Assembly (NCBI GenBank): GCA_029261965.1
Contig: JAJDAH010000275.1
Span: forward strand, 1-46,157
Length of the DNA: 46,157 nucleotides
Direction of reading: 5' to 3'
From: Polyangiaceae bacterium
GTDB lineage: Bacteria; Myxococcota_A; Polyangia; Polyangiales; Polyangiaceae
In this document: piece by piece, positions 1-46,157 of the stretch
Position numbering within the stretch: position 1 is the first letter of the stretch
How the letters are laid out: every line of letters begins with the position of its first letter
The notes under the pieces: generated by a model
The model's input: only the letters and a program-made list of their open reading frames with translations
What the model was told of the DNA's origin: nothing
Databases searched by the model: none
Made by a program: the position numbers and the translations under genes

Positions 1-820
1 CGCGGGCGAGATCGTCGAGCTGGGTGATGCCGTAGGCACCCGGTAGACCGACGACGTAGGTCTCGATGCCTCGAGAATGGAGGTTAGCGACAGTCGGGAC
101 CTCGGTGTTGTCTTGGCATGTCCAGTGACCGTCCGTGAAGATGACGACGACCGTCTTGCCGGCGGGTGGGTTCAATAGCGCGGCGCTGGCTTCGTGCAGC
201 GCCTTGTTGAGCGGCGTGCCGAGCACGGTGGTCCAGGGCGGCGCGAAGTGCTGACCCCACATCGTGACGAACGTCCCTCCTTGGGACAGCGGGATCTGGC
301 CGGGCCCGCCGAGGGGGGCGACGCCGGCGGGGCAGAGATCGAAAACCCCCGGAGCCGGGACCGTGGGAAAGAAGATGGCGCCAGCGCTAATCTGGTGCTG
401 CAGCGGGGCTATTGCCTTGATGAGCGCGTCACCAGCGACGAAGTGCTTCGGACCCGAAACGCCGGTAGCTGGATCCGACCAGATTTCCCCCATCGTCCAC
501 GACTGGTCGAACAGCACCACCACGTTGCCAGGCTCGGTTCGCGGCTCGGCTTGAAGCGCGTATCCGCCGCAGTCGTTCGTGGCGGGCCCCGTTGGCGGTG
601 GCTCGATGCCGACGCCGAGGCCTCCGCTTCCGCCAGGTCCGCCAGGTCCGTCAGGCGGTGGGGGTGAGACGGTGCTCATGCCTCCCGAGCCAGCAAAGCT
701 ACCGCCTCCAAACCCTCCGCGGGGCGTCCCCGAATCCGCGCCTCCGCAGCCCTGGAGGGGGCCGGCGACGGCCAGGCCGAGCCCTAGAGAAAGCCGGCGA
801 AGCAGTGGGTGACTAGTCAT
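1..820 (-). CDS. VWA-domain lipoprotein, C-terminus cut by window edge
   Basis: The reading frame is open from an ATG at 820 to the window edge, giving 273 codons without a stop. A signal peptide ends in a lipobox (LQGC, Cys25), so the product should be a lipoprotein. A Gly/Pro-rich linker follows (about residues 32-78). A von Willebrand factor A domain starts near residue 97. Its metal site reads D104-Q-S-W-T, a DxSxT variant of the MIDAS DxSxS motif, and a later TDG near a hydrophobic strand fits the same fold. Such proteins in Myxococcota are exported and of unknown function; adhesion or metal-dependent binding is an inference. The start codon lies inside a perfect inverted repeat (819-840). 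Confidence 0.85.
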   Translation of the reverse strand, partial: MTSHPLLRRLSLGLGLAVAGPLQGCGGADSGTPRGGFGGGSFAGSGGMSTVSPPPPDGPGGPGGSGGLGVGIEPPPTGPATNDCGGYALQAEPRTEPGNVVVLFDQSWTMGEIWSDPATGVSGPKHFVAGDALIKAIAPLQHQISAGAIFFPTVPAPGVFDLCPAGVAPLGGPGQIPLSQGGTFVTMWGQHFAPPWTTVLGTPLNKALHEASAALLNPPAGKTVVVIFTDGHWTCQDNTEVPTVANLHSRGIETYVVGLPGAYGITQLDDLAR

Positions 821-840
821 ATGTACGCAATAGTACATAT
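819..840. promoter_or_regulatory. Perfect inverted repeat over the VWA gene start
   Basis: ATATGTAC, a 6-base spacer, then GTACATAT: two 8-base arms matching perfectly. The left arm contains the ATG of the VWA lipoprotein gene. The site is AT-rich against a GC-rich background, which suggests a repressor operator or a translation-blocking hairpin rather than a terminator. No regulator gene is adjacent. Confidence 0.5.
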
Positions 841-892
841 AATCCTCTCCATCAAGATGTCGAAAGGTCGGTCGGGCGCGGGTTCTTCCCGG

Positions 893-923
893 GTGGAAAA
901 ATTCCACGCGGGGCGCTGCCCCG
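893..923. promoter_or_regulatory. Two adjacent small hairpins in the divergent spacer
   Basis: GTGGAA-AAA-TTCCAC at 893-907 is followed directly by CGGGGC-gct-GCCCCG at 909-923. Both are perfect. They lie in the 172-base spacer between the divergent VWA and HDOD genes and could form leader structure for either transcript. I see no clear -35/-10 pair. Confidence 0.3.
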
Positions 924-992
924 GAAAAGCCGTGGCCGTACATACCGAGCAACCCTAAGGTCCTGACCGTCGTTCGCCGTTCCTCCGGGAGG

Positions 993-1847
993 ATGCTCGC
1001 GCAAGAGACTTTGGAGCCCGGGCAGCTGCCGGTGAGCCCGCGGGCGGTGCTGCTCAGCAAGATTCGCGAGGGGCGCCTGGCCGTTCCGGTTCTCCCGGCG
1101 GTCGCCCACCGCCTACTCTCGCTCGCTGCTCGCGACGACTGCGATCTCGGCCAGCTCGCCGACATCGTGGGATCGGATCCCACGGTTGCCGGGCGCTTGC
1201 TCGAGGTCGCCAACTCGGCGGCGCTCCGGGCGCGTTCGAAGATCACGTCCCTCCATCACGCGGTCAACCGTTTGGGGGCGACGACGTTTCGTCAGGTGGC
1301 CCTGGCGATCTCGTGCAAGAGCGCTGCGTTCACCGCGCGAGGCGCTGAACCCATTCTTCGTGAGGTGTTTCGGCACTCGGTCGCGACCGCTCTTTGCGCC
1401 CAGGCCGTCGCTCGGGTGAGAGGCGTGGCCCAAGAGGAGGCGTTTCTCTACGGGCTTCTGCACGACGTGGGTCGTCCCGTGCTGTTGCAAGCGATTTCGA
1501 AGGTGCACCGCCAGTCGATCCGCGTCCCGCTTCATCGGTCGGTCTCGTCGTTCATCGACGAGCAGCACACTATCGTCGGGGCGCAACTTGCGCGCCGCTG
1601 GCAGCTGAGTCTGCGCGCGCAGGGGGCGATTCGATGGCATCACGCGGCGGCGAGCGGAGGGCAGCGCGACGCGCCGTCGACCGTGGCGTTTGCCGAGGCG
1701 CTGGTGCGGGTGTTCTTCGAAGAGGTCGACGAGAGGACACTCGGCGAAGAGCTTTCGCTCTGCGCGCTCGCCCTCGAGCCCGCCGACCTCGCGCGGATCC
1801 TGGGCAAGCGTGAGGCGATCGTCGAGACCGTCGAGGCGTTTGCGTGA
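993..1847 (+). CDS. HDOD-domain protein
   Basis: 284 residues, predicted cytoplasmic. The pattern of hydrophobic helices from about residue 33 (P-V-L-P-A-V), the NSA segment near 72 and an LLHDVGR segment near 153 match the HDOD family, a non-enzymatic relative of HD phosphohydrolases used in signalling. An HD pair is retained in LHDVG, but the remaining metal ligands of true HD-GYP enzymes are not evident, so catalysis is doubtful. GGGAGG abuts the ATG with no spacer, which is too close for a normal ribosome site. A GTG 12 codons downstream (VSPRAV) is an alternative start. The gene converges with the serine hydrolase gene, leaving only 39 bases between them. Confidence 0.85.
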   Translation: MLAQETLEPGQLPVSPRAVLLSKIREGRLAVPVLPAVAHRLLSLAARDDCDLGQLADIVGSDPTVAGRLLEVANSAALRARSKITSLHHAVNRLGATTFRQVALAISCKSAAFTARGAEPILREVFRHSVATALCAQAVARVRGVAQEEAFLYGLLHDVGRPVLLQAISKVHRQSIRVPLHRSVSSFIDEQHTIVGAQLARRWQLSLRAQGAIRWHHAAASGGQRDAPSTVAFAEALVRVFFEEVDERTLGEELSLCALALEPADLARILGKREAIVETVEAFA

Positions 1848-1886
1848 GGGCTAGGCGGCCTGTCTCAAGAGTAACGATCCAGGGGA

Positions 1887-3704
1887 CTAGGGGCAGGTTC
1901 TTGCGCAGCCCGTGTTCGAGATCGCCGCGTCGAAGGTGATGGCCAGCTCCTGAACCAACTTGCCGGGGAAGCTACCGAGGCCGCCGTTCTTTTCGATCAC
2001 GTCGCCGCAATCGATGAGGCAGCTGAAAGTGTCGGTGGCGAGGCAACCGGTTTCGATCGCACACTGAACGATTTCGCGGCACCCACATACGTCGTCGCAG
2101 GTGACGAGCAGATCGCGCACTGCGGCGTCTCCATCGCACAAACAGCCCATGAATTCTTCGCAGAACGGGCCGTAGCGGCCGGTCTCGAACCGCGCTCGAC
2201 AGTCGAGCGTCTCGTTGCCGTCGCGACAGCCGAAGAGCGGCGTCGGCTCGCTCGGCGCGTCGCCGCCCCCGGATGCCGATGGGGCGCCGCCGTCGTTGCA
2301 GAACTCGATTTTCGCGACGTCCGGGTCCTGAATCGAGTTGATGATCGGGCCGAGGAAAGCGCAATCGAGGAAAACCGTGCCGCTGTTCGTGCCGAAGGGC
2401 ACGTTGTCCGCCGGGTCGGGAGCCCCGGCGCCGAACGGTAGAAACTCCGGCACGAAGCCACGCTCGGCAACAGGGCCACCGAGATCGGGGTTGCCCGTGA
2501 TCGGGTGCGGCTCCTTGTAAATCGAGTTCCTGACCACCACGAGGTCGAGGCTCGGGATGACGAAGATCCGCTGATCGTCCTGGCCCTCGGCCGCGTAGAT
2601 GTCGGCCGGCAGCGTCGTGCCGTTCTGCCTACCCGGCAGCCACCACTGGTAGCCGTAGGATTTGCTTCCGGCGGCTGCGTCGGTTGTCGCCATCTCGACC
2701 CATTGCTTGGACACGACTTGCTGGCCGTCCCATTCGCCGTCGCGCAGGAACAGCAGACCGAACTTGGCAAAGTTGCGGCTCGTGGTGTCCAGACAGCAGT
2801 AGCCGAGAGTATTTCCAGGAACGTCCTCCCACCAAGTCAGTGGATTGTTGTGCATTCCGATCTTGTTGAAGAGCACCTCTCGGGCGAATTCGGTGGCGTT
2901 GCGGTAGGGCAGGTTGTTCGCCTCGGCAACCCGACGAACGGCGCCGGCGAGAAGCAATGTGTCGCCGCTCGAGTAGTACCAAGTCTCTCCAGTAGTCCGT
3001 GCCGGATCGAGGCCGCGTTCTTGCGCGAGCATGTAGCTGAGCTGATCCGCCTGGAACCCCATCTCGAGTACTTCCGAGCACAACATGTCGCCGGTCATCG
3101 TGATGCAGTCGGTGTCGGTATAGGACTCCGAGAAATCGATGCCCGACTGCATCTGCAGCACATCGCGAAGGGTGATTTCGGAGAAACCGGGTCGCCCCGC
3201 CCACTCCGGGTAGAACGTGGTCATCGGAACGTTGACGCTTTCAATCAGCCCCTGATCGATCAGGATTCCGATGAGTGTGCTCGAAAAGCTCTTGGCCATC
3301 GACCAGCTCGCCGCGATCGAATCCTTGTCCTTCTGCGCCATGTTTCGCGGATCGGGGGCGTAGCGCTCCGCGACGATCGCTCCGCCACGGATCACGATGA
3401 CACTCTGCGTGAACGTGTCGCCGAACGGGAACACCTCGGGGTCGCCGGGGTTGCGCAGGGACGGTGGGTTGACGTTGTTGAACGCGTAATCCATCGCCTC
3501 TTCGATGAGGGCGGCGTCCATTCCCATGTCGGCCGGTGTTTTCACCGTCCACTCTTCGGTGGGCCAGGGGACCTGTTGACCGATCGCTCCGGGGCCGTCG
3601 TCGTCGCTGCTGTCGCCATCACCGTTGCCGCTGCCGCAGCCGGCGGCGAGGGCGAACACGCCTAAGGAGGATGCCAGCAGTACCGAGAGAGTCTTCGTCT
3701 TCAT
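1887..3704 (-). CDS. Secreted beta-lactamase-family serine hydrolase with Cys-rich tail
   Basis: 605 residues. A lipoprotein signal (LAAGC, Cys23) is followed by an acidic linker. The serine beta-lactamase/class C fold has an SxxK motif (S135-M-A-K138) and a YYSSGD segment near 242-247, resembling 6-aminohexanoate-dimer hydrolase (NylB)-type esterases more than true beta-lactamases. The catalytic domain ends near residue 400. The last ~120 residues contain many cysteines and no known catalytic motif, suggesting a disulfide-rich surface module. Likely role: hydrolysis of an ester or amide outside the cytoplasm; the substrate cannot be told from sequence. Two palindromic sites lie 36-74 bases upstream of the ATG, so repression by a TetR-like protein is plausible. 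Confidence 0.85.
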   Translation of the reverse strand: MKTKTLSVLLASSLGVFALAAGCGSGNGDGDSSDDDGPGAIGQQVPWPTEEWTVKTPADMGMDAALIEEAMDYAFNNVNPPSLRNPGDPEVFPFGDTFTQSVIVIRGGAIVAERYAPDPRNMAQKDKDSIAASWSMAKSFSSTLIGILIDQGLIESVNVPMTTFYPEWAGRPGFSEITLRDVLQMQSGIDFSESYTDTDCITMTGDMLCSEVLEMGFQADQLSYMLAQERGLDPARTTGETWYYSSGDTLLLAGAVRRVAEANNLPYRNATEFAREVLFNKIGMHNNPLTWWEDVPGNTLGYCCLDTTSRNFAKFGLLFLRDGEWDGQQVVSKQWVEMATTDAAAGSKSYGYQWWLPGRQNGTTLPADIYAAEGQDDQRIFVIPSLDLVVVRNSIYKEPHPITGNPDLGGPVAERGFVPEFLPFGAGAPDPADNVPFGTNSGTVFLDCAFLGPIINSIQDPDVAKIEFCNDGGAPSASGGGDAPSEPTPLFGCRDGNETLDCRARFETGRYGPFCEEFMGCLCDGDAAVRDLLVTCDDVCGCREIVQCAIETGCLATDTFSCLIDCGDVIEKNGGLGSFPGKLVQELAITFDAAISNTGCARTCP

Positions 3705-3739
3705 GGGGGATCCGTGGGCTAGGAAAAGGACGAGAAATG

Positions 3740-3778
3740 CTGAGCAATGCTCAGGTTCAGAATATGAACAATGCTCAT
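3740..3778. promoter_or_regulatory. Tandem palindromic operator upstream of serine hydrolase
   Basis: CTGAGCA-A-TGCTCAG at 3740-3754 is a perfect 15-base palindrome. ATGAACA-A-TGCTCAT at 3764-3778 is the same motif with one mismatch. The centres are 24 bases apart, just over two helical turns, so two dimers could bind nearly the same DNA face. The shape is typical of TetR-family operators. The sites lie upstream of the gene starting at 3704 and after the stop of the acyl-CoA dehydrogenase gene, so they most likely control the hydrolase. Confidence 0.65.
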
Positions 3779-3885
3779 GTTTAAGTCAAGAGAGTCCGCC
3801 CTGACGTACCGGCTCTTCGGGCGCCGCTGCGGTCAGGCACTCGAGTCGGGACAGGCGCGTCTCGTTTCGTTTCGTTCACCGTGTT

Positions 3886-5052
3886 TCATTCGCGCAGCAT
3901 CGCCTTGGCGATCTTCATTCGCTGGATCTCGCTCGTGCCTTCGACGATCCGGAACATTCTGAGGTACCGGTAGAGCCGCTCGACACCACCCTCGATCGTG
4001 TAGCCGTAGCCGCCGTGCAACTGAATCATTCGGTCGGCGATGTCGCATGCCTTTTCGGAGGCGAACAGCTTGAGCATGCTGGCCTCGCGCGAAATGTCGT
4101 CGCCGCGGGCATGTCGGTCGCAAGCGTCGAGCAGCATCGTGCTCGCGGCGTAGATCTCCACCGCGCTGTCAGCGAGCATCCATTGGATCCCCTGAAAGTC
4201 GCCGATTCGTTTGCCGAACGCACGACGGGTCATCGCATACTGTCGCCCCGCTTCGACTGCGCGCTCCGCGATGCCAATCGCGGAGGCCGACAGCGATACG
4301 CGGCCTTCGTCGAGTGTCTGCATGGCGACACGGAAACCCTGACCTTCTGGTCCGAGCTGGGCGTTTGCCGGGATCTTGCATCCCTCGAAGATCACTTCGC
4401 TCTGGTGTTGCGCGACCCCACCCATCGTGGCTTGCACCGGCGCCACTTCGAGGCCCGGCGTTTCTCGATCGACGACGAAAGCAGTGATGCCGCCGCGGGA
4501 GCCCTTTTCGGGGTCGGTCACGGCGATGACCGTGAAGACGTTCGCGAACGGCGCGTTCGTGATGTAGTGCTTCGTGCCGTCGATCACCCACCCCTCGTCG
4601 GTCTTTTCCGCGCGAGTGCTGATGTTGGCGGCGTCGGAGCCGGCCCCGGGCTCGGTCAGGCAAAACGAGGCGATCCACTCGCCGGCGGCGAGCTTGGTCA
4701 GATACTTCTCCTTTTGCTCGTCGGTGCCGTAGTTTTTGATGCCACTCGAGCCGAGCCCGTTGTTGATGTTCATGTACGTGCGAACGACAGGATTGGTCCA
4801 CGCCAGCTCGCGCAGGACGAACGAGAACATCTTCAGGTCGAGTGCCAGGCCGCCGTACTCTTCGGGAAGCGTGAGGCCGAACAGGCCGAGCTCCCGCATC
4901 TTCCCTAGAAGGTCGTCGGGCGGATGACCGGTTTTCTCCATGTCCTCATCTCGCGGCGAGCAGTCGTCGCGAACGAATCTTCGGATCTGCTGGAGGAACT
5001 CGCGGTGTTCTTCGGGAAGTTGCTCGATGGCCTTGTCGATGGGTGAGGTCAT
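3886..5052 (-). CDS. Acyl-CoA dehydrogenase
   Basis: 388 residues from the ATG at 5052, the usual length of the family. It catalyses FAD-dependent alpha,beta-desaturation of an acyl-CoA, passing electrons to ETF. Seen: an N-terminal helical domain (LGLFGLTLPEEYGG), the FAD/substrate segment around FCLTEPGAGSDA, and a C-terminal RIVEGTSEIQ whose Glu is the catalytic base in short- and medium-chain enzymes. Homology begins just after MTSPIDKAIEQL, so the 50-codon open extension upstream (to 5202) is rejected. No ribosome site precedes the ATG. The start overlaps the divergent FGE-like start by two bases, so its promoter must lie inside that gene. The thiolase at 33-34 kb is a possible partner in fatty acid or branched-chain degradation but is not linked. 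Confidence 0.93.
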   Translation of the reverse strand: MTSPIDKAIEQLPEEHREFLQQIRRFVRDDCSPRDEDMEKTGHPPDDLLGKMRELGLFGLTLPEEYGGLALDLKMFSFVLRELAWTNPVVRTYMNINNGLGSSGIKNYGTDEQKEKYLTKLAAGEWIASFCLTEPGAGSDAANISTRAEKTDEGWVIDGTKHYITNAPFANVFTVIAVTDPEKGSRGGITAFVVDRETPGLEVAPVQATMGGVAQHQSEVIFEGCKIPANAQLGPEGQGFRVAMQTLDEGRVSLSASAIGIAERAVEAGRQYAMTRRAFGKRIGDFQGIQWMLADSAVEIYAASTMLLDACDRHARGDDISREASMLKLFASEKACDIADRMIQLHGGYGYTIEGGVERLYRYLRMFRIVEGTSEIQRMKIAKAMLRE

Positions 5053-6058
5053 GGGCGAATCCATAGCCGCCGCGGACAGACGCCGTCCACCGTGCAAATG
5101 CCGGCGTGCGCTGCGGCGAAGCGCGGTCGCCGCCGCGGCGTCGGTGCTACTGAACGCGTGCTCCCGCGATGAGCAGCCGCCCGAGCCGGCGCCGTCGGCC
5201 ACGGTCGCTCCGGTGGTCGCGGCGAGTCAGGATTTGCCCAAGCTGCTCTACTTGCCCGACGGAAACATTTCGGCGCCGCCTTCGGCCCCGAGCGTCGAAC
5301 GGCCGCCATCGGCCGTCGGGCGTTGTCCGCCCGACATGGTTTCCGTCCGACACTTCTGTATCGATCGCTTCGAAGCCCAACTGGTGTCCGCTGAGAGCGG
5401 CGCACTGCTGTCGCCTTACTACCCACCGAGCCGTCGGGCGGCGATCCGCAGTCGCGACATCTGGGGCAACAAGCGCCATCGTGTGGGCGACACGCGCGCG
5501 CGGATGATGCCGATCCCCGAGCTACCGTCTCACCAGACCGAGGCGGATTTTTCTCCGCTCGCCAAGTCCGTGCGTGCCGTAGTTCCACACGGCTACGTGA
5601 GCGGTGATGCGGCGGAAGTGGCTTGCGAGAATGCCGGGAAGCGTCTTTGCACCGAGAAGGAGTGGGAGACGGCGTGTCGCGGCGAGAACGACCAGCAGTT
5701 CCCCTACGGGGCAGAGTACGAAGCAGGTCGTTGCAACGTTTTCCGCCCGGCTCATCCCGCCATGGTCCTCCACGACAATCCGTCGATTGGTCATTCGGAT
5801 CCGAGACTCAACCTCGTCAAGTACCGTGGCAAGCCGCTACTCAGGAAAACTGGCGCTACCGAGTCGTGCGCGAGCCGTTGGGGGGACGATGCGGTCTACG
5901 ACATGGTGGGTAATCTCGACGAATGGGTGGACGATCCGAAGGGAGTTTTCCGGGGCGGGTTCTTCTCGCGGAGCTCGAAGGTCGGGTGCGACAAGCGGGT
6001 GTCGGCGCACACTCGGAACTACAACGACTACAGCACCGGGGTCAGGTGCTGTCGCTGA
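5051..6058 (+). CDS. FGE/SUMF1-fold lipoprotein
   Basis: 335 residues from the ATG at 5051, which has a good ribosome site (GGTGAGG, 5042-5048). A basic n-region and hydrophobic stretch end in a lipobox (LLNAC, Cys37). From about residue 90 the formylglycine-generating-enzyme (sulfatase-modifying factor) domain is recognisable: CPPDMVSV, FCIDRFEA, KRLCTEKEWETACRG, then YDMVGNLDEWVDD and GVRCCR at the end. A true FGE acts on sulfatases with copper bound by two cysteines. No sulfatase gene is present here and the protein is an anchored envelope lipoprotein, so a non-enzymatic or other role is more likely. The stop overlaps the next gene by 13 bases. Confidence 0.85.
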   Translation: MGESIAAADRRRPPCKCRRALRRSAVAAAASVLLNACSRDEQPPEPAPSATVAPVVAASQDLPKLLYLPDGNISAPPSAPSVERPPSAVGRCPPDMVSVRHFCIDRFEAQLVSAESGALLSPYYPPSRRAAIRSRDIWGNKRHRVGDTRARMMPIPELPSHQTEADFSPLAKSVRAVVPHGYVSGDAAEVACENAGKRLCTEKEWETACRGENDQQFPYGAEYEAGRCNVFRPAHPAMVLHDNPSIGHSDPRLNLVKYRGKPLLRKTGATESCASRWGDDAVYDMVGNLDEWVDDPKGVFRGGFFSRSSKVGCDKRVSAHTRNYNDYSTGVRCCR

Positions 6059-6621
6059 AGCGAGCGCTCTGTGCGGCGACGCTCGCGATCGGTTGCGGCA
6101 CCGCCGCGCCAGCGAGCCCGGTGGCCGTTCCGGTTCCCTCGGTTTCAGGTTCGTTACCCGACGAGGAGACCCCGCCTGTCCGACGGGCGCCGATCGTCGA
6201 GCTGGGGTTTCCGCTCGTCGAATTTCTGAAAGACGTGGACGAGGGCGAGGACAGTTGGTCGAAGCTCACGGTGTACGTCAAAGCCGTCCGCCAAACGACG
6301 GATACCCGCGATCGCATCGAGCTCGAGCTGCGTGGAGACGACGCACGGGTGATGTCGAAGTCCGTTGGGGAGAACGCATCGAGCGCGCGGCTACAGATCG
6401 GGTCGTCGAAACCATTTCAAGAGCTGCTCCGAGCGTGCGCCGCGGGTATTGCGGCGGGGTGTCCAGAGCCGACCCTGTCCGAGCTCGAGGAGCCGTGGGG
6501 TGAGTTCGAGCTCACCGTCGGTTTTTCGCACCCCGATCGTGGTGACTTCGCGGCCGGCACGGATCTCGGCCTCCGGTTCGCCCCACTCATCGAGAAATTG
6601 TTCCGCGCGCCGGCGGAGTGA
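6046..6621 (+). CDS. Hypothetical lipoprotein coupled to the FGE-like gene
   Basis: 191 residues from a GTG at 6046, placed so that a short signal peptide with lipobox LAIGC (Cys17) is obtained. It overlaps the FGE-like gene end by 13 bases, implying translational coupling and a shared function. The mature part has a Pro/Val-rich linker and then about 140 residues of mixed alpha/beta character with charged strands (YVKAVRQTTDTRDRIELELRG) and a two-cysteine segment (LLRACAAGIAAGC). I recognise no family. The frame is open upstream to 5923, but that part is the shadow of the FGE-like gene. Confidence 0.7.
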   Translation: MLSLKRALCAATLAIGCGTAAPASPVAVPVPSVSGSLPDEETPPVRRAPIVELGFPLVEFLKDVDEGEDSWSKLTVYVKAVRQTTDTRDRIELELRGDDARVMSKSVGENASSARLQIGSSKPFQELLRACAAGIAAGCPEPTLSELEEPWGEFELTVGFSHPDRGDFAAGTDLGLRFAPLIEKLFRAPAE

Positions 6622-6654
6622 GCTGCTTATCGAAGTCGCAAAATGTAGTCAGAT

Positions 6655-6671
6655 GTAGGATAATATCCTAC
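6655..6671. promoter_or_regulatory. 17-base perfect palindrome before lipoprotein gene
   Basis: GTAGGATA-A-TATCCTAC, with 8-base arms and a single central base, ends 11 bases before the ATG at 6683. It is AT-rich with no T-run, so operator is a better reading than terminator. ATGTAG occurs twice in direct repeat at its left edge (6643 and 6653). Confidence 0.5.
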
Positions 6672-6682
6672 CATTCGATCCG

Positions 6683-7066
6683 ATGACGCGCGGCTCGGTA
6701 TTTTCGGTGTTGGTGTTGGTGACGGCGCTCGGGGGCTGCAGCCGGCCCGTCGATGGAAAGCTCGAGGGGCGCTGGTACGGCGAGAGTGTCGAAAACGTCG
6801 GCGCCGAAAGCATCGCGGTGGCGACGGGGTGGGCGCGGGGCACCAGCATGGAGTTTGCGGGTAACTCGTTGACCGTGAGCGTGCCAGCCGAGGAACCAAA
6901 AACCGCCGAGTTCGACGTCGCGAGCGTGAAGGGGAAGAAGGTCACGCTGCGCGTGAAACGGCCAGACGGTGAGGTCGACGAAGCGCGGTTCTGGATCGAC
7001 GGCGAAAAGAGCATGCGGTGGGATATCGGCGATGGGCGCGCCATCGTCATGCGTCGCGAGCTCTGA
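6683..7066 (+). CDS. Small hypothetical lipoprotein
   Basis: 127 residues. The signal peptide ends with LGGC (Cys19). The mature protein is almost all predicted beta strand and opens with KLEGRWYGES, a pattern reminiscent of lipocalin-like or calycin small proteins, but the match is too weak to name. It has its own upstream palindrome (6655-6671), so it is probably transcribed separately from the lipoprotein gene before it. It converges with the FecR gene, leaving 11 bases. Confidence 0.75.
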   Translation: MTRGSVFSVLVLVTALGGCSRPVDGKLEGRWYGESVENVGAESIAVATGWARGTSMEFAGNSLTVSVPAEEPKTAEFDVASVKGKKVTLRVKRPDGEVDEARFWIDGEKSMRWDIGDGRAIVMRREL

Positions 7067-7077
7067 GTTCGCCGGTT

Positions 7078-8154
7078 TCAGCGCTCGAAGGTGACGCGGC
7101 GTTGGAGCGTCGTGCCCGCACGGGACTTGGACACGCTCACTGAGCCGATGACACCATCACTGCAGCCGCGAACCGCTGGGGCGAGCGGGGGGTTGAAGAC
7201 GAGGCCCGCCACCTTGCCCGTCGGGTGGACTTCGATGGTCAGCTCCGTCTCGGCACTCACCCGAAGGCCCGTCTGCGGTGGCGTGTGCTTCTTGAAGCAG
7301 CGGCTCACGCCGGCGACGATCCGGTCGACGGCGCTGCGGAGCTCTTTTTCAGGCGGGGTCTCGTCGAACACGGCGCTCGAACTCGGCGGCGGCGCGCCGC
7401 TAGGCGCGGGCGTGTCGGCCCTCTTCGCGGCTTCCGTCGCGGATGAGACCTCGCCGCGGCCGGTGACCTCTCCTGTGCTGCCGTCGAGCGCGAAGCTCCC
7501 GTTCGATGGGGCGGGCAGCATCCATCGCCGCGTCTGGCCACGATCGTCACGATGGCCGACTCCCACCGTCCCTTCGCTCACCTGGACCATCACCTGATCG
7601 CCGCGGCGCTCGACGCGAAACCGTGTTCCGTGAACGGCGACCCGAACGTCGCCGGCTTCGATGGCAAAGGTTTCCGCCTGCTCGCTCTCGACGACTTCGG
7701 CGCTGATCCAACCCTGCTCGAGCTCGACCGTCAGAAACCGCCCAGTGACGGCAATCTTCGCCTCCCCACCGGGGGCGAGAGTCCAGGTCGCAACTCCGGC
7801 GTGCTGCACGCGTCGAGCCGAGTCCGCTGCGACGATCGGGGCGCCGACCGCGAGCGAAGCTCCGTCAATGGTATCGGGGACCGTTTGCACGGGCCCAGCG
7901 CTCGGCTTGGCGACGGGGTCGTCGTCGCTTCCCATCAACACGACGCCGCCTCCGGCTAACAGCGCCACTGCCGCGGCAGCGGCCAGCGGCAACCAGGACG
8001 AGCGCGCTGGGGGCGCGTCGAAACGTGGGCGCTGTCCAGCCGCGGCGGCTTCGAGCACTTCGTTCTCGATCCTGTCCCAATCGGAATCGGGGGTAGCGGC
8101 TCCCTTGGTCTCCTCGATCACTTGGTCGAGTGAATCTCGGTCGGCCTGTTTCAT
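7078..8154 (-). CDS. FecR-type sigma regulator with AgmX/PglI-like C-terminal domain
   Basis: 358 residues. A short cytoplasmic N-terminus (residues 1-52) precedes one transmembrane segment (about 54-75). A FecR beta domain follows (about 95-210, with VAVHGTRFRVERRGDQVMVQVSEG), then a Pro/Ser-rich linker. The C-terminal domain (about 268-358) has paired cysteines (RCFKKH and RGCSDG) and LTIEVHPTGKV, as in the AgmX/PglI C-terminal family related to TonB ends. The start overlaps the sigma gene stop as ATGA, so the two are coupled and FecR is probably the sensor/anti-sigma partner. Unlike classic FecR there is no TonB-dependent receptor gene nearby; the fused C-terminal domain may take over envelope sensing. 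Confidence 0.85.
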   Translation of the reverse strand: MKQADRDSLDQVIEETKGAATPDSDWDRIENEVLEAAAAGQRPRFDAPPARSSWLPLAAAAAVALLAGGGVVLMGSDDDPVAKPSAGPVQTVPDTIDGASLAVGAPIVAADSARRVQHAGVATWTLAPGGEAKIAVTGRFLTVELEQGWISAEVVESEQAETFAIEAGDVRVAVHGTRFRVERRGDQVMVQVSEGTVGVGHRDDRGQTRRWMLPAPSNGSFALDGSTGEVTGRGEVSSATEAAKRADTPAPSGAPPPSSSAVFDETPPEKELRSAVDRIVAGVSRCFKKHTPPQTGLRVSAETELTIEVHPTGKVAGLVFNPPLAPAVRGCSDGVIGSVSVSKSRAGTTLQRRVTFER

Positions 8155-8798
8155 GCGTTTTCCCCCCGGTCGCCGGGTGCGGTCCCACGCTTCACGGACC
8201 CGCCGCGTCTTGCGGTCGCGCGTTCACGATCCGCATCGAGCTGATCGGCCAGCGCCGCGAGGGTGGGTTCCTCGCGCAGCATCGCCTCGAGATCCCGTCG
8301 TGCATAAAAGAGTCGCGTCCTCACGGTCAGCACTGGCGAGCCGACAATTTTCGCGATCTCGGCGGGAGTCACACCCTCGAGCTCGTGCAGGATGAACACG
8401 GTTCGCTTCTTTTCGCTCAGACGATCGAGCAACCGAGCGAGGGCTTGGATTCGCGCGTTTCGCGCCACCTGTTCGTCTGGCATCGGGTCGACGTCCAACG
8501 GCGCGTCCCCGGCGGGTTCCTCCACCAAGATGGGGCGGCTTCGCGCTGCGCGCCGATACATCAGCACCACGTTGACTGTAACGCGATAGAGCCAAGTGGA
8601 AAATCGGGCCTGACCCCGAAAGTCCTTCAGGCTGCGGTGGACCTGCAGGAACACTTCCTGAATCACGTCCTCCTGGTCGGCGGACGAGCCGATCATTCTG
8701 AAAACGAGTCGCCCAACGTCGTCCCGGTGTGTTCGCATGAGGTGGCGGAACGCTTCGGGATCTCCCGATTTCGCCCGCTCGACTACCTGGTCGTCCAC
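8151..8798 (-). CDS. ECF-family RNA polymerase sigma factor
   Basis: 215 residues from a GTG at 8798; a TTG at 8888 would add 30 residues. I prefer the GTG because the added codons have low third-position GC, unlike the rest. Region 2 is clear (SADQEDVIQEVFLQVHRSL, then FSTWLYRVTVN), followed by an acidic linker and region 4 (LSEKKRTVFILHELEGVTP and an HTH ending TVRTRLFYARR). It should recruit RNA polymerase to a small regulon under control of the membrane FecR protein encoded next by an ATGA overlap. Confidence 0.9.
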   Translation of the reverse strand: MDDQVVERAKSGDPEAFRHLMRTHRDDVGRLVFRMIGSSADQEDVIQEVFLQVHRSLKDFRGQARFSTWLYRVTVNVVLMYRRAARSRPILVEEPAGDAPLDVDPMPDEQVARNARIQALARLLDRLSEKKRTVFILHELEGVTPAEIAKIVGSPVLTVRTRLFYARRDLEAMLREEPTLAALADQLDADRERATARRGGSVKRGTAPGDRGENA

Positions 8799-8975
8799 CC
8801 GCGGAGCCTTAGCGCGGTGTGCTTCGGGACGGGCGGTGACTCGTCGGCTGGCGGCCCAAAGACCAAGCTCTGCTGCGGAAGCGCTCAACTTGGGGGGTCA
8901 GATGCCGCCGAGGCATCCAACGTTCATCCCGCACGATGTGGGTGCTTTCCCTACTCGTGCGCCAGAGTCGCCGAG

Positions 8976-9308
8976 TCAGTAGAGATCGGCCAGAGCCACG
9001 GCCTTCTGCTTCTTCTGCTCGAGGATGTGATTCACCGCTCGAAGAGTCCGGTTTTTTGCCGCGCCGGATACCTTGTTTCCCTGTTGGGCGTTTTCCAGCA
9101 GGCACTTCGTCACCGGGCGGCCCGACCTCGGCTTGACCGTCTCCTCGCCCTCTTTCTTGTCGTCACCGTCACCCTTGCGGGCGGCGCGCTGCTTCAGCCG
9201 GACGGCGCGATCCTCGGGGCGCAACCTCTCGATCCGCTTGGACGCGGCGAGTAGCCGTCGCTCGTCGATCTTGTTCTTTTCCAGAAACTCCGCGAACTTG
9301 CTTGCCAT
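8976..9308 (-). CDS. Conserved small basic protein, function unknown
   Basis: 110 residues, Lys/Arg-rich, with no signal peptide or membrane segment. An N-terminal helix (KFAEFLEKNKIDERRLL) is followed by a charged linker, the motif RSGRPVT near residue 63 and a C-terminal helix (RTLRAVNHILEQKKQ). My recollection, not verified, is that similar short proteins with an SGRPVT motif occur in other deltaproteobacteria. The basic helical character would suit nucleic-acid or ribosome binding, which is a guess. It is divergent from the purine nucleoside phosphorylase gene, with only 33 bases between starts. Confidence 0.7.
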   Translation of the reverse strand: MASKFAEFLEKNKIDERRLLAASKRIERLRPEDRAVRLKQRAARKGDGDDKKEGEETVKPRSGRPVTKCLLENAQQGNKVSGAAKNRTLRAVNHILEQKKQKAVALADLY

Positions 9309-9341
9309 GACGCTCCGATTGCGAGGCCGCAGACAATAGCA

Positions 9342-10181
9342 ATGACCGAACCGGAGTCAAACGCCGATCTCGCCCAAGCAAGTGCCGCGGTGCGGGCCGC
9401 CAACGGCGTCACCCCAGCCGTTGGCGTGGTCCTCGGCTCGGGCCTCGGCGCCTTTGCCGACACCCTCGGATCATTGGTCAAAGTTCCGTATTCGCGCATC
9501 CCCGGCATGCCGGTGCCGGGCGTCGTTGGCCACGCGGGTAACCTCTGTCTCGGTGAGGTCGGGGGAGCAGCAGTGGCGTGCCTGCAGGGCCGGGTCCACG
9601 CCTACGAGGGTTTGCCTCTCGAGCGGATCGTGTTTGCGGCAAGGCTGCTCGCCGAGCTCGGTTGTCGCGCCGTCCTTTTGACCAACGCCGCCGGCGGCAT
9701 CCGTGCCGATCTCACTCCGGGGAGCCTGATGCTGATCACGGACCACATCAATCTCATGGGACGAAACCCGCTGGTTGGTCCGAACGACCCCGTCGGCCCC
9801 CGTTTTCCCGACATGAGCGAAGCGTACGACCCAGCACTGCGCGCCGCTGCGCACGACGCTGCGCAGGCCACCGGTGCCGAGCTGGCGGAGGGGGTCTACG
9901 CGGCGCTGCTCGGCCCGACGTACGAGACTCCGGCGGAGATTCGCATGCTGCGCACGATCGGTGCGGATGCCGTCGGCATGAGCACCGTGCCCGAGGTCAT
10001 CGCGCTCCGCCACCGCGGGGTAGGCGTCGGTGCGGTCAGCTGCATCACCAACCTCGCTGCCGGGATCGGTGACGCGCCGCTCGATCATTCGGAGGTGGAA
10101 GAAACCGCCGGTCTGACCCGCGGCCGGTTCACGGCTCTCCTGGCCAAATGGGTCGAGCTCGTGGGGGCGCGAGTCGAATGA
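9342..10181 (+). CDS. punA: Purine nucleoside phosphorylase
   Basis: 279 residues, the length of trimeric (class I, mammalian-type) PNP. It splits purine (deoxy)nucleosides with phosphate to free base and (deoxy)ribose-1-phosphate in the cytoplasm. Seen: VGVVLGSGLG (phosphate loop), the GRVHAYEG loop, LTNAAGGI, LITDHINLMG, GPTYETPAEIRM and VSCITNLAAG in family order. The NLAAG segment carries the purine-binding Asn of this class. The stop overlaps the cytidine deaminase start (ATGA), giving a two-gene nucleoside salvage operon. Confidence 0.95.
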   Translation: MTEPESNADLAQASAAVRAANGVTPAVGVVLGSGLGAFADTLGSLVKVPYSRIPGMPVPGVVGHAGNLCLGEVGGAAVACLQGRVHAYEGLPLERIVFAARLLAELGCRAVLLTNAAGGIRADLTPGSLMLITDHINLMGRNPLVGPNDPVGPRFPDMSEAYDPALRAAAHDAAQATGAELAEGVYAALLGPTYETPAEIRMLRTIGADAVGMSTVPEVIALRHRGVGVGAVSCITNLAAGIGDAPLDHSEVEETAGLTRGRFTALLAKWVELVGARVE

Positions 10182-10564
10182 CCGCGAGCGACGACGATCT
10201 CGTGGCGGCGGCCGAGCTCGCACAAAAAAACGCGTACGCGCCATACTCCCGCTTCCGTGTCGGCGCCGCGTTGTGCGTCGGGGAACGCGTCTTCGTCGGC
10301 TGCAATGTCGAGAACGCCAGCTACGGCGCCACGATCTGCGCCGAACGAGGCGCGATCATGGCCATGGTCGTGGCGGGCCAAGCGGCACCGGACAAGATCG
10401 CTATCTTCACCGACGGAGACGAGCCCGCCATGCCCTGCGGCCTGTGTCGTCAGGTGCTCATCGAGCACAACCTGAAGATGGTGGTGCTCACCGCCACGCC
10501 GTCCTCTCGCCGTTCGATGAAGTTGAGCGATCTCGTGCCCGAGCCGTTCGTTCTGAAGCGCTGA
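10178..10564 (+). CDS. cdd: Cytidine deaminase
   Basis: 128 residues, the size of the tetrameric class. It deaminates (deoxy)cytidine to (deoxy)uridine. The zinc site is complete: C54-A-E56 with Glu56 as proton shuttle, and P-C87-G-L-C90. NVENASYG supplies the nucleoside-binding Asn/Glu. The start is the ATG overlapping the upstream stop (ATGA at 10178-10181); 10 further codons are open upstream but lie inside the phosphorylase gene. The stop directly abuts the stop of the convergent FrzS-like gene with no bases between. Confidence 0.96.
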   Translation: MTASDDDLVAAAELAQKNAYAPYSRFRVGAALCVGERVFVGCNVENASYGATICAERGAIMAMVVAGQAAPDKIAIFTDGDEPAMPCGLCRQVLIEHNLKMVVLTATPSSRRSMKLSDLVPEPFVLKR

Positions 10565-12748
10565 CTAATCGAAAGAGCGATTCTCGGCGTCTTCGATTTG
10601 ACCTAGGGCGGCGGCGAGAGCGTCCTTGGCTTTCTCGAGGGACTGTTTGTCCTCGTTCCACTTGCTGCGCGCCTTCTCGACTTTGCTGAGCTCGGCGTCG
10701 AGCGCTTCCTTCGTCTCCGTGTAATCGGCCTTCACGGATGCGACTTCGGCTTCGAGCGACGCTACCGCACCGTCGCGTTGCTCGATCGTTTCCCGGGCGC
10801 TGCTGAGCTCGTCCTTGGTGGACGCCAGCTCGGCCTCCACCGAAGCGATCTTCTCGTCGCGCGTGGCGATTTCGGAGGTCGCTTCGTCCCGTGCCTTGAT
10901 GGCTTCGGCGAGGTTCTCTTCGAGCTCGGCGAGCTTCGCGTCGCGGCTAGCTTCGCCCTCTTCTTTGGCCGCGCGGGTTTCAGTGAGGCTCTGCTCGGTT
11001 TCTTGGAGGGTGGCCTTCGTGGCTTCGTGCGCGCTTTCCGCCGCTTCCATCGCTGCGGCGTGCTCGGCGCCGAGCTCGGCCTCTCGCACTGCGAGCTTCT
11101 CTGTCGCCGCTTCTTCGGCCTCGGTCAGCGATTGCTCGTGCTCGGCCTTGAGCTTGTTGGTCGCTTCGCCGTTGGCGCGATGTAGAGCGGCGAGCTTCGA
11201 GTCGGTCTCCTTTTTGAGCTCGGCTTCGCGAGCCGCGATGGCTTCGGACTGAGCTTCGGTGGCTTTGGCGGTCGCCTCTTCGAGCTCGACCTGCAGCTCG
11301 CTTTGAGCTTGCTCTTTGGCTTCCGCGAGTGCGGCCTCGGTTGCTGCATGGCCACGTTCCTCGGCCTCGGCGATTGCTGCGGCCTTGTCGCTCTCCGCCT
11401 TTTCCAGCGCCTCCTGATGGTCGGCCCGGAGAGCGGCCTCGCTTGCGTCGCGAGTGGCCAACTCCTCCTCGTGTTTGTCCCTGAGCTCCTGGATTTCCTG
11501 TCCACGAGCGTCGAGGTCGGCTTTGGTCTTTTCGAATTTCTTCTTGAAGTCGTCCGCGCGCTTTGCGGCCTGCTCCTTGTCGGCCGCGGCGCTCTCGAGC
11601 TGGTGTTTCGTGTCGTGGATCTCTTTTTCGAGGGCGATGATCTTGTCGTCGAGATCCGCTTTTTCGCGCTCGAAGCTGAGGGAGCTGTCCTTCGTGCTGA
11701 GTAGCTCTTTCTCTTTGTGAGTCAGCTCGTCGCGAAGGTCGAGGATCTCCTTGTCCTTCTTGTTGAGTGCCTCCCGCAGATCGAGAAATTCGCGAGCCGA
11801 GCCCCCGGCACCCTTGGTGGCCGCGGCCGCCTTGGCCTTGGCTTCGTCGAGCTCGCGCTGCAGTCGTTGGACCTCCGAGTCCTTGCCTGCGCCTCTCTTG
11901 AGATCGTCCTCGAGTTCGCCGATTTTCGCCTTGGCGTCGGCCAGCTCCTTCTCGGCGGCGTCGGCCCGTGCGCGGTGTCGTTCTGTTTCCTGCGTCCCCG
12001 GAGCGACGCTCGCCGGCCGAGGCGGGATTGAGGTTGGGGCTCGCGGGGGCGGCGGCAGGGGCTCGGGTTCTGGTTCCGGCTCGATGTCCAGGGGTTCCGC
12101 AGCCGCGGGTTCTGCGGATGCGGGTGCTGGTGTCGCGCTCGGCTCGGGTTCAGGCGCGGGACCGGGGGGATCCCCCGGGGCTTCGTCGAGCAGCTTGTCG
12201 AACGCATCTTCCGTGAAGCTGTCGACTTCGTCGTCCACGATGCTGGCGGGGCCGTCGTCGACGTCCGCGGCGCCAACCGTGCTGTCCTCTTCTTCGATCT
12301 CGTCGATGGGTTCGGCGTCTTCGAAGTCGATGTCGTCGTCGATGACGATGGCCTCTTCACTCATCGGCGCGGCTTCGAGAGATACATGCGCCTGAATTCG
12401 TTGAAGCAGCTCGCCAAACGAAATCGGCTTGTGCACGTAGTCTTCGGCGCGCGTGCGCAACCTGCGGTGCTGCTCGAACGTCTCGTCGGTGGAGTCGCTG
12501 CTCATGATGATGAGCGGGACGTCTTTGAGATTCTTGTCGCGCTTGAGCTTGTTGCAGACGCTGAACCCGTTCATCCGCGGCAACTCGATCGACAAGAGGA
12601 TGAGATCGGGTTTGTCACCCGCCGCCGCCGTCAATCCAGCGTTGCCATCGTCGACGACCGTCGCCGTGCAGCCGAGCTTTTCGAGCTCGCTTTGAAGCTC
12701 AGAGGCGAACGCAGCGTCCGCCTCGAAAACCAGGACCTTTTGGGACAT
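10565..12748 (-). CDS. FrzS-like pseudo-receiver/coiled-coil protein
   Basis: 727 residues in three parts. Residues 1-122 form a CheY-like receiver fold. Acidic residues E9/D11 and Lys107 (YVHKP) are kept, but the phospho-accepting Asp position is Ser53 (DLILLS), so phosphorylation is not expected. Residues about 130-250 are an acidic and Pro-rich linker. From about 255 to the end the protein is a long Glu/Ala/Lys coiled coil. This order and the QHRRLRTRAEDYV segment closely recall FrzS of Myxococcus xanthus, a polar protein required for type IV pilus-dependent motility whose receiver also lacks the Asp. A polarity or motility scaffold role is inferred. GGAG lies four bases before the ATG. 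No frz or pil genes are adjacent. Confidence 0.85.
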   Translation of the reverse strand: MSQKVLVFEADAAFASELQSELEKLGCTATVVDDGNAGLTAAAGDKPDLILLSIELPRMNGFSVCNKLKRDKNLKDVPLIIMSSDSTDETFEQHRRLRTRAEDYVHKPISFGELLQRIQAHVSLEAAPMSEEAIVIDDDIDFEDAEPIDEIEEEDSTVGAADVDDGPASIVDDEVDSFTEDAFDKLLDEAPGDPPGPAPEPEPSATPAPASAEPAAAEPLDIEPEPEPEPLPPPPRAPTSIPPRPASVAPGTQETERHRARADAAEKELADAKAKIGELEDDLKRGAGKDSEVQRLQRELDEAKAKAAAATKGAGGSAREFLDLREALNKKDKEILDLRDELTHKEKELLSTKDSSLSFEREKADLDDKIIALEKEIHDTKHQLESAAADKEQAAKRADDFKKKFEKTKADLDARGQEIQELRDKHEEELATRDASEAALRADHQEALEKAESDKAAAIAEAEERGHAATEAALAEAKEQAQSELQVELEEATAKATEAQSEAIAAREAELKKETDSKLAALHRANGEATNKLKAEHEQSLTEAEEAATEKLAVREAELGAEHAAAMEAAESAHEATKATLQETEQSLTETRAAKEEGEASRDAKLAELEENLAEAIKARDEATSEIATRDEKIASVEAELASTKDELSSARETIEQRDGAVASLEAEVASVKADYTETKEALDAELSKVEKARSKWNEDKQSLEKAKDALAAALGQIEDAENRSFD

Positions 12749-12863
12749 GTGCTCCGCCTGAGACCGCGGGATCTGCGAAGGGCTGATGCCGGGGGACGAG
12801 TACGGTATCGGGCAGCGCGAACGGGTTCAAGAGCGCGAAATATTTCCCCTTCGGGCGGGCGGG

Positions 12864-13523
12864 CTATGGCCGCCGCTTGGCTTTTTCCTCGTGTCCGCCC
12901 ACCCCTGCTCGTGCGGCCAGGACTTCGATAACCGTCCGGAGGGGAACGTCCCGTCCCCGAAGGGCGACGAGCAGGTGATAGAGCAAGTCAGCCGCCTCGC
13001 TCGCGACCCTCTCCGGGCTTTCGTCGGCCACGGCCCGCGAAAGCTCCTCGGCTTCCTCCCGCAGCTTGGCACCGATCTTCGCCGGTCCGCCTTCGAGAAG
13101 GGACTTGGTGTAGCTCTTTTGGGCCGTGCTGGACTTCCGAGCTTCGAGCTCGCGGTCCAGCTCGGACAAGAACGCTTCGGCTTCGTGCTCGAGGTCCTTC
13201 ACCGAGCCGTCCTTTTCTACGCGTCGGAAGAAACAGGCGGGCCGGCCCGTGTGGCAGGATGGGCCCTCGGGGTCGACGTGCAGGACGAGAGTGTCGGCGT
13301 CGCAGTCCGCGTAGACCGCGTGAACCCGCAGTTTGTTACCGCTGGTTTCACCTTTCTCCCAAAGGGCCTGGCGCGATCTGCTGTAGAACCACGCGAACCC
13401 GGAGCTGAGCGTTCGCTCGAGGGCCTCTCGGCTCATCCAGGCCACCATTCGGATCTGGCCAGTCAGGCGGTCTTGGGCAACCGCCGGAATCAGGCCCCTT
13501 TGGTCGAACTCGAGGTCAGTCAC
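12864..13523 (-). CDS. hisI: Bifunctional phosphoribosyl-AMP cyclohydrolase / phosphoribosyl-ATP pyrophosphatase
   Basis: 219 residues, carrying out the second and third steps of histidine synthesis. The HisI part (about 1-105) has the metal ligands in D73-C-D-A-D77 and C90/C97 (PSCHTGRPACFF). The HisE part (about 110-205) has the helical LREEAEELSRAV and ASEAADLLYHLLVAL segments with the Glu/Asp residues that bind Mg-PRPP-ATP. No other his genes are present, so histidine genes are scattered in this genome. The C-terminus is Lys/Arg-rich. The gene is divergent from the cytochrome/propeller operon across 228 bases. Confidence 0.95.
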   Translation of the reverse strand: MTDLEFDQRGLIPAVAQDRLTGQIRMVAWMSREALERTLSSGFAWFYSRSRQALWEKGETSGNKLRVHAVYADCDADTLVLHVDPEGPSCHTGRPACFFRRVEKDGSVKDLEHEAEAFLSELDRELEARKSSTAQKSYTKSLLEGGPAKIGAKLREEAEELSRAVADESPERVASEAADLLYHLLVALRGRDVPLRTVIEVLAARAGVGGHEEKAKRRP

Positions 13524-13674
13524 GCTGCGGCGAGCCTACCGCTCCCTTCGCCAGAGCGCGTGGCGACAGAATCCGCCGGTTTCCACGACCCACGGGGGCA
13601 ACGCACCCCGACGCGGCCCCGTTGCGGGGGGAAAACACCCCAATCCCGCTCCACAACTATCTAAAATTGCTGTG

Positions 13675-13701
13675 AAAGCAGGTTGGCCTGGAACCTGCTT
13701 T
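13675..13701 (+). promoter_or_regulatory. Leader hairpin and possible promoter of the heme/propeller operon
   Basis: AAAGCAGGTT (13675-13684), a 7-base loop, then AACCTGCTTT (13692-13701): a perfect 10-base stem 50 bases before the ATG at 13752. A -10-like TAAAAT lies just upstream (13662-13667), which would put the hairpin at the very 5' end of the transcript. It could stabilise the message or bind a regulator. The T-run is too short for a convincing terminator. The rest of the 228-base divergent spacer (13524-13751) shows nothing else clear. Confidence 0.4.
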
Positions 13702-13751
13702 TGGAGGACTGGCGCCATATTTGGGCACCGACACCTTCGAGGAGAACCACG

Positions 13752-16058
13752 ATGACTGGACGTCGATTCCTGACAGCTCTTCCGCTGCTCGGCTTCCTCG
13801 CTTTCGGCTGCACCAACGATGCTCCGCAAGACGACGACCGAGGCTTCAGCAAGATTGTCTACGCGGTGCGCACGCACACCATCGTCGGTGAAGACGGATC
13901 GGTGTCGGTCGACGTGGCTGGAGGCATGGGGCAGGTGATGGACTACCTGCGCTACAACCCGGGTGCCCGCCTCGAGATTCGCGACCTCAACACCGGGGTC
14001 GTCGAAAACATCATCGACGGCGACCGGTACAAGAACGCCGACGTTTCGAGCTTCGACGTCAGTTTCGACGCGCAGAAGGTCGTCTTCAGCATGAAGCTGA
14101 GCGGCGACGACGACTATCACCTCTACACGGCGGACGTCACGCGGGGCGAAACCGAAAAGAACCCCTTCAACATCCACCAGCTCACCTTCGGGCCCCACGA
14201 CGACATTCACCCGCAGTTCGTCTCCGGTGGGCGAATCGCCTTCGTGACGGCGCAGCCGTACACCGAAATGGGTACGCGCGCGGACGAGTACAACCACAGT
14301 CGCATCGTCACGCAGATCGGCACCATCACGGTGGAAGGTGGCGACGCGGATCGGAAGCTCTGCTCGCAGAACCTCTCGCACACCATCAACCTTCGAGCGC
14401 TGAGCGATGGTCGCGTCCTGTTCTCGCGTTGGGAGCATCTCGAGAACGTCAACGACGTCAAGCTCTTCAGCATGAACCCCGACTGCACCCAAATGGTCGC
14501 GATGGGCGGTCAGCACGGCAAGCCGGCCAACTCGCTCGTTCAGCTCGTCGAGACCAAGGACCCGAACGTGTTCGTCGGGGTGGCCACCTCGCGCGAGGAC
14601 ACGATCCAAGCCGGAGCGCTCGTGGAGATCAACGTGGGCGCGGAGCACGACGCCACCGTGGTCGACGAGGAGCGCGCGGTCATGACGGTCATCACCGACG
14701 GTGTTCCGACGGGCGAGGAACCCTCACCTGTCGGACGATATCGGGCGCCCGCCGTGTTGCCCGACGGTCGAATCCTGACCTCTTGGGCGGCGGGTTTCGT
14801 CAATGCCCTCGACGAGCTCGCGTTGAGCCCGCCGGACTTCGGCATCTACATCTACGACAAGAAGACGAAGACCAACGAGCTCGTCGTCAACTACGAGGGC
14901 AGCTGGGAGCTCTACGCGCTTCCGCTCACCCCGCGGGCCGAGCCACCGATCATCGGGTCGATTCAGAACTCCCAGGACCCGACGGTCCCGGTTCAGCTCG
15001 GCTCGATCGACGTGCGTTCGACTTCGCTCGCGTTCGTGCACGGAGAAACCGTCTCCGGCGCCCAGTTCGACGGAACGCCGACCGACGTGGCGCTTGCTTC
15101 CGCCGACCGGGTTCGCATCATCGAGGGCTTCTCGAGCGAGGCCGCCGCTGGCGTCAACATGTTCGGCCTCACGATGGCCGAGGGCGCAGCGATTCTCGGT
15201 GAAGCCAAGGTCGAGGAAGACGGTTCGTGGCTGGCGGAGATTCCTCCGTTCATCCCAGTCCACCTTCAGCCAATCGACGAGTTCGACTTGGCCATCCGGA
15301 ACCAGACCACGTGGATTCAGGGCATGCCCGGCGAGTCGCGCGTTTGCGGCGGTTGTCACGAGGAGCGAGTCGGCGTGAACACCCCGACCAACCAGCAGCT
15401 GTCGATTGCCGCTGGTCGTGGTGCGCAGGACTTCATGGTCGCCGTCAACGATCGCATCGAATACCCCTGGATCAACGCGACCGCGGGTAACCCGAACGAG
15501 ATTCAGGCCATCTTCAACGACAAGTGCGTGGCCTGTCACAACGGGACGACCAACGGCAGTCGCGCGCAGGAGTACTACACCGTCACCGTGACCGACGAGA
15601 TCGCCGGGACAGCCGTGCCGTACCAGGTTCCTCGCTTGGACCTGACCGATACGCCCGTCACGGTCGAGTACGACATGGAGGTTCAGGATTGGCCGGCGTC
15701 TTACGTGTCAATCTTCTATCCGGCCGCCATGGAGATGGAAATGGACGATGCCATGGTCGCCGGCACCGTGCCGCCGATGTGGGGCATCCCCAGCGACGCT
15801 CGCAACAGCAAGCTCATCGAGAAGCTGAACGTGACGTCGGTCAACGACGCGGGCATCCACGCTTGGCCACTCGGCCAAGGCTTCACCGACGCGAACATCC
15901 AGGGCGCATCCCGAACCGATCACGCTGCGGAGGTCGGGCTGACTCGTGAAGAGATCGTGAAGCTCATTCGAGCCATCGACATGGGCGGTCAGTACTACGC
16001 CCGCCAGAACACGGACTTCGTCCCCTTCGACAACAATCCGCTCGGTCGGAATTACTAA
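13752..16058 (+). CDS. Diheme propeller lipoprotein (hydrazine-synthase-alpha-like architecture)
   Basis: 768 residues from the ATG at 13752, with AGGAG upstream. The signal peptide ends in LAFGC. Residues about 30-430 hold blades of a TolB/PD40-type propeller (FDAQKVVFSMKLSGDDDY, DIHPQFVSGGRIAFVT, LSDGRVLFSRWEHL, VLPDGRILTSW). The C-terminal third has two c-type heme motifs, CGGCH at 532-536 and CVACH at 592-596. The order propeller then CxxCH, and phrases such as DGRVLFSRWEH, recall the alpha subunit of hydrazine synthase and many uncharacterised envelope cytochromes. No anammox genes are present, so hydrazine chemistry is not implied. It is probably an outer-membrane or periplasmic electron-transfer protein. 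The HEAT gene follows after 18 bases. Confidence 0.85.
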   Translation: MTGRRFLTALPLLGFLAFGCTNDAPQDDDRGFSKIVYAVRTHTIVGEDGSVSVDVAGGMGQVMDYLRYNPGARLEIRDLNTGVVENIIDGDRYKNADVSSFDVSFDAQKVVFSMKLSGDDDYHLYTADVTRGETEKNPFNIHQLTFGPHDDIHPQFVSGGRIAFVTAQPYTEMGTRADEYNHSRIVTQIGTITVEGGDADRKLCSQNLSHTINLRALSDGRVLFSRWEHLENVNDVKLFSMNPDCTQMVAMGGQHGKPANSLVQLVETKDPNVFVGVATSREDTIQAGALVEINVGAEHDATVVDEERAVMTVITDGVPTGEEPSPVGRYRAPAVLPDGRILTSWAAGFVNALDELALSPPDFGIYIYDKKTKTNELVVNYEGSWELYALPLTPRAEPPIIGSIQNSQDPTVPVQLGSIDVRSTSLAFVHGETVSGAQFDGTPTDVALASADRVRIIEGFSSEAAAGVNMFGLTMAEGAAILGEAKVEEDGSWLAEIPPFIPVHLQPIDEFDLAIRNQTTWIQGMPGESRVCGGCHEERVGVNTPTNQQLSIAAGRGAQDFMVAVNDRIEYPWINATAGNPNEIQAIFNDKCVACHNGTTNGSRAQEYYTVTVTDEIAGTAVPYQVPRLDLTDTPVTVEYDMEVQDWPASYVSIFYPAAMEMEMDDAMVAGTVPPMWGIPSDARNSKLIEKLNVTSVNDAGIHAWPLGQGFTDANIQGASRTDHAAEVGLTREEIVKLIRAIDMGGQYYARQNTDFVPFDNNPLGRNY

Positions 16059-16076
16059 GGAACCAAAGGCAAGAAC

Positions 16077-17018
16077 ATGAAGATTCGAAACGCCTTTATC
16101 GGAAGCCTCGTCGCTGCGGCCACGTCGCTACTCGTCACCGCCAGCGCGGCGGACGTGAGCCCGGAGAAAATCCACGTCGGGCGCTCGCACGTCTACAAGA
16201 ACCTGTCCCCGGAATCTCTCGAGTCCACGAGCTCCCCCGAGCGAATCCGGCAAGTGACGGCGGGGAACACTGCGCCGACCGAGATCTGGACCGTGCTCGA
16301 GCACGGCGAACGTGTGGAATGTCTCGACTGCATTCCCGATGTCGCCAAGCTCATGTACGACGGCCACCCGAAGACCCGGGAGATCTCGGTCTGGTGGCTT
16401 CGTCGTCGCGTGTTCGGGGTCTTCAACCCGGGCGCGAACGGTAGCCCGAGCATCTATCGCCAGGTGGCCATGACCCTTCAGGACCAGTCGCAGCCCGAGT
16501 CTCGTCGCGCCTTTGCTGCCGAAGCGCTCGGTGAGTTTCTGGTCTCCGCGGGCGTGCCATTCGTCGCGGAAGCCGCGGTGAACGATCCGTCGCCGGTCGT
16601 GCGGTTGGCCTCGGTTGGAGCTCTGGAGCGACTCAACTACGAGGGCCCAGGCGGTGAGCTCGGGCAAGCGATGGCCGACGACAACGTCGACGTTCGGGTG
16701 CGCGCCTTGCGTGCGTCCACACGAATCAACGTGTTCACGGGTGTCGCCGACATCGTGCAGCGCATCGACGACGACTCTCCGCGGGTTCGTCTCAAGGCGG
16801 CTCAAGCGCTCGGCATGATGCGGGCGACCGATGCGGTTGTCGGTCTCGTGGCCCTCGCGTCGTCGAGCAACGAGTCTGACCCTGGTGTTCGTGCCGCAGC
16901 GGTTGCGGCACTCGGTCAAATCGCGGATCCCGGCGGCAAGGCGGCGGCGCAGGCCGCTCTCGAAGACCCGGACCACTTCGTCCAGGACGCCGCGCGCATC
17001 GCCCTGCGTCGGCTCTGA
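16077..17018 (+). CDS. Exported HEAT-repeat protein
   Basis: 313 residues with a cleavable signal peptide (about 1-24, ending TASA). From about residue 130 to the end there are HEAT/PBS-lyase-type helical repeats (RRAFAAEALGEF, SPVVRLASVGAL, VDVRVRALRAS, PRVRLKAAQALG, PGVRAAAVAALGQ, FVQDAARIALR). The part before this is unique and contains CLDC without a following His, so it is not a normal heme site. HEAT arrays mediate protein contacts. Lying between two heme/propeller lipoproteins on the same strand, it probably scaffolds them in the periplasm. Confidence 0.85.
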   Translation: MKIRNAFIGSLVAAATSLLVTASAADVSPEKIHVGRSHVYKNLSPESLESTSSPERIRQVTAGNTAPTEIWTVLEHGERVECLDCIPDVAKLMYDGHPKTREISVWWLRRRVFGVFNPGANGSPSIYRQVAMTLQDQSQPESRRAFAAEALGEFLVSAGVPFVAEAAVNDPSPVVRLASVGALERLNYEGPGGELGQAMADDNVDVRVRALRASTRINVFTGVADIVQRIDDDSPRVRLKAAQALGMMRATDAVVGLVALASSSNESDPGVRAAAVAALGQIADPGGKAAAQAALEDPDHFVQDAARIALRRL

Positions 17019-17152
17019 GCTTTTGGCAGGCCGTTTTTCAACGGCGTGCTGGACAGCGATTGCTCGCAGCGCCATATCTCGGTGTCGCGAGCGCTCGTTT
17101 TGGGTGTTCGTCGGCGAGCCGAAGCGATGCCCATTGTTTTTTCCTCAGCACG

Positions 17153-17170
17153 TCGATTCTGCCGAATCGA
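17153..17170 (+). promoter_or_regulatory. Hairpin before the third gene of the heme operon
   Basis: TCGATTC-tgcc-GAATCGA forms a perfect 7-base stem with a 4-base loop. It ends about 10 bases before the ribosome site (TAAGGA) of the gene starting at 17193. The 174-base gap (17019-17192) holds no gene. A weaker CCGTT-tttc-AACGG stem lies just after the HEAT stop. These may tune the relative output of the three genes or mark RNA processing. Confidence 0.35.
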
Positions 17171-17192
17171 TGCACTAAGCTAAGGAACGGAC

Positions 17193-20100
17193 ATGGGGCG
17201 AACGTCGATCGCGCTCATTCTTTCGCTCGGCAGCGCCGTTGCCGTTGCGGCGTGCAGCGCTGAAGAGCGCCAAGCGACGACGACGTTCTACGAGCGTCGC
17301 ATTGCGCCGGTCGTCGAGGGATCTTGTCTCAAGAGCCCGTCGGGGTCCGGCTGCCACGTCACTGCCGACGACCGTGGAAACGCCCTCGGGAACCTGAGTG
17401 TCGAATCCTACGACGACCTCGTGCTTCGCCGGGATTTGCTCGTCGACTACGGCCCTTACGGGATGCCGAACCTCTTGCTCAAGGTCGCCGGACCGCTTCA
17501 GCTCCGACTCACGACGTGGGATAGCCCCGATCCGATTCTGATCACTACCGACATCCCTCACGCCGGCGGCGCGCTGATCGAGCCGGCGTCGAGCGGGTTC
17601 ACGACCTTGCTTCGATGGATGGAAAACGGAGCGGCGGAAAACAACGCCACGGAGCCTCCGGAAGAGATCGAGCTCCGCCGCTGCACCACGAACCTCGGTG
17701 TCGATCCGCTCTTCGACCCCAATGTGGATCCCCCGGACGCCGATTTTCAGCGCTTCCGCGATGAGGTCAATCCGATTCTCTCGGGCACGTGCGCCGCGGG
17801 CAATTGTCACGGCACACCCGCGAACGCCCTGTATCTCACGTGCGGCGCGACCGACGAAGAGACGCGATGGAACTACTTTGCCGCGAGCGAATACGTTTCG
17901 GTGGATGTGAGCACGAGCGAAATTCTCCGGCGCACGCTCGACCCGGGGCAGGGCGGTACGTTCCACGAAGGCGGCACGATCTACGAGAGCACGAGCAACT
18001 CGGACTATCGAGCTATCGCCGACTGGGCCGAGGAGAAGGGTGGCCCGAGCAATCTCCCCGCCGAACGCGGGTTCGATTTCTTCGCTAAGCGCGTCCAACC
18101 CATGCTCGCCAAGAAGGGCTGCATGATCCTCGGCTGCCACTCGCCAGCGATGTTCCACGACTACCGTCTGCGTGGAGGCAGCGGTGGTCATTTCGGCTTG
18201 CCAGCGACGCGCACGAACTACGATCTCAGCCTCGAGCAGATCGCCCTCGAGTCGAGCGACCCCAACGCGTCGCGCCTGATTCGGAAGAACCTGCCCGCCA
18301 CGGCGAGCGTCGGCGGGATCCGCCACCGCGGTGGCCCGCTCTTCGCTGGTGCCGGGACGACTCCGTGCGATCCGGTTGGAGCTGAAACTGGGCCTATCGA
18401 CGATCAGGATCCGTACTGCGTGATCACTCGCTGGATCGAAATCGAGCGAGAGGAACGCATGCTGAATGTCGGCGCTGCCCCGCTCAGCGGCATCTTGTTC
18501 GTTCGACGCCCCCCGCGCGGAGGCGCCGCGACGCCTCAGGACTACGCCCAGTACGATCCCGGCGCCGACCTCGTCCTGGCGTCGGCTTCGATGGACGCCG
18601 CGGGCGTGGTGACCGCTGGTGGCGGTGAGACGAGCCTCACCGCGGCGTGTGGTCTCGACCCGACGTCAGCGGACATTCGCCGACCGGCGGTTTCGTGGGA
18701 CGGCACCAGGCTCGCGTTTGCCGCCCGTTCGTCCGCGGGGGAGCCGTGGCGGGTTTTCACCGCGGCATCCGACGGCTCGGTGTGCGCACCGGAAGCGTCG
18801 ATAAACGCACCAGCGGTCGACGAGGACGGCAACTCCGTCCCGGACAACGGTGAGCCCATCCACAACTTCGACCCGGCGTTCTCGCCTCGCGGGGAAATCG
18901 TCTTCGCGTCGACCCGAGGCAATACGAAGAATGTTGGCGCCTTCAGTTACCAGGGGCCGCAGCGCGCACCTGCGGATCCTTCGAAGCAGAACGCGAACCT
19001 CTACGTGCTCGAGAACGACGGAGGAGTCCGTCAGCTCACCTTCCTCTTGAACCAGGAGCTATTGCCGTCGTTCATGAGCGATGGGCGGGTCATCTTCACG
19101 ACCGAAAAGCGTGCACCGGGGTTCTACCAGCTCGCGGGGCGTCGCCAGAATCTGGACGGCGGTGACTACCATCCGTTGTTCGGCCAACGAAGCACCATCG
19201 ACTACGAGCAATTCACCGATGTCGTCGAGCTCAGCGACAAGAATCTCGCGGCGATCTTCAGCGACCGTGGCGCGACCCACGGTGCCGGCACCTTGGCGCT
19301 AATCAACCGCTCGATCGGAGTCGATCAAGCCAGCATCGACGAGGCGGACTATCTCGTCGACCCGGGGGCCATCGGGTTCCCCAATCCTAACTTCTACCAA
19401 AAGTCGATCACGATCGTGGACGGCGCGGCCACCGGCAAGCTGGGCGGTACGGCCGGCGCCTACAAGAACCCATCCCCGCTCCCCAATGGGGATCTCGTCG
19501 TGAGTTACGCGGCGAACGTGACTGACGTCGCGGCCGTCAGCGGTAACTTCGATATCGTCATGGTCGACACGGGTAACGGTTCGCGGACACCGATCGTCCA
19601 AGGCCCGCAAGACGAGATCTGGCCGGTGGCGGTCTACGCGCGGCTGAACCGAGGCGTCTTCCAATCGCGCTTCGACGAGCCGAACGGTCACACGCAAGTG
19701 TTCAACGACGATCGCCGAGATCGCTCAGAAATCACCGTCGTCGATGCGCCGCTCATCGTGAGCCTGCTTTTCCAGAACACGCGATCGGGGCGTCGCCTTC
19801 CAGAGCTCGACGAGCTTCGCGTCTACGAGAGTCTGCCGCCCGAGCCGGGAGTCGTGGATTTCGGTTCGGGGGGCTCGTTCGTCACCGGCGATGCGTTCGG
19901 CGATGTGTACGTGCGTCGGCGCCTACTCGGAAGCGCTGGTCTCGAGGACGACGGTTCGGTGAAATTCGAGATCCCCGGCGGAATGCCCATCGTGCTCGCG
20001 GCCAACGTGCAGCTGAACGGCGACAGCGCGCCGACGTTGCATCACCAGCGCGAAGAAATGCAGTTCTATCCCGGAGAGTTTGCGCGCCAGTCGTTCAAGT

Positions 20101-20276
20101 CCGAGCTGTTCAACGGGCTGTGCGGTGGTTGCCATGGCTCGGTGGCCGGCCTCGAAAACCACATCGCGGTCAATCCGGACATCTTGACCCGGGCATCCAT
20201 CATTACCGCCCGCGACCGGGATCCGGTCAATTTGCGCGGTGGCGGCGGTGACATCGTGGGCCCGCCGTTCCCCTGA
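17193..20276 (+). CDS. Large propeller lipoprotein with atypical heme motifs
   Basis: 1027 residues, lipoprotein signal ending VAAC (Cys21). Three repeats of an F-x(3)-(V/I)-x-P-(I/V/M)-(V/L) segment each precede a Cys...CH pair: C45-x8-C54-H55, C200-x4-C205-H206 and C310-x4-C315-H316. A normal CGGCH is at 977-981 near the C-terminus. Between residues about 430 and 850 lie propeller-type segments (VSWDGTRLAFAARSS, FDPAFSPRGEIVFASTRG, PSFMSDGRVIFTTEK, PSPLPNGDLVVSYAAN). The repeated contexts resemble planctomycete-type cytochrome c domains (VRPILxxxCxxCH). CX4CH is a known but rare heme c motif; CX8CH may be non-functional or a loop variant. It likely works with the 13752-16058 product. Confidence 0.85.
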   Translation: MGRTSIALILSLGSAVAVAACSAEERQATTTFYERRIAPVVEGSCLKSPSGSGCHVTADDRGNALGNLSVESYDDLVLRRDLLVDYGPYGMPNLLLKVAGPLQLRLTTWDSPDPILITTDIPHAGGALIEPASSGFTTLLRWMENGAAENNATEPPEEIELRRCTTNLGVDPLFDPNVDPPDADFQRFRDEVNPILSGTCAAGNCHGTPANALYLTCGATDEETRWNYFAASEYVSVDVSTSEILRRTLDPGQGGTFHEGGTIYESTSNSDYRAIADWAEEKGGPSNLPAERGFDFFAKRVQPMLAKKGCMILGCHSPAMFHDYRLRGGSGGHFGLPATRTNYDLSLEQIALESSDPNASRLIRKNLPATASVGGIRHRGGPLFAGAGTTPCDPVGAETGPIDDQDPYCVITRWIEIEREERMLNVGAAPLSGILFVRRPPRGGAATPQDYAQYDPGADLVLASASMDAAGVVTAGGGETSLTAACGLDPTSADIRRPAVSWDGTRLAFAARSSAGEPWRVFTAASDGSVCAPEASINAPAVDEDGNSVPDNGEPIHNFDPAFSPRGEIVFASTRGNTKNVGAFSYQGPQRAPADPSKQNANLYVLENDGGVRQLTFLLNQELLPSFMSDGRVIFTTEKRAPGFYQLAGRRQNLDGGDYHPLFGQRSTIDYEQFTDVVELSDKNLAAIFSDRGATHGAGTLALINRSIGVDQASIDEADYLVDPGAIGFPNPNFYQKSITIVDGAATGKLGGTAGAYKNPSPLPNGDLVVSYAANVTDVAAVSGNFDIVMVDTGNGSRTPIVQGPQDEIWPVAVYARLNRGVFQSRFDEPNGHTQVFNDDRRDRSEITVVDAPLIVSLLFQNTRSGRRLPELDELRVYESLPPEPGVVDFGSGGSFVTGDAFGDVYVRRRLLGSAGLEDDGSVKFEIPGGMPIVLAANVQLNGDSAPTLHHQREEMQFYPGEFARQSFKSELFNGLCGGCHGSVAGLENHIAVNPDILTRASIITARDRDPVNLRGGGGDIVGPPFP

Positions 20277-20429
20277 GGCAGACCGGGGCGTCGGAAGAGC
20301 CAACGCCGAGTCTCGGAAGGCCGAGCGCGACCCGAGCGAAAACACGATGCATGGCGGGGGCGTCGAGGGGGAGGCGCGGCCCTGGTGGCGCGAAGCGCCG
20401 CGCAGGAGACAAGGGTATGCTGCGCCGAC

Positions 20430-22859
20430 GTGACCGCGCGCGCTCGATACCTCCAGGTCTATGCGGGAGTCGCGCTGTGTAGCGGAGCGGGCATAGCCGC
20501 CCAGGTGGCGTTCACACGAATTTTTTCGCTGACTCTGTGGCACCACTACGCGTTTCTCGTTTTAGGAGTCGCGCTGTCGGGCTTTGGCATCGCGGGAGCG
20601 TGGTTGACCGCCCGCGGTGGCGCGCTCCGCGAGGGTGACGGGGGTCTTCACGTCGCCCTCGGTCGTCGGGCGCGCCGCGCGGCCCTATTGAGCCTGGTGA
20701 GTCTCGCGCTCGTCGGCATCCTGCGGTTCAATTCGCTGCACCTGTTCACCGACCCATCGGTGGTCCTGGCGTTGTCGGTCGTCATCGCGGCTTCGGCGGT
20801 GCCCTTCATCGGCGTTGGTATCATCATCGGCACGGCGTTGGCGGCGAAGGAAACCCCGCCCAATAGAGTCTACGCCGCGGATCTGCTCGGGGCAGCGCTT
20901 GCCGCGGTGGCGATCAGTGCGCTGCTCAACGTTTTCGGCGCACCGCTGTCGTTGATTGGGGCCACGATTTTGATCGGCTTGGCGGGATGTGTGTTCGTCG
21001 CGGGGCACAACCGCGCCGAACTCAAGCGCAGCGCGTGGACTGTCGTGTTGCTGCTCGCGGCCGCGCTCGGCTACGGCAACGATGACCACTGGCTCTTGCC
21101 GGCGTTCACCAAGGAAATCTACCTGGTGCACAACCCGCTGATGGGCACGCACAACATCGAGTACCGCGAGTGGACGAGCCAGGGGCGAATCGACGTGTCG
21201 GCGGACTTCCAGGGTGTCCCGGGCCTCGGAGGAGAGGTGGCTACGCCGAGGCCGGTGCACACCCGTCTCGTCACGCAAGACGGCGCGGCGCCCACAGCTC
21301 TATTTCGTTTGCCGGGGGAACCGGCGGATCTCGACTTCTTGTTCCGGGCGACGACGTCGGCGGTCTGGCACTTGCGCGGCGCCGCGGCGCATCGGGGCCC
21401 GCCACCGCCGGAGGGCCCCGAGATGCTGGTGATCGGCCTCGGAGGAGGCGCCGACGCGTTGATGGGCCTGGCTTTCGGCGCGGGCGACGTGACCGGGGTC
21501 GATATCAACCACGCCATGTTGGGGCTGCACACCGACCGGTTTCGGGACTATTCGCGCCTCACGGAGCTGTCCGGCCTCTCGCTGGTGCGCGCAGACGGCC
21601 GCAGTTTTTTGATGTCCACTGACGCGCAGTACGACGTCATCCAGCTGTCCGGCGTCGACACGTTCACGGCTCTGTCGAGCGGCGCTTACAGTCTCGCGGA
21701 GGCGTACGTTTATACGGCAGAGGCGTTCAACGAATACTTCGCTCACCTGAAGCCTGGCGGTTGTTTGTCGATGTCGAGACTGATCCTCGATCCGCCTCGG
21801 GAAACGCTGCGGTTGGCAGCGACCGCCAGAGACGCACTGGCGGCGTGGGACGACGAGAACGCGCACCGGCACATCGCCATCCTCCGAGGCCGCACTTGGG
21901 CGACGATGGTGGCGTGTGCTCGCCCGATCGATGCGCTCGAGATGTCTCGTCTTCGCCGGTTCGCTGAACGACACCAGTTTCAGATCGCGTTCGATCCCGA
22001 GCGTCCCGCCGGTGACGCGTTCGGCCGCCTGTTGACGGGCACGCCGGCTGCGCGCGCAGACTTCATCCGGAACCATCCATATCGTGTCGAACCGGTCACG
22101 GACGAGAAGCCGTTTTTCTTCGACTTCTTTCGTCCCTCGCAGCTATTGGCCCTCGGCTCAGAGGCGAGCACCGACCACCCTTATGCGGCGCGATTGCCGG
22201 TGGGGCACGGGCTGATGCTGGCCTCGGTCTTTGTCACGCTCCTGTTGTCTGTTTTTGGGATTTGGTGGCCGTTGAGACGCGCCGGCATCGCGCTCGGGCC
22301 CGATGACCGAGTCGAGCTCCGATACTTTGCGGGCCTGGGCGCGGGATATCTTCTGGTCGAAGTAGGGCTGATCCAGCGGCTCTCCTTCCTCTTGGGCCAT
22401 CCGACCTACGGGCTCACCGTCGTGCTCGGTAGTTTGCTCGGCGCCTCGGGCCTCGGGGCAGCGCTGACTCTCCGGCTCGGCCCGGCGCGGTTGCGCGGGC
22501 TGCCCTGGTTGGTCGGCATCGCGATTCTCGCAACCGCGGTAGCGAGCTATCTCTTCTTGCCGGGCTGGCTCAGCCTACCGTTCGGCACGCGTCTTGGCCT
22601 GTCCCTGCTCTTGACCGTTCCGTTGGGGTTCGTGCTTGGCATGCCGTTTCCACTCGGCATTGCTCGTCTGCGCGCCGCGAACCCGGCTATCGTGCCGTGG
22701 GCGTTCGGCACGAACGCTTTTTTCACGGTCGTTGCGAGCTCCGCAGCGCCACTATTGGCCATGGGGACGGGTTTCTCGGGGCTATTGGTCGTAGCGGCGC
22801 TGCTGTACGCCGTGGCGCTGGTGAGCTCGGTGCCCGCGGCTCCACAGACGGCGTCATGA
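20430..22859 (+). CDS. Membrane-embedded spermidine-synthase-like protein
   Basis: 809 residues from the GTG at 20430. A GTG at 20385 has a better ribosome site (GGGGGAGG) but adds codons rare in this genome. Several transmembrane helices occupy the first ~220 residues. A SpeE-like Rossmann domain follows (about 330-560) with VIGLGGGADALMG for SAM-type nucleotide binding, VTGVDIN, RADGRSFL and VIQLSGVDTF. At least five more helices lie at the C-terminus (about 590-800). This architecture is known as a membrane 'spermidine synthase' family whose real substrate is unsettled; polyamine synthesis should not be assumed. The stop overlaps the next start (ATGA), so the two proteins are made together. 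Confidence 0.85.
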   Translation: MTARARYLQVYAGVALCSGAGIAAQVAFTRIFSLTLWHHYAFLVLGVALSGFGIAGAWLTARGGALREGDGGLHVALGRRARRAALLSLVSLALVGILRFNSLHLFTDPSVVLALSVVIAASAVPFIGVGIIIGTALAAKETPPNRVYAADLLGAALAAVAISALLNVFGAPLSLIGATILIGLAGCVFVAGHNRAELKRSAWTVVLLLAAALGYGNDDHWLLPAFTKEIYLVHNPLMGTHNIEYREWTSQGRIDVSADFQGVPGLGGEVATPRPVHTRLVTQDGAAPTALFRLPGEPADLDFLFRATTSAVWHLRGAAAHRGPPPPEGPEMLVIGLGGGADALMGLAFGAGDVTGVDINHAMLGLHTDRFRDYSRLTELSGLSLVRADGRSFLMSTDAQYDVIQLSGVDTFTALSSGAYSLAEAYVYTAEAFNEYFAHLKPGGCLSMSRLILDPPRETLRLAATARDALAAWDDENAHRHIAILRGRTWATMVACARPIDALEMSRLRRFAERHQFQIAFDPERPAGDAFGRLLTGTPAARADFIRNHPYRVEPVTDEKPFFFDFFRPSQLLALGSEASTDHPYAARLPVGHGLMLASVFVTLLLSVFGIWWPLRRAGIALGPDDRVELRYFAGLGAGYLLVEVGLIQRLSFLLGHPTYGLTVVLGSLLGASGLGAALTLRLGPARLRGLPWLVGIAILATAVASYLFLPGWLSLPFGTRLGLSLLLTVPLGFVLGMPFPLGIARLRAANPAIVPWAFGTNAFFTVVASSAAPLLAMGTGFSGLLVVAALLYAVALVSSVPAAPQTAS

Positions 22860-25318
22860 CATTTTCCGGCGCCATGCCACACCGGCGGTATCTCTATCTC
22901 GCGGCGGCGATCGTGCTCGTCGCCTTGGGCATGCGCTTTCCCGCGCTGCTGTTCGACTTTGCCGGAGACGACTACGCGCAAGTAGCGATGGTCGACGGCA
23001 CTTTTCCGGTTTCACGACCCGCGTGGTCGCTGTTCACGTTTTCCGGTGGTGAGCCGACCGAGGTCGCTGAGCTTCGTCGAGAGGGGTATCTGCCATGGTG
23101 GTCGGCAGATGACGTTCGGCTTTCTGTCCTTCGGCCGCTTCCGAGCTTGCTCATCTGGTTGGACCGCACGACCTTCGGCGACTCGTCGCTGCCGTATCAC
23201 CTGCATTCGCTCGTGTGGTGGCTCTGCCTCTGCGCTGCCGTGGCCAAGCTGCTGCATGCGCTTTTGCCGTCACGCGTTGCGCTGACCGCTCTCGCGGTGT
23301 TCACCTTCGACTCCTTGCACTCCGCCGTCTTGGGGTGGCTCGCCAATCGCAACGCGATTCTGGCCAGCCTGTTCGCCGTGATGGCGCTGCTCAGCCTGGT
23401 GAGCTTTCGACGAGGTCGTCGACGCCGGGATGCACTCTTCTCCGCGGCCTGGTTCGCGCTGGCGCTTTCATGCGGCGAGTATGCGTTGACCTTCATCGGC
23501 TACTTCGCTGCGCTCGTGTTGATCGATACCGAGGACCCGCTTCGCGATCGCATGTGGAGGCTCCTCCCCGTGGCATTGCCCGCGGTCGCGTATGTCGGGC
23601 TACGCACCGCGCTCGGTGCGGGGACGCGCGGCTCCGGCACCGCGCTCGACCCAATGGACCAGCCCCTAGAGTTCGTTCGTGCGCTGCCAGAGCGCGCCGG
23701 CGCGCTCTGGGCCGAGCTGATGTTCGAGGTTCCGGTCGACTTCTGGGCTTCGGTGTCGGTCTCCCTTCTTCAGACCGTCCTCTTGCTCGCTGGAGTCGGC
23801 GCGATCGCGCTTCTGGCGTTGACCGCCAAGCTCGGAGCGCGCGAGTCGGGTAAGGAGCTACGGGCGCTGCCCGCGGCCATGTTGGTGGGCGCTCTTTGGG
23901 CGACCATCCCTGTTTCTGCCACGTTGCCCGCGGGTCGTCATCTCCTGGCGGCTCAGTTGGGCGTCGCAACGGTCGTCGCGATCTTCCTCGCCCGGGTGCA
24001 CCGCGTGGTGACCGATCGCTTGTCCGGCGAAAAGAAAGCTCCGCTGATGGCGGTGGTCGGTATGAGCGCGTTGGCCCTCTGGCTCGTTGGCACGCAACTG
24101 CTCGTCGCCCCCGCGAGGTCATACGTCGAAGCGTCGGTGCTGGCGGATTACAGCGAGAGCTCGCGGGCGAGCGTCTTGTCGCTCGGCGGGCTCGAGCGAA
24201 GTTCCCCCGATCAGCGCGTCTACATCGTGCGTGCGTCGGACCCGACGTTCATGCTCTACCCATCGCTGATTCGTTCGCAGCACGGGAGACCCCGTCACGC
24301 TGGTCAACCACCTATCTACACTTTGAGTGGCTCTCCGCATCCTATCGTCGTGAAACGAGACGGCCCGAAGAGCTTGCTGCTTTCGGCGCCCCAGGGCGGA
24401 GGGCTCCTGACTGGGCTCTTCGAGCGGATGTTCCGCAGCGACGCCGCGCCGTTTCGGTCAGGAGATGGAGTTGCGTTGAGCGGGCTCCACGTCGAGGTGG
24501 TCGAGGTCGATGACGGGAGACCAGCGCGTGTGAGATTCCTCTTCGAGAAGGATCTCGACGACCCTTCGATGGTGCTCTTGCTTCAAGTCGGCGCTGAGCT
24601 GATCACGTGGGCTCCGCCGGCGATTGGTCGGAGCAGCATCGTGTCGGCTCAGCCTAGCCTCGTCCCGGGTACCGAGCAGCACTACCGGAGGCTCAAAGAG
24701 CCCTCGTCGGAGGGGCTCGGCGTTTTCTACATGGGTCGCGAGATCGCGCAACCGGTCGACCACCGCGGCGCCGCATGGCTCGAACGCGGTGAGCGCGAAG
24801 CGGAAGAGCAGCCGGGCGTCTTGCTGGATCATCTCGGTCTGAAACCTGGCATGACAGTGGCTGACATCGGTGCCGGCACGGGCTACATCAGCTGGCGGAT
24901 CGCCAAGCGCATCGCGCCGAATGGTGTCGTGCTCGCTGTGGACGTCGACCCGAAGTCACTCGAGATCCTTCGAGCTCGCATGAAGGCGGAGGGCGTCGGC
25001 AACGTCCGGCCCATTCTCGGTTCGGTTACCGACCCTCGCCTCGAACCCGGATCGGTCGACCTGGCGTTGATGGTGGACGTCTACCACGAGATGTCGAAAC
25101 CCCATGAGATGCTCGCCGCCATCGCCGAATCACTGAAGCCCGATGGTCGGGTAGTTCTTGTCGAGTACCGCGGTGAAGACGAGGCGAGCACCGTGCGCCC
25201 CCTTCACAAGATGACGCGCGCCCAGGTGAAGAAGGAGGCCATCGTTCACAGGCTCGTTTGGCGACGCACGCTCGACGTGTTGCCGACGCAGCACGTGCTT
25301 TTTTTCGCTCGGAATTAG
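22856..25318 (+). CDS. Multi-pass GT-C-like membrane protein fused to SAM methyltransferase
   Basis: 820 residues from the ATG overlapping the upstream stop; an in-frame ATG at 22874 is also possible. Residues about 1-430 contain roughly ten hydrophobic helices. The first loop has AGDDYAQ, the acidic pair placed as in GT-C (dolichyl/polyprenyl-phosphate-dependent) glycosyltransferases. A soluble beta-rich region follows (about 440-620). The C-terminal domain opens with YMGREIAQ and GAAWLERGERE, then a class I methyltransferase with motif I DIGAGTGY near 669, AVDVDP, and VDVYHEM. Such a fusion is unusual. It suggests modification of a membrane-anchored glycan or lipid at one site, but the substrate is unknown. 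The methyltransferase half could also be read as an independent enzyme that became joined. Confidence 0.82.
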   Translation: MTFSGAMPHRRYLYLAAAIVLVALGMRFPALLFDFAGDDYAQVAMVDGTFPVSRPAWSLFTFSGGEPTEVAELRREGYLPWWSADDVRLSVLRPLPSLLIWLDRTTFGDSSLPYHLHSLVWWLCLCAAVAKLLHALLPSRVALTALAVFTFDSLHSAVLGWLANRNAILASLFAVMALLSLVSFRRGRRRRDALFSAAWFALALSCGEYALTFIGYFAALVLIDTEDPLRDRMWRLLPVALPAVAYVGLRTALGAGTRGSGTALDPMDQPLEFVRALPERAGALWAELMFEVPVDFWASVSVSLLQTVLLLAGVGAIALLALTAKLGARESGKELRALPAAMLVGALWATIPVSATLPAGRHLLAAQLGVATVVAIFLARVHRVVTDRLSGEKKAPLMAVVGMSALALWLVGTQLLVAPARSYVEASVLADYSESSRASVLSLGGLERSSPDQRVYIVRASDPTFMLYPSLIRSQHGRPRHAGQPPIYTLSGSPHPIVVKRDGPKSLLLSAPQGGGLLTGLFERMFRSDAAPFRSGDGVALSGLHVEVVEVDDGRPARVRFLFEKDLDDPSMVLLLQVGAELITWAPPAIGRSSIVSAQPSLVPGTEQHYRRLKEPSSEGLGVFYMGREIAQPVDHRGAAWLERGEREAEEQPGVLLDHLGLKPGMTVADIGAGTGYISWRIAKRIAPNGVVLAVDVDPKSLEILRARMKAEGVGNVRPILGSVTDPRLEPGSVDLALMVDVYHEMSKPHEMLAAIAESLKPDGRVVLVEYRGEDEASTVRPLHKMTRAQVKKEAIVHRLVWRRTLDVLPTQHVLFFARN

Positions 25319-25430
25319 TCCGTCGGGTCCGAAATCGCCGGAAATTCCCCTCGACCAGACTTTTCGCCTTTGTGGTGGTGGGTCTGAGAGACTCGGCCCA
25401 ACTCGAAGCTCGACAAGTCGGAGGCGACCA

Positions 25431-26348
25431 GTGAAAAAAGATGACACCGAGGAACACGACGAGGCCGACGACGAGGCTTCGAGGGACGACGACTCTGACG
25501 AGTCGGAAGACAGCGCCGCCGAAAACGACGACGAAGACGACGACGAAGACGACGAGGACGAGGACGAAGACGAAGACGAAGACGAAGAGGACGACGACGT
25601 GGCGGAAGCCGCCGAGGCCCGGCCGTCGAAGAGGGAAGAGTCGCCAAAGCGGCGCAAGCCGTCGAAGAGCTCGAGGTCGACCGCCAAGAGGGCGCGCCGA
25701 CCGGCATCACCGCCCGAGCCCACGAGTGGGGCCCCCGCTCGAAACGTTCTGATCGCCGTGGTGGCCGTTGCCGTCGGAGCCGGCGCCGGTTGGTTTGCGC
25801 GCGATGCCAAGGCAAAAACCGACGTAGAAGCCGCCGAGACGGCGGCCGCCGCTAGCGCTGGGCCAGGGGGCACCTGTCAGGCGTGGGAGGACAAGCTCTG
25901 CGAGGGTGGTCCTGAAACGGCCAACTGCCTGCAGGCGAAGGCGGGCAAACCGCTCTTGACGGCTGCGGCGTGCGACGCGGCTTTGAAGGAAATGCCAGCC
26001 ACACTCGAGAAGCTCAAGGCGGCTCGCGCGGTTTGCGATGAGCTCGTCACCAAGCTTTGCACCGACCTCGGCAAGGAAACGCCGACGTGCAAGCTGGTCG
26101 AATCCAAGACGAGCGGAATGCCCGTTGCTCGGTGCAAGGAAATGATGGAGGCCTATCCCGAGGTCATCGCGGGGTTGCGCGCGATGACTCAGCGCCAACC
26201 GATGCCAGGCGGAATGCCTGGTGGTCCCCCCGGCGCTCACCCAGGCATGCCTCGCGGGATGCCCCCCGGCATGCCGGCCGGCATGCCCCCGGGAGCGGTG
26301 CGGATCCCGACTCGCGGTGCTCCCCCCGGCGCGCCCGGCAGTAAGTAG
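25431..26348 (+). CDS. Acidic/basic single-pass membrane protein with Met-Pro-Gly tail
   Basis: 305 residues from a GTG with GGAGG seven bases upstream. Residues 1-62 are almost wholly Asp/Glu, and 65-92 are strongly basic (Lys/Arg/Ser). One transmembrane helix spans about 105-122. The following region (about 146-245) has seven or more cysteines in paired helices (CQAWEDKLC, CDELVTKLC, MPVARCKEMM). The tail repeats M-P-x-G units (about 256-290). The acidic head should be cytoplasmic and the Cys domain outside, by the positive-inside rule. I recognise no family. It may belong with the two membrane proteins encoded just before it (112-base gap), or stand alone. Confidence 0.75.
   Translation: MKKDDTEEHDEADDEASRDDDSDESEDSAAENDDEDDDEDDEDEDEDEDEDEEDDDVAEAAEARPSKREESPKRRKPSKSSRSTAKRARRPASPPEPTSGAPARNVLIAVVAVAVGAGAGWFARDAKAKTDVEAAETAAAASAGPGGTCQAWEDKLCEGGPETANCLQAKAGKPLLTAAACDAALKEMPATLEKLKAARAVCDELVTKLCTDLGKETPTCKLVESKTSGMPVARCKEMMEAYPEVIAGLRAMTQRQPMPGGMPGGPPGAHPGMPRGMPPGMPAGMPPGAVRIPTRGAPPGAPGSK
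25527..25600 (+). repeat. GAC/GAA codon tract with GACGAA hexamer repeats
   Basis: A run of Asp and Glu codons, including four exact tandem GACGAA units at 25563-25586. It encodes the acidic head of the membrane protein. Because units are multiples of three, slippage would change length without shifting frame. Confidence 0.7.
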
Positions 26349-26370
26349 GCCTAGCCGGAGGCCGCGGTGT

Positions 26371-27468
26371 TCAGCGGTTCTTCTTGATCGAAGTAGCTTC
26401 CCGGACCAGTCGCCCGAACTTGCGCCGTTCGAGGTGCTCGAGGTGACGGGCATACGAATCGTGTTTTCCCCGCTGCCGGCGCGCCTCGTTTTCGAGATCT
26501 CGATAGCTCTCGATGCGGTCGCGGGCGACCTCACCGCGTTCGACGGCTTCGAGCACCGCGCACCCGGGCTCCGTCTCGTGGGCGCAGTCGGCGAAGCGAC
26601 AGTCCCTAGCCAACGCCTGAACGTCCTCGAACCCAGCTGCCGCATCGTCTGCGGCCAACGCGAATTCGCGCACTCCTGGGGTATCTACGAGAAGCGCGCC
26701 GCTCGGCAGCATCACTAGCTCGCGCCGTGTCGTCGTGTGCCGACCCTTAGTGTCGGTAGCTCGAACCTCGCCGACGTCTAGTCGTCGCTCGCCGAGCAGC
26801 GCGTTGATCAAGCTCGACTTTCCCACACCCGAAGCACCCACGAACGCCACGGTCTCGCCAAGCCCGAGCCACTCATGCAGTCGCTCGAGCCCGTCGCCTC
26901 CCTCGGCGCTCACGCAGGTGACCATCACGCCGCCGAGCCTCGTTTCGAGGTCTTTCCTGAGCACTTCGAGCTCCTCGGGGTCCCGATCCGCCAGGTCGAC
27001 CTTGTTCAACACCACCACTGGAACCGAGCCACCGTCCTTCACGGCAGCGATGAAGCGATCGAGGCGCCGCGCTCGAATCGATCGCCGTTCGAGCTTTTGC
27101 GTTTCGGCAAACGCCGCCACGACAAAAACGGTGTCGAGGTTGGCGGCGATGAGCTGCTCTTGCCCCTCACGATGCACGGCGCCGCGCACGAGCCGCGTGA
27201 CCCTTTCGAGGACCGCCGCTACCCGTGGCATGTCCGGGATCTCATCGAGCACGACCCAGTCGCCCACCGCGATTGCCCGGCCTTCGGAGCGCGCGCGCTG
27301 TTCGACGACGGCGCCGTCGTCATCGACGCCGACGACGGCGCACAGTCCTCGCTCGACCGTGACTACCCTCCACGGACGAGCCTCGCCGTGCTCCGCCAGG
27401 AGCTCGCTTGCGAAGGCGGGCTTGAGCCCGAGCTTCTGCATGTAGGTCGGAAGAAGTTGCGAGTCCAT
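26371..27468 (-). CDS. rsgA: Small-subunit-dependent ribosome biogenesis GTPase RsgA
   Basis: 365 residues from the ATG at 27468, chosen because it lies 16 bases after the upstream stop; a longer frame to 27531 would overlap that gene. RsgA (YjeQ) is a late 30S assembly factor with GTPase activity. The GTPase motifs are in the family's circularly permuted order: G4 NKVD at 155-158, then G1 GASGVGKSS at 211-219, then G2 (GRHTTT) and G3 DTPGV. An N-terminal OB-fold region precedes them. The C-terminal zinc knuckle is intact (CRFADCAH then a further Cys). It is probably co-transcribed with the GMC oxidoreductase gene, though not functionally related. Confidence 0.95.
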   Translation of the reverse strand: MDSQLLPTYMQKLGLKPAFASELLAEHGEARPWRVVTVERGLCAVVGVDDDGAVVEQRARSEGRAIAVGDWVVLDEIPDMPRVAAVLERVTRLVRGAVHREGQEQLIAANLDTVFVVAAFAETQKLERRSIRARRLDRFIAAVKDGGSVPVVVLNKVDLADRDPEELEVLRKDLETRLGGVMVTCVSAEGGDGLERLHEWLGLGETVAFVGASGVGKSSLINALLGERRLDVGEVRATDTKGRHTTTRRELVMLPSGALLVDTPGVREFALAADDAAAGFEDVQALARDCRFADCAHETEPGCAVLEAVERGEVARDRIESYRDLENEARRQRGKHDSYARHLEHLERRKFGRLVREATSIKKNR

Positions 27469-27484
27469 GCTCTGCCAAATGCCG

Positions 27485-29023
27485 TCACGCCGCGTTCGCG
27501 CTCGTCTCGTCGTCGAGCATGCGCTGGGCAAAAAACACCGCGAGACCCATGATGGTGGACTGTGGGTTCACGCCCAGGTTGGTTGGGATGACCGAGCCGT
27601 CCGCGACGTAGAGACCCGTACGGCCGTGCACACGACCGTTGCCGTCGCACACCGAGCGGGCGGGATCTGCGCCCATCACGCATCCGCCAAACAAGTGCGA
27701 AAGGATGGCGACGTAGGCGCGGGGGTCGAGTGGACCTTCGTTGATGAGGTGGATTTCGTCGGGTCCCAACCTGTAGGGGAGTCCCGTGATGCACGGCAGG
27801 ACCGAGCGGGCGCCGGCCTCGATGTGTACCTGCGCTACGCGATACATGCCTTCGCGGAAGCGGTGCATGTCCTTGGTGTCCAGCGTGTAGCGAACGTTCG
27901 TACGGCCGAGCGCTCCAGGGCGCACCCGCCCCGCGGTTTCCGCTCGTGTTGCCTGCACGAAAATCGCCAAGTGGCGAAATTCCTCCAGCCGCTCCATCAA
28001 AAGGGCGCCAGCTCCGGGCAGTCGGCCCGCGACCATGTCGAGCGGTAGGCTCAGCGTTTCGAGCTTGAGACCAGGCTCGGTGCGATAGGCCATCGAAGCC
28101 CACCCCTGAGTTGCCCCACGGGACATGTCTACCGGGTCTTCGTAGGACCCGAAGATGGGCGCGCCGGGGTGGGCTCGAAATTTCTCGCCGAGGGCTTTGG
28201 ATTCGACTCCGGAAGCGGCAAGCAGGTTCGGGCTGCGGGTCACCGACGCGGCAATGACGACTCCGCGTCGAGCCCGGACACGGAAGCTCCCCCCTCGGGC
28301 ATGGTTCTGCGGATGCGAGAAGCGGCCTGAGACCCCCACCGCCCGAGCACCCTCGAACACGATTTTTTCGACTGGTGCGCACGAAAGTACGTGCCCCCCG
28401 CGTTCGAGCACTTCGGGGATCAGGTTGAGGTTCGTACTTTGCTTACGACCTGCCCGGCAGCCTTGGAGGCACTGACCGCGTCCTTCGCAATCCCGGACGT
28501 ATCGAGTCATGTAGTGGCTGTCGATGCCGAGTCCGTCGCCGCCCTTCTTGGCCAAGATATTGTGACGACCGCGGGATTCTTCGGGGACGACGGATGCGTG
28601 CAGGTCACTTTCGATGGCCTCTTGGATTTCCCAGATCTCCCGGGCCATCTCGTCACCGCCGATGCCGTGCTCGAGCTTCCACTGTTCGAAGATGTCGCCA
28701 GGGGTTCGCACGCAGATGGCGGAGTTGATGACCGTCGTGCCCCCGACCAGTCGCGCTTGCACGATCGGCCAGAACGCACGCCCGCGCGTGAAGGTCGCCC
28801 CCCAGCTGTCCATCATGTCGCGCATCGTGCCGTACACGGAGCTTGGGTAGTCCTCCGGGTCGCGCCAGGGTCCCGCCTCGGCGATCAGCACCGACGAGCC
28901 GCCCCGAGCCAGGGTGACCGCCGCAGCGGCGCCGCCAGCACCGCTGCCGACGACGACGTAATCGACGTCGAGTTCGACGTTCTCGCCGCGCTCTTGAAAA
29001 GCGATGTGGTTTCGGCTCGGCAC
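27485..29023 (-). CDS. GMC-family FAD oxidoreductase
   Basis: 512 residues from a GTG at 29023, one base after the upstream stop (TGACGTG). The FAD-binding GxGxxG is G26-S-G-A-G-G31, followed by a Glu (LIAEAGP) for the ribose. VVGGTTVINSAICVRTPG is the substrate-loop region. Near the end HLFGGCVMG holds the catalytic His position of this clade, and VADGSVIPTNLGVNPQSTI is the conserved FAD-binding tail. Relatives oxidise alcohols or sterols (cholesterol oxidase and long-chain alcohol oxidase types); the substrate here is unknown. The tight coupling to a small membrane protein suggests the two form a complex. Confidence 0.92.
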   Translation of the reverse strand: MPSRNHIAFQERGENVELDVDYVVVGSGAGGAAAAVTLARGGSSVLIAEAGPWRDPEDYPSSVYGTMRDMMDSWGATFTRGRAFWPIVQARLVGGTTVINSAICVRTPGDIFEQWKLEHGIGGDEMAREIWEIQEAIESDLHASVVPEESRGRHNILAKKGGDGLGIDSHYMTRYVRDCEGRGQCLQGCRAGRKQSTNLNLIPEVLERGGHVLSCAPVEKIVFEGARAVGVSGRFSHPQNHARGGSFRVRARRGVVIAASVTRSPNLLAASGVESKALGEKFRAHPGAPIFGSYEDPVDMSRGATQGWASMAYRTEPGLKLETLSLPLDMVAGRLPGAGALLMERLEEFRHLAIFVQATRAETAGRVRPGALGRTNVRYTLDTKDMHRFREGMYRVAQVHIEAGARSVLPCITGLPYRLGPDEIHLINEGPLDPRAYVAILSHLFGGCVMGADPARSVCDGNGRVHGRTGLYVADGSVIPTNLGVNPQSTIMGLAVFFAQRMLDDETSANAA

Positions 29024-29024
29024 G

Positions 29025-29417
29025 TCAGTCGGTCCGGTAAGTGCCGGGGTCGTCGGGATATGCTGGCTGCGCGAGTGCTGATCGATTGTGGGCCGAGGCT
29101 CCCCAGCACATGCCGGCGTTGAGGCGGACGAGGAACACTGCCTGTTTAATCAGGTAGGACCGGTGGCCCACCACTCGCTCGGCGTGTCGGTCGAGCAGCC
29201 GAGCGGGCAACAGAAACGACGGGAGGGGGATGAGGAGGGTGATGATGGGTGTGATCGCGAACATCACCGCGCCCAGGCATAGCCCGAGCGAGTAGAGCCA
29301 ATCGGACTCGGCCCGGACGCGTTGGGCATAGGCGTGCGCTTCTTCGGCGGTTAGCCCGGGCAGTGTGCCGCCGCCCGGCATCATGGCGCACATGGCGTGC
29401 CGAATCAGCCAGTTCAT
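29025..29417 (-). CDS. Small membrane protein coupled to the GMC oxidoreductase
   Basis: 130 residues from the ATG at 29417; a longer frame to 29603 is rejected because homology-like composition begins at MNWLIRHA. A hydrophobic stretch with internal prolines spans about residues 41-71 (one or two membrane passes). The tail has a Cys (NAGMCWGA) and ends PDDPGTYRTD. The stop and the oxidoreductase GTG are separated by one base, so translation is almost certainly coupled. I infer a membrane anchor or electron-acceptor-side partner; no family name can be given. Confidence 0.7.
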   Translation of the reverse strand: MNWLIRHAMCAMMPGGGTLPGLTAEEAHAYAQRVRAESDWLYSLGLCLGAVMFAITPIITLLIPLPSFLLPARLLDRHAERVVGHRSYLIKQAVFLVRLNAGMCWGASAHNRSALAQPAYPDDPGTYRTD

Positions 29418-29524
29418 GGGGAGTCTCGCCGCATCGCGATGGCCCCATCCTACACTGAGCGGCGCCGTCGGCGACTTTTGCGGGACCACCCAGGGTCGCG
29501 AGACACGGTAAGCTCGTCCGCCGC

Positions 29525-30634
29525 ATGAGCGAACGAGGTACACACGTCGTGGTTTCCCGGTTCGGCGAGACTCCCATGGAGGCGCTCGAGTCCGCGACTT
29601 CACTTCAGGCCCAAGTGCGACCGACCGACCTGAACGCGGAGGAAGTTCTCGTTGCCGTGCGAAGCTGCGCCGTCGGTTGGGTCGACCTCTTGATGATGAG
29701 TGGTCAGTACCAACACATGCCTGAGCCGCCCTACACGCCGGGGCTCGAGTACTCCGGCGAGGTCGTCGATGTCGGAGCGGCCGTCACCGGCTGCCAAGTT
29801 GGGGATCGGGTAATGGTCGATCCGTTCGTTGCTGGTCCTCGGACGTCGGGCACCTACAGCGCAAGCGGAGGGTTTGCAACCTGGGCCACGGTTCCCGAAC
29901 GCGCGGTTCTGCCGATCCCGGGCAAGTTGAGCTTCGACCAGGCGTGCAACCTGCTGGGCAGCTACGAGACCGCCTACCATTGCCTCATCGCCCGAGGGCG
30001 GCTGCGGGCTGGAGAGAACGTGCTCGTGCACGGTGCGTCGGGGTCAACGGGCTTGGCGGCGGTCCACGTCGCCAAGTGCGTCGGGGCGCGGGTCATCGCG
30101 ACCGGCCGTAGCGAGTCGAAGCTCGATGAGGTGAAGAGTCAGGGGGCGGACCACACGATTTCCACGGGCGGTGTCGACGGCAAAGGGGGAGTGAGCCGTT
30201 TTCGCGACGAGGTCAAGGCGTTGACTGACGGGCGCGGCGTCGATGTCGTCTACGACGGCGTCGGCGGACCCATCTCGCTAGAGAGTCTCCGGTGCGTTCG
30301 TTTTGGCGCGCGGTACTTGATCGTAGGTTGGGCGGCGACACCGTTCGTCGCGCGTGGGCGCGGTCAGCGTGGGGCACCGAACGCCAACATGCTTCCGACG
30401 AATCTGCTCATGATGAAGGGTCTCGACGTCTTGGGGTGTCCCACCGTGATCTCCACGCAGAACGACCCATCGATCCGGAAGGAGAGACTCGACACGGTTC
30501 TGCGCTGGGCACGCGACGGATCCGTCGTCCCGCACGTGTCTCATGGGTTCGCGCTGGAAGATTTCGAGGAGGCGATGCGAGCGAAGTGGCAGGGCGAGTT
30601 CGTGGGCGGCGGCGTCGTACGACCGGAACGCTAG
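29525..30634 (+). CDS. Zinc-independent MDR oxidoreductase (NADPH:quinone reductase type)
   Basis: 369 residues. The N-terminal GroES-like domain has PYTPGLEYSGEVVDVG and VGDRVMV. The Rossmann domain has NVLVHGASGSTGLAAVHVAK, which binds NADPH. The structural-zinc cysteines of alcohol dehydrogenases are missing, which places it with quinone oxidoreductase/enoyl reductase-type MDR enzymes. It likely reduces an enone or quinone in the cytoplasm; the substrate is unknown. The DUF1330 and TerB-like genes follow on the same strand with 56- and 14-base gaps, so they may be one transcript. Confidence 0.92.
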   Translation: MSERGTHVVVSRFGETPMEALESATSLQAQVRPTDLNAEEVLVAVRSCAVGWVDLLMMSGQYQHMPEPPYTPGLEYSGEVVDVGAAVTGCQVGDRVMVDPFVAGPRTSGTYSASGGFATWATVPERAVLPIPGKLSFDQACNLLGSYETAYHCLIARGRLRAGENVLVHGASGSTGLAAVHVAKCVGARVIATGRSESKLDEVKSQGADHTISTGGVDGKGGVSRFRDEVKALTDGRGVDVVYDGVGGPISLESLRCVRFGARYLIVGWAATPFVARGRGQRGAPNANMLPTNLLMMKGLDVLGCPTVISTQNDPSIRKERLDTVLRWARDGSVVPHVSHGFALEDFEEAMRAKWQGEFVGGGVVRPER

Positions 30635-30690
30635 TTCTGCTGAGCCGATTTCTGTAGGCTGCCCGCCCCTCCAACGCAGGAACCACACCG

Positions 30691-31002
30691 ATGGCAGCAT
30701 GCTTCATCGCCTCCTATGACATCACGGACGCGGACACCTACGCGAGGTACAACCCAGGCAGTCTCGAGGTCATCATCGAGACGATCGAGAAGCACGGCGG
30801 AAAAGTCCTCGCGGCCGGTCCAAACAACGAGTGGATCGCGGACAAGCGCACCATGGTCGTCATGCTCGAGTTTCCGAGTGTGGAGACGGCCAAGGCGTGG
30901 GAGAGCGACCCGGACTACGCGCCGGCCAGGCAGTTTCGCCACGACTCGACCGGCGCTCGGTTCGAGGTGATTGCGCCCGAGTTCGTTCCGCCGTCGGGCT
31001 GA
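30691..31002 (+). CDS. DUF1330-family protein
   Basis: 103 residues, a full-length small domain of the dimeric alpha/beta-barrel (ferredoxin-like) superfamily. Typical segments are present: an opening beta strand ending YDITDAD, the helix around YNPGSLEVIIETIEKHGG, RTMVVMLEFPSVETAKAWESDP and a tyrosine after it. Function in the family is not settled; proteins of this fold often act as small-molecule binders or monooxygenase-like enzymes. It lies between an MDR reductase and a TerB-like gene. Confidence 0.88.
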   Translation: MAACFIASYDITDADTYARYNPGSLEVIIETIEKHGGKVLAAGPNNEWIADKRTMVVMLEFPSVETAKAWESDPDYAPARQFRHDSTGARFEVIAPEFVPPSG

Positions 31003-31016
31003 CATCGAGGCACCGC

Positions 31017-31529
31017 ATGCACGAAGAACTAAAGAAGTCTCTCGACGGTCTCGGGATTACGCCCGGCAACTACCGCGTCTTGATGATGCTCCCCCTCGTC
31101 TACGTGGCGTGGGCTGATGGGAAGATGGAAGAGGTAGAGATCGCGCGCATCGACGACATCGCGCGACAGAAGCTCTACCTCGAGCTGAGCGGGCTCGAAA
31201 TGCTGGACCAGTGGCTGCGGAAGCCGCCCGACGAGAAGTACTTCCAAGAGGGAATGAAGAGTCTGTTCCTACTTGCGCAGACCGAAGAAGGAGATCCGCT
31301 GATTCATGCGGACGAGCTCGGCGATCTGCTCAACCATGCCGAAGCGATTGCTCGCGCGACCGCAAACGAAATGGACGTGGCCACGGCGGTCACACCGGAA
31401 GAGGAAGACGCGCTGCACGAAATCGCCGAAGTGCTCCAGCTCGACAACGGCGTGAGTTGGCGTGAGCTGCTCGACGAGCTGGACGCGGGGCCGAAGTCGA
31501 TCCTCGCAGGTCGACGAGCCCCGAAATGA
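31017..31529 (+). CDS. TerB-like helical protein
   Basis: 170 residues from the ATG at 31017, with CGAGG upstream; the frame is open further upstream, but that part overlaps DUF1330. All-helical, with VAWADGKMEEVEIARIDDIA matching the TerB/TerB-like signature (hydrophobic-A-x-ADG followed by Glu residues). TerB-like domains occur in tellurite-resistance and many other membrane-stress contexts and may bind metal. The acidic cluster TPEEEDALHEIAEVL near the end is a second such helix pair. No ter genes are present, so a tellurite role is not supported. Confidence 0.75.
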   Translation: MHEELKKSLDGLGITPGNYRVLMMLPLVYVAWADGKMEEVEIARIDDIARQKLYLELSGLEMLDQWLRKPPDEKYFQEGMKSLFLLAQTEEGDPLIHADELGDLLNHAEAIARATANEMDVATAVTPEEEDALHEIAEVLQLDNGVSWRELLDELDAGPKSILAGRRAPK

Positions 31530-31698
31530 GACCCCGGCGACGCGAGTTTGTCTGAAACGGCTCAGGGGCAGGCGCCGCTTGTCGAGAGCACTGGTGCTTC
31601 CGTAGACCTTTCGGTCTGACGGAATAGGCCGACGAATTTCATGCCTCACTCTGCGTTGGCTTGCGGGGGTCGTTTCGTTCCGACAGACTCGTTCGACG

Positions 31699-32433
31699 AT
31701 GCCGCGACGCCAGAGAGCCGAACGATGGGCTGCGATTTTCCAAATGCTGGGCTTGGGGGCAGCGAGCGCCGTCCCGATCTTGTCGGCGTGTTCTGGCAAC
31801 GCGATCGGAACGGCCGCCGAGTTCTGCGCCGTCGATGAAGCGCGAGCTTGCGTCGGCCCAGGACGCTGCGACGGCGTGCAGTCTTGCCGGGCGGACGGTC
31901 ATTTCGGCGATTGCGATTGTGGGTCGGGGGCCGGTGGAACCGGCGGTGCGGGGGGCGCTGGTGGTTCCGGCGGCCTCGCTGGCGGAGGTTCCGGCGGCTT
32001 TTCTGGTGGCGGGTCGGGTGGATTCGGAGGGGGTGGTGGCTCCGGCGCCGGCGGGTCGGGTGGCGGCGGCGGTTTCGGCGCGGGCGGTTCGGGCGGTTTC
32101 GGCGGCGGCGGCGGTTTCGGCGCGGGCGGTTCAGGCGGCTTCGGCGGCGGGGGTCAGTGCCAGGTGGGTATTGGTGGTGGCGGTCCGGGGTGCGACCCGT
32201 GTGCTCGAGATCGATGCTGCGGCGAGCTCACCGAGTGCGCTTTCAATCCTGCCTGCCTGGACGTCGCTGACTGCCTCAGCAATCAACCGCCCGGCACGTG
32301 TCTCGACACGATCTTCGATGCGCCGTCCTTCGAGGCATGCACGCGAATGCTCTGCCCGGGAGCCGATGAAGGCATCAAGCCGTTCATCGACGTTCAGATC
32401 TGCGTCAGCAGTTTCTGTAGCGCGGAGTGCTAG
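31699..32433 (+). CDS. Gly-rich lipoprotein with Cys-rich C-terminal module
   Basis: 244 residues. The signal peptide ends LSAC (Cys31). A short Cys-containing segment (FCAVDEARACVGPGRCDGVQ) follows. Residues about 75-152 are an almost pure Gly/Ser/Phe linker, encoded partly by a 42-base tandem repeat. The last ~90 residues hold about a dozen cysteines (CDPCARDRCCGELTEC, then CTRMLC and CVSSFCSAEC), probably all in disulfides. The design is that of exposed surface lipoproteins common in Myxococcota; the function is unknown. No clear ribosome site precedes the ATG. Confidence 0.75.
   Translation: MPRRQRAERWAAIFQMLGLGAASAVPILSACSGNAIGTAAEFCAVDEARACVGPGRCDGVQSCRADGHFGDCDCGSGAGGTGGAGGAGGSGGLAGGGSGGFSGGGSGGFGGGGGSGAGGSGGGGGFGAGGSGGFGGGGGFGAGGSGGFGGGGQCQVGIGGGGPGCDPCARDRCCGELTECAFNPACLDVADCLSNQPPGTCLDTIFDAPSFEACTRMLCPGADEGIKPFIDVQICVSSFCSAEC
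32071..32154 (+). repeat. Two 42-base tandem units in the Gly-rich linker
   Basis: Units at 32071-32112 and 32113-32154 differ at four of 42 positions, all but one at third codon positions or silent. Each encodes 14 residues of a GFGAGGSGGFGGGG pattern. Similar but diverged repeats lie upstream (31970-32070). Confidence 0.75.
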
Positions 32434-32451
32434 CGGCGAGTCGCCCGAAAG

Positions 32452-32739
32452 TCAGGAGGCGTCGACGCCAGTCGTGTCGACGACGCCTTCTCGCAGCGCC
32501 AGCTGCTCTCGGCGGGTGGCCTCCATGGCGGCCATGTAGGGCTTGAGACTGCGAATGAGAAACGCCGTAGCGATGCCCATGACCCCAACGTCATCCAGCC
32601 AACCGAGGATTGGAATCAAGTCGGGGATCAAGTCCGCCGGCATGACGACGTAGGCGACCGTGGCCACCAGCATCAACTTCACGGCGATCGACGTCTTGCT
32701 GTCGAACAGGAATCGGAAGAATGCCTGGGCGTAGTTCAA
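32452..32739 (-). CDS. DUF1232 (YkvA-like) membrane protein
   Basis: 95 residues from a TTG at 32739, chosen because GGGAG lies nine bases upstream and family similarity begins there; the frame stays open to an upstream start at 32862 but that extension is Arg/Pro/Ser-rich and looks non-coding. The signature [24 protein letters not shown] is the DUF1232 core: a membrane-associated hairpin with the invariant P-x-DLIPD and DD. The role in the family is unknown. The 18-base gap to the convergent Gly-rich lipoprotein gene leaves no room for a terminator. Confidence 0.85.
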
Positions 32740-32872
32740 CGGACGGATCTCCCGTGGGTGGAAAGTAGGCGCCGACTGCCACCGGAAGTCGCGGGACGAA
32801 GCAGATGCGAGTCTGCTCGCGAGCCCCGCGTGTGGGATGGGGCGGGGGTGGGTGCGACACACTATGACTCCC

Positions 32873-32911
32873 GGTGGAGCCGACTAAACCTAAATGTAAG
32901 TCGGCTCCGCC
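32873..32911. promoter_or_regulatory. Strong hairpin between thiolase and DUF1232 genes
   Basis: GGAGCCGACT (32876-32885) and AGTCGGCTCC (32899-32908) pair perfectly around a 13-base loop. The stem extends three more pairs including one G-T. On the strand of both flanking genes no T-run follows, so a Rho-independent terminator is not convincing; an RNA-processing or operator site is possible. Confidence 0.4.
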
Positions 32912-32999
32912 AAGGCGCCAGTGGCATCCGTAGATTATTTTTAGGCCGAAAACGGGCGAAATTTGCCTGGGCAGCCGGTCTTTCGGTTTTCGCGTCGCG

Positions 33000-34232
33000 T
33001 CAAACGCGCTCGACGATGGTCGCGATGCCCATCCCGCCGCCGATGCACAGCGTGATGAGAGCCGTTTGTTTGTCGCGGCGCTCGAGCTCGTCGATTGCGG
33101 TGCCGAGTAGCATCGCTCCGGTCGCGCCGAGCGGGTGGCCCAAGGCGATGGCGCCACCGTTCACGTTCACACGCTCGGGGTCGATCTCGAGCCGTCGAAT
33201 CGTGTTCATCGGTACGACGGCGAAGGCTTCGTTGATCTCCCAGAGATCGATGTCCTTGACGGTCATCCCCGCCTTCTCGAGTGCGCGCTGAGATGCCGGC
33301 GTCGGCGCCGTCAGCATGATCACCGGCTCCGCGCCGATGGTAGCCATCGCGCGGATCTTCGCACGGGGCTTCAGACCGTTCTTCTCGGCGTAGCGTTTCG
33401 ACGCCAACACGACGACCGCGGCGCCGTCGACGATGCCTGACGAGTTGCCCGCATGGTGCACGTGGCTGATTTTGTTGACGTCCGGATAGCGTTGGAGGGC
33501 GAGCTGGTCGAGAGTTTCACCGTTCGGGCCCATCGGTGCCGCGCCCATCGCTTCGAACGATGCCTGAAGTTGCCCGAGCGCTTCCAGCGTGGTGCTGGGC
33601 CGAGGGTGCTCGTCCTTGTCCAGCAAGAGCTCGCCCTCGGGGCTCTTGACCGGGATCAGGCTTTTGGCAAATCGATTTTCCTCGAGCGCCTCAGCGCACT
33701 TCTTTTGGCTGTTCAACGCGAAGGCGTCGACTTCCTCGCGGGTGACGCCGTCGATCGTCGCGATCAGATCCGCGCTGATGCCCTGCGGCACTTGAAATAC
33801 CTTCTTGCGGAGCTCGAAGTTCATGCCGTCCATTTGGGCGTCGTCGGAGCCCATCGGCACGCGCGACATGCTCTCGACGCCGCCGCCGACGGCGAGGTCT
33901 TGCTGTCCGCTCATGACGCCCATCGCCGCGAAGTTCACACCCTGAAGCCCCGACCCGCAGAAGCGGTTGAGGCTGACTCCGGTGACTTCGTCGGGCCAGC
34001 CCGCCGCCAAAATCGCGTTCCGCGCGACGCATGCGCCCTGCTCTTTCGCTTGGGAAACGCAACCGACGACGACGTCTTCGACGTCTTCTTTCTTGAGGTT
34101 GGTCCGGTCGGCGACGCCGTTGAGAACGGTAGCCAACAGCTCCTGCGGGTGGGTCCCGCTCAGCTTGCCCTTTCCGGGTTTGCCCCGGCCGCGGGGGGTT
34201 CGGACTGCGTCGATGATGAATGCGTCGCCCAT
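33000..34232 (-). CDS. Thiolase (acetyl-CoA C-acyltransferase)
   Basis: 410 residues, standard thiolase length. It reversibly cleaves 3-ketoacyl-CoA with CoA, or condenses acyl-CoAs. The nucleophile is Cys92 (NRFCGSGLQ). The C-terminal motifs are all present: [20 protein letters not shown] (His) and CIGGGMG (second Cys, proton donor). The protein lacks the extra loop segments of mitochondrial trifunctional enzymes, so degradative FadA type or biosynthetic AtoB/PhaA type cannot be separated. No adjoining 3-hydroxyacyl-CoA dehydrogenase is present. Confidence 0.95.
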
Positions 34233-34349
34233 GAGGGACTCCTTCAGTGTGCTGGGTCCTAGGCCGGTCGTGCTGTCGGGCGCCTCGATGGCCCGGGCTC
34301 GTCTCGGCGCTTACGGACGCTACCATATGTCGGATTTGCGCTGCGGAGC

Positions 34350-34366
34350 TGCAGGCCGAGCCTGCA
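34350..34366. promoter_or_regulatory. Small palindrome upstream of SGNH hydrolase gene
   Basis: TGCAGGC-cga-GCCTGCA, perfect 7-base arms, lies in the 185-base divergent spacer (34233-34417) that otherwise shows nothing clear. It is 51 bases before the GTG at 34418. Confidence 0.3.
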
Positions 34367-34417
34367 CGAAGCCAAATTGGGCTCAATCCTGCCGCCCGCG
34401 CTACGCTTCCATTCTTC

Positions 34418-35191
34418 GTGCGCGCGCTTTTTCATTTAGCTTTCGTGGCGCTTCTCGGGGCGTCGGCGCTCGGGTCGTCGGTGGCTCGCGCAATCTCGGG
34501 CCAGCTCAGCGCTGCGGCGAAACCCGGCCTCGCCGCGGCTCGAGGCATCACCCTCGCTGTCGGCCGTGCACTGGTGGATGCGCCCCCCAAACGCCGCTAC
34601 GTCGTTGCCGCCATCGGCGACTCGCTCACGGACCCGCGTGTCGGGGGCGCGATCTACCTGAGCGAGCTCCGGCGGCGCTGCCCGGAGAGCCAGTTCGATG
34701 CTTACGGCGTCGGCGGCCAGCGTACGGGCCACATGAGGTGGCGAGCATCTCGCGATCTGTTCGGGCGCGCGGGTTCGAACAAACCGGCTTACTCGCACGT
34801 CGTCGTTCTCGGTGGAGTGAACGATCTCGCTGCGGGGTCGATCTTCGATGCCGGGATCGAGAGCGTGCAGAGGAATCTGAAATCGATCTACTTGCAAGCT
34901 CGGAGTCGCGGCATTCGGGTGGTGGCAATGACGCTGTCACCGTGGACCGGCCTCGCCGGGATTCGTGATCAACGGACCATCGCCACGCGTCACTTGAATC
35001 GTTGGATCATGGGCCAGGTCGACGAGGGCACCGTCGACCACGCCATAGACATCCACGAGCTGCTCGAATGCAGTGGCAAACTCTGCCCCCGGTACCGGCG
35101 GTTCGCCGACGACCTCGTTCATTGGAGCCCCTCGGGCCACGCAGTCGTCGCCGCAGCCATGCACGCCGAGGTTTTTTCGGACTGTAGCTAG
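34418..35191 (+). CDS. Exported SGNH/GDSL-type esterase
   Basis: 257 residues from a GTG at 34418, chosen because it gives a proper signal peptide (VRALFHLAFVALLGASALGS); a longer frame to 34247 has no such signal. The SGNH blocks are present: nucleophile Ser69 in AIGDSLTD, the oxyanion GGVND with its Asn, and D-x(2)-H (DLVHWSPSGH) supplying Asp and His. It should hydrolyse an ester or acyl group outside the cytoplasm, for instance on a lipid or glycan; the substrate is unknown. Its TAG stop overlaps the TAG of the convergent alpha/beta hydrolase gene in a single CTAG. Confidence 0.9.
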   Translation: MRALFHLAFVALLGASALGSSVARAISGQLSAAAKPGLAAARGITLAVGRALVDAPPKRRYVVAAIGDSLTDPRVGGAIYLSELRRRCPESQFDAYGVGGQRTGHMRWRASRDLFGRAGSNKPAYSHVVVLGGVNDLAAGSIFDAGIESVQRNLKSIYLQARSRGIRVVAMTLSPWTGLAGIRDQRTIATRHLNRWIMGQVDEGTVDHAIDIHELLECSGKLCPRYRRFADDLVHWSPSGHAVVAAAMHAEVFSDCS

Positions 35192-36084
35192 CGAGTGAAC
35201 TCGGTCAGCGTCGCGCTGAGCTCGGTCGATTGCTCGAGCATGATGTAGTGTCCTACGCCCTCGGGGACGGTTTGAAAATCCATCCGAGGGAAGGTGTTCG
35301 CCAAGAATTCGTCGTAGCCTTCCGGAATGTAGTCGTTCTGCGTGTAGATGCCGAGCGTACGTGCCGGGATCGTGGTCTCGTCGAGGATGTCGGGTGAGCT
35401 GGCCACTTCGAGCACCGAAATCCAGACGTGTCGGGGCACTGAGAGCATCATCTCTCGAACGAACGCGCGCACGTCGTCCGGGCTGTCGGCGCCGAACATG
35501 AACGTGTCGATGAAGGCGGTCGCCGCCTGTTCGAAGTCCTCGCCTCGAAACGGCTCCAGGGTGGCTTCGCGCGACTCCTCGGGCACCAACGGCACGAGGA
35601 GTCCGTCGACCAGCACGAGTTGGTCCACCTTCTCGGGGAAAGCCAGCGCGTAGTCGCGAACCACGACCGACCCGAGACTGTGGCCGACGAATGTCGCGGA
35701 GTCGACCCGAGCGTCGTCGAGCACGGCGTCGACGACGCGCACCAAGAGCTCCCGGGTGTATTCGATGCGGGGAGCATCGCTTCGACCGTGCCCCGGCAGG
35801 TCGATGGCAATCATCCGGCGTGTGTGGGCCATTTGCTCCATCTGATTGCGCCAGAGGCGGCCCTCGCCAAACGCGCCGTGCACGAACACGATCGGTGCGC
35901 CGCCGCGCCAGTCGTCGTAGTGCACCTCGATCCCGTCGACTTCGATGCTCTTCTCGCTGATGCGGGTCGAAGGTCCGATGGCGAGGTTCTCCTGCGGCAC
36001 TGAACAGGCAGAGACCCCGAAGCTGAAAACCAAAGAGAGCAGGGCGAGCCCCGGCCCGCGATGGTGGGATCGCGTTTCGATCAT
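35188..36084 (-). CDS. Alpha/beta-hydrolase lipoprotein
   Basis: 298 residues from the ATG at 36084, with GGGAGGAC just upstream; a frame to 36129 lacks such a site. Signal peptide ending VSAC (Cys27). The fold is a standard alpha/beta hydrolase: HGAFGEG (oxyanion loop), GHSLG with nucleophile Ser136, an acid near YTQND and His in GVGHYIM. The DLPGHGRSD strand-turn is typical of the esterase/epoxide-hydrolase-like branch. The substrate is unknown. It ends a minus-strand run that begins with the GltJ-like gene. Confidence 0.92.
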   Translation of the reverse strand: MIETRSHHRGPGLALLSLVFSFGVSACSVPQENLAIGPSTRISEKSIEVDGIEVHYDDWRGGAPIVFVHGAFGEGRLWRNQMEQMAHTRRMIAIDLPGHGRSDAPRIEYTRELLVRVVDAVLDDARVDSATFVGHSLGSVVVRDYALAFPEKVDQLVLVDGLLVPLVPEESREATLEPFRGEDFEQAATAFIDTFMFGADSPDDVRAFVREMMLSVPRHVWISVLEVASSPDILDETTIPARTLGIYTQNDYIPEGYDEFLANTFPRMDFQTVPEGVGHYIMLEQSTELSATLTEFTR

Positions 36085-36179
36085 GGCGTCCTCCCGAGAC
36101 CGCGGTGTTTCCGGCCTCGGGGCATCCATTGCGCCGGATCGCCTGGTCGTCGATTACCCGAGACGTAGCTTCTCGCGTT

Positions 36180-36659
36180 TCAATCCTGCGCCAGTGCAGT
36201 GATCGTCGTCTCCGTCATGCGAAAGGTCGTCCAGGTGTCCATTGCGATGGCGCCTAGAGACTCGTAGAAGTCGATCGCGGGCTGGTTCCAGTCGAGCACG
36301 CTCCACTCCATTCGTGCACAGCCGCGCTCCTGCGCGAGGCTCGCTAGGTGGCGCAATAGCGCCAGACCGACGCCCTGACGGCGGAACCGTTCAGCCACGT
36401 AGATGTCTTCGATGTACAGCCCGCGCTTGCCCCTCCAGGTGGAGTAATTGTGAAAAAAGATGGCGTAACCTAGCGGCTCGCCACCACGCTCGGCGATCAG
36501 GCACTCGAAGGGCGGGGGACTCTCGGCGAGCTGCTCGCGGAAGGTGTCCGGACTCGCCTCGACCGCGTTGGGTTCCTTTTCGTACACCGCGAGCTCGGTG
36601 ATGAGCGCGTGAATCGTTTCCGCGTCGTCGGGGCGGGCAAATCGGATCGCGACCGTCAT
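36180..36659 (-). CDS. GNAT acetyltransferase of the diamine/thialysine type
   Basis: 159 residues, the length of SSAT-like enzymes. The acetyl-CoA loop is RRQGVGLALL. FHNYSTWRGKRGLYIEDIYV and MEWSVLDWNQPAIDFYESLGA closely follow the spermidine/spermine-thialysine acetyltransferase pattern. It should acetylate a diamine or basic amino acid with acetyl-CoA. It may relate to polyamine turnover, and the only polyamine-like neighbour is the distant spermidine-synthase-like protein, so no link is claimed. Confidence 0.92.
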   Translation of the reverse strand: MTVAIRFARPDDAETIHALITELAVYEKEPNAVEASPDTFREQLAESPPPFECLIAERGGEPLGYAIFFHNYSTWRGKRGLYIEDIYVAERFRRQGVGLALLRHLASLAQERGCARMEWSVLDWNQPAIDFYESLGAIAMDTWTTFRMTETTITALAQD

Positions 36660-36734
36660 TCACAGACCTTCGCGCCGTCGCACGGTTCGAGCAAGTGCTG
36701 GCGCCACGGCGATCCCGCCCCCCGCCGCCGCGAA

Positions 36735-37391
36735 TCATTCGTTGGCGCGCGCCCCGCGAAGCAGGCGAAAAGCGCCCATCGCAAGGGCGGGAACGATCAA
36801 AGCACCAGCGAACGCGGCGAAGAATGCGTCAACGTCCGCCGCGTACGCACCGATGCCAGCATAAGTGAGCGAGATCCCGAGGTTGGACAGCCCCACGAGG
36901 AGCGAGAACTGGGCAAAGGGCATCCGTACGACGCCAGCGAAGATCACCGAAGCTTCCGCCATCACGGGCACCGCACGCAGTACGACGAGCGTCGTCGGCC
37001 CCACCCGCTGAGCTTCGCATTCGGCGCGCTCGAGATCGGCGCGGCTCACGAGACGGCTGGCACCCGCGCGGCCGGCGCGCGCCCCGAGCCAGTACGCGAA
37101 CGCGCAACCGATCGTCATGCCCGACCACGAAACGAGCGCTCCGCCGGCGAAACCCAAAAGGGCACCGGAGCTCGTGCTGACGAAGCTCGATGGCACCGGC
37201 AAGAGCACGTCCAGAGCGAGCAGCCCACCCAGCACCGCCGCGGCGGTCCACCAGGGGGGATCGCCGCTGATGAATGCTTGCGCGTGCTGCTCGAGCTCGC
37301 TCCCGAAGAGCAAAAATGGGATCAGGATGAGCGCGAGGCCGCTCGCAGCGAGCACGACCCATCCGAGCGGCCTTTGCCCACCCGGTGGCAC
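36735..37391 (-). CDS. DedA/VTT-domain membrane protein
   Basis: 218 residues from a GTG one base after the preceding stop (TGACGTG). Five or six hydrophobic segments are visible, with PVPSSFVSTSSGALLGF and the conserved region LRAVPVMAEASVIFAG (re-entrant helix with Arg and Glu) of the SNARE-associated/VTT family. Related DedA and TVP38 proteins act in lipid flipping and envelope homeostasis. It is translationally coupled to the transaldolase-isomerase gene, although no metabolic link is obvious. Confidence 0.9.
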   Translation of the reverse strand: MPPGGQRPLGWVVLAASGLALILIPFLLFGSELEQHAQAFISGDPPWWTAAAVLGGLLALDVLLPVPSSFVSTSSGALLGFAGGALVSWSGMTIGCAFAYWLGARAGRAGASRLVSRADLERAECEAQRVGPTTLVVLRAVPVMAEASVIFAGVVRMPFAQFSLLVGLSNLGISLTYAGIGAYAADVDAFFAAFAGALIVPALAMGAFRLLRGARANE

Positions 37392-37392
37392 G

Positions 37393-40152
37393 TCAGTCGG
37401 TGCTCAGGCTTTTTTCGATCTCGCGTAGGCCGCCTTCAACGTCGCTCCCGAGGTGAACTCGAATGACCCGACGATCCCGTTTGCGAAGAACTTCGAGGTC
37501 GCCGAGGGCCTGGGCGTCTCGGAGCACGCCGAACGAGTACTTGCGCCCGGGAATGTCGACGTCGTCCGGGGCGTCCGCGGTGAGAACAATGAAGACTCCG
37601 TTGTTGCCGCCGCCTTTGTGTAGCTGTCCGGTGGAGTGCAGGAAACGAGGTCCGTAGCCCAAGGTCGTGGCCGCCCGGGTTCTGCGACGGATCTGCTCGC
37701 GAATTCGGGCACACGTCTCGGCACGCTCGTCCGTGCGCATCGCATAGAGCGACAGCACGACGTAGTCGCCCGAGCTGACTGAGTCGAGCAACTTCGCTAC
37801 GTCCGCACCTCCCGGTTTCACCGAGGCGATGTCGGGCAGTTTGCCGCTCTTCTCGAACGCTTCGATGATCGCTCCGGTGGCGTTTTTGGCTTCGGTGACG
37901 TTGGGCTCGTCGAACGGGTTCACGCCGAGCACGCTGCCCATGACCGCCGTGGCCGTCTCCCAACGAAAGAACTCACCGCCGAGGTCGTGTTTCGCCAGCA
38001 TGCCGATTTGAGCGACCGGGTGACCACGCCCGATCAGCGCATCGACCTTCTTGTCGAGAGCGCTCGGCTTCCGTCCGCCATATCGAACGTAAACGAACGC
38101 GCGATCGTCGCCGTAATCGTCTGGCGATCCGAGGGGCTCGAGATCGATGGGGACCACCCCTTTGCCCTGCTTGCCGGTCGATTCCGCGACGAGCTGTTCG
38201 ATCCACGAGCCGAGCGTTTCGACTTCTGGCGAAGCGATGATGGTCAGCTTGTCGCGTCCGCTGCGGGCGAGGCCGCCGACGAATGCCCCCAAGCGAACGC
38301 CAGGGTTGTCGTCGGCCGGAACCACCGAGGCACAACCGACGGCCATACGCTCACCGTCGTCGACGAGGGCGTCGACGTCCGCGCCGATGAGCGCGGCGGG
38401 AACGAGGCCGAAGAACGAGATTGCCGAATACCGCCCGCCGATGTCTGCGGCGTTTTCGAAGACGCGCCGGTAGCCTTTCTCCGCGGCCATGGTGACGAGC
38501 GCGCTCCCCGGGTCGCTGATGGCCATGAAATGCGCGCCGGTTTCGTCGCCGAGCACGGCCCCCGCTTTCTCCCAGAAGAACGCTTCGAAGCACTGCACCT
38601 CGATGGTCGAACCGCTCTTGCTCGCTACGACGTAGGCTGTGGTCTTCGGGTCCGTCCATTCGAGGGCGTCACGAACCGCGGCCGGGTCGGTGCTATCGAG
38701 CACTCGCAACTCCAAGAACCCGGGTGTGGTCCCGTAGGTCGTGGCCAATACTTCCGGACACAGACTCGAGCCGCCCATACCCAGCAGAAGCGCCTTCCGG
38801 AACCCTTCCTTCGAGAGCTTGCGAGCAAACGCGGTCAGGTCGTCCACGTGATCCCGCATGACCTCGGGCGAATGCAGCCACCCGAGCCGGTTCTTGATCG
38901 ACTCCTCGGCGTCCGGATCGGAGGTGAACAACGACGGATCAATGCTCCACAACCGGCGAGGAGCCTCTTTTTTTCCGAGTGACTTCAACGTGTCGAGCAC
39001 CGGTGCGGCCGACGCCCCGAGCGAGATCCGCTGCCGCTCGGAGGTCTGTTCGAGCAGCGCTTCGCGGCGCGCCTCGATGACTCCGAGCAGCCGCTCCATC
39101 GAATCGGCGAACGACTTCAGTCCTTGCTCGAGCAACTCGCTGCAAATCGAGTCCAAGTCGATCCCGAGGGCTCCAAGGGCGTCGAGCTGTTGATTCGACT
39201 TCGGATGGCCCTGCTCGAGTGCCGGGGCCAGCTCCCCGTGGTCCTGGAATGCCACCAGCGTTCCGGGGGGCGTGGTGTTGACGGTTTCCTTGCCGATGAG
39301 CGCATCGACATAGAGCGTGTCCTTGTAGTTCGGATTCTTCGTGCTCGTCGACGCCCAAAGCAGCCTCTGAGGCCGTGCGCCGTGATCCCGGAGCTTGGCG
39401 AAACGCTCTCCACCGAAGATTTCTTCGTATTTTTGATAAGCAGCCTTGGCGTTTGCGATCGCAATCTGCCCGAGCAGCTTCTGCGCATCGGGTCCGCCTT
39501 TCTCCTCGAGGGCGCGGTCGACGGCGCTGTCGACGCGACTTACGAAAAAGCTTGCGACCGAGCTGACGCCGTCGAGGGGCTCACCCGCTTCGTCGAGTCG
39601 TTCGAGTCCGGCGATGTATGCTTCGGCCACTTTTTCATACTGAGCGATGCCGAAGATCAGCGTGACGTTGACGCTGATCGCCTGGCCGATGAGCTCGGTG
39701 ATGGCAGCGCTTCCTTCCGACGTCGCGGGGACCTTGATCATCAAGTTGTCGCGTCCGATCGACTTGTGGAGCTTGAGCGCTTCGGAAACCGTACCCTTGG
39801 GGTCGCGGGCGAGCTTGGGGCTGACCTCGACGGAGATGTAGCCGTCTCCCCCCTCGGAGCTCTCGTAGGTCGACCGGAGCACGTCTGCACCTTCTCGGAT
39901 GTCCTGCACCACGAGGTCGAAGTACACTTGCTCGACGCTTGCTGCTTCGGCGACGAGTCTCCGTAGGGCTTCGTCGTAGTCGGTCGACCCGCTGATCGCT
40001 TTCTCGAAGATCGTCGGGTTGCTGGTGACTCCGCGCACGCCCTCCCGGACGAGTCGAGCGAGCTCCCCGGACCGCAACAGGCCGCGACGGATGTTGTCGT
40101 ACCAGATGCTCTGGCCGAAGCCCTCGTAGACTCGAATCGCGTTGGTTTCCAT
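37393..40152 (-). CDS. tal-pgi: Transaldolase/glucose-6-phosphate isomerase fusion
   Basis: 919 residues, two enzymes in one chain. The N-terminal part (about 1-365) is a transaldolase, with TSNPTIFEKAI and the Schiff-base Lys140 in LMIKVPATSEG. The C-terminal part (about 385-919) is a sugar isomerase with GMGGSSLCPEV and the SIS-type phosphate loop VVASKSGST. Together they link the pentose phosphate pathway with fructose-6-phosphate/glucose-6-phosphate interconversion. Such fusions are known in cyanobacteria, actinobacteria and some proteobacteria. The cutA gene ends three bases upstream and the DedA gene starts one base downstream, so the block is tightly packed. Confidence 0.95.
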   Translation of the reverse strand: METNAIRVYEGFGQSIWYDNIRRGLLRSGELARLVREGVRGVTSNPTIFEKAISGSTDYDEALRRLVAEAASVEQVYFDLVVQDIREGADVLRSTYESSEGGDGYISVEVSPKLARDPKGTVSEALKLHKSIGRDNLMIKVPATSEGSAAITELIGQAISVNVTLIFGIAQYEKVAEAYIAGLERLDEAGEPLDGVSSVASFFVSRVDSAVDRALEEKGGPDAQKLLGQIAIANAKAAYQKYEEIFGGERFAKLRDHGARPQRLLWASTSTKNPNYKDTLYVDALIGKETVNTTPPGTLVAFQDHGELAPALEQGHPKSNQQLDALGALGIDLDSICSELLEQGLKSFADSMERLLGVIEARREALLEQTSERQRISLGASAAPVLDTLKSLGKKEAPRRLWSIDPSLFTSDPDAEESIKNRLGWLHSPEVMRDHVDDLTAFARKLSKEGFRKALLLGMGGSSLCPEVLATTYGTTPGFLELRVLDSTDPAAVRDALEWTDPKTTAYVVASKSGSTIEVQCFEAFFWEKAGAVLGDETGAHFMAISDPGSALVTMAAEKGYRRVFENAADIGGRYSAISFFGLVPAALIGADVDALVDDGERMAVGCASVVPADDNPGVRLGAFVGGLARSGRDKLTIIASPEVETLGSWIEQLVAESTGKQGKGVVPIDLEPLGSPDDYGDDRAFVYVRYGGRKPSALDKKVDALIGRGHPVAQIGMLAKHDLGGEFFRWETATAVMGSVLGVNPFDEPNVTEAKNATGAIIEAFEKSGKLPDIASVKPGGADVAKLLDSVSSGDYVVLSLYAMRTDERAETCARIREQIRRRTRAATTLGYGPRFLHSTGQLHKGGGNNGVFIVLTADAPDDVDIPGRKYSFGVLRDAQALGDLEVLRKRDRRVIRVHLGSDVEGGLREIEKSLSTD

Positions 40153-40155
40153 CGA

Positions 40156-40479
40156 CTACTCCGTGGTTTGCTCGCGCAACCATTTCAAATAGCTGCCGGC
40201 GCCGGCCGTGATCGGAAGCGCCAGGACCTCCGGCACGTCGTAGGGGTGCGCGTTCTGGAGCCAGTCGTTCACCGCGTCGAATCGGCTCTCTCGCGTCTTG
40301 ACGAACAGCTGCACTTCGTTGTCATCCTCGAGCTTGCCTTGCCAGGTGTAGAACGAACGGACACCGGGGATGAGATTGACGCACGCCGCGAGTCGCGCCT
40401 CGACGAGACCGCGGGCGAGCTCGGCGCCGACAGTTTCGTCCGGGGCGGTGCAGAGCACCAGGATCGCACGATCCTCCAT
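40156..40479 (-). CDS. cutA: CutA-type divalent-ion tolerance protein
   Basis: 107 residues, standard for CutA1, a stable trimer associated with copper and other metal tolerance. Matches include LVLCTAPDE at the start, ARLAACVNLIPGVRSFYTWQGKLEDDNE and HPYDVPEVLALPI, which covers nearly the whole family signature. It lies three bases before the transaldolase-isomerase start and is presumably co-translated. Whether it acts on metals here is not shown. Confidence 0.95.
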   Translation of the reverse strand: MEDRAILVLCTAPDETVGAELARGLVEARLAACVNLIPGVRSFYTWQGKLEDDNEVQLFVKTRESRFDAVNDWLQNAHPYDVPEVLALPITAGAGSYLKWLREQTTE

Positions 40480-40528
40480 GGTGCGATGTTACACGAACGC
40501 TACTACCAGAACCGGGTGCAGCGGCGAT

Positions 40529-42559
40529 TCAGTTGATCACGACGGTTTTTCCAACCGTCTTGGCACCGCCGCTGAACGGAGGGATCCGGGCGCGACGCAT
40601 GGTCGCGGCTATGCAACCGCCGGTCGGCGTGCCGGCGAATGGGGGTCCGCTGACGACTGCATTGGTCACGCGGCCTGACGGCGCGAAGGTGACGGTGACT
40701 CGAGCGCGTCCACTCGGGTCGCTGGCCTTGCGACAGCCTGACGCCTGCGCCGCTGCGCTCCCGAGAGCGGCGGCTGCAGCACCCTTGTCGAACGGATTCT
40801 CACCGCCTTTGGGTTTGTCGGGCGTTTTGGGAGGGTCCGAGCCCGGCGCCGGCGCCGACGGTTCGGGCTTCGACGGTTTGTCCGGTTCAGGGGCGGGCTT
40901 TTCCGGGGCTTCGGGTTTTTCCGGCTTGTCGGGGACGGCCGGTGCCACCGGGTCGCCGGTGCTCGGCGGAGTGGAACCGCCCGACGTCCCAAGCAATCTC
41001 GACGGCTCGCTCGGCGAGGCTGGTTCCGAGGGTTCTTCGCTCGGCTCCTCCGTTGGCTCCTCGCTGGGTTCCGTCGTCGGCTCGGCGGTTGGCTCCTCCG
41101 TGGGCGAGCTCGGATTCTCCGGTGGCACTTCGGAAGTCTCGGCCGGCGTATTCACGGCGACCGGGCCATCGGTCGTTCGCATGCCGAACCAGTACACGCC
41201 AAACGCCACTGCTGCGGCGATCCCGATGAGCAGAACTGCCGAAGGCCCCTTCTTCTTTTCTTCGGCGGGTTCGACCGCCACCGGAGCGTCGGCCTCGGCG
41301 GCTGTGGCGACCATCGCTGGCCGTTTTTCTGGGGCTGCCTCCTTGCTCTCCTCTTCCTTTTTCGTTTCCTCCGGACCGTCGTCGACAGGTTCGGGCGGCG
41401 CCTCGTTTCCGAGTTCCGCCAGATCGACTCCTTGGCCTCGGGCTGCAGTGACGCTCTCGCCCGTTGAAGTGGCGAGGCCGAGCACGTCTTCGCCGACGCG
41501 CTCGGAGTCCTCGGTCTTGGTGCCGGCGAGGGACTTGAGGGCGGGCGGTTTCGGTGGTTTTGGGCCCGCGTCGTCGCCGCGTTTCTTGAGCGGCGGCGGC
41601 TTCGGTAGCGCGGGCTTGGGCGACTCGTCGTTGTTGGCGTCGCTCGCGCTAGCGGTTGGCGAAGGCGGTTTCGGAGGCTCCGGCATCTTGCGCGGTGGCG
41701 GCGCAGGTTTTGCTGGCTCCGGTTTCTTGGCGCCCTTGCCCGGCGCAGGCGGCTTCGGAAGCTCTGCCTTTTTCGGTTCCGCCTTCTTCATCGCCGGCGG
41801 CTTCGGAAACTCCCTCTTCCCCTCGGACTTTTTGATCTCGGGCGGGACAGGCAGTCCGACCTTCGTGCCACCCGGCACGTTGCGCGCCGGCGGTGGGCGA
41901 GGCGGATCCGGAGACTTGCCCATCGTGCCCGGCGCCAATGCCACGGCTCCGCTACTCGTGATCTCCTCGACGCTATCGGGATTGAGAGACTCAGGCTCGA
42001 TGCTGATCGGTGCCTCTTCCTCGCTGTCGGGTGGCGAATCAGCTTTCTTGCCGAGGCTCATTCCCGTTCCGAGGAAACCGCCGGTGGCTTGAGCGCGCTG
42101 GGCCTGGCTGACCGCGAGGCGGAGCTCGGCAACCGCGCTGAGCGGGAGCCAATCATCCATGCCATCGCGCCAGACGATCGTCTCTTCGTCGATGGTGCCT
42201 TTCAGGAGTGCGTCGGCGATTTGGCCGCTGCTCATCTCGCGGTCGTCATCGTCGCCGAAGCTAATCAGCCAAAGGTCGTCGGCTTGGTCGTCACTGCCGC
42301 CCCCGAGCGAGAGTGGGACTGTCGGGGTTGGCTCGAGCTCGTTTCCGCTGGACTTGAGCATGCCCGGGCCGGCGAGCGGCACTGTCGGGGTTTGCCCTGG
42401 TGGCGAGTCGTCCGCCATCACCGTGCCGTCTACCTGGATGCCGGCCCTGCATGACTTGCATTTGATGGTGACGACGCGCCCCTTCACCTTGCGGGTGTAC
42501 AGGTCCTCCGTCAGGGCGAACTTCGCGTCGCACTTGTCGCATTTCACCTCGAACGGCAT
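40529..42559 (-). CDS. GltJ (AgmX)-like zinc-ribbon/GYF/TM/TonB-like-end protein
   Basis: 676 residues in a modular order. A zinc ribbon uses C7/C10 and C34/C37. A GYF_2 domain spans about 93-148 (LWLISFG, IVWRDGMDDWLPLS). A long Pro/Lys/Glu-rich cytoplasmic linker (about 165-435) leads to a single transmembrane helix (about 437-458). A Pro/Glu/Ser-rich periplasmic stalk precedes a C-terminal AgmX/TonB-like domain (about 590-676, with RVTVTFAPSGRV and MRRARIPPF, and two Cys). This order matches GltJ/AgmX, the inner-membrane gliding-motility component of M. xanthus that binds MglA through its zinc-ribbon/GYF region. Gliding function is inferred; no other glt genes are adjacent. Confidence 0.85.
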   Translation of the reverse strand: MPFEVKCDKCDAKFALTEDLYTRKVKGRVVTIKCKSCRAGIQVDGTVMADDSPPGQTPTVPLAGPGMLKSSGNELEPTPTVPLSLGGGSDDQADDLWLISFGDDDDREMSSGQIADALLKGTIDEETIVWRDGMDDWLPLSAVAELRLAVSQAQRAQATGGFLGTGMSLGKKADSPPDSEEEAPISIEPESLNPDSVEEITSSGAVALAPGTMGKSPDPPRPPPARNVPGGTKVGLPVPPEIKKSEGKREFPKPPAMKKAEPKKAELPKPPAPGKGAKKPEPAKPAPPPRKMPEPPKPPSPTASASDANNDESPKPALPKPPPLKKRGDDAGPKPPKPPALKSLAGTKTEDSERVGEDVLGLATSTGESVTAARGQGVDLAELGNEAPPEPVDDGPEETKKEEESKEAAPEKRPAMVATAAEADAPVAVEPAEEKKKGPSAVLLIGIAAAVAFGVYWFGMRTTDGPVAVNTPAETSEVPPENPSSPTEEPTAEPTTEPSEEPTEEPSEEPSEPASPSEPSRLLGTSGGSTPPSTGDPVAPAVPDKPEKPEAPEKPAPEPDKPSKPEPSAPAPGSDPPKTPDKPKGGENPFDKGAAAAALGSAAAQASGCRKASDPSGRARVTVTFAPSGRVTNAVVSGPPFAGTPTGGCIAATMRRARIPPFSGGAKTVGKTVVIN

Positions 42560-42629
42560 GGGGTCGGAGCGTACAACGGCATTCCTTGGCAGGAAAATCC
42601 ACCAGGTCCGCGTCAGAACACCGCCTTTT

Positions 42630-42662
42630 CTGGGCCTGATCCGCGATCAGCGTGCGGCCCAG
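42630..42662. promoter_or_regulatory. Nested inverted repeat in the divergent spacer
   Basis: Outer arms CTGGGCC (42630-42636) and GGCCCAG (42656-42662) enclose inner arms TGATC/GATCA (42637-42641, 42645-42649) around CGC, with a 6-base bulge. It sits in the 275-base spacer between the GltJ-like and CAP genes (42560-42834), where I see no gene. Operator or leader structure for either is possible. Confidence 0.4.
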
Positions 42663-42834
42663 GGCTCCGTTTGGCTGCCATGTCCCTGGAATTTTTCGTC
42701 AGGACTGCCCGGCCGATCCGCGTTGGGATCGCAATTTTTCGCCCCCCCGGGAATGCGAAACGCGCCTGTCGCTTCGATGTGGGGATGGGTGGGACCAAGG
42801 CCTAGCATTCCTGACATCGGTTCTGCGGAGGGCC

Positions 42835-43689
42835 ATGATGAACTTCAGCAAGCTCGTTCCAATCGCGTTCTCGGTCGGTCTCGGCGTCGCTGCTTGTGGC
42901 AGCGCTGACGACGGTGCCGAACGCTTCGATTTCGGTCCTACAGGTGGCGTCGCTCAAGGTTGCATCGCGCCGAGTTGCGGCACGTGCCAGACCTGCATTT
43001 CTCAATGCCTGTGCGCCGGCGCACAGCTCGAGCAGTGTGTGGCGCAATGCGAAGGTGCCGTCGCCGGTCCTCAGGAATGCTCGCAAGCCCAAGGATGCTT
43101 CGACGTCTGCTTCTGCAGCAGCGGCGACGCGGCGCTCTGCGAATTCCAATGCCGAACGCCGGAGCCGCCCCCACCCTCGACGCCTCCACCCGGCCAGCCT
43201 CCACCTCCCGCCCAGCCTCCCGTGAGCGCGGGCTGCGGAGGCAATGACGGCAGCGCGTGGGATGGACAGTGGCAATCGTTCGAGTGTGAGGTGCTGACAC
43301 TCACCAATCAGCGTCGAGCCCAGGGCGGTAACTGCGGAGGGCAGCAGTTCGGTCCCTCCGGTCCGCTAGAGATGCAAGCTCAGCTTCGTCAATCCGCCCG
43401 TGGTCACTCCGCCGACATGGCGAACCAGGGCTTCTTCGACCACAACAATCCGAATACCGGCACGAATCCGTTTCAACGGATGCAGGCGGCAGGTTTCCAG
43501 GGTCAAACGATGGGCGAGAATATCGCTGCCGGCCAACCGACGCCGCAATCGGTCGTCGATGGCTGGATGAATAGCCCCGGTCACTGCAAGAACATCCTGA
43601 ACGGTGGCTACCGCTTCATCGGTATCGGGTACTTCTTCTCGCCGACCGATCAGTACCGCCACATGTGGACGCAGAACTTCGGCGGCTGA
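42835..43689 (+). CDS. CAP (SCP/PR1)-domain lipoprotein with Cys-rich N-terminus
   Basis: 284 residues from ATG 42835 (ATG 42838 fits GGAG equally well). Signal peptide ending VAAC. An N-terminal module has around 16 cysteines (CGTCQTCISQCLC and onwards), followed by a Pro-rich linker (about 112-134). A CAP domain fills the rest: LTLTNQRRAQ, GHSADMANQGFFDHNNP, GENIAAG, VVDGWMNSPGHCKNIL and WTQNFGG. The two metal-binding His and two Glu/Asp positions of bacterial CAP proteins appear present. These are secreted proteins of varied and mostly unknown function. It converges with the next gene with only six bases between. Confidence 0.92.
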   Translation: MMNFSKLVPIAFSVGLGVAACGSADDGAERFDFGPTGGVAQGCIAPSCGTCQTCISQCLCAGAQLEQCVAQCEGAVAGPQECSQAQGCFDVCFCSSGDAALCEFQCRTPEPPPPSTPPPGQPPPPAQPPVSAGCGGNDGSAWDGQWQSFECEVLTLTNQRRAQGGNCGGQQFGPSGPLEMQAQLRQSARGHSADMANQGFFDHNNPNTGTNPFQRMQAAGFQGQTMGENIAAGQPTPQSVVDGWMNSPGHCKNILNGGYRFIGIGYFFSPTDQYRHMWTQNFGG

Positions 43690-43695
43690 TTGGAT

Positions 43696-44418
43696 TTAGC
43701 GCTTTCGCGCCAGCAGGTGCGCCCCGGCCTCGACGGCGACGAGCATCGCTTCGTGGGCGCCGTCCGGCGGGACCTCGTCCTCGCCGAGCACACGGACGGT
43801 CAATAGCGCCCGATCTTCGAGCGACGGAATGACCGAGACTCGCAAGGCCTGGCGAGTTCGCACATTGGTCGACGATTTTGGGTCCAGGCGGGCCTTGAGT
43901 GCCTCGGGAAAATCCGTTCGCACCGTGGGCTCGTCGATGTCCTCTCGGATCGTCGGGTTAGGATCGGTGACGCTGGGCGCTTCGAAGCTGGGCGGCGGGT
44001 TCTGAGCTTCGACTCCGACTTCCGGTGCCGGACGCCTGTCTCGGCCCTCGAAGTCCGGGTTGTGGCTGACCGCGGTGCGGGTCAGGCTGCCGCGCCGCCG
44101 AGGCCCTTTTTTTTTCGGTGCAGATGGCTCGCCGCCACCCGGCATCGTGGCCACGACGCTCGCGCTGGTCGACTCCATCGGAGGCGGTGGCATCGACGGA
44201 GGGATCTTGAGTTCGGTCGCGAGATCCGCCGCGGCCCGAGCAAGGTCGACCGCACGCGAATCGTTGCCTTTGTCACCAGCGGTTTCTGCCGCCCTCCGAA
44301 TCCAGCGGATTGCCTCTCTGGCGTCCCCCCGCGCCCAAAGCGCGCTCGCAGTTTCCAGCGCCCAGCCGACGTCTTCTCCGTCGTCGGGCCGAGGCTCGGG
44401 AAAGGCGACCTCGCTCAT
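43696..44418 (-). CDS. Hypothetical protein with TPR-like N-terminus
   Basis: 240 residues from the ATG at 44418; a frame to 44490 overlaps the cystathionine beta-synthase end and is Arg-rich. The first ~75 residues form two helical pairs (GWALETASALWARGDAREAIRWIRRAAETA, DSRAVDLARAAADLATEL) like a single tetratricopeptide unit. A disordered Pro/Ser/Lys-rich stretch follows. The C-terminal third (ALRVSVIPSLEDRALLTVRVL) looks like a small alpha/beta domain. There is no signal peptide or membrane segment. Myxobacterial proteins with this layout are uncharacterised. Confidence 0.65.
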   Translation of the reverse strand: MSEVAFPEPRPDDGEDVGWALETASALWARGDAREAIRWIRRAAETAGDKGNDSRAVDLARAAADLATELKIPPSMPPPPMESTSASVVATMPGGGEPSAPKKKGPRRRGSLTRTAVSHNPDFEGRDRRPAPEVGVEAQNPPPSFEAPSVTDPNPTIREDIDEPTVRTDFPEALKARLDPKSSTNVRTRQALRVSVIPSLEDRALLTVRVLGEDEVPPDGAHEAMLVAVEAGAHLLARKR

Positions 44419-44486
44419 TCTAGGCGTTTTTACCACAGCCGCTCGCCGTGGGTTCCGTTGAATCGCGAGCCCCCGGGAGCGGGCCG

Positions 44487-45893
44487 TCACTCGGGCGCGG
44501 GAATTGGCGCTACGGAGGCGGGGTGCATTGCCCTGTCGGCGAGGTAGCTGATGAGGTCGATCTTGGTGACGAGGCCCGTGAGCAGGTTGTCTTCGAGCAC
44601 GAGAGCGACTTTGGCGTCATTGAGGACTCCTTGGAGGAGCTCGATCTTCGTGTCCGGCGAAACTGTTGCGTAGTCGCTCTCGATCAAATCGCGGATCGGG
44701 CTATCCGCGGTTCCTTCCCCAGAGACCAAGTGCCGGAGCAAGTCGACCTCGTGAACGATGCCCATTAGCTGCGTACCGTCGAGGACCGGGAGTTGGCTGA
44801 TGCCGAGGGATTTGAGCGTGCCGGCGACCTCGTTGACGGACATGTCCGGGGAGGCCTTGACGACGTTGCTCGACTTGCCGCGCAGCATGTCGCGCACGGT
44901 ACCGAGGCCAGGCACGTCTGCGAGGAATCCGTTGGCGCGCATCCAGTTGTCGTTGAAGATTTTCGAGAGGTACTTCTGCGCGCCATCGGCTGCCAAGACG
45001 AGGATGTTCTCCTTTTTGCCCGAAGCTTTGGCGTACTTGATTGCTCCCGCTACCGTCGCGCCGCTCGATCCGCCGACGTACAGTCCTTCGAGACGCACTA
45101 GCTCGCGCGTCATGAGAAAACACTCCTTGTCGTCTACCCGAACGACGTCGTCGAGTACGTCGAGATTCATCGTGCTTGGCAAGAAATCTTCGCCGATGCC
45201 TTCGACCTTGTAGGCGAACGCCTTGGTCATTCGACCGGTCTTGACGAAGTCGTAATAGAGCGACCCGACGGGGTCGACGCCGACGAGCTTGATGCCCGGC
45301 TTCTTTTCCTTCAGGACCTGGCCGCAGCCGCTGATCGTCCCACCTGTGCCCATGCCGGCGACGAACACGTCCAGGTCTTCGCCGCATTGCTCCCAGATCT
45401 CTGGTCCAGTGGAGAGAACGTGGGCCTCTGGGTTCGAGGGGTTGTGGTACTGGTTTGCGTAGAAATTGTTCGGGATCTCTTCGGTGAGACGTTTGGCAAC
45501 CGAGTAGTAGCTGCGTGGATCTTCGGGCTCCACCGCCGTCGGGGTCACCACGACGCGCGCTCCAAGAGCACGGAGTGAGTCGACCTTCTCTTGGCTCATC
45601 TTGTCCGGCATCACGAACACGCACTTGTAGCCGCGCACCGCAGCTTGAAGAGCCAACGAGAACCCGGTGTTGCCGCTCGTCGCCTCGATGATAGTTCCAC
45701 CGGGCGAGAGCCCTGCTTCCTCCGCGCGTCGAATCATGTTGCCGGCGACACGATCCTTGTGGCTTCCGCCGGGGTTCAAGAACTCGCACTTGACGTAGAT
45801 GTCGGCGGCGAGCCCTTCGGTGACGCGGTGGAGCTTCACGATCGGTGTGTTTCCGATCGCGTCTGTGATGTGGGGGACGGCGCCTTTCATCAT
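44487..45893 (-). CDS. cbs: Cystathionine beta-synthase with C-terminal CBS pair
   Basis: 468 residues from the ATG at 45893, with GGAG eight bases upstream. It condenses homocysteine (or serine/cysteine) in the transsulfuration pathway. The PLP lysine is K46 (NPGGSHKDR) and [11 protein letters not shown] is the substrate/PLP loop. GTGGTISG binds the phosphate. Two CBS domains lie at about 340-465 ([21 protein letters not shown] and [18 protein letters not shown]), which in the family bind adenosyl ligands and regulate activity. The heme-binding N-terminus of animal enzymes is missing, as usual in bacteria. Cysteine synthase with CBS domains is the main alternative. Confidence 0.93.
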
Positions 45894-45990
45894 GGCTTTG
45901 CTCCGTGGAGCTTCCCACCTGCGGTCCGGCGGGCCAAGGGGCAATCGGGCCACGCTCTGCGATCTCTCGCAACCAGCGGTAGGATGGGGC

Positions 45991-46157
45991 ATGAAGATCG
46001 CCAACAAGGTCGCGGTGGTTACCGGTGGAGCGAGTGGCATTGGCCGCGGCCTGTGTCGAAAGTTCGCCGCCGAAGGAGCGCGGGCCGTCGTAGTCGCCGA
46101 TCGCGACGCTCGAGGCGCCGCGGAGGTTGCCGCAGATATCGGGGGATCGGCGCTGGC
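45991..46157 (+). CDS. Short-chain dehydrogenase/reductase, partial at window end
   Basis: An open frame of 55 codons running off the window edge. It starts [21 protein letters not shown], which is the N-terminal beta strand and TGxxxGIG cofactor loop of the SDR family; [14 protein letters not shown] is the next strand and cofactor-selecting loop (D prefers NAD). It is divergent from the cystathionine beta-synthase gene, with 97 bases between starts. The substrate cannot be judged from the part seen. Confidence 0.85.

Follow-up and report, generated by a model that had tools for sequence, protein, structure and literature searches.

We identified a conserved three-gene cassette, P1–HEAT–P3, in a Polyangiaceae genome. 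Two of its products, the lipoproteins P1 and P3, are homologous to one another as well as to the alpha subunit of hydrazine synthase (HZS-alpha); the gene between theirs encodes an exported HEAT-repeat protein. The three proteins probably form an envelope-anchored multiheme redox complex, in which HEAT would accompany two subunits of the HZS-alpha type. The cassette is not a hydrazine synthase.

Gene Organization of the Locus

The window, meaning the whole stretch of 46,157 nucleotides analysed here, is a single contig within a 9.6-Mb genome. The P1, HEAT and P3 genes share one strand, with intergenic gaps of 18 and 174 bases; the coordinates, strand and gaps of a preliminary description were reproduced (Table 1). 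The ribosome site of the P1 start (ATG at 13752) is GAGGAG, and those of the HEAT and P3 genes are AAGG-type. Searches for intrinsic terminators and sigma-70 promoters gave matches at chance level only.

Two big membrane proteins with methyltransferase domains are encoded immediately downstream (20385–22859 and 22697–25318, both +). They are not conserved beside the cassette. The stretches 10565–12748 and 12864–13523 (both −) hold a response regulator that adjoins HisIE in the close clade; its long tail is coiled-coil-like and highly variable in length among relatives. A transaldolase fused to a phosphoglucose-isomerase-like domain is encoded at 37393–40152 (−).

Table 1. Genes, domains and candidate functional residues of the P1–HEAT–P3 cassette (window positions).
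Feature	Position	Strand	Description	Evidence
P1 gene	13752..16058	+	768 aa lipoprotein; six-bladed-type propeller, HZS_alpha middle domain, C-terminal cytochrome c domain	Pfam; 5c2v_A structural match
P1 signal peptide	13752..13811	+	candidate lipobox Cys20 (AFG/C)	sequence; Cys past the hydrophobic N-terminal stretch in homologues inspected
P1 HZS_alpha middle domain	15144..15362	+	residues 465–537	Pfam
P1 CGGCH	15345..15359	+	residues 532–536, alphaI-type heme site	C, C and H invariant in 41/41 homologues
P1 CVACH	15525..15539	+	residues 592–596, alphaII-type heme site	invariant in 41/41; aligns with CAMCH of HZS-alpha
P1 His724	15921..15923	+	aligns with His772 of Kuenenia HZS-alpha, the distal ligand of heme alphaII	profile alignment; His in 40/41, one gap
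HEAT gene	16077..17018	+	313 aa, exported HEAT-repeat protein, non-lipoprotein	HEAT_2 match; alignment
HEAT CxxC	16320..16331	+	CLDC, residues 82–85	invariant in 41/41
P3 gene	17193..20276	+	1027 aa lipoprotein; N-terminal triheme-type region, propeller, HZS_alpha-like domain with C-terminal CxxCH	Pfam; profile; 5c2v match
P3 signal peptide	17193..17255	+	lipobox Cys21 (VAA/C)	Cys21 invariant in 34/34
P3 CX8CH	17325..17357	+	residues 45–55; spacing 6–8 among homologues	Cys, Cys and His invariant in 34/34
P3 His123	17559..17561	+	HAGG, candidate distal ligand, module 1	34/34
P3 CX4CH	17790..17810	+	residues 200–206	34/34
P3 His258	17964..17966	+	HEGG, candidate distal ligand, module 2	34/34
P3 CX4CH	18120..18140	+	residues 310–316	34/34
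P3 His378	18324..18326	+	HRGG, candidate distal ligand, module 3	34/34
P3 CGGCH	20121..20135	+	residues 977–981, alphaI-type heme site	32/34 homologues, gap in the other two

Homology and Fold of P1 and P3

P1 matched the Pfam family HZS_alpha (PF18582) with an E-value of 5.5e-16 and 59.3 bits, above the cut-off of 26.6; P3 scored 18.8 bits, under it. P3 exceeded the cut-off of Pfam PD40, and the HEAT protein matched HEAT_2 (E 6.1e-25). Against the NCBIfam hydrazine_alpha equivalog (NF052339, cut-off 800 bits), both P1 (38.7 bits) and P3 (14.5 bits) fell far short. P3 also stayed far under the TolB equivalog cut-off of 343, at 11.1 bits.

Profile alignment showed that P1 (18 sequences) is related to HZS-alpha of Kuenenia stuttgartiensis (HzsA, 5c2v_A) at E 9.6e-16, in colinear pieces that take in the propeller at one end and the C-terminal helix at the other. 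The P3 profile matched the same chain at E 2.4e-8, and the P1 and P3 profiles matched each other at E 3.3e-26 across 469 columns (hhalign). The P1 alignment did not span the stretch with the zinc ligand Cys303, a residue that varies even among anammox bacteria (PMC12758564).

The best PDB match of the AlphaFold model of P1 was 5c2v_A (Foldseek 2.9e-22, Z 32.7, 575 aligned residues), followed by TolB (Z 24.9). The P3 model (316–1022) also matched 5c2v best (Foldseek 6.5e-19, Z 29.0, 468 aligned residues), and for both proteins this match stood well above TolB and other propellers. TolB shares the PD40-type propeller with P1 and P3 and is the second-best structural match (Z about 24), but it has no heme domains and the match is confined to the propeller. 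The pLDDT of the P1 model was 73.8, with poor values near the alphaI motif; that of the P3 model was 68.5, with poor values near the first heme module and mostly about 30–35 for residues 1–160.

The likeness of P1 to HZS-alpha, which the preliminary description had pointed out, is thus true homology by Pfam, profile alignment and structural match, and it extends to P3. That description had also assigned PD40 propellers and c-type heme motifs to both lipoproteins. The heme motifs were found in both; Pfam detected PD40 in P3 only, and the propeller of P1 is visible in its structure model.

Conserved Heme Motifs and Residues

The residue conservation is far beyond chance, being kept in 41 P1, 34 P3 and 41 HEAT sequences down to 30–40% identity; the 41 aligned P1 sequences include other families of the class. 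By their motifs, P1 and P3 would both count as c-type cytochromes, with heme attachment predicted. Tyr591 is the ligand of heme alphaI in HZS-alpha (PMC12758564, PMC12607021). A ligand of this type was not found in P1, where CGGCH is followed by E537, x538, R539 and mostly T540 across the 41 homologues.

In P3, the HxGG histidines (H123, H258 and H378) sit 68, 52 and 62 residues past the first three CXnCH motifs. This repeated pairing suggests three bis-His c-heme modules, although the long-spaced CXnCH motifs are non-standard. The invariant CxxC of the HEAT protein had been missed in the preliminary description.

Conservation and Distribution of the Cassette

The order and strand of P1–HEAT–P3 were kept at 24 of the 29 named loci, and the remaining five are cut by contig ends, so that every uncut locus (24/24) retains the arrangement. 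The records of the 29 named P1 relatives are titled Myxococcales, Polyangia(ceae), Myxococcota, Sandaracinus, Sorangium, Deltaproteobacteria or Proteobacteria, and most are Polyangiaceae. The cassette is present in a complete genome of 10,327,335 bases from the same order. Additional families of the class have it too, with P1 middle domains about 40% identical to that of the window.

Among 97 relatives, 38 have both P1 and P3, two have P1 alone, one has P3 alone and 56 have neither (Fisher 2e-23, a count that ignores phylogeny). One of the P1-alone genomes is fragmented, and the other has P1 at a contig end. Presence is patchy, even from genus to genus. The preliminary description had proposed the three genes as one unit, with a failure to co-occur as the evidence against it; co-occurrence in 38 genomes against three single cases, together with the constant gene order, shows that the trio is a real conserved unit. 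In the close clade, pairwise protein distances of P1, HEAT and P3 correlated at 0.80–0.84, compared with 0.52–0.62 against the linked control HisIE; this is modest evidence, HisIE being short.

One exception was observed (G012, locus L130), in which P1–HEAT has no adjoining P3 and two P3 genes lie elsewhere. Stand-alone full-length P3 paralogues with no P1 or HEAT neighbour also occur in cassette-bearing genomes (L110–L119, L129). A 1925-aa reading frame at L041 that looked like a P1 fusion was rejected; its upstream portion is low-complexity read-through and no gene.

No gene outside the trio was general to the cassette in the 29 named and further class-level loci surveyed, and no conserved redox partner gene adjoins it. 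Since the neighbouring genes vary, the cassette is self-contained. HisIE and the response regulator represent close-clade synteny only, and a function read from these neighbours was rejected. Elsewhere the cassette is flanked by MutS and a SPOR-domain protein, both identified by sequence. At six order-level loci (L052, L054, L056, L057, L060 and L061), a DsbD-type thiol-disulfide gene lies divergently upstream.

Comparison with Hydrazine Synthase and Its Relatives

HzsA and P1 share the propeller, the HZS_alpha middle domain with CxxCH, a match over the full length, and a C-terminal class-I-like heme with a distal His (His772, equivalent to His724 of P1). P1 differs in lacking Tyr591, in being a lipoprotein and in scoring far under the equivalog cut-off. 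The cassette has no beta or gamma gene and instead pairs P1 with HEAT and another protein of HZS-alpha type. The preliminary description stated that no anammox genes exist here; consistent with this, no relative of HZS beta-gamma was matched in the cassette's own genome at E ≤ 1e-20. At the same threshold, only 4 of 40 cassette genomes gave a beta-gamma-type match, and a fused beta-gamma gene was not co-located with P1 in the 29 named and further class-level loci.

HZS-alpha homologues outside anammox bacteria were described as clades I–IV by Hagglund et al. 2025; they are heme-bearing and lack both Tyr591 and His772 (PMC12758564). Their alpha genes adjoin a fused beta-gamma gene and, in most cases, an FG-GAP (CRTAC1) gene (PMC12758564). 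P1 resembles these clades as a distant, heme-bearing HZS-alpha relative without Tyr591. Unlike them, it keeps the equivalent of His772 and has HEAT and P3 partners and no beta-gamma gene. In a middle-domain tree with the published clades I–IV left out, P1 grouped with the Kuenenia HzsA segment (support 0.79) and P3 stood apart.

The arrangement of alpha with fused beta-gamma has been published for Planctomycetota and Desulfobacterota (PMC12758564). In Myxococcota, we found loci (L108, L109, L121, L122 and L127) in which an HZS-alpha-like gene adjoins a gene for a fused propeller-diheme, beta-gamma-like protein matching HZS beta at 8e-10 and gamma at 2e-6. The alpha-like partner of such pairs (e.g., L127, L109, L108 and L121) is P3-like, having an N-terminal region that matches P3, a propeller and HZS_alpha. 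Its neighbour is the propeller-diheme protein, whereas the cassette has HEAT instead. A further Myxococcota group (L106, L107, L123, L124 and L125) encodes HZS_alpha-domain proteins of about 1050 aa in a different gene neighbourhood again.

The main text of PMC12758564 contains no Myxococcota, HEAT partner or P3 partner. No description of the P1–HEAT–P3 arrangement, or of Myxococcota members of HZS-alpha, was found in the open-licence literature. The earlier statement that no such three-part system had been described therefore holds within that literature, but the parent family of non-anammox HZS-alpha relatives is already described (PMC12758564).

Proposed Function

We favor, with moderate confidence, the reading that the cassette encodes an envelope-anchored redox complex. 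P1 and P3 are lipoproteins of the HZS-alpha fold, each with a propeller and a middle domain that would bear an alphaI-type c-heme. P1 would retain the second, bis-His alphaII-type heme. P3 would instead have three successive c-heme modules in its N-terminal part, marked by long CXnCH spacings and by distal histidines in HxGG. The HEAT protein may hold or mature the pair. Electrons would probably come in or go out by the bis-His triheme arm of P3 and travel on to the alphaI-type hemes, which would be the site of reaction with a small molecule or with a partner cytochrome. An envelope redox role is consistent with the conserved heme motifs and the lipoprotein signals. We count against it the exception in G012, the non-standard heme spacings in P3, the moderate confidence of both models and the lack of a conserved adjoining redox gene.

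It is possible, and we suggest it tentatively, that the cassette is a catalytic complex of two HZS-alpha-type subunits, one with a triheme arm, which works without beta-gamma, carries out small-molecule redox chemistry at the alphaI-type hemes and represents a living relative of the ancestor of HZS-alpha. Alternatively, P1 and P3 may be a pure electron conduit or store, with all hemes six-coordinate and no catalysis, linking periplasmic carriers with the outer membrane or surface. With E-x-R-T after CxxCH in place of Tyr591, the alphaI-type heme could be a c-heme of the usual kind, and the candidate bis-His arrangement in P3 points the same way. However, P1 keeps the HZS_alpha middle domain and strongly conserved surroundings, beyond the needs of a simple wire, and we regard a pure conduit as unlikely while giving it real weight. 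The HEAT protein, rather than being a structural scaffold, may be a maturation factor that handles thiols or holds apo-cytochromes with odd CXnCH spacing. Its CxxC is invariant in all 41 sequences, the DsbD-type gene lies upstream at six loci, and unusual heme motifs are known to have assembly factors of their own. The CxxC could, however, simply form a disulfide or bind a metal and we know of no heme-lyase fold made of HEAT repeats, so this role seems improbable to us.

We consider it highly improbable that the cassette senses redox state or gas ligands in the envelope. The propeller and heme domains could bind ligands and a response-regulator gene is close by in the close clade, but that gene adjoins HisIE, is divergent and lies away from the cassette in other families, and no sensor kinase or transmembrane part is present. 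Nitrogen chemistry of the hydrazine-synthase type, that is, N–N bond formation, receives almost no credence. The true HZS-alpha homology and the retained alphaII heme with its distal His speak for it. Against it, Tyr591 is absent, the beta-gamma search at E ≤ 1e-20 gave no match in the own genome and one in just four of the 40 cassette genomes, and the occurrence of the cassette does not follow that of NosZ (p 0.27) or NrfA (p 0.48). A link to denitrification or ammonification was likewise rejected on the latter ground. With an alphaI-type heme that lacks the hydrazine-synthase ligand and with the partner subunits absent, hydrazine synthesis itself is very unlikely; the score far under the equivalog cut-off adds to this, and we rejected it.

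Significance

To our knowledge, hydrazine synthase was long held to be without relatives. The cassette is retained in several families of another phylum, and its two diverged HZS-alpha-type proteins, with the alphaII distal ligand kept and a non-HZS partner, show that the alpha fold is in broader use beyond anammox and offer a route to the role of this fold before hydrazine-making.
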